Assembly (NCBI GenBank): GCA_017942035.1
Contig: JAGAVG010000051.1
Coordinates: forward strand, 1-38,662
DNA from: a bacterium
Lineage (GTDB): Bacteria > Cyanobacteriota > Vampirovibrionia > Gastranaerophilales > Gastranaerophilaceae
Direction of reading: 5' to 3'
Length of the DNA: 38,662 nt
Below are positions 1-38,662 of this stretch, piece by piece; within the stretch, counting starts at the first letter, position 1; every line of letters starts with the position of its first letter. The translations under genes and the position numbers were made by a program. Below the pieces are notes generated by a model. That model had not been told where the DNA came from. It was given only the letters and a program-made list of their open reading frames with translations, and did not search any database.

Positions 1-36
1 CGCACCAAATTTTATATTTTGATGCGAGTTTTTTAT
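1..36 (+). terminator. Rho-independent terminator of a gene left of the window
   Basis: The arms CGCACCAAA and TTTGATGCG pair with one G-T wobble and are followed by a run of six T. It would terminate rightward transcription entering from outside the window. The same CGCACCAAA string recurs at 144-152 in a different inverted repeat. Confidence 0.6.
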
Positions 37-144
37 AGCCTTATTATACAATATTTTTAGACACTTTTCAAGTGGGCCTCTGTCATTTTTTGATAATTTT
101 TCGAATTTTGAAAGGGTATTTTTTAGTGGATTTCAGGCCTATTC

Positions 145-168
145 GCACCAAAATATAAATTATGGTGC
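145..168. promoter_or_regulatory. Inverted repeat over a putative -10 box upstream of prepilin-like gene 1
   Basis: GCACCA (145-150) and TGGTGC (163-168) form perfect 6-bp arms; a further AAT/ATT block pairs inside them. The repeat encloses TATAAA at 154-159, a plausible -10. An operator covering the promoter of the gene at 212 is the simplest reading. The right half, AAATTATGGTGC, recurs just before the Fic gene at 17279-17290. A 12-codon reading frame starts at 169 and ends at 207, overlapping the ribosome-binding site of the prepilin gene; whether it is translated is unknown. Confidence 0.4.
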
Positions 169-211
169 ATGAATTTAAAGAGTAGTTTAAGAAAATACGG
201 AGGATAAAAGT

Positions 212-877
212 ATGAATATAGAGGATAAGAAGGTCGCATTTACTCTGGCAGAGGTTTTGATTACTCTCGGGATAATCGGCATTGTGGCGGCTCTCACCAT
301 GCCAGCGTTGATTCAAAAGCATCAGGAGCGGGTTACGGTTAACAAGGTTAAGAAATTTTATTCTATCATGTCACAGGCACAATTGATGGCAATTAAAGAT
401 CATGGTTATTTAGATGAATGGGATGTGCCGGATACTCATACAAAAGAGAGTGCCGAAAAATTAATGAGTTATCTTAAACCGTATCTTAAAATTGCCAAAG
501 ATTGCGGTACATCTAGCGGATGTTTACAAAATGGAACAATTAAGCTTCTGAAGGGCAATAACTGGGCAAATTATGATTCTAGGAATGATTATTATAAACT
601 AATTTTAAATGATGGAACTTACATGTGGTTAAGATCTTCAAGCGGTGCATATTGCGAAACTTATGATGGCGAAGTTTCAAATACTTGTGGAGCTTTATGG
701 ATAGATATTAACGGTAAAAATCCGCCTAATATAGTAGGTAGGGATGTTTTTGCCTTTTTCATAACTAAAAATAGCATATCAGTACATGATTGGAATGATT
801 GCAATTTGAATGCCGCAGGTTGGTCATGTAACAAGTGGATTCTCGAGAAAGGCAATATGGATTATTTGAAAAAATAA
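212..877 (+). CDS. Prepilin-like (pseudopilin) protein 1
   Basis: This 221-residue protein has a class III (type IV prepilin) signal: a short basic leader, then FTLAEVLITLGIIGIVAALT at residues 10-29, with Glu at mature position 5 and a hydrophobic assembly helix. Such proteins are processed by PilD and built into type IV pili or type II secretion pseudopili. The residue before the cleavage point is Ala, not the usual Gly. The globular part has six cysteines in three close pairs and a D-I-N-G-x3-PN-x2-G-R-D-x-F motif near residue 165 that recurs in the other two prepilin-like proteins of this window. GGAGG at 199-203 fixes the start. No pilus machinery gene is adjacent. The family call is secure; the function is unknown. 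Confidence 0.85.
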   Translation: MNIEDKKVAFTLAEVLITLGIIGIVAALTMPALIQKHQERVTVNKVKKFYSIMSQAQLMAIKDHGYLDEWDVPDTHTKESAEKLMSYLKPYLKIAKDCGTSSGCLQNGTIKLLKGNNWANYDSRNDYYKLILNDGTYMWLRSSSGAYCETYDGEVSNTCGALWIDINGKNPPNIVGRDVFAFFITKNSISVHDWNDCNLNAAGWSCNKWILEKGNMDYLKK

Positions 878-882
878 AAAAC

Positions 883-911
883 TTGTTGACTTTTTATATT
901 TGTGCTACATT
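883..911 (+). promoter_or_regulatory. Promoter of the PEP carboxykinase gene
   Basis: TTGTTG (883-888), a 17-bp spacer and TACATT (906-911) preceded by TGC, an extended -10. The smc promoter in this window has the same TTGTTG-17 layout. A closer -35 match, TTGACT at 886-891, lies only 14 bp from the -10. Confidence 0.5.
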
Positions 912-978
912 GAGTGTGTGTACAAAAAATAGAATGTAATAGTAACACTTTATACATGTACGAAAAAAGGAGAGAAAT

Positions 979-2640
979 ATGTCAACAAAAGAATTTTATT
1001 CAAACTCAGAAGAATTGAAACAGTTGATGTCAGCTGCTCGTGCAACAATTACTGCCCCATTTTTTGGCAATAATGTTGAAGAAGTTAAATCTGTTTCAGA
1101 AGCTTACAAATTAGCTAAATCAAGCTCAGGAACTATTGAATTGACAGGTATGCCTGTTTACAAACCTGAAAAATTAGGTTTGCCTCAAGGTGCAAATCAG
1201 TTGTTATTCAATGATGGTACTGTAGTTGGCCGTTGTGCTGCTGCTAGAAAAATCGTTGGCGAACCAAACTGCGATTTGAAATACTTATTACCGATTATCC
1301 GTGAAGCTATCTATTCTACACGTGATAAATTAATGTATAAAACAGAAGCCGTTGTAGGTTTGGACAAAGATTACATGGTAAAAGCTCACTTGATGATTCC
1401 GGAAGGCTTTGAAAATATCATGTATTCTTGGATGTTGAACTTCCAATACCTTAACGAAGCTTACGCTAATATGTATTCAGATTCTAAAGAATATCCGGAA
1501 GGAGATATCTTTGTATTCTCTGATCCTGATTGGTCACACCCTGACTTCCCTTACGGATTAACATTCTTTGATCCTGAACACAACTGTGCTTGTATTCTTG
1601 GTATGAGATACTTCGGTGAACACAAAAAAGGTACATTGACTCTTGCTTGGGGCTGTGCAGCTCGTAACGGTTTTGCATCATGCCACGGCGGTATGAAACG
1701 TTATAACCTTGAAGGTGGAAAATCATTCCAGGTTGCTGTATTCGGTCTTTCTGGATCTGGTAAATCAACAATTACTCACGCAAAACACAATAACAAATAC
1801 AACATCACAGTTCTTCACGATGATGCATTTGTTATCAACATGAAAGACAAATATACAATCGCACTTGAACCTGCTTACTTCGACAAAACAGCTGATTACC
1901 CTATCGGATGCGAAGATAACAAATACATTTTGACTCAACAGAATGCCGGAGCTATCGCTTTAGCTGATGGTAAAGTTGTTTCAGTTACAGAAGATATCAG
2001 AAACGGTAACGGACGTGCTGTAAAATCTAAATTGTGGTCTCCAAACAGAGTTGATAGAATTAACGAACCTATTAACGCTATTTTCTGGTTGATGAAAGAC
2101 CCTACAATTCCGCCTGTATTGAAACTTTCAGGAGCTTCTTTGGGTTCTGCAATGGGTGCAACTCTTGCAACAAAACGTTCTTCAGCTGAAAGATTGGCTG
2201 CCGGGGTTGACCCTAACGCATTGGTTGTTGAACCTTACGCTAACCCGTTCAGAGTATATCCGCTTTCTATGGATTACGAAAGATTCAAAGAATTAATCGC
2301 AACAGGTGTTGATTGCTACATCTTGAACACAGGTGAATTCATGGGCACAAAAGTTAAACCTTGCCATACTTTAGGTATTATTGAAGCTATCGTTGAAGGT
2401 TCAGCTAACTTCCACAAATGGGAAAACTTCTCTGATATCCAAATTATGGATATTGAAGGATTCGATGCTTCATTCTCTAACAAAGAATACGCTAAAGAAT
2501 TCGTTGCTCGTATGAACGACAGAATTAACTTTGTTAAATCAAGAGAAACTGAAAAAGCTGGAATTGATAAACTTCCTGCTGATGCTCTTGAAGCTTTGGA
2601 AGCTGTTGTTAAAGAAGCTACAGCTCTTGCAAGCGTATAG
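979..2640 (+). CDS. pckA: Phosphoenolpyruvate carboxykinase (ATP) family protein
   Basis: This cytosolic enzyme family interconverts oxaloacetate and PEP with ATP/ADP. The 553 residues carry the kinase-1a P-loop GLSGSGKST (256-264), a kinase-2-like LHDDAF (279-284), and upstream YFGEHKKGTLTLAW (211-224), matching the YGGEMKKG region of classical PckA. The C-terminal YILNTGEFMGTK block matches the YLVNTGWNGTGK region. It belongs to the divergent form I recall from Clostridia: the usual RSPKDK substrate loop near the N-terminus is not visible and the P-loop has Ser for Thr. AAAGGAGAG at 965-973 precedes the ATG. It is monocistronic, with its own promoter and a strong terminator, and its many regular A/T-ending codons suggest high expression. 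In a fermenter it could serve CO2 fixation with ATP gain or gluconeogenesis; direction cannot be read from sequence. Confidence 0.85.
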   Translation: MSTKEFYSNSEELKQLMSAARATITAPFFGNNVEEVKSVSEAYKLAKSSSGTIELTGMPVYKPEKLGLPQGANQLLFNDGTVVGRCAAARKIVGEPNCDLKYLLPIIREAIYSTRDKLMYKTEAVVGLDKDYMVKAHLMIPEGFENIMYSWMLNFQYLNEAYANMYSDSKEYPEGDIFVFSDPDWSHPDFPYGLTFFDPEHNCACILGMRYFGEHKKGTLTLAWGCAARNGFASCHGGMKRYNLEGGKSFQVAVFGLSGSGKSTITHAKHNNKYNITVLHDDAFVINMKDKYTIALEPAYFDKTADYPIGCEDNKYILTQQNAGAIALADGKVVSVTEDIRNGNGRAVKSKLWSPNRVDRINEPINAIFWLMKDPTIPPVLKLSGASLGSAMGATLATKRSSAERLAAGVDPNALVVEPYANPFRVYPLSMDYERFKELIATGVDCYILNTGEFMGTKVKPCHTLGIIEAIVEGSANFHKWENFSDIQIMDIEGFDASFSNKEYAKEFVARMNDRINFVKSRETEKAGIDKLPADALEALEAVVKEATALASV

Positions 2641-2660
2641 TTTTTAATTACATAAAACTT

Positions 2661-2697
2661 AAAAAAGCGGATTGATATTTTCAGTTCGCTTTTTTTA
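2661..2697 (+). terminator. Terminator after the PEP carboxykinase gene
   Basis: AAAAAAGCGGA and TTCGCTTTTTT form a stem with a loop of about 13 nt, followed by T residues. It lies 20 bp after the stop codon at 2640. Confidence 0.85.
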
Positions 2698-2730
2698 TGT
2701 TAAAATTAAGACAAAAAAGGAGTATAAATT

Positions 2731-3138
2731 ATGATTAAAAATACAAAAAGTGCACTATCACCGGTTGGAATTGCAATTGCAATAGTATGCCTTTTGGGGT
2801 TGGTAATGATTTTATCTACTCCTGTTATTGTTGATAAGTATCAACATAAAAACGCGGCAAATGTGAATATCGAGCCGGAAAATCAAAATATTATAAATGA
2901 TTTGTCTATGAAAATTACAGAATTGGAGCAGAGAATAAATGAGGTTGATAATAACGCAAGGAATATTGAACAAAATTTGCGTATTCAATCTCCATCTGCC
3001 AGATCTGCTCGTTCTGAAAACTCTTATTCTTGTACTATAGAAGGTGTTGTGGATGAAAATGGCAACATGATTTCGGCATCCCAAGTTAAGAGTACTACCC
3101 CTGAAACAAAATACGTATTTGTATGTTCAAAAAGATAG
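2731..3138 (+). CDS. Small membrane-anchored coiled-coil protein of unknown function
   Basis: Not recognised. The 135 residues have one membrane segment (about 13-34), then a polar stretch, a heptad-like helix at about 54-84 (motifs MKITELEQRINEV and IEQNLR), and a C-terminal domain with two cysteines around a VVDENGN turn. A single-pass protein with the coiled coil outside the membrane is likely; the leader is too polar at its cleavage end for a clear signal peptidase site. AAAAAAGGAG at 2712-2721 is a good ribosome-binding site. It sits 28 bp before an MFS transporter gene and may be co-transcribed with it. Confidence 0.65.
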   Translation: MIKNTKSALSPVGIAIAIVCLLGLVMILSTPVIVDKYQHKNAANVNIEPENQNIINDLSMKITELEQRINEVDNNARNIEQNLRIQSPSARSARSENSYSCTIEGVVDENGNMISASQVKSTTPETKYVFVCSKR

Positions 3139-3166
3139 ACAAGTTTTTTATGGACTAAATTAATAT

Positions 3167-4552
3167 ATGACTAGCAGAAAAATAAAATGGACGATGTTTG
3201 TAATCACAGCAATAGGTAATTTTATTGCCATGCTTGATGCTACTACTGTAAATCTTGCGCTTTATCCGATGTCTGTGGATTTAAATGTGACGATGGGGCA
3301 GGTTCAGTGGGTAATGATTGCTTATATGCTGGTATTAACAATATTTCTGCCATTTTTCGGTAAGCTGGGCGATATATTTAAGAAAAACCAATTATATTCT
3401 ATCGGGTTCGGTGTGTTCGCGCTCGGCGCATTTTTAAGCATGTTAGCACCAACCTTCGGTTTGCTTGTGACAGCTCGTATAATTGAGGCGCTTGGGGCAT
3501 CTGCAATGCTTTCAAATGCTCAGGCAATTATTGCAAGAATTTTTAAAAACGAACGCCGCGGTAAAGCTCTCGGATTAAATGGCTGTATTGTAGCAATCGG
3601 CGGAATGCTCGGGCCTTCAATCGGCGGATTTTTAATAAACAGTTTCGGGTGGCATTCTGTATTTTTCCCGTGTATTCCGGTTGCAGTTTTCGGCGCAGTA
3701 TTTTCATGGAAATTTTTGCCTAATTACGTGAAGAAGAGGAAATTTAAATTTGATTATAAAGGATTTTTATACTTTACAATAAGCCTTTTTGCCTTACTGC
3801 TTGCGATATCAGAAGGCCATAGCTGGGGTTGGAATTCCCTGAAAATAATCGCTCTCGGAGTAATAACCCTTATTTTTGGCGGATTATTTTATTTTACCGA
3901 TCACAAAATCAACTACCCGCTCATTGATTTTTCAATGTTTAAGATTAAGGAATTTACGTATGGCAATCTTGCCGTAATGACTTCATATATGGCAATGTTC
4001 ACTAATAGTGTACTTTTACCATTTTATTTGCAGGAAATATTGAGGTATAACGCTTTTTTGTCGGGACTTTTAATCCTTCCGTATTCGGTAACTCTTTCTG
4101 TTGTGGCGCCAATAAGCGGAAGATTATCCGGTAAATATGGCAGCCGAAAACTTACACTTATGGGGCCTGCTGTATATATTCTTGCTCTTTTAATTTTTAC
4201 GACCTTCAACAAAATGACTCCGATGTGGTTAATAGTTCTGGCGTCAGGAATTATGGGAATTGGCAACGGGCTCTTCCAGTCGCCTTCTAACAATGCGATT
4301 ATGACAAGTGTTCGTAAAGAAGAGCTTGGAATTGCCTCCGGAATTCTTGCGCTTTCAAGAAATATGGGAAATATTTTAGGGGTTGCCGTCACAATCACAC
4401 TGTTTGAAACCTTTAGAGAACACTATCTTCATCAGCATCAAATCTATGAAATGGCATTTTTGAATTCATACCATACAACAATGTGTTTTGGAATTTTGTT
4501 TGGCTTAATGTGCCTGACCTTTGCCTATGTCGCGTATAAACCGGCAAAATAA
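3167..4552 (+). CDS. MFS transporter, DHA2 (EmrB/QacA-type) drug:proton antiporter family
   Basis: The 461-residue protein is very hydrophobic, with about 14 predicted membrane helices. Helix 1 carries AMLDATTVNLAL, the LDxTxVNVAL signature of the 14-helix DHA2 drug:H+ antiporters, and the loop after helix 2 has FGKLGDIFKKN, the MFS motif A. These proteins export toxic compounds across the inner membrane; the substrate cannot be inferred and no MFP/TolC partner is adjacent. There is no Shine-Dalgarno sequence before the ATG; TAAATT at 3156-3161 could be a -10 of a very short leader. Its stop codon abuts the stop codon of obgE with no base in between. Confidence 0.85.
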   Translation: MTSRKIKWTMFVITAIGNFIAMLDATTVNLALYPMSVDLNVTMGQVQWVMIAYMLVLTIFLPFFGKLGDIFKKNQLYSIGFGVFALGAFLSMLAPTFGLLVTARIIEALGASAMLSNAQAIIARIFKNERRGKALGLNGCIVAIGGMLGPSIGGFLINSFGWHSVFFPCIPVAVFGAVFSWKFLPNYVKKRKFKFDYKGFLYFTISLFALLLAISEGHSWGWNSLKIIALGVITLIFGGLFYFTDHKINYPLIDFSMFKIKEFTYGNLAVMTSYMAMFTNSVLLPFYLQEILRYNAFLSGLLILPYSVTLSVVAPISGRLSGKYGSRKLTLMGPAVYILALLIFTTFNKMTPMWLIVLASGIMGIGNGLFQSPSNNAIMTSVRKEELGIASGILALSRNMGNILGVAVTITLFETFREHYLHQHQIYEMAFLNSYHTTMCFGILFGLMCLTFAYVAYKPAK

Positions 4553-5836
4553 TTAGCCGTAAAATTCATCTGCGTAGTATGCAAATTCAAGGTGGGCAAC
4601 GATTACGGTGTCACCGTCTTTAATTCCTAATTTTTTAAGCTCATCGAAAACACCCATGCCGGTTAGAATATTTTGGAACCTGATAACCTGTTCGGCATTT
4701 CTTTCATCCGTAACTTGTGCAAGGCGGTTAATTTTCCCGCCGGAAATTATAAAGGTGTCTTTTGCGGCTTTTACAACTTCAAAAGCGCTGTCGTCGTTGT
4801 TATAGGCATCTAAATCTTCTTCAACCACAATATTAAATTCAGGTTTAGGAATTTCATCAACTTTTTTGCCCATAAAGTTCAAAAGGGAATCAATATTTTC
4901 GCCAGTTACAGCTGAAATCATAAATACATCTTCCGAATATTGTTTAAACTCCTCGTATAATACCTTTTTTCGCTCATCGTCAATCGAATCTATCTTGTTG
5001 AGCGCGATAATCTGATAAAGATGAGAAAGTCTTTCAGAATATTTTTCAAGTTCAAGATTAATTTTCTTGAAATTATCAAGCGGATTTTCAGCCGTCGTAT
5101 CAATTACATGAACAAGAAAACGGCATCTTTCAACGTGCCTTAAAAAGTCATGACCCAGCCCGACGCCTTCGCTTGCACCCTCAATTAATCCCGGAATATC
5201 CGCAACGACATAACCGTCACCGGATTGTTTTTTTACAACGCCGAGGTTAGGGATAAGAGTTGTGAAAGGATAATCGGCAATTTTAGGCTTGGCAGAGCTT
5301 ATGCGGGAAATAAAAGTTGATTTTCCGGCATTAGGCATCCCCAAAAGTCCGACATCCGCGAGCAATTTCAATTCTAAAAATAATTCTCTTTCAATAGAAG
5401 GTTCCCCCGGCTCGCAAAACTGAGGAGCACGTTTTTGAGCGGTTGCAAACCTTGCATTGCCACGTCCGCCGCGGCCTCCTTTTGCAACAAGAGCTTTTTG
5501 CTCGTGCTCTGTCAAATCTGCAATAATATTACCGGTTTTAACGTCTCTAACAACCGTTCCGATTGGAACCTTTATATATAAATCTTCGGCGCCGGCTCCG
5601 TGCATATTTTTAGACGCTCCGTTTTCACCGGGTTTAGCCTTAAATACAGACTTATGTTTAAAATCCATAAGTGTTGACATATTTTCATCTGCGATTAAGT
5701 AAACATCCCCGCCGCGACCTCCATCACCGCCCGCCGGACCGCCTTTATCGACATATTTTTCCCGGCGCCAAGCAACCATTCCGTTGCCGCCTTTGCCTGA
5801 AACTACTCTGATTTTTGATTTATCTATAAATTTCAT
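4553..5836 (-). CDS. obgE: Obg family GTPase (ObgE/CgtA)
   Basis: Essential ribosome-associated GTPase involved in 50S assembly and stress signalling. The 427 residues show the glycine-rich Obg fold (about 1-158, repeated GGxGGxGG), a G domain with G1 GMPNAGKST (about 165-173), G3 DIPGLIEG, G4 NKID and G5 SAVTGE, and a C-terminal OCT domain (about 345-425). Length and order are normal for the long Obg class. The start is supported by AAAAAGGAA on the minus strand a few bases before ATG. The gene is divergent from tsaD with a 32-bp gap and meets the MFS gene tail to tail. Confidence 0.97.
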   Translation of the reverse strand: MKFIDKSKIRVVSGKGGNGMVAWRREKYVDKGGPAGGDGGRGGDVYLIADENMSTLMDFKHKSVFKAKPGENGASKNMHGAGAEDLYIKVPIGTVVRDVKTGNIIADLTEHEQKALVAKGGRGGRGNARFATAQKRAPQFCEPGEPSIERELFLELKLLADVGLLGMPNAGKSTFISRISSAKPKIADYPFTTLIPNLGVVKKQSGDGYVVADIPGLIEGASEGVGLGHDFLRHVERCRFLVHVIDTTAENPLDNFKKINLELEKYSERLSHLYQIIALNKIDSIDDERKKVLYEEFKQYSEDVFMISAVTGENIDSLLNFMGKKVDEIPKPEFNIVVEEDLDAYNNDDSAFEVVKAAKDTFIISGGKINRLAQVTDERNAEQVIRFQNILTGMGVFDELKKLGIKDGDTVIVAHLEFAYYADEFYG

Positions 5837-5853
5837 ATTGTTCCTTTTTGTTA

Positions 5854-5859
5854 TATAAT
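5854..5859 (+). promoter_or_regulatory. -10 box of tsaD in the short obgE-tsaD divergent gap
   Basis: TATAAT lies 9 nt before the likely ATG at 5869, so the mRNA would have almost no leader. No Shine-Dalgarno and no clear -35 is visible. The whole obgE-tsaD gap is 32 bp, so the two promoters must overlap the neighbouring gene starts. Confidence 0.4.
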
Positions 5860-5868
5860 AATGTTACT

Positions 5869-6933
5869 ATGAAAATGATTAAAAATACACTATTTACAAA
5901 TAAACCTGTTACAATCGGGCCGGAAAGCGGCTACGACAATTATATTATGGCAATCGAGTCAAGCTGTGATGAGACGGCCTGTGCAATTGTTAAAAACGGA
6001 CGGGAAGTCATAGCAAATGTTGTTGCCTCCCAGATTAAAACTCATGCTAAATTTGGCGGAGTAATCCCTGAAATCGCGGCTCGCGAGCACATGGACAGTA
6101 TTAATATAGTTATTGATGAGGCGTTTCGTCAGGCAAAAGAAAACGCCGGCCTTAACCCTTCTGATATAACGGCTTTTGCAGGAACCGTGGGGCCTGGGCT
6201 TGTCGGATGTTTGCTTGTTGGATTAAACGCGGCAAAAACGCTTGCGTTGACTTACGATAAGCCCTTTATCGGCGTAAATCATCTTAATGCGCATCTTTGC
6301 GGAAATTATCTTGATACCGATTTAAAACCGCCATTTATGGCACTTCTTGTAAGCGGCGGCCACACGCAGATTATTGATGTAAAATCTTATTCAGAGCAGA
6401 GAATCATCGGTGAAACTATTGATGATGCAGTAGGTGAGGCTTATGATAAGGTAGCAAGATTAATCGGACTTCCATACCCTGGAGGCCCGAAACTTGATAA
6501 ACTTGCTCAGGAAGGCAACCCGAAAGCTTACAGACTTCCAGAAGGAAAAGTTGAAGGGTTAAACTTTAGTTTTAGCGGACTTAAAACGGCTGTATTGAGA
6601 CTTGTCAAAGAATTAAAATCAAACACTGATATGGAATTCCCGACCGCGGATGTTTGCGCAAGTTTTCAGGAATGTGTCTCTTCAACCCTTTTGAAGAAAG
6701 TTAAAAAAGCGCTTGAAAATTCCGGATACAATCAGGTTGTTATAGCCGGAGGGGTTGCGGCAAACTCTGAAATCCGTCGTAAGATTTTTAATCTCGAAAA
6801 CGAAGGTTACAAAGTCTTTGCGCCTCCTATGAAATATTGTACGGATAATGCGGCAATGGTTGCATCTTGCGCATATTTTAATACAAATACATTTGACGAT
6901 ATTAATGTGGAAGTTTTTTCAAGAGTTAAGTGA
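5869..6933 (+). CDS. tsaD: tRNA N6-adenosine threonylcarbamoyltransferase TsaD
   Basis: TsaD transfers threonylcarbamoyl to A37 of tRNAs reading ANN codons, working with TsaB, TsaC and TsaE. The protein begins its conserved core at MAIESSCDETACAIV and has the metal-binding HLNAHLCG (HxxxH), the ASNH/actin fold loop LVSGGHTQI, GEAYDKVARLIGLPYPGGP and VAGGVAANS. About 27 residues precede the usual family start. ATG at 5869 (354 residues) is chosen over an in-frame TTG at 5848, because the TTG lies upstream of the probable -10; an internal ATG at 5946, which begins the family core, is also possible. No other tsa gene is close. Confidence 0.95.
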   Translation: MKMIKNTLFTNKPVTIGPESGYDNYIMAIESSCDETACAIVKNGREVIANVVASQIKTHAKFGGVIPEIAAREHMDSINIVIDEAFRQAKENAGLNPSDITAFAGTVGPGLVGCLLVGLNAAKTLALTYDKPFIGVNHLNAHLCGNYLDTDLKPPFMALLVSGGHTQIIDVKSYSEQRIIGETIDDAVGEAYDKVARLIGLPYPGGPKLDKLAQEGNPKAYRLPEGKVEGLNFSFSGLKTAVLRLVKELKSNTDMEFPTADVCASFQECVSSTLLKKVKKALENSGYNQVVIAGGVAANSEIRRKIFNLENEGYKVFAPPMKYCTDNAAMVASCAYFNTNTFDDINVEVFSRVK

Positions 6934-7017
6934 TTGTAAACTTTCTGTAATATATTGGCAATAAAATAAATCTTTTTGCGTTTATAAGTTTATACGTAGA
7001 AATTGTCAGGTAGTTTA

Positions 7018-8037
7018 ATGGAAATTTCGCAAAGGCCATATTATCCAGTACTAAAAAATAATAGTGCTGTATTGCATAGTTTCAGAGGTATAAGTTATCC
7101 TAATTTTAGACCTTTGAGTAAGGATACTGTGTCTTTTAGCGGCAGAATTCCTAAAGATTTGATGTCTCTTCCTCCTGAAAAAATTCTTGCAGAATGCCGC
7201 AAAGCCTTGAAACAACAGTATAAACTCGGCGAAGGTCAAGAAGCGATTACATACAAAATTGATGCGTATCCTAATTATTGTATAAGAAGAGATAAGAAGT
7301 TGGCCGGCCCTGTATCAAAATTCAGATTTGATATTATGCTGAATAAATACGACAAAGTAAATCACGTTGTGGCAAAACTTGATGACGGAACTCAGCTTAT
7401 GCACTATATAAACGGAATTCCTCTAAAAATTATGCCTATGAGAGATACCAAAGACGGTATTATTGTAAAAAATGCCACAAAAGGACTTGTCGCTAATAAT
7501 TTCCCGGAATCTTCATTTGTAAGAATTATAGACCAAATTGAAGATGCCAAAAATAAAGGGATAACATTTGATCGAAAAGGTGAAAACCTTCACGTTGATG
7601 CCCTAAATCAGGAAATAACAGCTTTTGATTTCAGTCCGCAATTTAACGATATTGAATACAATCCGATTTCTTATATATATTCAGCACTGGATGTTGATGG
7701 AACAGAGCACGCGCCGAAAGTTTTCGGTAAGCTCTGCAAAGCTTACGCACAGCGCGTTGCAGATGTTCCGGTGTCAAAGTTGAATTTAAAAACTCTTGAT
7801 ACAAATTTCTATCACAGGGGCTTTATGGACGAACCTTTCAATCTTTTCCCTGATAGAGCTCTTCTCCATGAAACTCAGGAAAAATTAGAATTTCTGCTCA
7901 AAGAAAAACAAGATCCTTCTAATTCCAAAGATTATATAAATTATTTAGTAGAAGAATTTAAAGATTTTATTGATTCAAACGTAATGGATATATCAACAAA
8001 GCAATCGCCGTTTTATAATTTTAAATTTGAGTATTAA
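7018..8037 (+). CDS. Lineage-specific protein with N-terminal F-S-G tag
   Basis: Not recognised; about 339 residues, no membrane helix or signal peptide. The first 45 residues are low in conserved structure and end in DTVSFSGRIPKD, resembling the N-terminal F-x-G segments of three other proteins in this window. The rest is a mixed alpha/beta domain; a stretch with HVDALNQEITAFDFSP faintly recalls the metal-binding loop of a kinase-like fold, but no ATP-binding motif supports that. CAGG a few bases before ATG 7018 favours it over an in-frame TTG at 7003. The last 17 bp overlap the 3' end of gshB on the other strand. Confidence 0.65.
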   Translation: MEISQRPYYPVLKNNSAVLHSFRGISYPNFRPLSKDTVSFSGRIPKDLMSLPPEKILAECRKALKQQYKLGEGQEAITYKIDAYPNYCIRRDKKLAGPVSKFRFDIMLNKYDKVNHVVAKLDDGTQLMHYINGIPLKIMPMRDTKDGIIVKNATKGLVANNFPESSFVRIIDQIEDAKNKGITFDRKGENLHVDALNQEITAFDFSPQFNDIEYNPISYIYSALDVDGTEHAPKVFGKLCKAYAQRVADVPVSKLNLKTLDTNFYHRGFMDEPFNLFPDRALLHETQEKLEFLLKEKQDPSNSKDYINYLVEEFKDFIDSNVMDISTKQSPFYNFKFEY

Positions 8038-9007
8038 TCATCGGGCTGAGAATTTTACCTTCAGCTCTTTTTAGAATATATCCGGCGACTTCTTTTTCCA
8101 GATGAACCCCGAAATGGTTGTTAACCTCTCTTATAAAATAGCAAGGACTTGTGACGTTTATTTCAATAATTTTTTCATCAATAACATCCAATCCGACAAG
8201 TTCAAGTCCCATTGAGTTCAGTTTTTTTGCAACCGGTGTGAACTTTTGGACTTCTGTCGGCATTAAAACAGCCTTCACAATATTTTTGTCACAATGATCA
8301 TTGAATTTGAAATCATTTTGCCCCGGAAGCTTCTGAACACAAACCTCAAGAACCCTATCCCCTAAAAACATAACCCTTTTATCGCCGAATTTAGCTTTTT
8401 CTATATATTTTTGCACCATAACAAGAGTAGATGAATTTTTTGTCATCTGATTAATAATGACAGATGTATTCATATCTCCTTTTTGCAAAACCATTACTCC
8501 CGAGCCGAAACATTGATTTAATGGTTTCAAAACAATTCTTTCATGTTCTTCAAGAAAATTTAAAATGTCTTTTTTTGATGCGGTTACAATATTTTCTGGC
8601 ATTAAATCCAAAAATTCAACAGCGTGAAGTTTTTCGTTGAAATCTCTGATGGCACAAGGATTATTCAACACAAGAGTTTTCTCGTAATCTACAAAGTCAA
8701 ATATGTAAGTCGCATTAATATAATCCATATCAACCGGCGGATCAGGACGAAACATTACGAGATTAAAATCATTTATACAGTATTTTTGTGAAGATGTCTT
8801 GTCATAGATTAAGTTGTCATCTTTTATTTCCGTTCTGAAACAATCGGCCCAAGGTTTCTTGTTTTGAAGAGAAAGTAAGTCTATTGTGGTTATAAAAACA
8901 TCATGCCCGTTATAAATAAATTCCCTGATAAGCCAAAAGTTAGTAACCAGATCGTTAAATTCAAACCATTTTAACTCTAATCTATCTATAATAAATAAAA
9001 TCTTCAT
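8021..9007 (-). CDS. gshB: Glutathione synthetase-like ATP-grasp ligase
   Basis: Prokaryotic GshB joins gamma-glutamylcysteine and glycine using ATP. The 328 residues have the N-terminal substrate domain, FRPDPPVDMDYINATY (the GshB FRKDPPFDxxYIxxTY motif), NNPCAIRDFNEKLH, an ATP-grasp region (IVLKPLNQCFGSGV), and the C-terminal IEINVTSPCYFIREV matching the family NVTSPTxIREI. GAGGGGGA on the minus strand supports ATG 9007; an upstream in-frame ATG at 9043 would add 12 atypical residues. No gshA is nearby, so its substrate could come from a distant gene or it may join another gamma-glutamyl or peptide substrate. Its end overlaps the convergent gene by 17 bp. Confidence 0.88.
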   Translation of the reverse strand: MKILFIIDRLELKWFEFNDLVTNFWLIREFIYNGHDVFITTIDLLSLQNKKPWADCFRTEIKDDNLIYDKTSSQKYCINDFNLVMFRPDPPVDMDYINATYIFDFVDYEKTLVLNNPCAIRDFNEKLHAVEFLDLMPENIVTASKKDILNFLEEHERIVLKPLNQCFGSGVMVLQKGDMNTSVIINQMTKNSSTLVMVQKYIEKAKFGDKRVMFLGDRVLEVCVQKLPGQNDFKFNDHCDKNIVKAVLMPTEVQKFTPVAKKLNSMGLELVGLDVIDEKIIEINVTSPCYFIREVNNHFGVHLEKEVAGYILKRAEGKILSPMINTQI

Positions 9008-9160
9008 ATATAAAATATCCCCCTCAATTCTACTGTACATCAAAATTTCACTATTGCAATCAGTAAGAAGAATAAATTTATTTTAATATTTCTTAATATT
9101 TCTCTTAAAAAAGGCAATAAAAATTTTGTTCAAGTGTTAATATTAATATAAGTAAAAGTG

Positions 9161-9169
9161 TGTTATAAA
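9161..9169 (+). promoter_or_regulatory. Extended -10 before the Lys/Ala-rich protein gene
   Basis: TGTTATAAA is a TGn extended -10 located 26 bp before the ATG at 9196; no good -35 is visible. An imperfectly explained tandem 10-mer, TTAATATTTC twice (9083-9102), lies further upstream in this 188-bp divergent gap. Confidence 0.45.
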
Positions 9170-9195
9170 ATTTGTAAAAGGAAAGGTAGTAAATT

Positions 9196-10179
9196 ATGCC
9201 AGAAGTTAATGCAGTTAACGGTGCTGATGCAGCAGCAAAAGCTCAAGAAGCACAAGCATCACAAAAAAGAAATTATACCCCGGTGATTGCCGGAACAGTA
9301 GTCGGCGGTGCCGCAGGTGCAGGAGCCGCAGCCCTTTGGGGTAAAACAGCTCCATCATTGGAAGAAGTATTTGCTCAAAAACCTGATGTATTCAAAAAAT
9401 CAGTTGAAGCTATGAAGGGTGAAAACGGTGCTTCCGGTGAAAAAATAGAAAAAGCAATGAAAGAAATTAATGATGCCGCAGCTCCGAAAAAAGCTGAATT
9501 GAAAGCAGAAGCTATAAAATTAAGAGACGGCGAATTAAAAACTGCTTATGATACAGAAGCCGCAAAACCTGATTCAGATTTAGCAAAAGCAAAAAAAGAA
9601 TTAGATGACGCAAAAACAGCCTTAAATAATAAAGAAATTGAAATAAAAACAAAAGAAGGCGACAAAGAAGTAGTTAATAAAAAGACAGTTACAAAAATTA
9701 GAGAAGAATATGTAGCTGCTCAAAAGGATTTAAAAGCAAAAGAAAAAGCTGTTGCTGATGCCGGTAAAGATGCAACTGATGCACAAAAGACAGCAGTAAC
9801 AGACGCAAAAACTAAATTGACTGAATCTAAAAAAGAATATGATATGATTGCATCTCAAGCTAAAGATGACAGAGCCAAGGTTGTTGCTGCTGACAAAAAA
9901 TTCCATGACGCAAGAAAAGCAATTAAAAATGGTGCAAAAGAAGATTCCGACTTAGGCAAAGCAATTAAAGAAGTTAATAAAAAAGCGGAAGCTGTTAAAA
10001 CTGCTGTAAAGGAAAAAACAACAGAAGTAGTTAGCAGAGATGAAATTAAAAATGCATACAAAGATGTCAAAGGTGCATTGAAAGAAATCAGCTGGAAAAA
10101 CATGAGTATCTGGGGCGGAATCGCCGCTGTAGTCGGTTTGGTTGCAGGAATGGTACTAGGTAAAAATAACGAAGCTTAG
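9196..10179 (+). CDS. Lys/Ala-rich helical protein with hydrophobic segments at both ends
   Basis: Not recognised. The 327 residues have a glycine-rich hydrophobic segment at about 28-48 (VIAGTVVGGAAGAGAAALWG), a long charged region (about 55-295) that is almost purely helix-forming Ala, Lys, Glu and Asp, and a second small-residue hydrophobic segment at about 304-322. Both segments could insert in the membrane and tether the coiled coil at each end. There is no cleavable signal. AAAGGAAAGG precedes the ATG, and the gene has its own promoter and a strong terminator, so it is probably well expressed. A structural or surface role is a guess. Confidence 0.65.
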   Translation: MPEVNAVNGADAAAKAQEAQASQKRNYTPVIAGTVVGGAAGAGAAALWGKTAPSLEEVFAQKPDVFKKSVEAMKGENGASGEKIEKAMKEINDAAAPKKAELKAEAIKLRDGELKTAYDTEAAKPDSDLAKAKKELDDAKTALNNKEIEIKTKEGDKEVVNKKTVTKIREEYVAAQKDLKAKEKAVADAGKDATDAQKTAVTDAKTKLTESKKEYDMIASQAKDDRAKVVAADKKFHDARKAIKNGAKEDSDLGKAIKEVNKKAEAVKTAVKEKTTEVVSRDEIKNAYKDVKGALKEISWKNMSIWGGIAAVVGLVAGMVLGKNNEA

Positions 10180-10206
10180 TTAACTGGCATTAACACATTT
10201 ATACAT

Positions 10207-10250
10207 AAAAAAATAAGGACATGATAACCATCATGCCCTTATTTTTTTTA
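10207..10250 (+). terminator. Strong terminator after the Lys/Ala-rich protein gene
   Basis: AAAAAATAAGGACATGAT and ATCATGCCCTTATTTTTT form a nearly perfect stem with the loop AACC, followed by T residues. The A-rich left arm means it can also work leftward. Confidence 0.9.
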
Positions 10251-10272
10251 TCGCAATGACGAAAGCTTTATT

Positions 10273-10309
10273 CCCTCGCCCCTTGTGGGAGAGGGTTAGG
10301 GTGAGGGGT
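10273..10309. repeat. Interspersed palindromic repeat (CCCTCgCCCC...GGGtGAGGG type)
   Basis: GC-rich hairpin in an AT-rich spacer: CCCTCGCCC pairs with GGGTGAGGG with one mismatch and the inside holds CTTGTGGGAGAGGG. Strings of this kind are familiar extragenic repeats in many bacterial genomes. Only one copy is in this window, so its family is inferred from recall. Confidence 0.55.
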
Positions 10310-10386
10310 CAAAATAGATGACCAGATGTCAGGAGAGCAGAAAGGCAAGCTATTATCAGCATGTAAATTCATACTCACATTGACAA

Positions 10387-10414
10387 GATTGCCAAGCTTC
10401 GCTCGCAATGACGA
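10387..10414. repeat. Interspersed repeat (GATTGCC...GCAATGACG type)
   Basis: ATTGCCAAGC TTCGC TCGCAAT folds on itself (ATTGC/GCAAT arms). Related strings are at 10251-10262 (TCGCAATGACGA) and, in the reverse orientation, at 17153-17188. The spacer 10251-10423 between the terminator and the UPF0173 gene holds only these repeats. Confidence 0.6.
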
Positions 10415-10423
10415 AGAAACTGT

Positions 10424-11095
10424 CTACTGCTTAATTTCGTTCGGATTAAGTATGCAAAAATTTGTATTTTGCATCTGAATTAGCTGTGCAAACTTTTGAA
10501 TGTCAGCCTGAATCGACGGGAATGTTCCGTAATGCATCGGGATAACTGTTTGCGCTCCAATCCATTGTGCGGCAATAGCGGCGTGTTCAACATCCATTGT
10601 ATAAGTTCCTCCGATAGGAAGCAGGGCAATATTTGGCCTGTATAATTCTTTGACAAGTTTCATTTCTGAATTCAAACAGGTGTCTCCGGCATGGTAAATT
10701 CTTACCCCTTCCACATCAATCAAAATACTTGCGGCATGACCGGCATATCCGCCATCAGGAAGTGAGCTTGAATGAAATGCCGGCAAAAATACTACACGGC
10801 CCCAATCGTAATTTATCCAGCCGCCCATCCCGACATCACGAGTTTTACAGCCTTGTGATTCGCAGTATTTTGCAAGTTCAAAAATTGCCGTAATCGTTGC
10901 ATTTTTGTCTTTTGCAATTTCTAAAGCTTCCCCCAGATGGTCTCCGTGCCCGTGGGTTAAAAATATGTCTGTTAAATTCTCAATTTTTTTATAGTCATAA
11001 GCTTGATTTATTGAAACCAGCGGATCAATCATTATTGAATTGTCTTTTAGCTTGATTTCAAATGCGCTGTGTCCGATGTATCTGATGTCTACCAT
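10424..11095 (-). CDS. UPF0173 metal-dependent hydrolase (metallo-beta-lactamase fold)
   Basis: The 223-residue length fits this soluble, UlaG-like family. It starts MVDIRYIGHSAFEIK and carries the zinc motif THGHGDHL (about 46-53), a later FHSSS, the HAGDT loop and a final MHYGTFP, all expected metal ligands in order. Substrate is unknown for the family; phosphoesters or lactones are typical of the fold. GGAAGGAG on the minus strand precedes ATG. Divergent from ribD with a 59-bp gap. Confidence 0.9.
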   Translation of the reverse strand: MVDIRYIGHSAFEIKLKDNSIMIDPLVSINQAYDYKKIENLTDIFLTHGHGDHLGEALEIAKDKNATITAIFELAKYCESQGCKTRDVGMGGWINYDWGRVVFLPAFHSSSLPDGGYAGHAASILIDVEGVRIYHAGDTCLNSEMKLVKELYRPNIALLPIGGTYTMDVEHAAIAAQWIGAQTVIPMHYGTFPSIQADIQKFAQLIQMQNTNFCILNPNEIKQ

Positions 11096-11142
11096 GTTTT
11101 CTCCTTCCGTTTTTTACATATATAAAATAACATTTTTTATTG

Positions 11143-11148
11143 TAAAAT
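11143..11148 (+). promoter_or_regulatory. -10 box of ribD, leaderless spacing
   Basis: TAAAAT ends exactly 6 nt before ATG at 11155 and no Shine-Dalgarno is present, so transcription probably starts at or next to the initiation codon. No convincing -35 and no FMN riboswitch fit in the 59-bp gap. Confidence 0.5.
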
Positions 11149-11154
11149 ACAATT

Positions 11155-12198
11155 ATGCAATATGAAGTTTACATGAAAAAATGTATAGAACTGGCACGAT
11201 TGGGAGAAGGCAATACTTCTCCAAACCCTCTTGTGGGTTGCGTTGTGCTAAATAAAGATGGTGAAATTATCTCAAACGGATACCATAAAAAATACGGCGA
11301 AAACCACGCTGAGCGAGATGCCCTCTTAAAACTAAAAAATGGGGAAGAAGAAGGCGGAACCCTTATTGTTAATCTCGAGCCGTGTTCGCATTTTGGCAAA
11401 ACCCCTCCGTGCGCGGATTTAATCATAGAAAGAAAAATAAAAAAAGTTATAATCGGAATGCGTGACGTAAACCCGATCGTTTCAGGTAACGGAATAAAGA
11501 AACTAGAAAATGCCGGAATTGAAGTTATTGAAGGTGTTTTAGAAGATGAGTGCAAAAAATTAAACGAGATTTTTATCAAAAATCACATTCAGAAAAAAAC
11601 TTTCATAGCGCTTAAAACAGCCACTACTCTTGATGGAAAAATTGCGACCTCCTCCGGCTCTTCAAAATGGATTACCTCAGAAAACGCCCGTGCGGAAGTA
11701 AAAAAAATAAGAAAACGTTACGATGCGATATTAACGTCCTCTTCCACCGTAATTGCTGATAATCCGACGATGGAGCATAAGACGAAAATTATTCTGGATA
11801 GAACACTTAAAACCGATTTTGAGAACTCAAATATTTATAAAAATGGAAAAATTTACGTGTTCTATTCTAGTGCGCAAACTCCGCCTGAAATCCCCGGAAT
11901 AACTTTTATTCCGGCTCCGGAAGTTAATAATAAACTTGATTTGGAATATATTTTCAATAAACTTTACGATTTAAAGATAATGAGCGTGCTTGTTGAATCC
12001 GGCGGAAAACTTAACGGCGAGGTTTTAAAATACGTTGATAAAGTTTATCATTTTATTGCACCAAAAATCACCGGCGACAACGCTTCCCGCTCATGTTTTG
12101 ATTGCCGTTCGATTTCTGAAATTTCGGAATGTGAAAATTTTAAGTTTGAGGAAATTCAAATTTTTCAGCCTGATATTTTATTAACATATTATAAGTGA
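11155..12198 (+). CDS. ribD: Bifunctional riboflavin biosynthesis deaminase/reductase RibD
   Basis: RibD catalyses two steps of riboflavin synthesis: deamination of the diaminopyrimidine, then NADPH-dependent reduction of the ribose. The N-terminal cytidine-deaminase-like domain has the zinc motifs HAERDAL and EPCSHFGKTPPCADLI (about residues 50-90). The reductase domain starts near residue 145 with KTATTLDGKIAT and SSKWITSENAR, followed by VLVESGGKLNGEVL. The 347 residues are normal, with both domains apparently intact. No other rib gene is adjacent, so the pathway is scattered here. Confidence 0.95.
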   Translation: MQYEVYMKKCIELARLGEGNTSPNPLVGCVVLNKDGEIISNGYHKKYGENHAERDALLKLKNGEEEGGTLIVNLEPCSHFGKTPPCADLIIERKIKKVIIGMRDVNPIVSGNGIKKLENAGIEVIEGVLEDECKKLNEIFIKNHIQKKTFIALKTATTLDGKIATSSGSSKWITSENARAEVKKIRKRYDAILTSSSTVIADNPTMEHKTKIILDRTLKTDFENSNIYKNGKIYVFYSSAQTPPEIPGITFIPAPEVNNKLDLEYIFNKLYDLKIMSVLVESGGKLNGEVLKYVDKVYHFIAPKITGDNASRSCFDCRSISEISECENFKFEEIQIFQPDILLTYYK

Positions 12199-12207
12199 TT
12201 TTTGCTG

Positions 12208-12234
12208 TTGATTTTTATTATTTTATGGTAGAAT
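12208..12234 (+). promoter_or_regulatory. Putative promoter of the amidohydrolase-like/yjbQ pair
   Basis: An extended -10, TGG followed by TAGAAT (12229-12234), lies 22 bp before ATG 12256. TTGATT at 12208-12213 is a possible -35 with a short 15-bp spacer. Confidence 0.4.
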
Positions 12235-12255
12235 TAGCAAAAAGCGAGGGATATA

Positions 12256-13566
12256 ATGAAGTGTTATAAATCAAAATGGATTCTTACATGCGAAAATGAA
12301 GTTTTAGAAAATATGGCTCTTGTTGTAGATGAAGGAAAAATTGTCGATATAATTCCTAACGATAGTGTTAATTTTGAAGAAAAACATGTTAAGGATTTGG
12401 GCAATGCGCTTATTACTCCAGGATTTATTGATATGCTTACGCAATATCAATATACGAATATCGGAAAAATTAAGCCGGATTCTTTTAAGACTAAATTAAA
12501 AGGATTTTTCAAAACTATTGCGCTAAAGTATAATTTTGCCGGTGTAAAATCCGATAACTATTCCCTCAAATGGGCAAATATTTTGTCTGAATATTTCTTG
12601 ATGGACAGATCAGAAAAGATTAAAGCTTTTGAAGATGGTGTAAACGCTTCTATCGCCGCAGGAACAACTTGTATTGCGCAGGTGTCAGGTGAGTTTAAAT
12701 TTTTTGATGTAATAAATCATTTGCCGATAAAAAATTATCTTTTCTTTGAAGTTTTTGCTGATTCTTCTCAAAAAAGTAAACGGCAATTCAAAGATATGAG
12801 AAACAAAATTGAAGATTTAATTATGCATAAAGGTGAAAATACGCATATCGGAATTATGCTGAATTCGATTTCCGGTGTTCATAAAAAACTCTGGGAACTC
12901 TTTAGCAAATATTGCCGTAAGCATAATATGCTCCTTTTAACCCGTTTTGCTGAATCTCAGGATGAAATGGAATGGCTGGAACATGGATTTTCTGATATTG
13001 ATTTATTGCACAAATATATGGGAATGAGAAAAATTTCTCCTTATGAAAAAGATCTTGATCCAGTTGATTATTTGGAAAAATTAAAAGTCTTAAGCCGAAA
13101 AGTTATCACCGCAAACGCAAATTACCTTGAACCGGATGAACTCGACAGGCTTTCAAAATCTGAAGTCAGCTACATATATCAGCCTGAATACAGTGAAGAA
13201 ATTTGTAATAAGAAACTTGATTTTGCGACAGTTTTGAAATACTTCCCGCAGCGTTTCGGATTTTCATCACAAAGTTTTGAAAAGGATAAAGATTTTTCAA
13301 TGCTGAGAGTTGCGTTGGATGCAAATAAAGATGATATTATTGATATCGAAGAGTTAATCAAATATCTTACAATTTATCCGGCAAAAATTTTGAGATTGGA
13401 TAATGTAACAGGTTCTATAAAAATAGGTAAGGACGCTGATTTTAACGTGTTTAAGCTTGAAGATGGCGAAACCTATAAGGATTTGGTTAAGAAACATAAT
13501 CCTTATTCAACCTATTCAAAAGGCCGTAAAATAGTAAAACGCGGAGATTTGAGATTTAATTTATGA
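12256..13566 (+). CDS. Amidohydrolase-superfamily homologue lacking the metal ligands
   Basis: The 436 residues align by eye with the MtaD/SsnA-type amidohydrolases: a beta-sandwich start, DLGNALITPGFID, a TIM-barrel middle, and the C-terminal IYPAKILRLDNVTGSIKIGKDADF. Every metal position appears changed: the HxH after PGFID is L61-T-Q63, the His of the HxAE strand is Arg230 (LLTRFAES), the next His is Asn287 (ITANANYL) and the GxD aspartate is Ser337 (FGFSSQ). The protein is therefore unlikely to hydrolyse by the family mechanism and may bind a ligand or a partner. GCGAGGG precedes ATG. Its stop overlaps the start of the YjbQ-family gene (ATGA), so the two are translationally coupled. Reading frame is intact, so this is not simple decay. 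Confidence 0.75.
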   Translation: MKCYKSKWILTCENEVLENMALVVDEGKIVDIIPNDSVNFEEKHVKDLGNALITPGFIDMLTQYQYTNIGKIKPDSFKTKLKGFFKTIALKYNFAGVKSDNYSLKWANILSEYFLMDRSEKIKAFEDGVNASIAAGTTCIAQVSGEFKFFDVINHLPIKNYLFFEVFADSSQKSKRQFKDMRNKIEDLIMHKGENTHIGIMLNSISGVHKKLWELFSKYCRKHNMLLLTRFAESQDEMEWLEHGFSDIDLLHKYMGMRKISPYEKDLDPVDYLEKLKVLSRKVITANANYLEPDELDRLSKSEVSYIYQPEYSEEICNKKLDFATVLKYFPQRFGFSSQSFEKDKDFSMLRVALDANKDDIIDIEELIKYLTIYPAKILRLDNVTGSIKIGKDADFNVFKLEDGETYKDLVKKHNPYSTYSKGRKIVKRGDLRFNL

Positions 13567-13979
13567 CGATTATCAATGAAAAATTTACAGTACATACAAA
13601 AGGCAACACGGACATTATAGATATTACAGAAAATGTGAAAAATCTTGTCTACCGCCATTCTCTAACAAATGCAATGGTGAATGTTTATGCGGCCGGAAGT
13701 ACTGTATCTATTACAAACATTGAATTTGAACCGGGTCTGCTTGTCGATTTGCCGGAAGCTCTCGATAGAATTGCTCCGGTCAATAAAGATTATCACCATG
13801 ATGAAATGTGGCACGATGGGAACGGTTATGCGCATGTCAGGGCCTCAATTGTCGGAAACTCAACAACAGTTCCATTGCTTGAAGGGGCAATGCAGCTCGG
13901 ACATTGGCAGCAAATTGTTTTGATAGATTTTGATAACAAAGCTCGAACAAGAACTGTTAACGTTCAAATATACTATTAA
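13563..13979 (+). CDS. YjbQ/UPF0047 family protein
   Basis: The 138 residues match the single-domain YjbQ (UPF0047) family: VTKGNTDIIDIT-like start, then YHHDEMWHDGNGYAHVRASIVG and LGHWQQIVLIDFDNKARTR. The HDGNGxAHxRAS block is the family hallmark and contains the probable active-site histidines. Some members complement thiamine-phosphate synthase mutants, but the true physiological reaction is uncertain. The start overlaps the preceding stop by 4 bp (ATGA), so it is made together with the ligand-less amidohydrolase homologue. Confidence 0.92.
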   Translation: MTIINEKFTVHTKGNTDIIDITENVKNLVYRHSLTNAMVNVYAAGSTVSITNIEFEPGLLVDLPEALDRIAPVNKDYHHDEMWHDGNGYAHVRASIVGNSTTVPLLEGAMQLGHWQQIVLIDFDNKARTRTVNVQIYY

Positions 13980-14021
13980 TGGCATCCTTTCCAAAGATTA
14001 GGTCATATTTTCTTTTTGTAC

Positions 14022-14027
14022 TATAAT
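14022..14027 (+). promoter_or_regulatory. -10 box of mgtE, leaderless spacing
   Basis: A perfect TATAAT ends exactly 6 nt before ATG 14034. No Shine-Dalgarno is present. The 54-bp gap from the previous stop has no room for a magnesium riboswitch. Confidence 0.55.
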
Positions 14028-14033
14028 ATAGAT

Positions 14034-15404
14034 ATGATGATTAATATCCCAAATATAGTAGAGCGCCTCAGAGAAATTATGGCAGATGAAAGTTCAGATC
14101 AGCTGCGTGATGAGTTAAACGGATATCACGTTGCAGATTTGGCGGATATTTTTCAGGAATTAAAACCGGAAGAGAGATTGCAGTGCTTTAAACTTCTTGA
14201 TTTGGAAAAGGCTGCGGATTTGGTTGAATATCTTCCTCCGCAAATGCAGGTCGAAATTTTAGGCGATATTGATGAAGAAATTGCCTCAAGAATTATCAAT
14301 AAACTTCCTCATGATGCTGCAGCTGACGTTTTAGGGGATATGGAAGAGGATGAAAGCGAAACATACCTTGATAAACTTCCTCACAAATTTTCGGAAGAAG
14401 TTCGTGAACTGTTAACATATAACGAAGATACAGCGGGCGGTATTATGAACCCGATTGTTTTGACGGTTAATTCTGATATGAGCGTTCAGGATGTTTTAAA
14501 CCATATAAGGGTTAAGGCAGAAGAAGATAACATGGAACTTTATTATGTGTATGTTGTGGATAAACAAAACCATCTTCTCGGAGTTGTTTCGTTGAGAAAA
14601 CTTTTGACATCTCCAATCAATCAAAAAGTCGCTGACATAATGATTTCGGATATTGTAAGACTTCATGTTGACGATTACAGTGATTATATAGTTGATGAAT
14701 TTATGAAATACCAGTATAATGCCCTGCCGGTTGTAGATTTGTATAATCGACTGAAAGGTATGATAACCTGGGATGACGTTCATGATTTGTTTGAAGAAGA
14801 AACGACAGAAGAAATCTACCAGTCATCAGGTATTTCGACCGTTGTTGTAGATGAAGATGAAATTTTAACAGGTAATGTTTTTAAAGCTGTAAGAGCCCGT
14901 ACACCTTGGCTTTTTATAACTCTTATCGGAGAATTTCTGGCGGTAAATGTTGCCCATCACTTTAATGGCGCCCTTACGGCATTACCGATAATTGCGATAT
15001 TTTTGCCATTGTTAACCGGTTTGGGCGGAAATATCGGAACTCAAAGTATTACTCTTATGGTCAGAGGGCTTTCAACCGGTCAAGTCACACTAAGTTCAGC
15101 ACTTCACCATATATTAAGAGAGGCTTTCATAGGACTTTGTATTGGTGTGTTTTTCGGAGCAATGGTAGTTTTAGTCACTTGGGGCTGGCAGCATAATGTT
15201 GAATTAGGAATTATTGTCGGGCTTGCAATGGCTATTAACATGACTTTGGCAACGATTATCGGATCTTTCACTCCGTTTGCGCTAAAGGCAGCTAAAATCG
15301 ATCCCGCAATTGCCTCCGGCCCTGTTATTGCAACTACGATTGACGTTGTCGGACTTGCAATTTATTTTACGCTCGTCTCAATTTTTTTGTTGAAGGTTAG
15401 CTAA
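14034..15404 (+). CDS. mgtE: Magnesium transporter MgtE
   Basis: MgtE is a dimeric Mg2+ channel gated by cytosolic Mg2+. The 456 residues have the cytosolic N domain of helical hairpins (about 1-125, acidic, LPHDAAADVLGDMEEDE), two CBS domains (about 130-250), the plug helix, and five membrane helices from about 280 with the pore signature GGNIGTQSI. The gene fits the family in length and order. ATG 14034 is preferred over an in-frame TTG at 14016, because the TTG precedes the TATAAT box. Confidence 0.96.
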   Translation: MMINIPNIVERLREIMADESSDQLRDELNGYHVADLADIFQELKPEERLQCFKLLDLEKAADLVEYLPPQMQVEILGDIDEEIASRIINKLPHDAAADVLGDMEEDESETYLDKLPHKFSEEVRELLTYNEDTAGGIMNPIVLTVNSDMSVQDVLNHIRVKAEEDNMELYYVYVVDKQNHLLGVVSLRKLLTSPINQKVADIMISDIVRLHVDDYSDYIVDEFMKYQYNALPVVDLYNRLKGMITWDDVHDLFEEETTEEIYQSSGISTVVVDEDEILTGNVFKAVRARTPWLFITLIGEFLAVNVAHHFNGALTALPIIAIFLPLLTGLGGNIGTQSITLMVRGLSTGQVTLSSALHHILREAFIGLCIGVFFGAMVVLVTWGWQHNVELGIIVGLAMAINMTLATIIGSFTPFALKAAKIDPAIASGPVIATTIDVVGLAIYFTLVSIFLLKVS

Positions 15405-15483
15405 AATCATCAATATATCGTATAGTCTAATTATTAAGTTTACGATAAATTATAATTAATGTTCGTTAAATAAGGTATAAAAA

Positions 15484-16830
15484 ATGACAAATAGAATAAG
15501 AAACAGAAGAATAAATAATAAAAAAATTGATATGACATCGTACTTAAGACATGTACAAAAAGAAAGAGAAGAGCAGACGAAGTTTTTTCGAATTCTAACG
15601 ATAATGACTATTGTCTTTGTTGCGGTGCTTGTTTCGATATTTATTTTTGCCGATAACGAGAATTTCTTAGAGAAAAACTTTGGTGAAAATTCTGTAATAA
15701 CAAAGGTTTTCCAAAAATTAACTAAAGGAAACGCGAAAAAAGAAAAAGCTGATTTCAGCTTGCCATTCGGTTTGCGCAGACAAAATATCTTATTTTTAGG
15801 GGTAGATGCAAGCGGCAACCCTAAAGATTTGTGGTCAGGAACAAGAACCGATACGATTTTGCTCGTGAACATTGACCCGCGTACGAAATCAATTAATGCA
15901 ATATCTATTCCAAGAGATAGTAAGGTTTACCTTCCTCATGGAAAAGGTGTGAATAAGATTAATGCGGCACATGCTCTCGGCGGGCTTGATATGACTATTG
16001 AAACAATAGAGGATACATTTGGTGTTCATATCGATAAATATATAATGGTTCATGATCAAGCTGTAGAAGAGATTGTAAATGCAATGGACGGTATAGATAT
16101 ATATGTAGAAAAGCCAATGAGATATCATGATTATTCGGGAAATCTTCATATTGATTTGTCGAAAGGCGAACATCATTTGAATGGCCGCGAAGCTGTCGGA
16201 TATTTGCGTTTTCGCCATGATGCTCTGGGAGATATCGGACGAACTCAGAGACAGCAGTGGTTTATGAGAGGGCTTTTGGATTCATTGAAGAGCCCGAAAA
16301 CTATTACAAAAATTCCTGAAATAATCTCTGTTGCAAAAAAATATGTTAAAACTGACATGTCTTTATATGAAATGTCGCAGTACGCAGCTTTGGCAAAACA
16401 TATTGATATGAACAAAATTGAGATTGCAACATTACCGGGAACACCAAATCAAAAGGGTTATATAAGCTATTGGATTTTAGATCCGGCACAGACTCAGGCA
16501 ACTATAAATCGTTTAATTTACCGTGAGCATGCAAAGTTTGATGAAACGGTACCTTTTACGGGCAGTGTTATGTATTCAAATGATAAGAAGGCTGATGCTG
16601 ATAGGATTATTGAAGAGTTAAAAGCGATTAATGTTGATGTGAAATGTCAGGGGCATGTAAATAGAACGCATTCACAATTTATAGCTCATTCAAATAAGGT
16701 TACTAATGAGTATTATAATTGGCTGAATAAAAAAGCTCCGTCAACAGAAGGGTTTCAGTTTGTTTATGATCCGTTGAATTTGTATTGTACAGATACCGAT
16801 TTTACAATTGTTTTGACAGGAAAGAAATAG
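15484..16830 (+). CDS. LytR-CpsA-Psr family protein
   Basis: LCP proteins attach wall polymers or glycans to peptidoglycan outside the membrane. The 448 residues have a charged cytosolic start (1-40), a membrane helix (about 41-61), the LCP domain (about 95-265) with GVDASGNPKDLWSGTRTDTILL, SIPRDSKVYLP and the RTQRQQWF arginines, and a C-terminal LytR_C-like domain (about 355-448). AAGGT at 15473-15477 is a modest ribosome-binding site and TATAAT at 15451-15456 a likely -10. The tRNA-Arg gene starts 21 bp after the stop and may be partly co-transcribed. Confidence 0.92.
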   Translation: MTNRIRNRRINNKKIDMTSYLRHVQKEREEQTKFFRILTIMTIVFVAVLVSIFIFADNENFLEKNFGENSVITKVFQKLTKGNAKKEKADFSLPFGLRRQNILFLGVDASGNPKDLWSGTRTDTILLVNIDPRTKSINAISIPRDSKVYLPHGKGVNKINAAHALGGLDMTIETIEDTFGVHIDKYIMVHDQAVEEIVNAMDGIDIYVEKPMRYHDYSGNLHIDLSKGEHHLNGREAVGYLRFRHDALGDIGRTQRQQWFMRGLLDSLKSPKTITKIPEIISVAKKYVKTDMSLYEMSQYAALAKHIDMNKIEIATLPGTPNQKGYISYWILDPAQTQATINRLIYREHAKFDETVPFTGSVMYSNDKKADADRIIEELKAINVDVKCQGHVNRTHSQFIAHSNKVTNEYYNWLNKKAPSTEGFQFVYDPLNLYCTDTDFTIVLTGKK

Positions 16831-16851
16831 AAAGCCAAATATGTTTTAAAT

Positions 16852-16925
16852 GCGCCTGTAGCTCAGCTGGATAGAGCGTTTCCCTCCGAAGGAAAAGGCC
16901 GTGCGTTCAAATCGCATCAGGCGTA
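16852..16925 (+). tRNA. tRNA-Arg, anticodon CCG
   Basis: The cloverleaf is complete: acceptor arms GCGCCTG and CAGGCGT (one G-T pair), D arm GCTC/GAGC, anticodon arm TTTCC/GGAAA with loop CTCCGAA (anticodon CCG, 16886-16888), and T arm GTGCG TTCAAAT CGCAT. CCA is not encoded. It reads CGG arginine codons. Confidence 0.95.
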
Positions 16926-16927
16926 TT

Positions 16928-16958
16928 AAAAAAGATAGGACTTGTTCCTGTCTTTTTT
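16928..16958 (+). terminator. Terminator of the tRNA-Arg gene
   Basis: AAAAAAGATAGGA and TCCTGTCTTTTTT pair around the loop CTTGT (one G-T), ending in T residues, starting 3 nt after the tRNA. A near-identical copy is at 17103-17133. Confidence 0.85.
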
Positions 16959-16982
16959 GACATGATAGCGATTTGATAAGCC

Positions 16983-17084
16983 AAATGCGTAAGCATTTTT
17001 CATGCGTTCAGCGTGAGCGAGCTGAGGGCGCAGGACGGCGCGAAGGCGACGGCCGGAGACCCGTTAAACGCGAGCGAGCAAGAC
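16983..17084. other. GC-rich structured insert between two copies of the tRNA-Arg 3' end
   Basis: No reading frame of note. It begins with a 6-bp hairpin AAATGC GTAA GCATTT, then turns into about 80 bp of strongly GC-rich sequence (from about 17003), unlike anything else in the window. Inside are TCAGC/GCTGA (17008-17025) and CGGC/GCCG pairings and two GAGCGAGC-type strings. It could be a mobile-element remnant or a structured RNA; neither can be shown here. Confidence 0.4.
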
Positions 17085-17133
17085 AATCGCATCAGGCGTA
17101 TTAAAAAAAGATAGGACTTGATCCTGTCTTTTT
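17085..17133 (+). repeat. Second copy of the tRNA-Arg 3' end plus terminator
   Basis: From AATCGCATCAGGCGTATT onward this stretch repeats 16910-16958 with one extra A, one T-to-A change in the terminator loop and one T fewer. It holds the T-arm 3' half and the acceptor 3' strand but no other part of a tRNA. Weaker similarity (GATAG ... ATAAGC) continues about 20 bp further in both copies. Repeats of a tRNA 3' end are typical of integrase attachment sites, although the copies are only 175 bp apart. Confidence 0.75.
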
Positions 17134-17152
17134 AAGCACGATAGTAAATAAG

Positions 17153-17188
17153 CGTCATTGCGAGTGAACGAAGTGAACGCGGCAATCC
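17153..17188. repeat. Interspersed repeat (CGTCATTGCGAG...GCGGCAATCC type)
   Basis: ATTGC and GCAAT arms enclose GAGTGAACGAAGTGAACGCG, in which GTGAACG/AGTGAAC is an internal direct repeat. It is the reverse-complement relative of the element at 10387-10414. It lies in the gene-free stretch 16926-17298, which otherwise holds two terminator copies, the GC-rich block and the Fic upstream region. Confidence 0.55.
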
Positions 17189-17249
17189 AGAAAATATGCC
17201 GTTAAATAGTGTAAACATCCCTAGATTCACATCCCTAAACTCTTGAAAA

Positions 17250-17297
17250 TATCGTCCCAATATGATACGATAAATGAAAAATTATGGTGCGATAAAT
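17250..17297 (+). promoter_or_regulatory. Operator-like CGATA repeats before the Fic gene
   Basis: CGATAAAT occurs at 17268-17275 and 17290-17297, exactly 22 bp apart (two helical turns), and TATCGT (17250-17255) is an inverted half-site. TATGGT (17283-17288) between them may be the -10. The spacing and position right before the start codon suit binding by the Fic protein's own N-terminal HTH or another regulator. ACATCCCTA is also repeated at 17215 and 17229. Confidence 0.4.
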
Positions 17298-17298
17298 C

Positions 17299-18345
17299 AT
17301 GAAGTTAAACAAAAGACAAAGCTTAATATTGGATTATATCAACAAACATGATGGTTCAAGCAGATTAGAGCTTGAAGAATATGTAGAAATAGTTGATGAT
17401 AAAACTTCCAAAAATACAATTATAAGAGATTTAGATGTCCTGTTAAAAAATAATTATATTACAAAAGTAGGTTCTGCCAGAAATATAAAATATCTGCCGG
17501 CCGAACAAAATGAGCTTTTAATAAAATATGACATTGATAATTATTTCAAAATAGATGTTGATAATAGAGAAATAAAATACCCTCAATTTAACTTTGATAT
17601 ATTCTGCAATTTGAAAAACTTATTTTCTGCAGATGAAATTAAAAATTTAGAAAATATAAATAAGATTTACACAAATAAAACAAAAGCACTTTCTGACACA
17701 ATATTAAAAAAAGAATATGAAAGATTACTTATAGAATTGAGTTGGAAATCCTCACAAATTGAAGGAAATACATACTCTTTGCTTGATACTGAAATTCTAA
17801 TAAAAGAAAATATAGAAGCTAAAGGTCACAAAAAAGAAGAAACCATTATGATTTTAAATCATAAAAAAGCTTTGGAATTTATATTTGAGAACAAGGATTA
17901 TTTTAAAATTATTACTTTAAAGAAATTAGAAGAATTACATACTCTATTAACAAGCGATTTAGGTGTCAATAAAGGTTTGAGAAAATCCCCTGTTGGTATT
18001 GTTGGAACAAATTACAAACCATTATTTAACTGGCTGCAAATAAAAGATGCGGTAGATAAATTGATTGCTACAATAAATAATACTGAAAATATTATAGAAA
18101 AAGCATTAATCACTGTTATAATGATTTCCTATATCCAGCCGTTTGAAGATGGAAATAAAAGAACAGGAAGAATTTTAGCCAATGCACTCTTATTTGCAAA
18201 TGGTTATTGTCCACTGTCATACAGAAGTGTAAATGAAAGCGATTATAAGAAAGCTGTAATTATTTTTTATGAAAATAACAGCGTTGATTATTTTAAAAAA
18301 TTGTTTGTAGAACAATTTAAGTTTGCTGTAGAGAAGTATTTTTAA
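17299..18345 (+). CDS. HTH-Fic domain protein with altered Fic motif
   Basis: Fic enzymes usually transfer AMP to proteins. The 348 residues have an N-terminal winged-helix DNA-binding domain (about 1-68), an inhibitory helix SSQIEGN (151-157) of the class II (S/T)xxxE(G/N) type, and a Fic core with QPFEDGNKRTGR (280-291). The canonical motif is HPFxxGNGRxxR; here the catalytic His is Gln and the second Gly is Lys, the latter as in the Doc kinase. AMP transfer by the standard mechanism is doubtful; a regulatory role or another chemistry is possible. No Shine-Dalgarno is seen. It ends 13 bp from a convergent prepilin gene and stands beside the duplicated tRNA end, which makes an acquired origin plausible. 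Confidence 0.85.
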   Translation: MKLNKRQSLILDYINKHDGSSRLELEEYVEIVDDKTSKNTIIRDLDVLLKNNYITKVGSARNIKYLPAEQNELLIKYDIDNYFKIDVDNREIKYPQFNFDIFCNLKNLFSADEIKNLENINKIYTNKTKALSDTILKKEYERLLIELSWKSSQIEGNTYSLLDTEILIKENIEAKGHKKEETIMILNHKKALEFIFENKDYFKIITLKKLEELHTLLTSDLGVNKGLRKSPVGIVGTNYKPLFNWLQIKDAVDKLIATINNTENIIEKALITVIMISYIQPFEDGNKRTGRILANALLFANGYCPLSYRSVNESDYKKAVIIFYENNSVDYFKKLFVEQFKFAVEKYF

Positions 18346-18358
18346 ACAGATCTGGTTA

Positions 18359-19081
18359 CTACGGTAAATTTTTAAAATAGTCTTTGTCTGACAAGGCTTT
18401 TACGGTACAACCCAAGCCATTATCCGAAGAATCTGATCTGGAACAATTTGTAAAATATGTTCCGTCAGCTCCCATAGGGAGTAACTTCCCATTTAATCCG
18501 AGCTGAAACATAAAAAAATCATGTCCTATACGGTTGGGAGCTTTGCGCCAGCCATTCGTATCAACGCAAAGGAATATCATTCCAGCAGAGTCTTCATTTT
18601 GACTTGAAATATCTAAAAATATAAAACTTCCGTCGTTTGCCGCAATAATACCGTCATTGCAATAACCAGACGCAGCAGAGGTTCCGTTGTAATTTTTGTA
18701 GTTACTAACAATAAATTGCATACTTGCCGTTGAACCAAAGTTTCTAATCGGAAAAACATCTGTCGGGCAGTTATTTCGAGTATTATTACAAGCCACAGAC
18801 TTTATGTATCTGGTCTGGAGAAGATCAAAAAACGCCAATACATCAGACGGGAACTCTCCGCTTAATTCCGTAAGATATACAGAATGTACAGCTTGCGCAA
18901 GGGTTGAATATTCCTTTTTAAATGCTGTCTCAAGGTTTTTATGTTTTATATTATTTATAACTGCCGGCAGTGTCAACGCTGCCACAACACCGACTATACC
19001 CAGTGTAATAAGAACTTCAGCCAGGGTAAAACCTTCTCGTTTAATATTAATCAGAGTATTTTCAATACCTAGGACTTTCAT
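18359..19081 (-). CDS. Prepilin-like (pseudopilin) protein 2
   Basis: The 240 residues start MKVLGIENTLINIKREG and are cut, by family rule, before FTLAEVLITLGIVGVVAALT. The mature domain has the C-x6-C pair ACNNTRNNC and a VDTNGWRKAPNRIGHDFF stretch, the same signature as the other two prepilin-like proteins, plus further cysteines near the end. AGAAGG upstream of ATG 19081 decides the start; a longer open frame reaches 19213 but would cross the promoter and operator. It is transcribed divergently from a small XRE regulator, from a consensus promoter with a palindrome at its start site. Likely exported to a pilus or pseudopilus; role unknown. Confidence 0.85.
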   Translation of the reverse strand: MKVLGIENTLINIKREGFTLAEVLITLGIVGVVAALTLPAVINNIKHKNLETAFKKEYSTLAQAVHSVYLTELSGEFPSDVLAFFDLLQTRYIKSVACNNTRNNCPTDVFPIRNFGSTASMQFIVSNYKNYNGTSAASGYCNDGIIAANDGSFIFLDISSQNEDSAGMIFLCVDTNGWRKAPNRIGHDFFMFQLGLNGKLLPMGADGTYFTNCSRSDSSDNGLGCTVKALSDKDYFKNLP

Positions 19082-19103
19082 AAAATTTCCTTCTAAAACT
19101 ATT

Positions 19104-19129
19104 ATTATACTGAATATATTCAGTATAAT
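19104..19129. promoter_or_regulatory. Perfect 26-bp palindrome, likely operator of the prepilin 2/XRE pair
   Basis: The core ATACTGAATATATTCAGTAT (19107-19126) is flanked by ATT and AAT, giving a 26-bp perfect palindrome. It covers the expected start of the prepilin mRNA, 7 nt after its -10. The same ATAC-N12-GTAT form at the same distance occurs in the second pair (29560-29579). XRE proteins bind such dyads as dimers, so autoregulation by the neighbour is likely. Confidence 0.7.
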
Positions 19130-19133
19130 ACAG

Positions 19134-19162
19134 ATTATATTATATATAACAAAGGTTGTCAA
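19134..19162 (-). promoter_or_regulatory. Consensus promoter of prepilin-like gene 2
   Basis: On the minus strand: TTGACA (19157-19162), a 17-bp spacer, TATAAT (19134-19139). Both hexamers are perfect sigma-70-type consensus, implying strong transcription unless repressed at the downstream palindrome. Confidence 0.8.
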
Positions 19163-19167
19163 TATAT

Positions 19168-19173
19168 TAGAAT
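19168..19173 (+). promoter_or_regulatory. -10 box of XRE regulator gene 1, leaderless spacing
   Basis: TAGAAT ends exactly 6 nt before ATG 19180. No Shine-Dalgarno and no good -35; the upstream region is occupied by the divergent promoter. Confidence 0.45.
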
Positions 19174-19179
19174 AAATAT

Positions 19180-19395
19180 ATGGACATGACAGATTACTAT
19201 CAAGAACTTGCAAAAAATATTCGCGTAGAGCGTGCGAGAATGAAAATTTCTCAGTTAAAATTGGCGGAATTGGCTAATGTTTCGCTTGATACAATAAATT
19301 TAATTGAGCGTGCGGCTGTAAATCCGAAATTGTGCACTATTATTTCAATAGCAAAAGCGCTGAATGTTGATTTGAATACTTTAATACCTATGTGA
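19180..19395 (+). CDS. Small XRE-family HTH regulator 1
   Basis: The 71-residue protein is a single Cro/C1-type helix-turn-helix: IRVERARMKISQLKLAELANVSLDTINLIERAAVNP, with the recognition helix at about residues 36-45 and nothing else. It lacks the oligomerisation domain of longer repressors. It sits back to back with prepilin-like gene 2 and probably binds the palindrome between them. The second pair in this window (29633-29860) has a similar protein in the same orientation, though the two are not close copies. Confidence 0.9.
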   Translation: MDMTDYYQELAKNIRVERARMKISQLKLAELANVSLDTINLIERAAVNPKLCTIISIAKALNVDLNTLIPM

Positions 19396-19501
19396 TTATC
19401 ATTAGTTTTTCTGTAAATATTTATTAAAAACAGGCAATTTTTTGATAGAAAAATTTTTTATATATATACGGGGATTTAAATTTATATATAAGGAGTGAAA
19501 T

Positions 19502-19831
19502 ATGTCTGTACAATCTGTAAAGAAAACCGGAACAACAGCGCATAAGCCTGTAAAAACTCAGCCAAAGAAAAATAATCAAAAAACGATGAAACTTATTTAC
19601 TTTTATGATAGAAATGGTAAGCAACTCGGACAGGGTGACTATTATACGTCAAATTACGGAGCTGGAAACATGTACAGTTATGAGTCGATATTACGTATGA
19701 ACGATAAACAGCTTGCAAAACTTCAAATAAGGAAAGAAGTAAAAGAATTTTCTTACACTCCTGAGCCTCCGGCTCCAAAAGAAGATAAAAAAAGCTGGTT
19801 TGATAAATTTGTAGACTTTATATGCGCATAA
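19502..19831 (+). CDS. Small basic protein of unknown function
   Basis: Not recognised. The 109 residues begin with a Lys/Thr/Gln-rich stretch (1-28), then IYFYDRNGKQLGQGDYYTSNYG, a helical part, a Pro-rich linker (PEPPAPKEDKK) and a short amphipathic C-terminal helix (SWFDKFVDFICA) that could touch the membrane. No signal peptide. AAGGAG is well placed before ATG. The gene ends just before a hairpin shared with a convergent gene. Confidence 0.6.
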   Translation: MSVQSVKKTGTTAHKPVKTQPKKNNQKTMKLIYFYDRNGKQLGQGDYYTSNYGAGNMYSYESILRMNDKQLAKLQIRKEVKEFSYTPEPPAPKEDKKSWFDKFVDFICA

Positions 19832-19858
19832 ACTTTATTTTTTTAACAATATAAGACT

Positions 19859-19885
19859 GGAGGGTGTAATTTAATTACACCCTCC
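19859..19885. terminator. Hairpin between convergent genes, probable two-way terminator
   Basis: GGAGGGTGTAATT and AATTACACCCTCC are perfectly complementary arms (27 nt in all). T runs are weak on both sides (ATTATTTTAT rightward), so termination may be partial. Confidence 0.6.
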
Positions 19886-19893
19886 AAATTATT

Positions 19894-20808
19894 TTATAAA
19901 GATGATGATTTTACTTTAATATCTGTAATTTCAGAAGAGGAGTTTTCACTATCAATAAATATTGATTGCGGTAAGTCACCTTTAGTATATGTATTTGCCG
20001 GAGAATATTTGTTTTCACCGATATTGATTAGTCTTTGAACTGAACTTCCATCAATTTGTAAAATTTCAGTCTTGCGGCCTGCATCCGGTGCAAAGTTATC
20101 GTATTTTTCGACAAACAAGGATTTGCCGTCAAGGTAAGTGAAATCATAATGAGTGCTTGATTTTATGCTGCCGGTGTTTTTGTATTCAATTGCATCAAAA
20201 GCGAAACTTTTGTCAGATGAATTAAATCCGTCGAAATTCAAGGCTGTAACCGTTTTGGTTTTCGGATTTGAATAAATCATTTGCAGAGGAAGATTATCAA
20301 CAACTGCTTGATTTTTGCCTTCGGCAGGTGCAACATCTTCAGTAATAATACCGAGACGGTTAAACATTGAATTCATAACATCTTTAACCGGAGAATCAGC
20401 AAGTTTTCTTGGAATATAAGCTTGAGCTGCCGGAATTGTAATTGAATTTATTTTGTTTCCTTCGCTGTCTCTAACAGGTACTGAAACTTTCTCAAGGTTA
20501 TAAATATGCCCGGTGTATAGAGTATCTTTTGTCGGCGGAACTGTCGGCTTGTTAGGTTTGTTAACCCATATTATTGTCGGTCCGCATGAATCGTATATTT
20601 CAACATCTTTATCACAGCTTGCCATAGTTAATGCGGCTGTCGGAATTAGAATAGCGCCTTTTAGTGCGTTTCTTAATGCAGAGTTTGAAACTCTATTATT
20701 TGCATAAGGCTGTTCAAAATTATCTTCTCTAACTTTTTTTGATTTTTTATTAGCCTCAAATGCTGGTGCCTTTTGTACTGCCGGTGTTGATACTGCATAA
20801 ATTTTCAT
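19894..20808 (-). CDS. Probable lipoprotein with N-terminal F-x-A tag before the signal-like segment
   Basis: Not recognised; 304 residues. It opens MKIYAVSTPAVQKAPAFEAN, then a basic stretch, and only at 51-64 has a hydrophobic segment ending in the lipobox-like M-A-S-Cys65. A lipoprotein signal with a 50-residue n-region would be unusual. After Cys65 come a Pro-rich linker (KPNKPTVPPTKD) and a beta-rich domain, fitting an exported protein. AAAAAGGAA precedes ATG. Its promoter shares an AAACTAGCAAAAA element with the gene at 28150-28761. It lies downstream of a homocitrate/isopropylmalate synthase-family gene but has its own promoter. Confidence 0.65.
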   Translation of the reverse strand: MKIYAVSTPAVQKAPAFEANKKSKKVREDNFEQPYANNRVSNSALRNALKGAILIPTAALTMASCDKDVEIYDSCGPTIIWVNKPNKPTVPPTKDTLYTGHIYNLEKVSVPVRDSEGNKINSITIPAAQAYIPRKLADSPVKDVMNSMFNRLGIITEDVAPAEGKNQAVVDNLPLQMIYSNPKTKTVTALNFDGFNSSDKSFAFDAIEYKNTGSIKSSTHYDFTYLDGKSLFVEKYDNFAPDAGRKTEILQIDGSSVQRLINIGENKYSPANTYTKGDLPQSIFIDSENSSSEITDIKVKSSSL

Positions 20809-20845
20809 AAGTTTGTTTCCTTTTTATTTGCTTTAATTTGTAGTT

Positions 20846-20877
20846 AATATAAAAACTGTAAAAATTTTTTTTGCTAG
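20846..20877 (-). promoter_or_regulatory. Promoter-like element shared with the gene at 28150
   Basis: On the minus strand: CTAGCA (20872-20877), 20 bp, TATATT (20846-20851). The 13-mer AAACTAGCAAAAA and the 20-bp distance to the -10 are identical at 28780-28811. The element is not a TTGACA-type -35. Confidence 0.45.
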
Positions 20878-20898
20878 TTTTTTAAATTTGTTACAAAT

Positions 20899-22209
20899 TT
20901 ACACAATTCTATGAGGCATAGTTAGAATATTTGCGTCAACCCTTTGTTTTATTGCGCCTTGAGGCTCGTAATACGGTGATACTGTCATGATTTTTGCCGC
21001 AATATCAGGATAATAATATATAAATCTTAATTCGCTTGATGTTAAAGGTTTTTGAGTGTGAACGTTTGCATATCTTACAAGTTCAAGGATGTTTCGGGCT
21101 TCATGTTCATCTTTAAACTCAAGTTCAAGATTATCGTAAACGTTTCTAAAACCTTTAATTCCACCGTATTCTCCGGTTGTAATCATTCGTCCGGTTTCGA
21201 TAATTTCCGGTTCGCCGCGTCCTAATTCTTCAAAATCGTATAATTCATAGTTTCTTCTGTCTTTAAGTGCGCCATCTGCGTGAATTCCGGATTCATGTGC
21301 AAACGCATTATCTCCGACTGCCGGCTGGTTCATAGGAATTGGAACTCCAAAAGCGTATGCTGTATATTTTGCAAGCTGCCATGTTTTGCTCAAATCAATG
21401 TTAGGGTCAATCTGGTAGTTGCCTCTAAATCCCGCCGATTTTGTGATTGCAAGCAGGCATGATACCAAATCAGCATTTCCAGCTCTTTCGCCCATACCGT
21501 TGATTGCTGTGTTAATATATGCGTTTACTCCGGCGTCAATTGCAGCTTTAGCCCCCATTACAGAACATCCTGTTGCCATACCCAAATCGTTATGGTAGTG
21601 AAGTTCTATATCCATGCCGGTTTCTTTTGCTATTGTAAAAATTCTCTCATAAGTTGTCTGCGGATCTTCATAGCCCAGAGTGTCGCAATATCTGAATTTA
21701 ACAGCACCTGCATCTTTTGCTGCAAGAGCGTATTTAATAAGGTAGGAAATATCGCTTCTTGATGCGTCTTCTGCGTTTACTCCGATTGTTTGCGCACCTT
21801 TTTCAACTGCGCATTTTACGGCATCTGATGTGATTTTTAAGATGTCATCAGGTGTTCTTTTAGAACCGTATTTCCCATGAATCATCTGTTCGGAAGTTGA
21901 TTGAGACATGTTTATATGTTTAAGTTTTGGAACATTATTAAAAGAAAGTTCGACATCCTCCGGAATTGCTCTCATCCAGCCTGAAAGTTTTGTTTTGCGG
22001 ATAACATTTCTTTCTACAAGTTCAAGGTTGCCGTTAAGGTAGTTAAGTTCGTGTTTTGTAGTCGGGAAACCGAATTCTGACTGGGTTATTCCCATATCGT
22101 CAAGCATCAAGTTTATGATTGTCTTTTGCAGTTTTGCAAGACCAAGGCGGGAAGTTTGAACTCCGTCTCTATTGGTAACGTCCACAAAATATATCTTTTT
22201 TTCTTTCAT
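20899..22209 (-). CDS. Homocitrate/2-isopropylmalate synthase-family enzyme
   Basis: DRE-TIM metallolyase family, which condenses acetyl-CoA with a 2-oxoacid. The 436 residues show FVDVTNRDGVQTSR (active-site RDG and metal Asp), ELHYHNDLGMATG (the HxHND metal site), NGMGERAGNADL and AFAHESGIHADG of the lyase insert. The C-terminus lacks a clear LeuA allosteric domain, so it is closer to NifV/homocitrate-type or (R)-citrate-type members. No nif, leu or lys neighbours help choose the substrate. AAGGAG precedes ATG. It has a TTGACA promoter divergent from the TPR gene. Confidence 0.8.
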   Translation of the reverse strand: MKEKKIYFVDVTNRDGVQTSRLGLAKLQKTIINLMLDDMGITQSEFGFPTTKHELNYLNGNLELVERNVIRKTKLSGWMRAIPEDVELSFNNVPKLKHINMSQSTSEQMIHGKYGSKRTPDDILKITSDAVKCAVEKGAQTIGVNAEDASRSDISYLIKYALAAKDAGAVKFRYCDTLGYEDPQTTYERIFTIAKETGMDIELHYHNDLGMATGCSVMGAKAAIDAGVNAYINTAINGMGERAGNADLVSCLLAITKSAGFRGNYQIDPNIDLSKTWQLAKYTAYAFGVPIPMNQPAVGDNAFAHESGIHADGALKDRRNYELYDFEELGRGEPEIIETGRMITTGEYGGIKGFRNVYDNLELEFKDEHEARNILELVRYANVHTQKPLTSSELRFIYYYPDIAAKIMTVSPYYEPQGAIKQRVDANILTMPHRIV

Positions 22210-22283
22210 AATTACTCCTTAAATAATATCCGTATAATTTCTTAAACAACTTGCTTTTTTTAGTGAAATTAACTACAATGTTT

Positions 22284-22312
22284 AGTATGGAACTTTTAGA
22301 GAGTTATGTCAA
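22284..22312 (-). promoter_or_regulatory. Promoter of the homocitrate/isopropylmalate synthase-family gene
   Basis: Minus strand: TTGACA (22307-22312), 17-bp spacer, CATACT (22284-22289). It lies about 75 bp upstream of the start codon and its -35 is only 16 bp from the divergent TPR start. Confidence 0.5.
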
Positions 22313-22328
22313 GTTATTTTAAAAAATT

Positions 22329-23915
22329 ATGAACAGTCAATTAGAAAAGAAAATTAACAAAGAATATAAAACCGGCAATGTTAAAACCGCAATTGAACTT
22401 TGCCAGATAGGGTTGCAGGAAGATCCGACAAATGCGGATTTGCATCTGCGCTTAGGTGATTTGTTTTTAGCATGGCATCTTGATATTTACAATTCCTGTC
22501 AGTATATAGATGAGGCAATCACGGAATATCAAAGGGCGCTTGAAAGTTATATTGATTCGCCGGAAATCTATTTTAAAATAGGTCAGGCGCATTTTTATAA
22601 AGGTGATTTGGATAAGGCTATAAATTATCTTGACATGGCAATTTCAAAGGATAAAAAATATGCAAAAGCTTATCTTTTGCTTGCTGAAACTTATACGAAA
22701 AATGCAAGATTTTTAGAGGCTTCAATAAATGCTAAAAAAGCGGTCAAGTATGCGCCTTTTAGAGGCTCATGCGCACACTTTTTATTGTCTAACCTTTATA
22801 AAGTTTCTTCGGATAGATCTTTTAGAAATGCTTTTATGAGCGTTTGGGAAAATATTTTGTCTATTTTAACCCTGCCATTTGACGGCTTAGCGCTTTCAAA
22901 TGTAGGTAAATCAATAAGATATTTGAAATTCTTTCCGACGTTATTCTACGGCTTTTGGCTTGTAAGATGTTCGAAATTTCTCGAAGCTGTCGATATTTAC
23001 ACAGAAGCGATTGAAAAAGCTCCGGGATTTATTCCGTTATATTGTGTGCTCGGAGATATTTACCGGTCTCTGGGTCGTTTTGATGATGCAATCACGGAAT
23101 ACAAAATGGCAATCTGGCTTGACAGTTTAAATATTCCGGCATACAGAAGTTTATGTCAGGCTTACGAAGAACTCGGGGATTACGATAGCGCTATTGAAGT
23201 TTATCAAAAGCTCATTCAGATTATGCCAAATATGCCGGATGTTCATGCTAATCTCGCTAATATCCTTTATGTTAAAGGGGATGTTGACGGCGCAATTTCG
23301 CATTATCAAACCGCTGTTACTTTAAATCCGAAAAAGCAATGGACAAGCGTGATTAATCAAACCTTAGGTTTTGTATATCAAGAGGCGAAAAATGATATTG
23401 ATGCGGCAATCGGAGCTTATCACAGTGCATATCTTTTAACTCCGCAGGATTTAGATATTTATGTGAATTTAGGAAGTGCATTTTATGATAAGGAAGATAC
23501 CGATAATGCCCTTGCCGTCTACAGAAATGCGCTTGATCTTGATCCTAAAAATGCAAATATTCACTGTAATTTAGGATTTTTGTACTGGGGAAAAGGAAAT
23601 CTTGACGAGGCAATTAAAGAATACAACCTTGCGATTGAATACAATCCTGAATATGCGATTGCTTACAATAATTTAGGGGTAATTTATCTTGATGATTTGG
23701 GCAGAGTAAAGCAGGCTTTAGAATTATTTAAAAAATCTGTAGAATGCAATGCAAATTATGCGCTCGCTCATTTTAATCTTGCCCGTGCAGTTTCTATTAC
23801 AGGTGATAAAATTGAAGCTGCGAAATTATATCAAATAGCACAGGATATAAATAAAATTACTAATGAAATGAATCCTGATGAGATTATGGATAAACTAAAC
23901 AGTTTGTTTGATTAG
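22329..23915 (+). CDS. Tetratricopeptide repeat protein
   Basis: The 528 residues are almost entirely TPR helical pairs (motifs such as YFKIGQAHFYKGDLDKAINY, NLGFLYWGKGNLDEAIKEYN), roughly four repeats before and eight after a less regular hydrophobic part at about 165-220 (WENILSILTLPFDGLAL, FFPTLFYGFWLV), which could associate with the membrane. TPR proteins are protein-binding scaffolds; the partner is unknown. No signal peptide. No Shine-Dalgarno: TATTTT ends 8 nt before ATG. It overlaps the convergent HExxH gene by 4 bp. Confidence 0.85.
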   Translation: MNSQLEKKINKEYKTGNVKTAIELCQIGLQEDPTNADLHLRLGDLFLAWHLDIYNSCQYIDEAITEYQRALESYIDSPEIYFKIGQAHFYKGDLDKAINYLDMAISKDKKYAKAYLLLAETYTKNARFLEASINAKKAVKYAPFRGSCAHFLLSNLYKVSSDRSFRNAFMSVWENILSILTLPFDGLALSNVGKSIRYLKFFPTLFYGFWLVRCSKFLEAVDIYTEAIEKAPGFIPLYCVLGDIYRSLGRFDDAITEYKMAIWLDSLNIPAYRSLCQAYEELGDYDSAIEVYQKLIQIMPNMPDVHANLANILYVKGDVDGAISHYQTAVTLNPKKQWTSVINQTLGFVYQEAKNDIDAAIGAYHSAYLLTPQDLDIYVNLGSAFYDKEDTDNALAVYRNALDLDPKNANIHCNLGFLYWGKGNLDEAIKEYNLAIEYNPEYAIAYNNLGVIYLDDLGRVKQALELFKKSVECNANYALAHFNLARAVSITGDKIEAAKLYQIAQDINKITNEMNPDEIMDKLNSLFD

Positions 23916-24793
23916 TATTCATTGGATTTTTGTTGCGGCTGAAGGTTAGGAACCATTGTACTGCTAAGATGTTCGCGCATTTTATTTGTGACTGTTCGGC
24001 CTAAGACAGCACCGCCGGCTAAAGTTAAGCCCGTAATAACATAAGTTGCGAAACCAAGACGGCTTGTAACTTTAGCTTTTTTTAGCAAATTTTCAGGCAA
24101 AAATTCTTTTGCGAGTTTTTCGCCCTTATGTGTTGCCAAATATTCTTCAATAACTGATGGCGCGAACAGACCCAAAGTTAATAAACCTAAATTATCTATT
24201 GTGAAATTTTTAGCTTTTTGAAAAGGTGTAAGGTTTCCATCTTCATCCGGAGTCGATTTTCTCCAGCCTCCTGAAAGACAGGCAATCATAGAGGCATACA
24301 TAAGCGGTATTCTTGTTGTTTGTAATGATTTTGAAACTTTTCCTAAATTTTTATTTATCGCATGCCCCATTTCATGAAACCAGTTCAATGTGAGTTTATT
24401 TTTCGGGAGAAGCATTGTGTTAGAAATTGTTTCAAAGAAAGCATTTTTACCTTCTCTGAGTTGCTGTAGATGATCTTTTGGCAATCCCGGAAAAGTTGTA
24501 TTTTTATCAAAATAAAGGATTTTTACTTTATCTTTCAGTCCGCTTTTTTGAAAGGCTTTTTTGAACGCATCAACCGTCTTTTGAACTTCATTTTCTTTAA
24601 GTTCTAAATTCTTTTCAGACATAAGTTTCATTAGTTTGACATTTACAGGATATGAGCCATAAAGTCCTACAGTCCACGCAGTCGCAATACCCGCAGCTCT
24701 TGATACAACTTCAACTTTCGGGTCTGCTTTTTTAGAATGTTTTTGGTTTAATTGTGATGTTTGCTTATTTGAACTAAACGAGATACTTTGCAT
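23912..24793 (-). CDS. Membrane protein with HExxH zinc-protease motif and N-terminal F-S-S tag
   Basis: Not assigned to a family. The 293 residues begin MQSISFSSNKQTS, have a hydrophobic stretch at about 33-52, then a soluble part ending in WFHEMGHAINKN (HExxH at 140-144), with VIEEYLATHKGE at about 214-225 as a possible third ligand, and two further membrane segments (about 200-214, 245-265). The order suggests a membrane-bound zinc metallopeptidase. AAAGG lies a little upstream of ATG. The N-terminal tag resembles those of three other proteins here. It overlaps the TPR gene at the 3' end. Confidence 0.65.
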   Translation of the reverse strand: MQSISFSSNKQTSQLNQKHSKKADPKVEVVSRAAGIATAWTVGLYGSYPVNVKLMKLMSEKNLELKENEVQKTVDAFKKAFQKSGLKDKVKILYFDKNTTFPGLPKDHLQQLREGKNAFFETISNTMLLPKNKLTLNWFHEMGHAINKNLGKVSKSLQTTRIPLMYASMIACLSGGWRKSTPDEDGNLTPFQKAKNFTIDNLGLLTLGLFAPSVIEEYLATHKGEKLAKEFLPENLLKKAKVTSRLGFATYVITGLTLAGGAVLGRTVTNKMREHLSSTMVPNLQPQQKSNEY

Positions 24794-24885
24794 TCCTACA
24801 ATAACCTTTCAAATATACAAGTTTCCTAAATATAAAATTTGCTCCCAAAAAGGCAATTATTAAAATAATTTTACAAATTGCTTAT

Positions 24886-26664
24886 TTAGACATTACTTTC
24901 CACATTAACAGGCAATCTGAACCCGAAAGTTGATCCTTCGCCTTCTTCCGAGATTAAGAACACTTCACCGTCATGTTTTTCGATTGTTGATTTTACAAGG
25001 TAAAGTCCAAGGCCGGTGCCTTTAATCGTGTGAGTGTTATTTTCTACTCTATAAAATCTGTCAAAAACTTTTTTCTGACATTCAGGAGGAATTCCGCAGC
25101 CTTCATCTTTTACAGATATTTCTACAAGATCATCCGCTCTTTTTATTGAAACTTCTATTTTTGTATTATCAGGCGAATATTTTATCGCGTTTGACATAAG
25201 GTTTGTGAAGGCTCTTGATATACTGTCATAATTGAACATCAAAGTCGGGATATCGCCTTCTTTATGCATTGAAACAGTAAGATTATGTTCTTTTATAAGG
25301 ACTCCCAGCTGATTTACACAACTTTCCACAAGCTGAATGATATTATTTTGGTCTTTATGAAGTTTATATCCGGATTCGAGCCTTGAAAAATCAAGAATAT
25401 CGTTTACCATGTTATTCAATCTGATGATTTCCTGATTAATTGTTCCGATAAATTCTTTTTGGGTTTCATAATCAAACTCATTACCCATTGTATAAAGTGT
25501 GTCGATATAACTTCTAAGAACCGTGACCGGTGTTCTTAATTCATGCGAAACGTTAGATATGAAGTTTGAGCGCATCATATCCATTTCAGCCTCTTTTGTC
25601 ATATCAATGAGTACAATTATGTATCCGACGTAATCTTTATTTCGTGTAAACATCGGTGAAATTATTGATTTAATCGTTCTGTTATCTACAACAATATTGA
25701 AAGAAATTGGTTTGTTTTCTATATCAGAAAGCGGTGTATCTTTGAATTCTTCAATTTTATCCGCAAAACAGTGACTGCCTGCAGAATCCAGATAGTTTTG
25801 AATTTTCGTATTTAAAAGCTGGTTTTCTTCTATTTCCAGCAAAAATTGAGCATGGTCATTAACCAGTACAACATTATCAGTGTTATCACAAACAACAACG
25901 CCGTTTGCAATACTCATCAAGATTGCCTCTAACTTATTTCTCTCTAATGTGAGCTGTTCAATATTCTGTTCTTCATAGATATGAAGTTTATGGGACATCT
26001 CGTTAAATGCATTGAATAATTCTTCAACTTCCTGACTAACTTCTTTGCCTTCGATTGTATATCCGAATTCTCCCGTCGAAATTCTGCGAACTCCCTCTTG
26101 AAGAATTCTTAATTCACGTGTTATAAGGTATGTATTTATTAAAACTACAAACGCAAAGATTACCCAAGCCGCAAGGAATACAAACAAAAGCGAGGATCTT
26201 GTAGTCGAGGATATCTGCTCAATAATTTTCCCTGAAAATGCAACGGTTACAGAACCATAGTATGTATTTATGTTCCCTTTTTGTTTTGCAATTTGGGAGG
26301 TTACTATAATGTTTGATTTTACACGTTTGTCGTTTTGTTTGTTTTGTTCAAAATATGTTATGTTATCTTGTTCATCACGAAACTGAATATATACAATATC
26401 AGGATGGCTTTTTAAAATTGTATCAGCATGCGATTTTGCCGCGTTAAAAGCTTCTTTCAAAGGCATTTGCTCAGAAAGTTCAACACATTCCACCGCAAGA
26501 GCTTTTGAAATAACTTTTCCGAAGCTCTGATAACCTTCATTCAATTTGTTTTGAATGTTGTATATCGCAAATATTGCAATGCTTATAATCAAAAACGTAC
26601 TCAAAAGCAGACCGAAGATTATCAGTCTGTTTTGAGTTGTCAAACTAACTTTATTTTTATTCAT
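24886..26664 (-). CDS. Membrane sensor histidine kinase (PhoR/WalK-like)
   Basis: The 592 residues have helix 1 (about 13-34), an extracytoplasmic sensor domain, helix 2 (about 160-182), HAMP (about 183-235), a PAS domain (about 245-350), HisKA with SNVSHELRTPV (phospho-acceptor His near 370) and HATPase_c with N box NLMSNAIKYSP, DEGCGIPP and GTGLGLYLV. It phosphorylates a response regulator, which is not adjacent. Domain order is that of PhoR/WalK/ResE kinases. Its own promoter overlaps the end of the upstream FAD oxidoreductase gene; no Shine-Dalgarno, so probably leaderless. Confidence 0.93.
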   Translation of the reverse strand: MNKNKVSLTTQNRLIIFGLLLSTFLIISIAIFAIYNIQNKLNEGYQSFGKVISKALAVECVELSEQMPLKEAFNAAKSHADTILKSHPDIVYIQFRDEQDNITYFEQNKQNDKRVKSNIIVTSQIAKQKGNINTYYGSVTVAFSGKIIEQISSTTRSSLLFVFLAAWVIFAFVVLINTYLITRELRILQEGVRRISTGEFGYTIEGKEVSQEVEELFNAFNEMSHKLHIYEEQNIEQLTLERNKLEAILMSIANGVVVCDNTDNVVLVNDHAQFLLEIEENQLLNTKIQNYLDSAGSHCFADKIEEFKDTPLSDIENKPISFNIVVDNRTIKSIISPMFTRNKDYVGYIIVLIDMTKEAEMDMMRSNFISNVSHELRTPVTVLRSYIDTLYTMGNEFDYETQKEFIGTINQEIIRLNNMVNDILDFSRLESGYKLHKDQNNIIQLVESCVNQLGVLIKEHNLTVSMHKEGDIPTLMFNYDSISRAFTNLMSNAIKYSPDNTKIEVSIKRADDLVEISVKDEGCGIPPECQKKVFDRFYRVENNTHTIKGTGLGLYLVKSTIEKHDGEVFLISEEGEGSTFGFRLPVNVESNV

Positions 26665-26670
26665 AGTAAA

Positions 26671-26699
26671 ATTATACCACTATAATTTATCTTGCGCAA
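26671..26699 (-). promoter_or_regulatory. Promoter of the sensor kinase gene, leaderless spacing
   Basis: Minus strand: TTGCGC (26694-26699), 17-bp spacer, TATAAT (26671-26676), then TTTACT and ATG. The -10 ends exactly 6 nt before the start codon. The -35 lies inside the end of the preceding coding region. Confidence 0.6.
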
Positions 26700-28060
26700 A
26701 TTGTGCGGGCAACATGAACGCCGGATGCGGAAGCTTGAATAAGTCCTCTTGTAACCCCTGCACCATCACCGATTGCAAATAAATTCTTAACTCCTTCTGT
26801 TTCAAGTTCATCGGTTAATTTTACTCTTGCAGAGTAGAATTTAACTTCTATACCGTAAAGAAGGGTGTATCTTGATGCCGTACCCGGACAAACTTTATCT
26901 AGTGCTCTCAACATTTCGATAATACTTGTCATCTGTCTGTAAGGAATAACAAGGCTCAAGTCTCCCGGAGTTGCGCAGGCAAGTGTTGGAGAAATTATGC
27001 TTGATTTAATTCTATCCGGAGTAGAACGGCGGCCGTCAAGGATATCACCGAATCTTTGAACAAGAATTCCGCCGCCTAACATATTTGCAAGACTTGCGAT
27101 ATGCTGACCGTATTTAATCGGCTCTTTAAACGGTTCGGTGAATTTTTCGCTTACAAGAAGCGCGAAGTTTGTATTTTTGGTTTTCATATTTGCGTAACTG
27201 TGGCCGTTTACTGTTGCAATTCCGTTGTAATTTTCCTGAACAACTTCACCATTCGGGTTCATACAGAATGTTCTGACTTCATCCCCGAATGTAGGAGCGT
27301 GATAGATTAATTTTGATTCATAAAGTTTTGATGTTAACGGTTCAAAAACCGGAGCCGGAAGTTCAACACGAACACCAACATCTACCGCATTATTTACCAT
27401 ACCGATTTTGTTTGCCGCAAATTCCTGAGTTAACCAATCTGCACCTTCTCTTCCCGGTGCGATAATTGTGTATTCAGCGCAAATTGTTTCGCCGTTATCA
27501 AGAACAATACCTTTTACCTGTTCGCATTCAACAATTAAATTTTTGGCTGAAACGTTGTTTAAAATTGTAATTTTGCCATCAAGATAATCTTGCATATTTT
27601 TCAAAACATCAAGGCTTCTTTCAGTTCCGAGGTGTCTTACAGGAGAATAAACAAGTTTAAGTTCTGCAAGTGAGGCTTGTTTTTCAAGCTCGTCGTAAAC
27701 TTTTCTGTCTGTTCCGAAAACTTCTTCGGTTGCGCCGTATTCAAGATAAAGTTTATCGGAATAATCAATTAATTCTTCAACTTTTTTACGCGGCATATAA
27801 TCAACAAGGTGACCGCCAACGTCAGGTGTAAGAGTTAACTTGCCGTCTGAAAAAGCTCCGGCGCCGCCCCAGCCGCAAAGCAGTCCGCATTTTTTACAAT
27901 TCGGACATTTTTCATAGCCTTCACGAAGCAAACATTTTCTATTTTCTATTTTTTGTCCTTTTTCAATTAATACAACTTTCCATTCTGGACGAAGTTTTAC
28001 TATCTCAAGAGCCGCAAAAATTCCGGCAGGGCCAGCTCCAATGATTGCTACATTATACAT
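26687..28060 (-). CDS. FAD-dependent oxidoreductase (COG2509-type)
   Basis: The 457 residues begin with the dinucleotide-binding VAIIGAGPAGIFAAL (GxGxxG at 8-13). A Cys-rich segment, CLLREGYEKCPNCKKC (about 43-58) and LLCGWGGAGAFSDGKL, is typical of the COG2509 FAD-dependent dehydrogenases; its five cysteines may bind metal or undergo redox. FAIGDGAGVTRGLIQASASG near the C-terminus closes the FAD site. The substrate is unknown for the family. ATGGAGATATG-like GGAG precedes the start. It lies 22 bp upstream of the sensor kinase, same strand. Confidence 0.88.
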   Translation of the reverse strand: MYNVAIIGAGPAGIFAALEIVKLRPEWKVVLIEKGQKIENRKCLLREGYEKCPNCKKCGLLCGWGGAGAFSDGKLTLTPDVGGHLVDYMPRKKVEELIDYSDKLYLEYGATEEVFGTDRKVYDELEKQASLAELKLVYSPVRHLGTERSLDVLKNMQDYLDGKITILNNVSAKNLIVECEQVKGIVLDNGETICAEYTIIAPGREGADWLTQEFAANKIGMVNNAVDVGVRVELPAPVFEPLTSKLYESKLIYHAPTFGDEVRTFCMNPNGEVVQENYNGIATVNGHSYANMKTKNTNFALLVSEKFTEPFKEPIKYGQHIASLANMLGGGILVQRFGDILDGRRSTPDRIKSSIISPTLACATPGDLSLVIPYRQMTSIIEMLRALDKVCPGTASRYTLLYGIEVKFYSARVKLTDELETEGVKNLFAIGDGAGVTRGLIQASASGVHVARTICAR

Positions 28061-28075
28061 TGCATATCTCCATTT

Positions 28076-28105
28076 ATTCTACTCAACCAATTAAATATAA
28101 AACAA
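28076..28105 (-). promoter_or_regulatory. Putative promoter of the FAD oxidoreductase gene
   Basis: Minus strand: TTGTTT (28100-28105), 18-bp spacer, TAGAAT (28076-28081), about 16 bp before the start codon, leaving just room for the GGAG ribosome-binding site. Confidence 0.4.
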
Positions 28106-28149
28106 ACATTATTTTAATTAAAGAGAATGTAAGTATTTGTAAAGCGATT

Positions 28150-28761
28150 TTATACTTTTACTGGTTCAAAATCTATGCTGTCAAAGTTAATTTTAAAATC
28201 CCTTTTGCCGTATTTTTTATTACTTTTCATGTTTAAAACTAATTGAACCTGCTCTCCTGTCTTTGCTTTTGTAATCGGGTCGTAGCCTTCTGTAATCCTT
28301 AAGGTTTTTCTTGATAGAATACTGTCAATGGCATTTTTATATGCATTTTTTGCTTGTTGAAGCCCCAAACTGTCAAGATAGCCCATGCGCTTCAACATCC
28401 CTTGAATTTTACCGATATTTTTTCCGGCAATTCTTATTTGGTCAGCTTCTTTTCCTGTCAATAGATACGAACGGGAATCTTTTTGAATTACCCGCATAAA
28501 ATCAGATGACGTCATAGACGGCATTTGCTTTCTTGTCAAAAGTATCCGGCGCGGGTTATAATCGTTATCCTTTTCAAGGTATTTAACCATCGCGTTATAT
28601 TCTTTTGTTCCCTTTTGTGTCGGGCTGGTTAAAGCTGTGACAGCCTTTCTGCAGGCACTTGTGACTAAATCCTGACTAGTGACCAGTGTGTCATCAACAC
28701 GTACTTTTACCGGGATTACACCTGTAAATTGCGGTTGATATTGAGACCTTTCGATGCGCAT
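28150..28761 (-). CDS. Lineage-specific protein with N-terminal F-T-G tag
   Basis: Not recognised. About 203 residues, starting MRIERSQYQPQFTGVIPVKV, a basic, mostly helical protein with no signal or membrane segment; the C-terminal part has repeated Lys-rich beta strands. CGGAG before ATG 28761 decides the start over an in-frame ATG 30 bp upstream. Its opening belongs with the F-x-G/S/A tags of the genes at 7018, 19894 and 23912. It has the same promoter-like element as the gene at 19894-20808. Confidence 0.65.
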   Translation of the reverse strand: MRIERSQYQPQFTGVIPVKVRVDDTLVTSQDLVTSACRKAVTALTSPTQKGTKEYNAMVKYLEKDNDYNPRRILLTRKQMPSMTSSDFMRVIQKDSRSYLLTGKEADQIRIAGKNIGKIQGMLKRMGYLDSLGLQQAKNAYKNAIDSILSRKTLRITEGYDPITKAKTGEQVQLVLNMKSNKKYGKRDFKINFDSIDFEPVKV

Positions 28762-28779
28762 AAATTTTCTCCGTTTTTT

Positions 28780-28811
28780 ATTATAAAACACGTGAAAAAA
28801 ATTTTTGCTAG
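28780..28811 (-). promoter_or_regulatory. Promoter-like element shared with the gene at 19894
   Basis: Minus strand: CTAGCA (28806-28811), 20 bp, TATAAT (28780-28785). The 13-mer AAACTAGCAAAAA is identical to that upstream of the tagged lipoprotein gene, with the same distance to the -10. Confidence 0.5.
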
Positions 28812-28840
28812 TTTGTAATTATTAATTTAAAATACTATAA

Positions 28841-29521
28841 TTAATAATCCATAACCCAATTATTTTCCATTAATCTTGCAGTGCATGTGGCACCTAATGA
28901 TGTTTCTTTTGTGGAACATTTAAGATCCCATTTTGAGGTAGTTTTCCAGTACGAATTCGGATCATTTCCAGCATAGACAATACCGCCTCTCGGATATATT
29001 TTATATCCCCCATTTGTACAAGAAAGATGCCAGTAAAAAACATCTCTGCCGTACGTGTTTGGTGCTTTATCACCATTTACATCAATAATTAGTCTACCCC
29101 ACCAATTGGCATCTTTGTCCAGGTATAAATTCATTTTCATCCCGTTTTTCAAATAGAAGAATTGATAACTACTATTGTCTATATATGGAGCATTTAACAT
29201 TTTTATTGCACATTTTGAATCTGAAGTTTCTTGACAAATTGTTTCACCTGTAATTTCTATGTATTTGCTAAAGGTTTTTGTCCAGTAATTATCATCATCC
29301 GAATAATTGTCTACTAAGCTTGAACAAACATTCTCAACACCTTCATCAACGGCAATCTTCATAAAAATCCCGTTAAGCAATGAGTAAGCTTTTTGTGCCT
29401 GTGTTGCCAGTACTTTCTTTTGATATTTAGCGATAAGAGCCGGCATGGTTAATGCTGCAACAATTCCTATTATCCCTAAAGTTATAAGTGTTTCAGCTAA
29501 TGTAAAACCTTTTTTCACCAT
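28841..29521 (-). CDS. Prepilin-like (pseudopilin) protein 3
   Basis: The 226 residues start MVKKG and then FTLAETLITLGIIGIVAALT, a textbook prepilin peptidase site with Gly before Phe. The mature domain has ICQETSDSKC, a cysteine pair in the position seen in the other two, then LIIDVNGDKAPNTYGRDVFYW, and ends with two more cysteines. AAAGG precedes ATG. It is divergent from the second small XRE regulator and is driven by TTGACA-17-TATTAT with a palindrome at the start site, the same plan as prepilin-like gene 2. Confidence 0.87.
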   Translation of the reverse strand: MVKKGFTLAETLITLGIIGIVAALTMPALIAKYQKKVLATQAQKAYSLLNGIFMKIAVDEGVENVCSSLVDNYSDDDNYWTKTFSKYIEITGETICQETSDSKCAIKMLNAPYIDNSSYQFFYLKNGMKMNLYLDKDANWWGRLIIDVNGDKAPNTYGRDVFYWHLSCTNGGYKIYPRGGIVYAGNDPNSYWKTTSKWDLKCSTKETSLGATCTARLMENNWVMDY

Positions 29522-29559
29522 GATTTAGCCTTTCTCGTATAAAATCTTTTAATTGTTAA

Positions 29560-29579
29560 ATACAATATATAGATTGTAT
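29560..29579. promoter_or_regulatory. 20-bp inverted repeat, likely operator of the prepilin 3/XRE pair
   Basis: ATACAAT and ATTGTAT are perfect 7-bp arms around ATATAG. The form ATAC-N12-GTAT, the 20-bp length and the 7-nt distance from the prepilin -10 are the same as for the palindrome at 19107-19126; the inner bases differ, as expected if each XRE protein has its own specificity. Confidence 0.65.
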
Positions 29580-29586
29580 ATAGTAT

Positions 29587-29615
29587 ATAATAAATTGTGG
29601 AATAAATTTTGTCAA
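29587..29615 (-). promoter_or_regulatory. Promoter of prepilin-like gene 3
   Basis: Minus strand: TTGACA (29610-29615), 17-bp spacer, TATTAT (29587-29592). Confidence 0.75.
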
Positions 29616-29620
29616 GTTAT

Positions 29621-29626
29621 TAAAAT
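29621..29626 (+). promoter_or_regulatory. -10 box of XRE regulator gene 2, leaderless spacing
   Basis: TAAAAT ends exactly 6 nt before ATG 29633; no Shine-Dalgarno. Layout is the same as for XRE regulator gene 1. Confidence 0.45.
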
Positions 29627-29632
29627 TTACTT

Positions 29633-29860
29633 ATGAATAAAAGTGAAATTTTAAAAGAATTCGGACGAAATTTGAAAGCAGAACGTAATCGTGCGGGATT
29701 ATCTCAAGAGGAACTGGCCGAAAGAATTGGACTTTCGTATGGTCAGGTTATTGGAACGATTGAAAGAGGTGAAACTAACACTTCGTTATCTGTTATTGTA
29801 TCTATTTTAGAAACTTTAAATCTTGATTTTGAAAAACTTTATGACAGAAATAGATTTTAA
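29633..29860 (+). CDS. Small XRE-family HTH regulator 2
   Basis: The 75 residues are one Cro/C1-type helix-turn-helix: LKAERNRAGLSQEELAERIG, LSYGQVIGTIERGETNTSL, with the recognition helix at about 37-46. It has no other domain. Placed back to back with prepilin-like gene 3 and likely to bind the inverted repeat between them. It differs from regulator 1 in most positions outside the HTH frame. It ends 11 bp from the convergent protease gene. Confidence 0.92.
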   Translation: MNKSEILKEFGRNLKAERNRAGLSQEELAERIGLSYGQVIGTIERGETNTSLSVIVSILETLNLDFEKLYDRNRF

Positions 29861-29871
29861 TACAAAATTTA

Positions 29872-31194
29872 CTATTTCATAATCATATCATTAATATTTT
29901 TTATTAAATTTTGAATTTCTTCCGAATTATCAATCTGCTGAGCTTTTTGCGCATATATTTTTGCTTGTTCAGGTTTTTTGTTATTTATATAGATTACCGC
30001 CGCATTATAATATATTACATATTTTTCTTCATTGCGTTTTGATATAGATAATCCTTTTTCCAAAGATGCTATTGCTTCATCAACTCTTTCCAGTTCAGAC
30101 AGTGCAATTGCTTTATCAATATAACCGTTTACAATATCAGGAGCTTTTTTGATGTAATTTTCTGCTTCTTTGAGTTTTTTCTCAGAACGGCTTTTATTGT
30201 TCCCTAAAATTATCGGAGCGTAAATTAATCCAGTCTTATCAATCTGATCATGTGCAATATTTGTTACATCAGGATACATTTTATATAAAAGATTTATTGT
30301 GTTTAAATCTGATGTTGAAAGATATTGGAATTCACTTCTGTACTGGCTGAAAATGCTGTTTGAATTCTCGTTTGACATATACATCAAATCGTCACTGTTA
30401 TAACTGTGCCCCATAATCCCGAGAGCATGACCCATTTCGTGAAGGACGGTATTATAAAGTTCTTTGTCGGAAAAATAATTACCGCGCGGATCTTTGTCAT
30501 AAATAGTTATTGTCATTTTCTTCAAAATCCCGTTTTTAATGGTTGGAACGGTATTTCCAACAACATAATAGCAGGAATTTTCTTTACAAACATCTTTCGG
30601 CATTGGAACAAATTCAATCAAAATATTTGCGATTTCAGGATTTTCAACAATATTAAAGGTTACAAATTTTGTGGAATTGCGCCATTGATTCAGGGCTTTT
30701 AGGGTTTGAACTTCAAAATATTCAGGCAGGCCTGTTATATCAGTTTTTATTGCTATTTTTAGCGGAAAACTTTTTAAATCCCATCTTATAACGCCGCTTT
30801 CAGACGGAACTTGTTCGATATAATTGTCAGAAGTTAGTGCCGTAAAACGGTTTCTTAAATCTTCGATTTTTATTGAAGCTGTGGTTTTGGCGCTGTCGTT
30901 TACATTACTTTCTGAAATTTTAAACAATTCTTTTTGAATTTTTATGGTCGGAGAAAGTTTTGTCAGAGTTTTTGTGTAATAATAACGTATTTTTTTATCT
31001 TTTTTAGAAATATTATATGCTTTTGAAAAATTTGTATAGGCTGCAACGTAATCCTGATTGTCAAAACATTTTTTCCCGGCATTAAAATAAAAGGATGGTA
31101 AAAATTCCACAAAAATTCCGAATGCAACCGCGATTACACAAATAAAAATAATAATTATTCTATCCGGTGTAATACCGGACTTTTTATTCAGCAT
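29872..31194 (-). CDS. Membrane-anchored TPR-matrixin metalloprotease
   Basis: The 440 residues have one N-terminal membrane helix (about 12-30), a short TPR-like region (about 36-80), and a metzincin protease domain with HEMGHALGIMGH (252-263, HExxHxxGxxH) and the Met-turn LMYM (270-273), as in matrixins (M10). A second TPR region (about 340-435) follows. The protease should face outside. The start overlaps the scpB end by 11 bp, so it is the last gene of the smc-scpA-scpB operon, an odd partner for chromosome segregation. It may simply exploit the operon or act in a cell-cycle-linked step; nothing here decides. Confidence 0.85.
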   Translation of the reverse strand: MLNKKSGITPDRIIIIFICVIAVAFGIFVEFLPSFYFNAGKKCFDNQDYVAAYTNFSKAYNISKKDKKIRYYYTKTLTKLSPTIKIQKELFKISESNVNDSAKTTASIKIEDLRNRFTALTSDNYIEQVPSESGVIRWDLKSFPLKIAIKTDITGLPEYFEVQTLKALNQWRNSTKFVTFNIVENPEIANILIEFVPMPKDVCKENSCYYVVGNTVPTIKNGILKKMTITIYDKDPRGNYFSDKELYNTVLHEMGHALGIMGHSYNSDDLMYMSNENSNSIFSQYRSEFQYLSTSDLNTINLLYKMYPDVTNIAHDQIDKTGLIYAPIILGNNKSRSEKKLKEAENYIKKAPDIVNGYIDKAIALSELERVDEAIASLEKGLSISKRNEEKYVIYYNAAVIYINNKKPEQAKIYAQKAQQIDNSEEIQNLIKNINDMIMK

Positions 31195-31696
31195 CCTTTA
31201 TTCCTTTATCTATCTCCAAAATTTTTGCAAGCGAACGGGTATCCCCTTTTAGCTTGAAATATTCTGCAAATTTAGGCGTTGTCTTGAGGTTAAAACTTCT
31301 TCCGTTTTTATCTCGAGTTTTCGAAACAAGACCTTTTTCTACAAGTTCTTGAACATGGTCATAAGCCGTTGAGCCTCTTAATTCTTTTAAATCAGTTTGG
31401 CGGATAGGTTCTTTTAATGCAATAACAGACAATGTCCTCAAAACTGCCGGTTTTAAATCAACCGGACAAAGGAGTTCAACAAGGTCGGTAAAATCTTCTT
31501 TCACCTGAATAATATAACCGCTTTCGTCATCAATTTCCAGAGCACCTTCGCGGACTGAATAATCCATAATCAAATCTAAAAGTGCCTGTTCGACAAGTTC
31601 AACTTCAACACCCAGAATATTAGCAATCTCATCCGGCTGCATTGCTCTTGCTGTTATAAATAAAACTGCTTCGACTCTAGATTTCAACTGTTCCAT
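31184..31696 (-). CDS. scpB: Segregation and condensation protein B
   Basis: ScpB forms dimers of two winged-helix domains that bind ScpA and regulate the SMC complex. The 170 residues show RVEAVLFITARAMQPDEIANIL, LLCPVDLKPAVLRTLSVIALKEPIRQTDLKELRG and LVEKGLVSKTRDKNGRSFNLKTTPKFAEYF, all typical. Its start overlaps scpA by 20 bp and its end overlaps the protease gene by 11 bp, indicating translational coupling. Confidence 0.95.
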   Translation of the reverse strand: MEQLKSRVEAVLFITARAMQPDEIANILGVEVELVEQALLDLIMDYSVREGALEIDDESGYIIQVKEDFTDLVELLCPVDLKPAVLRTLSVIALKEPIRQTDLKELRGSTAYDHVQELVEKGLVSKTRDKNGRSFNLKTTPKFAEYFKLKGDTRSLAKILEIDKGIKDAE

Positions 31697-32567
31697 TTAC
31701 ATTGCCTTTCGCCTGATTAATCACATTATCTATCATTTTTTCCGTATCCGGATCAATATTATCCTGCGCGTCAAATCGTTTTTCGCCTTTAACAACATAT
31801 AAATCTGAATAAAATTCATCTTGTTTTAAATCGTAATCGGTTTCTGCTGTCAAGAAGAGTAACGCGATGTATGCGCTTATTTTATCCATCCCTAGAAGGG
31901 TGAGTTCATTCAGCTCAATTTCTTCACTGCGGCTAAAAATCTGTTCAAGATTTTCTTTTAACACGAGCACGCAATTTTCAATATATTCATCGTGTGCAAG
32001 ATTTACGATATCATCCGCAGAAAGTTTTGAATATGATTGAACACGTCTTTTTGCTCTTTCGTGAGCTTGTTTTAAGGACTGTTTTTTCTCCAGTTTTTCA
32101 TAGAATTGTAATTGTCTAATCAAATCTTTCAAAGTTACAACACGATTATGATTTAATTTAACGCTTGTTCTTCTTTGTAAGACATCATCAATAGACACGA
32201 CGTTATTGGTCGGAATGTAATCATCTTCGGGATATTCAACCACGAAACCGTCGTCGTCAAATTGAACATCATCTTGATAATTATCTTCAAACTGCATCAT
32301 ATCAAGGCCGTCAAGAACGTTTGATTTCAATCTTAAAAGAACCGATGCAAACAGAAAAGTTCTGCCGGTAACTCTAAGGTTTTGAGATTTCATCTTGCAC
32401 ATGTGAGCGAGATATTTGTCTGTAACATCGACAATATCAATATTCCAAGGGTCAATCTTGCCGGATTTTGCCATGTCGACAAGAATTCCGATACCCTCAT
32501 TTTGTTTAGGGTTAAGGTTTTCCGGTAAATCTATATTCAAATTTAACATTGCTAATTCACTTGCCAT
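31677..32567 (-). CDS. scpA: Segregation and condensation protein A (kleisin)
   Basis: ScpA closes the ring between the SMC heads. The 296 residues have the N-terminal KSGKIDPWNIDIVDVTDKYL motif and the C-terminal winged-helix region (LTLLGMDKISAYIALLFLTAETDY), with a somewhat acidic linker. The start lies 1 bp after the smc stop. The length is slightly above the usual 250-270. Confidence 0.94.
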   Translation of the reverse strand: MASELAMLNLNIDLPENLNPKQNEGIGILVDMAKSGKIDPWNIDIVDVTDKYLAHMCKMKSQNLRVTGRTFLFASVLLRLKSNVLDGLDMMQFEDNYQDDVQFDDDGFVVEYPEDDYIPTNNVVSIDDVLQRRTSVKLNHNRVVTLKDLIRQLQFYEKLEKKQSLKQAHERAKRRVQSYSKLSADDIVNLAHDEYIENCVLVLKENLEQIFSRSEEIELNELTLLGMDKISAYIALLFLTAETDYDLKQDEFYSDLYVVKGEKRFDAQDNIDPDTEKMIDNVINQAKGNVNGTVEI

Positions 32568-32568
32568 A

Positions 32569-35500
32569 CTAATCTCTCAATTTTACTCCGGTTACTTTTG
32601 TTATACCTTTTTCTTTTTGTGTTACACCAATAGTTCTATTAGCTGATTCTATCATAGGTTTTCTGTGACTAACTACTATAAATTGCGTATCTTTTGACTG
32701 TTCCTGAACCATTTGAGCGATACGTTCAACATTCATTGTATCCAAACTTGCATCAACCTCGTCAAATGCATAGAAAGGAGATGGCATATATCTTTGAATA
32801 GCAAACACGAAAGAAAGAGCCGTAATTGCCTTTTCTCCGCCCGACAAACTTTCAAGACGCTGAGCTTTCTTATCTCTTATTGAGGCTTTAATTGTCATAC
32901 CACCGGAAAGCGGATCGTCAGGATTTTCAAGGTCAAGCTCGCCTTCGCCCTCTGAAAGCTGGTGGAAAACTTCCTTAAAGTTTGCATTAATATTGTTGTA
33001 AGTTTTCAAGAAAGTTTCTTTCTTTAACTGTTCATATCCCTGCATCCTTTCTAAAATCTGTTTGCGTTCATTAGAAAGAGTCTCGATTTGTTCTTTCAAC
33101 TCGCTTTGACGGGCAAGAACTTCATCATAAGCTTGAATAGCGCGCATATTAACATCGCCGAGTTCTGCCATTTTCTTTTCCAAACGCTGGATTTTAGAAG
33201 TTATCTCTTCTATTGAAATCTCAACCGGTTCAAGCTTAGAAACTTCAACCCCTTTATCTTCCAAATCTTTTCTTGCCTCTTCAAGCTGAGGTTCAAGCTC
33301 TCTGCGGCGGGATTTGAACGCCTCAATTTGTTCCGCAATTCTTTCGATATCGGCAGCAGTAATGTGTTTTTGAGTCTCAAGCGTATTCAATTCGTTTTGA
33401 ATTTCGTCGCGTTCTTTTAAAAGTTTTCCAAGCTTTTCTTCAATCTGTTCGATTTGTTCTTCAAGTTTTTCAAGCTTTTCGTCAATACCCTTAATATTTT
33501 CGGCATAGCGAACTTTATCTTCTTCAAATTTTACATTATTCTTGCCAATCTCATCCATTTCCGTGTTTTTAGTTTCAATAAGGTTTTCGTGGAATGCGAT
33601 TTGTCTTTGCAAGTCCGAAACTTCAGAATTTGAATGTAAAAGTTTGGTTTGGAGCCGCTTAATTTCAGCCTCAACGCCGGCAGTTTTTTCTTTTAAGTCT
33701 TTTAAATCCTTATCATCAATAAGTTTTTCAATCTCTTCGATTGCGGATTGAACTTCGGCCATTCTGTCATACAATTTGACATTGTTTTCTTCAATTTTAT
33801 CAAGTTTTTTGTTCAAATCAGAGATTTTCGGCTCATTTTGAGTGATATAATCCGATTTTTCTTTCAGAATATTTTCGCTCGCTTCGTAATTTTGAGTCAT
33901 GTTGTTAAGCTCAACTTTTGATTTTGAAAATTCTGTCATTGAGTCTGAATGGTTTTGGCGAACTTTATCGAGACGGTTATCAATATCGTATTTCTTGTTT
34001 TTAAGGGTTTCGAGTTTAACCTCCATATCTTTTAAGCGAGCCTTGAAGTTGTTCAATTCTTCATCGTCATTTTGGCTGAAACTAAATCCGGTGCGCACCT
34101 TGCCGCCGCCTGTGATTGAACCTGATTTTTCAAACAAATCACCTTGAAGAGTAACCATTCTGTATTTCCCGATAAGCTTGTTTGCGCATTCTCTATCCTC
34201 AACAACGAGGGTATCGCCGACTGCGTAGAAAAACGCATCAATGTACTCGTCATCAAAATCAACAAGATTTATCGCAAAATCAACAACTCCTTTGTCTTTT
34301 GGAAGCTGCAATTTTGTAGGTGCTTTTTTAATCTTATTCAACGGAATAAATGTTGCTCTGCCTGCATTCGAAGATCTCAACATTTCAATGGCAACACCTG
34401 CAACATGTTCATCATCCACGACAATATGGGCCATTCTTCCGCCAAAAGCCACTTCCATCGCTGTTGAATACTCCTTGTCAACCGTTCCCAGTTGAACAAG
34501 AGGAGCATGGACACCTCTTAATTTTGCAGACATTACAGTGTCTACAGCTCTACCAAAATTTGCATCTTGAGCGGCTTCTTTTTTCGCTTCCATTGTTGAA
34601 ATTTTACGGTAAGCCATATTTATGTTGTAGCTCAAATCGTTGATTTCATTGTCTGTCGTGTCTTTTTCCCTCATCAAATCCTGTTGGATTGTCTTAAAAT
34701 CGTTTAATTCTTTTTCCAACTGTGCAACAAGGGTCTTTTTCAATTCATAATCAGATGAAAAATTTTCTTTGAGCTTTGTAAGTTCTTCAACTTTTTCTTT
34801 CGCGCTTTCAATACCGCTTTGAAGGTTTTTTAGTTCGCTTTCAAGAGGTAGTCGTTCTTTTATAAGCTCGTTTTCTTTGTCTTTTAAGGTTTCTAATTCT
34901 TTTCTTAAATTGTTGCGTTTTTCGATATGCTGGTCAGCTGTCGCATTAAGCCCTGTCATATCTTCTAAAATTTTCTTTAATTCATCTTCGCGCTTTTTCG
35001 TATCTTCATTTATAATCTTGATTTCATCATTTTTAAGGTTAATTTTCAGTTTAAAATCTTCGATTTTTTTCTTGAAGCCTTCGATTGCGTTTTTTGAATT
35101 TTCAACGGATTTGAGGCCGTCTTGAATTTGTTTATCTGCGTAATTTATCGCAAGCTTAATTCTTTCTTGTTCGCCTTTCAAAGATTCCTGTTTTTTCTTT
35201 AACTCAATGCGCTGCTCATCGCCCTGCTCTTTTACAGATGCATCAATCTCATTGTATTTCTTTTTGATTAATGCCAAACGTTCTTCAATATCTTTATTTT
35301 TTAATTCCTCTTCTTTTTTCTTTTTAACAGAAGCAAGAATATTTTCGTGCGCAAGTTCAAGATTTCGCTTCAATTCAAAGAACCGAACCTTATTGACCTG
35401 ACTTTCCAAATCCGATTTTTCATCACGCAATTTCTGATATTTCAGTGCAACTTCTCGCTCTTCTTTAAGCTGTTCAAGTCTGTTATCGACCTCATTTAAG

Positions 35501-36060
35501 ATAACAGTCGATCTTTCAACTCTCTGTTCTACGGTATCAAGTTCGTTAGTTGCCTGATCTATTCTTCTGTCGAAATCTGCAATTCCGGCGATTTCATCAA
35601 TAATTTTACGTCTGTTTTTCGGGGTGCAATTTGTAATCCCCATAACGTCGCCCTGCATCATAACGTTGTAGCTGTTTGGAGTTACGTTGTATTTTTCAAG
35701 CAGAGCATGGACATTTGTAAGGGTCGAAACGCTGTCATTAACATAATAAGTACTTGCATACCCTTGTGAATTTTTTCTTATTTTTCTTGCGATAGATAAA
35801 TCTTCGCCCTCATCCATTCCAAATGTAACTTTAACAAATGCCTCGTTACGCTTTGTATAAGTGGAAATAAAGTGTGATAAGTTTTCAGCTCTCAATTCAC
35901 TGGCATTAGCGAGTCCCAACGCAAATAAAACACTGTCAATAATGTTACTTTTTCCGGAACCGTTCGGACCTGAAACCGTTGTGAATCCTTTAAGCAAAGG
36001 AATTTCAGATTTGTTGGCAAATGATTTAAAATTGTCTATCTCTAATTGTTTTATGTACAT
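32569..36060 (-). CDS. smc: Chromosome segregation protein SMC
   Basis: SMC is the ATPase of bacterial condensin. The 1163 residues have the Walker A GPNGSGKSNIIDSVLFALG (about 32-50), a long coiled coil, a hinge with GRAMAHIVVDDEHVA-like GGRMAHIVVDD (about 540) and GSITGGGKVRTGFSF (about 655), the return coiled coil, and the C-terminal LSGGEKAITALSFVF signature and Walker B FYAFDEVDASLD. It is full length. AGGTAGGG precedes ATG and a good promoter lies just upstream. First gene of smc-scpA-scpB-protease. Confidence 0.98.
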   Translation of the reverse strand: MYIKQLEIDNFKSFANKSEIPLLKGFTTVSGPNGSGKSNIIDSVLFALGLANASELRAENLSHFISTYTKRNEAFVKVTFGMDEGEDLSIARKIRKNSQGYASTYYVNDSVSTLTNVHALLEKYNVTPNSYNVMMQGDVMGITNCTPKNRRKIIDEIAGIADFDRRIDQATNELDTVEQRVERSTVILNEVDNRLEQLKEEREVALKYQKLRDEKSDLESQVNKVRFFELKRNLELAHENILASVKKKKEEELKNKDIEERLALIKKKYNEIDASVKEQGDEQRIELKKKQESLKGEQERIKLAINYADKQIQDGLKSVENSKNAIEGFKKKIEDFKLKINLKNDEIKIINEDTKKREDELKKILEDMTGLNATADQHIEKRNNLRKELETLKDKENELIKERLPLESELKNLQSGIESAKEKVEELTKLKENFSSDYELKKTLVAQLEKELNDFKTIQQDLMREKDTTDNEINDLSYNINMAYRKISTMEAKKEAAQDANFGRAVDTVMSAKLRGVHAPLVQLGTVDKEYSTAMEVAFGGRMAHIVVDDEHVAGVAIEMLRSSNAGRATFIPLNKIKKAPTKLQLPKDKGVVDFAINLVDFDDEYIDAFFYAVGDTLVVEDRECANKLIGKYRMVTLQGDLFEKSGSITGGGKVRTGFSFSQNDDEELNNFKARLKDMEVKLETLKNKKYDIDNRLDKVRQNHSDSMTEFSKSKVELNNMTQNYEASENILKEKSDYITQNEPKISDLNKKLDKIEENNVKLYDRMAEVQSAIEEIEKLIDDKDLKDLKEKTAGVEAEIKRLQTKLLHSNSEVSDLQRQIAFHENLIETKNTEMDEIGKNNVKFEEDKVRYAENIKGIDEKLEKLEEQIEQIEEKLGKLLKERDEIQNELNTLETQKHITAADIERIAEQIEAFKSRRRELEPQLEEARKDLEDKGVEVSKLEPVEISIEEITSKIQRLEKKMAELGDVNMRAIQAYDEVLARQSELKEQIETLSNERKQILERMQGYEQLKKETFLKTYNNINANFKEVFHQLSEGEGELDLENPDDPLSGGMTIKASIRDKKAQRLESLSGGEKAITALSFVFAIQRYMPSPFYAFDEVDASLDTMNVERIAQMVQEQSKDTQFIVVSHRKPMIESANRTIGVTQKEKGITKVTGVKLRD

Positions 36061-36071
36061 ATCCCTACCTG

Positions 36072-36100
36072 ACTATAGTCTTATTACTATTAGACAACAA
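36072..36100 (-). promoter_or_regulatory. Promoter of the smc-scpA-scpB operon
   Basis: Minus strand: TTGTTG (36095-36100), 17-bp spacer, TATAGT (36072-36077), about 11 bp before the start codon. The layout matches the PEP carboxykinase promoter. Confidence 0.6.
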
Positions 36101-36236
36101 GATTAGCGGCATGTCAAAACATTAAGAAGATGTTACGATTTTAATTCCTGCATGGATAATTATCTTTAATTTTCTACCGGACACAATCTACTATTGAATT
36201 GTCATCGCAGCAACAATCTTTATTATCCTGAGAGCG

Positions 36237-36268
36237 ATTATGAAAGATATATGTTTCCCGTTCATAAT
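36237..36268. promoter_or_regulatory. Inverted repeat in the smc/glycosyltransferase gap
   Basis: ATTATGAA (36237-36244) and TTCATAAT (36261-36268) are perfect 8-bp arms 16 nt apart, about 75 bp before the glycosyltransferase start. It could be an operator or an mRNA hairpin. Nothing else is evident in the 283-bp divergent gap apart from the smc promoter. Confidence 0.35.
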
Positions 36269-36343
36269 TATTAATAAAAACTGGAAAATAATTTTGTTTT
36301 TATCTAAAATTTTAGAAAGAATAGTTGACGCGGGGATATAACC

Positions 36344-37942
36344 ATGGAATTTATTTTAGATATTTTATATTTATACGTTGTAATTTATACGATATATTTT
36401 TTAGTGCTTTCTATCAGAAATCTGAATGATAAACCTTTTAGAATAAGCAAACGTTATGCACAATTTGAAGAAAAAGACAACATTGCCGTAATCATTTATG
36501 CTCATAACAATAAAAATACTCTTGAAAATCTTATAAAAGAGTTGAAATCTCAGGATTACCCGATAGAAAATTTTAAGATGTATGTTCTTCTTGATAATTG
36601 TGTGGATGGTTCCGAACAAATTTTTGAACATGAACCTTATATCACATTAATTAACATAAAAGATGTCGGCACAATCGGTAAAGACATGGCTGTTTCCAGG
36701 CTGTTAGAAAACCTTTCAACAGATGAGACAATCGATTCATATCTTTTTATTGATGCAGATAGAAGTATTCCGTCAGATTTCTTATCTACTGTAAATGCTG
36801 CACTAAGCAAGCATGCAGTATTGTCCGGTGAAACTTTAATGGTTACGGATACTCTCGGACCGATCGACAAGATTAAGGCCGCATATCAAAAATATCACAT
36901 GAATTTTATGCGCCAGGCTCGTTCCTTGCTGGGGTTAGCAGCTACAGCAGATTCCGGCGTGTTTATTATAAAAAAGGAAATTGTTGATAGGATAGGCAAT
37001 GTCGATTTTAAAAATGTTAACACTGAATTAAAATACAGTTTGATGCTTTCTAAAATTAAATTTCAATGTTCATACAATTCAAATATACAAACTTTTGTGG
37101 ATACAACAAATTATACTTTCAAAAAGCCGCGTTTATCCGTGAGGTTGGATTTGTTTAAAAAATGTTTCCCGAAAATTTTTACAAGCAATAAAATTTTTGC
37201 AGAACACACTTTCTCACTGTTAAATCCGAATATTTGGACTGTATTATTTATTTATGCACTTGTTTTGAAACATTCTTATCTTTTCAAATTCATAGTAGAT
37301 TTTAAATTTGTAGTATTTTCGTTTATACTTCTTATACTTGCGTTCTGCGTAAGTCTTGTTAATGCGAAACTTACAACAAAAGAAATTTGTTTATTATGTT
37401 TGTATCCATTCTATTCAATATGTCACATAGTAAAGAATCTGCCGCCTGTTAGAATGTTGAAAAATAAATTCAAAAATAATGGAGAAGATATTTCCAGCGG
37501 TACTGAAAAAATGGTAGTAGATGTCCTTGTTGATGTTGGTGAAACGCGTCAAATCCCTTGTAAATTGGAATTCATATCTGAATTCGGACTTGCTAAAATA
37601 AGATTTATATACAAAAAAAGAAAATTTACCACAAACAGCCACATCCGAATGATTGATGCACTTCAAGAACTAAAAATGAAACTTATTGAGTATAATTTTG
37701 TAATCAGAATTTGTGATTGCTGTAAACATTTTCGCTCTTGTCAGGATGGCACAACAAATATGCTTAAAGGTATTTGTAATAACGAATTTCCTAGTCTATC
37801 TGTTGATGGTGAGAAGAATACTCTAATCTGGAATACTTGTTCAGAATTTGAACCGGCAGATATAAAAAGCGCGGTCGAAGAGTTTTTAACCGAAAAAAAC
37901 GAAGAACCTAAAAAACAAGAGATTCCGGAACAATCTCGTTAA
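36344..37942 (+). CDS. Membrane family-2 glycosyltransferase with Cys-rich C-terminal domain
   Basis: The 532 residues have an N-terminal membrane helix (about 3-24), a GT2 catalytic domain (about 45-265: VIIYAHNNKNTLENLIKEL, VLLDNCVDGS, FIDADRSIPSDF, and a QARSLLG stretch near the acceptor site), and two to three membrane helices (about 295-375). A separate C-terminal domain (about 395-515) has CDCC, then C466, C478 and C499 in CCKHFRSC, KGICNNEF and WNTCSEF, looking like a metal site. The product is probably a surface glycan. GCGGGG before ATG is acceptable. The last 35 bp overlap folC tail to tail. Confidence 0.78.
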   Translation: MEFILDILYLYVVIYTIYFLVLSIRNLNDKPFRISKRYAQFEEKDNIAVIIYAHNNKNTLENLIKELKSQDYPIENFKMYVLLDNCVDGSEQIFEHEPYITLINIKDVGTIGKDMAVSRLLENLSTDETIDSYLFIDADRSIPSDFLSTVNAALSKHAVLSGETLMVTDTLGPIDKIKAAYQKYHMNFMRQARSLLGLAATADSGVFIIKKEIVDRIGNVDFKNVNTELKYSLMLSKIKFQCSYNSNIQTFVDTTNYTFKKPRLSVRLDLFKKCFPKIFTSNKIFAEHTFSLLNPNIWTVLFIYALVLKHSYLFKFIVDFKFVVFSFILLILAFCVSLVNAKLTTKEICLLCLYPFYSICHIVKNLPPVRMLKNKFKNNGEDISSGTEKMVVDVLVDVGETRQIPCKLEFISEFGLAKIRFIYKKRKFTTNSHIRMIDALQELKMKLIEYNFVIRICDCCKHFRSCQDGTTNMLKGICNNEFPSLSVDGEKNTLIWNTCSEFEPADIKSAVEEFLTEKNEEPKKQEIPEQSR

Positions 37943-38662
37943 GCATATAAAAAGAACCGCAAATAACAGTGATTTTACCGTCATCAAGATTAAATTCATC
38001 CAGTGATTTAAAACTTGATGACGGTAATTTACAGACGTTTTTTAACTCTTCTACAGTGCAGGAATTCGGATTTTTAAAATGATAAAAATAAATTTCATCC
38101 CCTTGTCTAAAAAGAGTTTCAACCATTTTTTTGTAATCTTTATTCTTTAAGCATCCGAAAACAAACCGCAAATTTTTGTCAGGATAATAAAAATCTAAAC
38201 TTTCTCTAAGTGCAGAAATCCCGTTCGGATTATGAGAGGCATCAATTACTAAATTTTTATCCTCAATAATCTGAAACCGGCATGGATGTTTTACATTTTT
38301 AAGCTCATCTTGAATTGTTTCGGAGGTTATGTCCTTGAATAAAAGATTTATAGCGGCAAGCGCAAGTGCAAGATTTTCTTGCTGTATAAGTCCTTTTAAT
38401 GCAAGGTTATAAGTATCAGCGAAAGGTGCCGTCAGAAGAAAAAGAGAATTTTTCTTATCGGCTTCATCGCGCAATATTTCAAATCCTTGCGAAGATATGA
38501 CCGGACAATTTTCTTTGATAATTCCGGCTTTTTCATAAGCTATTTTGTCAAGAGTGTTTCCGAGTCTTTCCGTATGATCGTAATCAATGTGAGTAATAAT
38601 TGAACAGAGATTTGATTTTATCACATTTGTAGCGTCAAATCTTCCGCCGAGGCCGGTTTCAA
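37908..38662 (-). CDS. folC: Dihydrofolate/folylpolyglutamate synthase, C-terminal part
   Basis: FolC adds glutamate to dihydropteroate and folates. The gene runs off the right edge; the visible frame begins ETGLGGRFDATNVIKS and continues THIDYDHTERLGNTLDKIAYEKAGIIK, the Mur-ligase-type family core, then IDASHNPNGISALRESL and a VFGCLKNKDYKKMVE stretch of the C-terminal domain. The P-loop and start lie outside. An internal ATG at 38624 is not the true start. It overlaps the glycosyltransferase by 35 bp at the 3' end. Confidence 0.93.
   Translation of the reverse strand, partial: ETGLGGRFDATNVIKSNLCSIITHIDYDHTERLGNTLDKIAYEKAGIIKENCPVISSQGFEILRDEADKKNSLFLLTAPFADTYNLALKGLIQQENLALALAAINLLFKDITSETIQDELKNVKHPCRFQIIEDKNLVIDASHNPNGISALRESLDFYYPDKNLRFVFGCLKNKDYKKMVETLFRQGDEIYFYHFKNPNSCTVEELKNVCKLPSSSFKSLDEFNLDDGKITVICGSFYMLNEIVPESLVF

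Follow-up and report, generated by a model that had tools for sequence, protein, structure and literature searches.

The DNA analysed here is a stretch of 38,662 nucleotides from a member of the Gastranaerophilaceae (contig JAGAVG010000051.1, henceforth the window). It contains a single tRNA gene, tRNA-Arg(CCG), which ARAGORN places at 16851-16926 and Rfam, detecting the same gene, at 16852-16925. The gene upstream of the tRNA encodes a confirmed LCP Pfam domain; in the genes downstream the Fic and N-methylation domains were confirmed and nothing beyond that. Between the tRNA and the Fic gene the 3' end of the tRNA occurs a second time, as part of a unit of about 175 bp (Table 1). An exact 24-nt direct repeat (16910-16933 and 17085-17108) extends through the two terminators (16928-16958 and 17103-17134), which differ by the insertion of an A and by two substitutions, in full agreement with the coordinates and the three differences given in the original prediction. 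On sequence grounds, an exact 24-nt match at a spacing of 175 bp is far beyond chance.

Table 1. Features of the tRNA-Arg(CCG) locus and its downstream unit
Feature	Position	Strand	Source
Intact tRNA-Arg(CCG), host gene of the unit	16851..16926	+	ARAGORN, Rfam
Duplicated segment, copy 1: T-arm 3' half, acceptor 3' end and intrinsic terminator	16911..16958	+	
T-loop/T-stem 3' side of the same tRNA in antisense, GCGATTTGA	16968..16976	+	
Small variable hairpin AAATGC-GTAA-GCATTT (AAATGCGTAAGCATTT) between the inverted and sense T-arm copies	16983..16998	+	
T-arm 5' half, copy 2 (ATGCGTTCA), abutting the core	17002..17010	+	
Core: structured palindromic repeat of 75 bp, 69% GC, at the T-loop (TTCA^ATCGC)	17011..17085	+	
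Copy 2 of T-arm 3' half, acceptor 3' end and terminator	17086..17134	+	
Degenerate extension of the duplication, GATAGTAAATAAG aligned with GATAGCGATTTGATAAG	17135..17152	+	

The GC-rich block that had been predicted between the repeats is equally real. In 200-bp windows the GC content reaches approximately 0.52 over the insert, compared with 0.23-0.43 in the flanks, and the block proper coincides with the 75-bp core set in a region of approximately 35% GC. These limits had been overlooked, as had the T-arm 5' half, the inverted T-arm and the small hairpin. The antisense segment fits its own tRNA best, scoring 9 against the local T arm and at most 7 against 33 other T arms (L043). No integrase lies inside the unit, as expected from its small size. 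No support was found for reading the downstream Fic and prepilin genes as accessory cargo: the right boundary of the unit is at about 17152, and a separate CGTC-type repeat lies between it and the Fic gene. This bare palindromic repeat, CGTCATTGCGAGTGAACGAAGTGAACGCGGCAATCCA, lies directly to the right of the unit at 17153-17189 and has the CGTC start and CCA-like tail of the published definition (PMC3733652); a 71-bp query that included it returned 45 matches in the same genome.

Rfam yielded only tRNA matches in the window, and none for positions 16940-17220 up to an E value of 10. Folded as RNA, the 134-nt window unit does no better than shuffled sequences (z -0.5), and as DNA it has only a small advantage over them (z -1.6); the structural case thus rests on covariation between the members of a family.

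A family of covarying hairpins in the Gastranaerophilales

The insert is not unique, a point on which the original prediction had hinged: its core recurs across the order, often behind tRNAs. Used as a query against its own genome (84 contigs, 1.99 Mb), the window insert gave six further partial matches. Counting with a covariance model identified 14 cores in this genome and placed cores in 45 of 59 relatives, with between 0 and 25 copies per genome. Cores range from 75 to 96 bp across the family, and the 26 that were aligned start with GCG and end with CAAGACA, while a GTAG terminus is absent. The aligned copies share GCG[N]GAG[Y]GAGC.GAGGGC ... GACCCGTTWAACGCGA..GAGCAAGACA on either side of a variable middle. 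Their consensus fold comprises 26 pairs, with 95.3% of the cells able to pair and both sides changed in 15 of the pairs; the covariation score of 0.402 compares with 0.136 for shuffled alignments and at most 0.116 when the partners were slid. The core is thus a long imperfect hairpin with a GC-GA-GC-GA-GC outer stem; its internal loop is conserved and its tip hypervariable. In the outer stem, through which the two ends of the core pair in a test for terminal inverted repeats, two Watson-Crick pairs alternate with GA/GA mismatch steps, which we infer to form tandem sheared G.A pairs. The window copy (68.4 bits with the covariance model) is an ordinary, slightly degenerate member of the family, with a short core and a decayed right arm.

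The core family is specific to the Gastranaerophilales. A phylum-wide draw found it in 58 of the 62 genomes that belong to the taxonomic family of the window and in none of 84 others, and its right end, GACCCGTTAAACGCGARCGAGCAAGACA, occurs exactly in 40 GTDB-genome stretches, many of which are titled Gastranaerophilales or Melainabacteria. Copy number is highly variable at short evolutionary range: one genus spans genomes with no copies (G008, G082 and G088) and one with 25 (G157), and two genomes of the same genus as the window, G001 and G002, hold 21 and 7 cores, respectively. Phage and plasmid collections contained no match to the core, and full-text searches of openly accessible literature found no description of the element. 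Across the whole set, core similarity showed no clear clustering by genome or by tRNA type. In the bin BRZ_CP33, a Ser and an Arg unit (L106 and L109) carry near-identical cores between flanks that differ and are fitted to the respective tRNA.

The tRNA-associated form

About 97 of the approximately 180 distinct copies join a copy of a T arm, where site categories were assigned by pattern and most of the copies classed as lying in open reading frames reflect spurious frames. The tRNA-linked copies typically lie 65-105 bp downstream of a tRNA gene, on the same strand and within a spare copy of its T-loop; among copies with a nearby upstream tRNA, 78 are on the tRNA strand and none is on the opposite one. 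The core interrupts the T arm at TTCRA^, sometimes at GTT^CRA; beyond it the T arm resumes with its 3' half and continues into the acceptor 3' end and, in many cases, the terminator. A whole unit runs from the T-arm 3' half through the acceptor 3' end and the terminator to the inverted T-arm, which is followed by the small hairpin, the T-arm 5' half and the core. Duplicated tRNA 3' ends were found at 65 loci representing 28 isoacceptors, and the duplicated tail agrees with its own tRNA at 15.8 of 17 positions, compared with 9.8 of 17 for other tRNAs.

Most units contain the antisense T arm, located between the first terminator and the core, and it often has GA facing GA in the middle of the arm (GGGAT-GA-GAACC ... 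GGTTC-GA). It pairs with the local T-arm halves better than with permuted partners, which did as well in 2 of 5000 and 0 of 5000 permutations. Many units have a right-hand terminator that shows no relationship to the left-hand one, which implies that the two halves of a unit may differ in their history; the comparison of left and right flanks across species gave a mixed picture. A search downstream of tRNA genes for antisense T arms without a core returned essentially a single case (L072), and none of the 65 loci has a duplicated tRNA 3' end that lacks any element. At one of them, the tRNA-Arg(TCT) locus of G029 (L070), the same layout of antisense T arm and T-loop surrounds a different and longer element (ACAAGCCGAGCAGAGGCACG...), which suggests that more than one element family uses the T-loop site. 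At a tRNA-Met locus (L229 in G035) a partial second tRNA-Met with a complete T arm lies approximately 100 bp downstream of the intact gene, ahead of the core unit.

An LCP (LytR-CpsA-Psr) gene with tRNA-Arg(CCG) behind it forms a conserved neighbourhood, and the size variation that the original prediction had looked for at this locus does exist. The unit is missing in three genomes (L044 in G019, L045 in G008, and L118), present once in the window and present as three tandem units in L112. In the same-genus genome G002 (L063) the start of a unit is visible before the contig ends, and its antisense arm, GGGATGAGAACCC, fits the differing T arm of that species, GGGTTTGAATCCC.

Stop codons and other insertion sites

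The core is not confined to tRNA genes. Twenty copies begin, in the sense orientation, at the third base of an in-frame TAG at the end of genes that include efp, ssb, rpmG, nusG, nrdJ and an S10-like gene, the names being read from the C-terminal peptides. The nusG locus provides a direct comparison between an empty site, TTGTA^ATAC (G079), and a filled one, TTATA[94 bp]ATAC (G190; loci compared, L305 and L310); at the level of sequence, this shows an insertion that is precise and without target duplication. The only convincing copy within a reading frame is found in an nrdJ-like ribonucleotide reductase gene (L264, 914-989, minus strand), to which it adds 25 residues (ADGEQRAQDGAKATSEDPFNASHQA); a second core is situated at the stop codon of the same gene. 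In the genome of the window several cores lie within or beside CGTC-type repeats (GTCATTGCGAGCGAA[core]CGCGGCAATCCAG).

Two further intergenic regions deserve mention in their own right. In the nusG-rplK region of genus g7 (L310-L323), the last 27 or so nucleotides of nusG are duplicated behind a small GCTACGTGCGTAGC-like hairpin in about eight sister genomes, an arrangement that parallels the tRNA duplications, and a core is present only in G157. The content of the short spacer from rpmG to tRNA-Trp (L274-L296) varies between species, with next to nothing in some, the core in two and several unrelated palindromes of 80-90 bp in others, which makes the spacer a hot slot for hairpin elements.

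Search for a mobilising enzyme

No gene that accompanies the element and could mobilise it was found. The genome of the window, G001 and G002 have no Y1 transposase, reverse transcriptase or IS110, and PF01797 (the IS200/IS605-type, RAYT family) is absent from G000, G001, G002, G011, G016 and G029, each with 7-21 cores. Among the 59 genomes, 19 encode a Y1 transposase, 19 a reverse transcriptase and four an IS110 element, none of which tracks the core copy number, and an integron integrase (TIGR02249) above the curated cut-off occurs in none of them. Xer-type recombinases are encoded by every genome and are for that reason uninformative on copy number. A long autonomous version was sought as core ends lying far apart. 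The candidates were an insertion of MATE genes, ordinary neighbouring genes and truncations, and no core copy had an integrase between its ends. In the MATE case (L104, 1337-5530), two MATE-type transporter genes separate core ends that are approximately 4 kb from each other.

Origin of the insert and alternative explanations

The comparisons demonstrate a family with a covariation-based structure, tRNA-specific duplications, tandem copies, a precise nusG insertion and loci that are either empty or occupied. We favour, with a probability of about 0.62, the interpretation that the window insert is a copy of a Gastranaerophilales-specific, non-autonomous mobile hairpin akin to REPs, in its tRNA-associated form. 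Of the three origins offered in the original prediction, the miniature element is thereby retained, its core recurring in most genomes of the order and about half of the time behind tRNA genes, while the collapsed island and the tandem-tRNA remnant are not. Insertion of the core would be precise and leave no target duplication, usually following an A (TA^A in stop codons and TTCRA^ in T-loops). The unit would carry a tRNA 3' end, keeping the upstream tRNA whole and leaving the displaced 3' end on the far side of the core, and tandem multiplication and loss of units would lead to zero, one or three of them at one locus. A folded single strand or a small circle may recombine at the T-loop, as phages such as Ms6 do, and the enzyme may act in trans, being either a host Xer-type tyrosine recombinase or a transposase that is no longer resident. 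Near-identical cores between different flanks could mean that cores move apart from their flanks, or that the flanks are copied from the target at insertion; the near absence of antisense arms and duplications without a core favours the latter. Taken to its conclusion, this would make the element a self-retargeting mini integrative hairpin that acquires a sense and an antisense T arm plus a 3' end from each new tRNA using nothing but host enzymes, a proposal we regard as doubtful. If true, one family without genes could colonise almost every tRNA gene harmlessly, and the same core also enters stop codons precisely at the junction of their second and third bases.

Direct repeats of a tRNA 3' end beside an intact upstream tRNA are the hallmark of tRNA-targeting islands. 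The insert could accordingly be the scar of a classical island or prophage that lost its genes and left attL, attR and a short remnant, and crossover in the T-loop has a precedent in phage Ms6 (PMC1762012). This is very unlikely given that a single type of core, 75-96 bp long and with the same ends throughout, occurs at 28 isoacceptors as well as at stop codons and within other repeats, that no copy bears an integrase, the cores with distant ends holding MATE genes or being truncated, and that phage and plasmid matches are absent. Hardly credible is the remnant of a tandem tRNA duplication, 3' part and terminator, with unrelated GC-rich DNA in between. It would account for the duplicated terminator with its mere three differences in the window, but the block is a conserved, covarying family, the 5' half of a second tRNA is missing, and a 3'-end duplication free of any element was met at none of the 65 loci, L070 having an element of a different type.

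Two other explanations concern the hairpins themselves. Template switching during replication could have produced the inverted T-arms and 3'-end duplications at hairpins, with cores entering the spare T-loops later. The quasi-palindromic arrangement of T arm and antisense arm speaks for such a process, as do the nusG 3'-end duplications with a small hairpin in eight sister genomes and the one antisense T arm lacking a core (L072). A late arrival of the core is nevertheless disfavoured by how rarely these structures occur without one, and template switching alone would not carry near-identical cores to unlinked genes, which renders this scenario improbable. About as improbable, in our judgement, is a selected functional RNA that acts on the adjacent tRNA or mRNA 3' end, the inverted T-arm pairing with the T-arm and the core serving as an RNA module. 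The occurrence on the sense strand only, behind tRNAs and at the stops of ssb, efp, rpmG, nusG, nrdJ and the S10-like gene, the covariation of the core and the match of the antisense arm to the local T-arm are all consistent with it. Against this stand the range of 0 to 25 copies inside one genus, the empty orthologous tRNA loci of relatives, the copies within a CGTC repeat and in-frame in nrdJ, the unrelated palindromes that fill the rpmG slot in sister species, and the absence of an Rfam match.

Relationship to known elements

The mobile hairpin that we favour resembles REPs and REPINs in being short, palindromic, non-autonomous and mostly extragenic (PMC3733652). The TAG stop codon of a neighbouring gene is frequently provided by the end of a GTAG REP, and certain REPs occupy an in-frame position inside genes (PMC3733652); likewise, 20 cores supply the G of TAG and one is in-frame in nrdJ. 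The core nonetheless lacks the GTAG tag of these elements and differs from them in its length of 75-96 bp and its GA-stepped stem; unlike RAYT-mobilised REPs it resides in a genome without a Y1 transposase, and about half of the cores are tied to tRNA T-loops with tRNA-specific duplications. CGTC REPs and the Rickettsia elements RPE-4 and RPE-6 are palindromic, have no known dedicated transposase and make in-frame insertions (PMC3733652). The core shares with them the palindromic character and the in-frame insertion, and cores of the window genome adjoin CGTC-type repeats; it has neither a CGTC start nor a CCA tail, though, and represents a separate family able to sit within them.

The mycobacteriophage Ms6 attaches at the T-loop, and small changes in the attP core open other tRNA genes to it (PMC1762012). 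The unit has in common with Ms6-type elements the T-loop junction, the duplicated tRNA 3' end and the complete gene. It differs in carrying no integrase or cargo, in being smaller than 250 bp, in serving 28 isoacceptors within one family and in the inverted T-arm of most units. With tRNA-targeting integrative elements at large it shares the duplicated 3' end and the intact upstream tRNA, but not the integrase within the element. In outline, the hairpin is reminiscent of integron attC sites in being folded, in having internal positions that stay unpaired and in its variable tip, but is set apart from them by the absence of cassette genes and of an integron integrase above the cut-off in all 59 genomes; a MITE of a DDE transposon would differ from it in that the nusG insertion shows no target-site duplication.

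Implications

The elements apparently make up a family of mobile, REP-like hairpins that has not been described before and that includes an unusual form associated with tRNA T-loops. Small palindromic repeats are found everywhere in bacteria and, to our knowledge, few of them obey such clear site rules. With dozens of natural insertions, empty and occupied loci and tRNA-matched flanks, the family makes the movement of a gene-less hairpin and its adaptation to new targets testable. It may explain apparent att sites and island scars behind the tRNA genes of the Gastranaerophilales, and its copies are markers of genome plasticity for a largely uncultured gut lineage.
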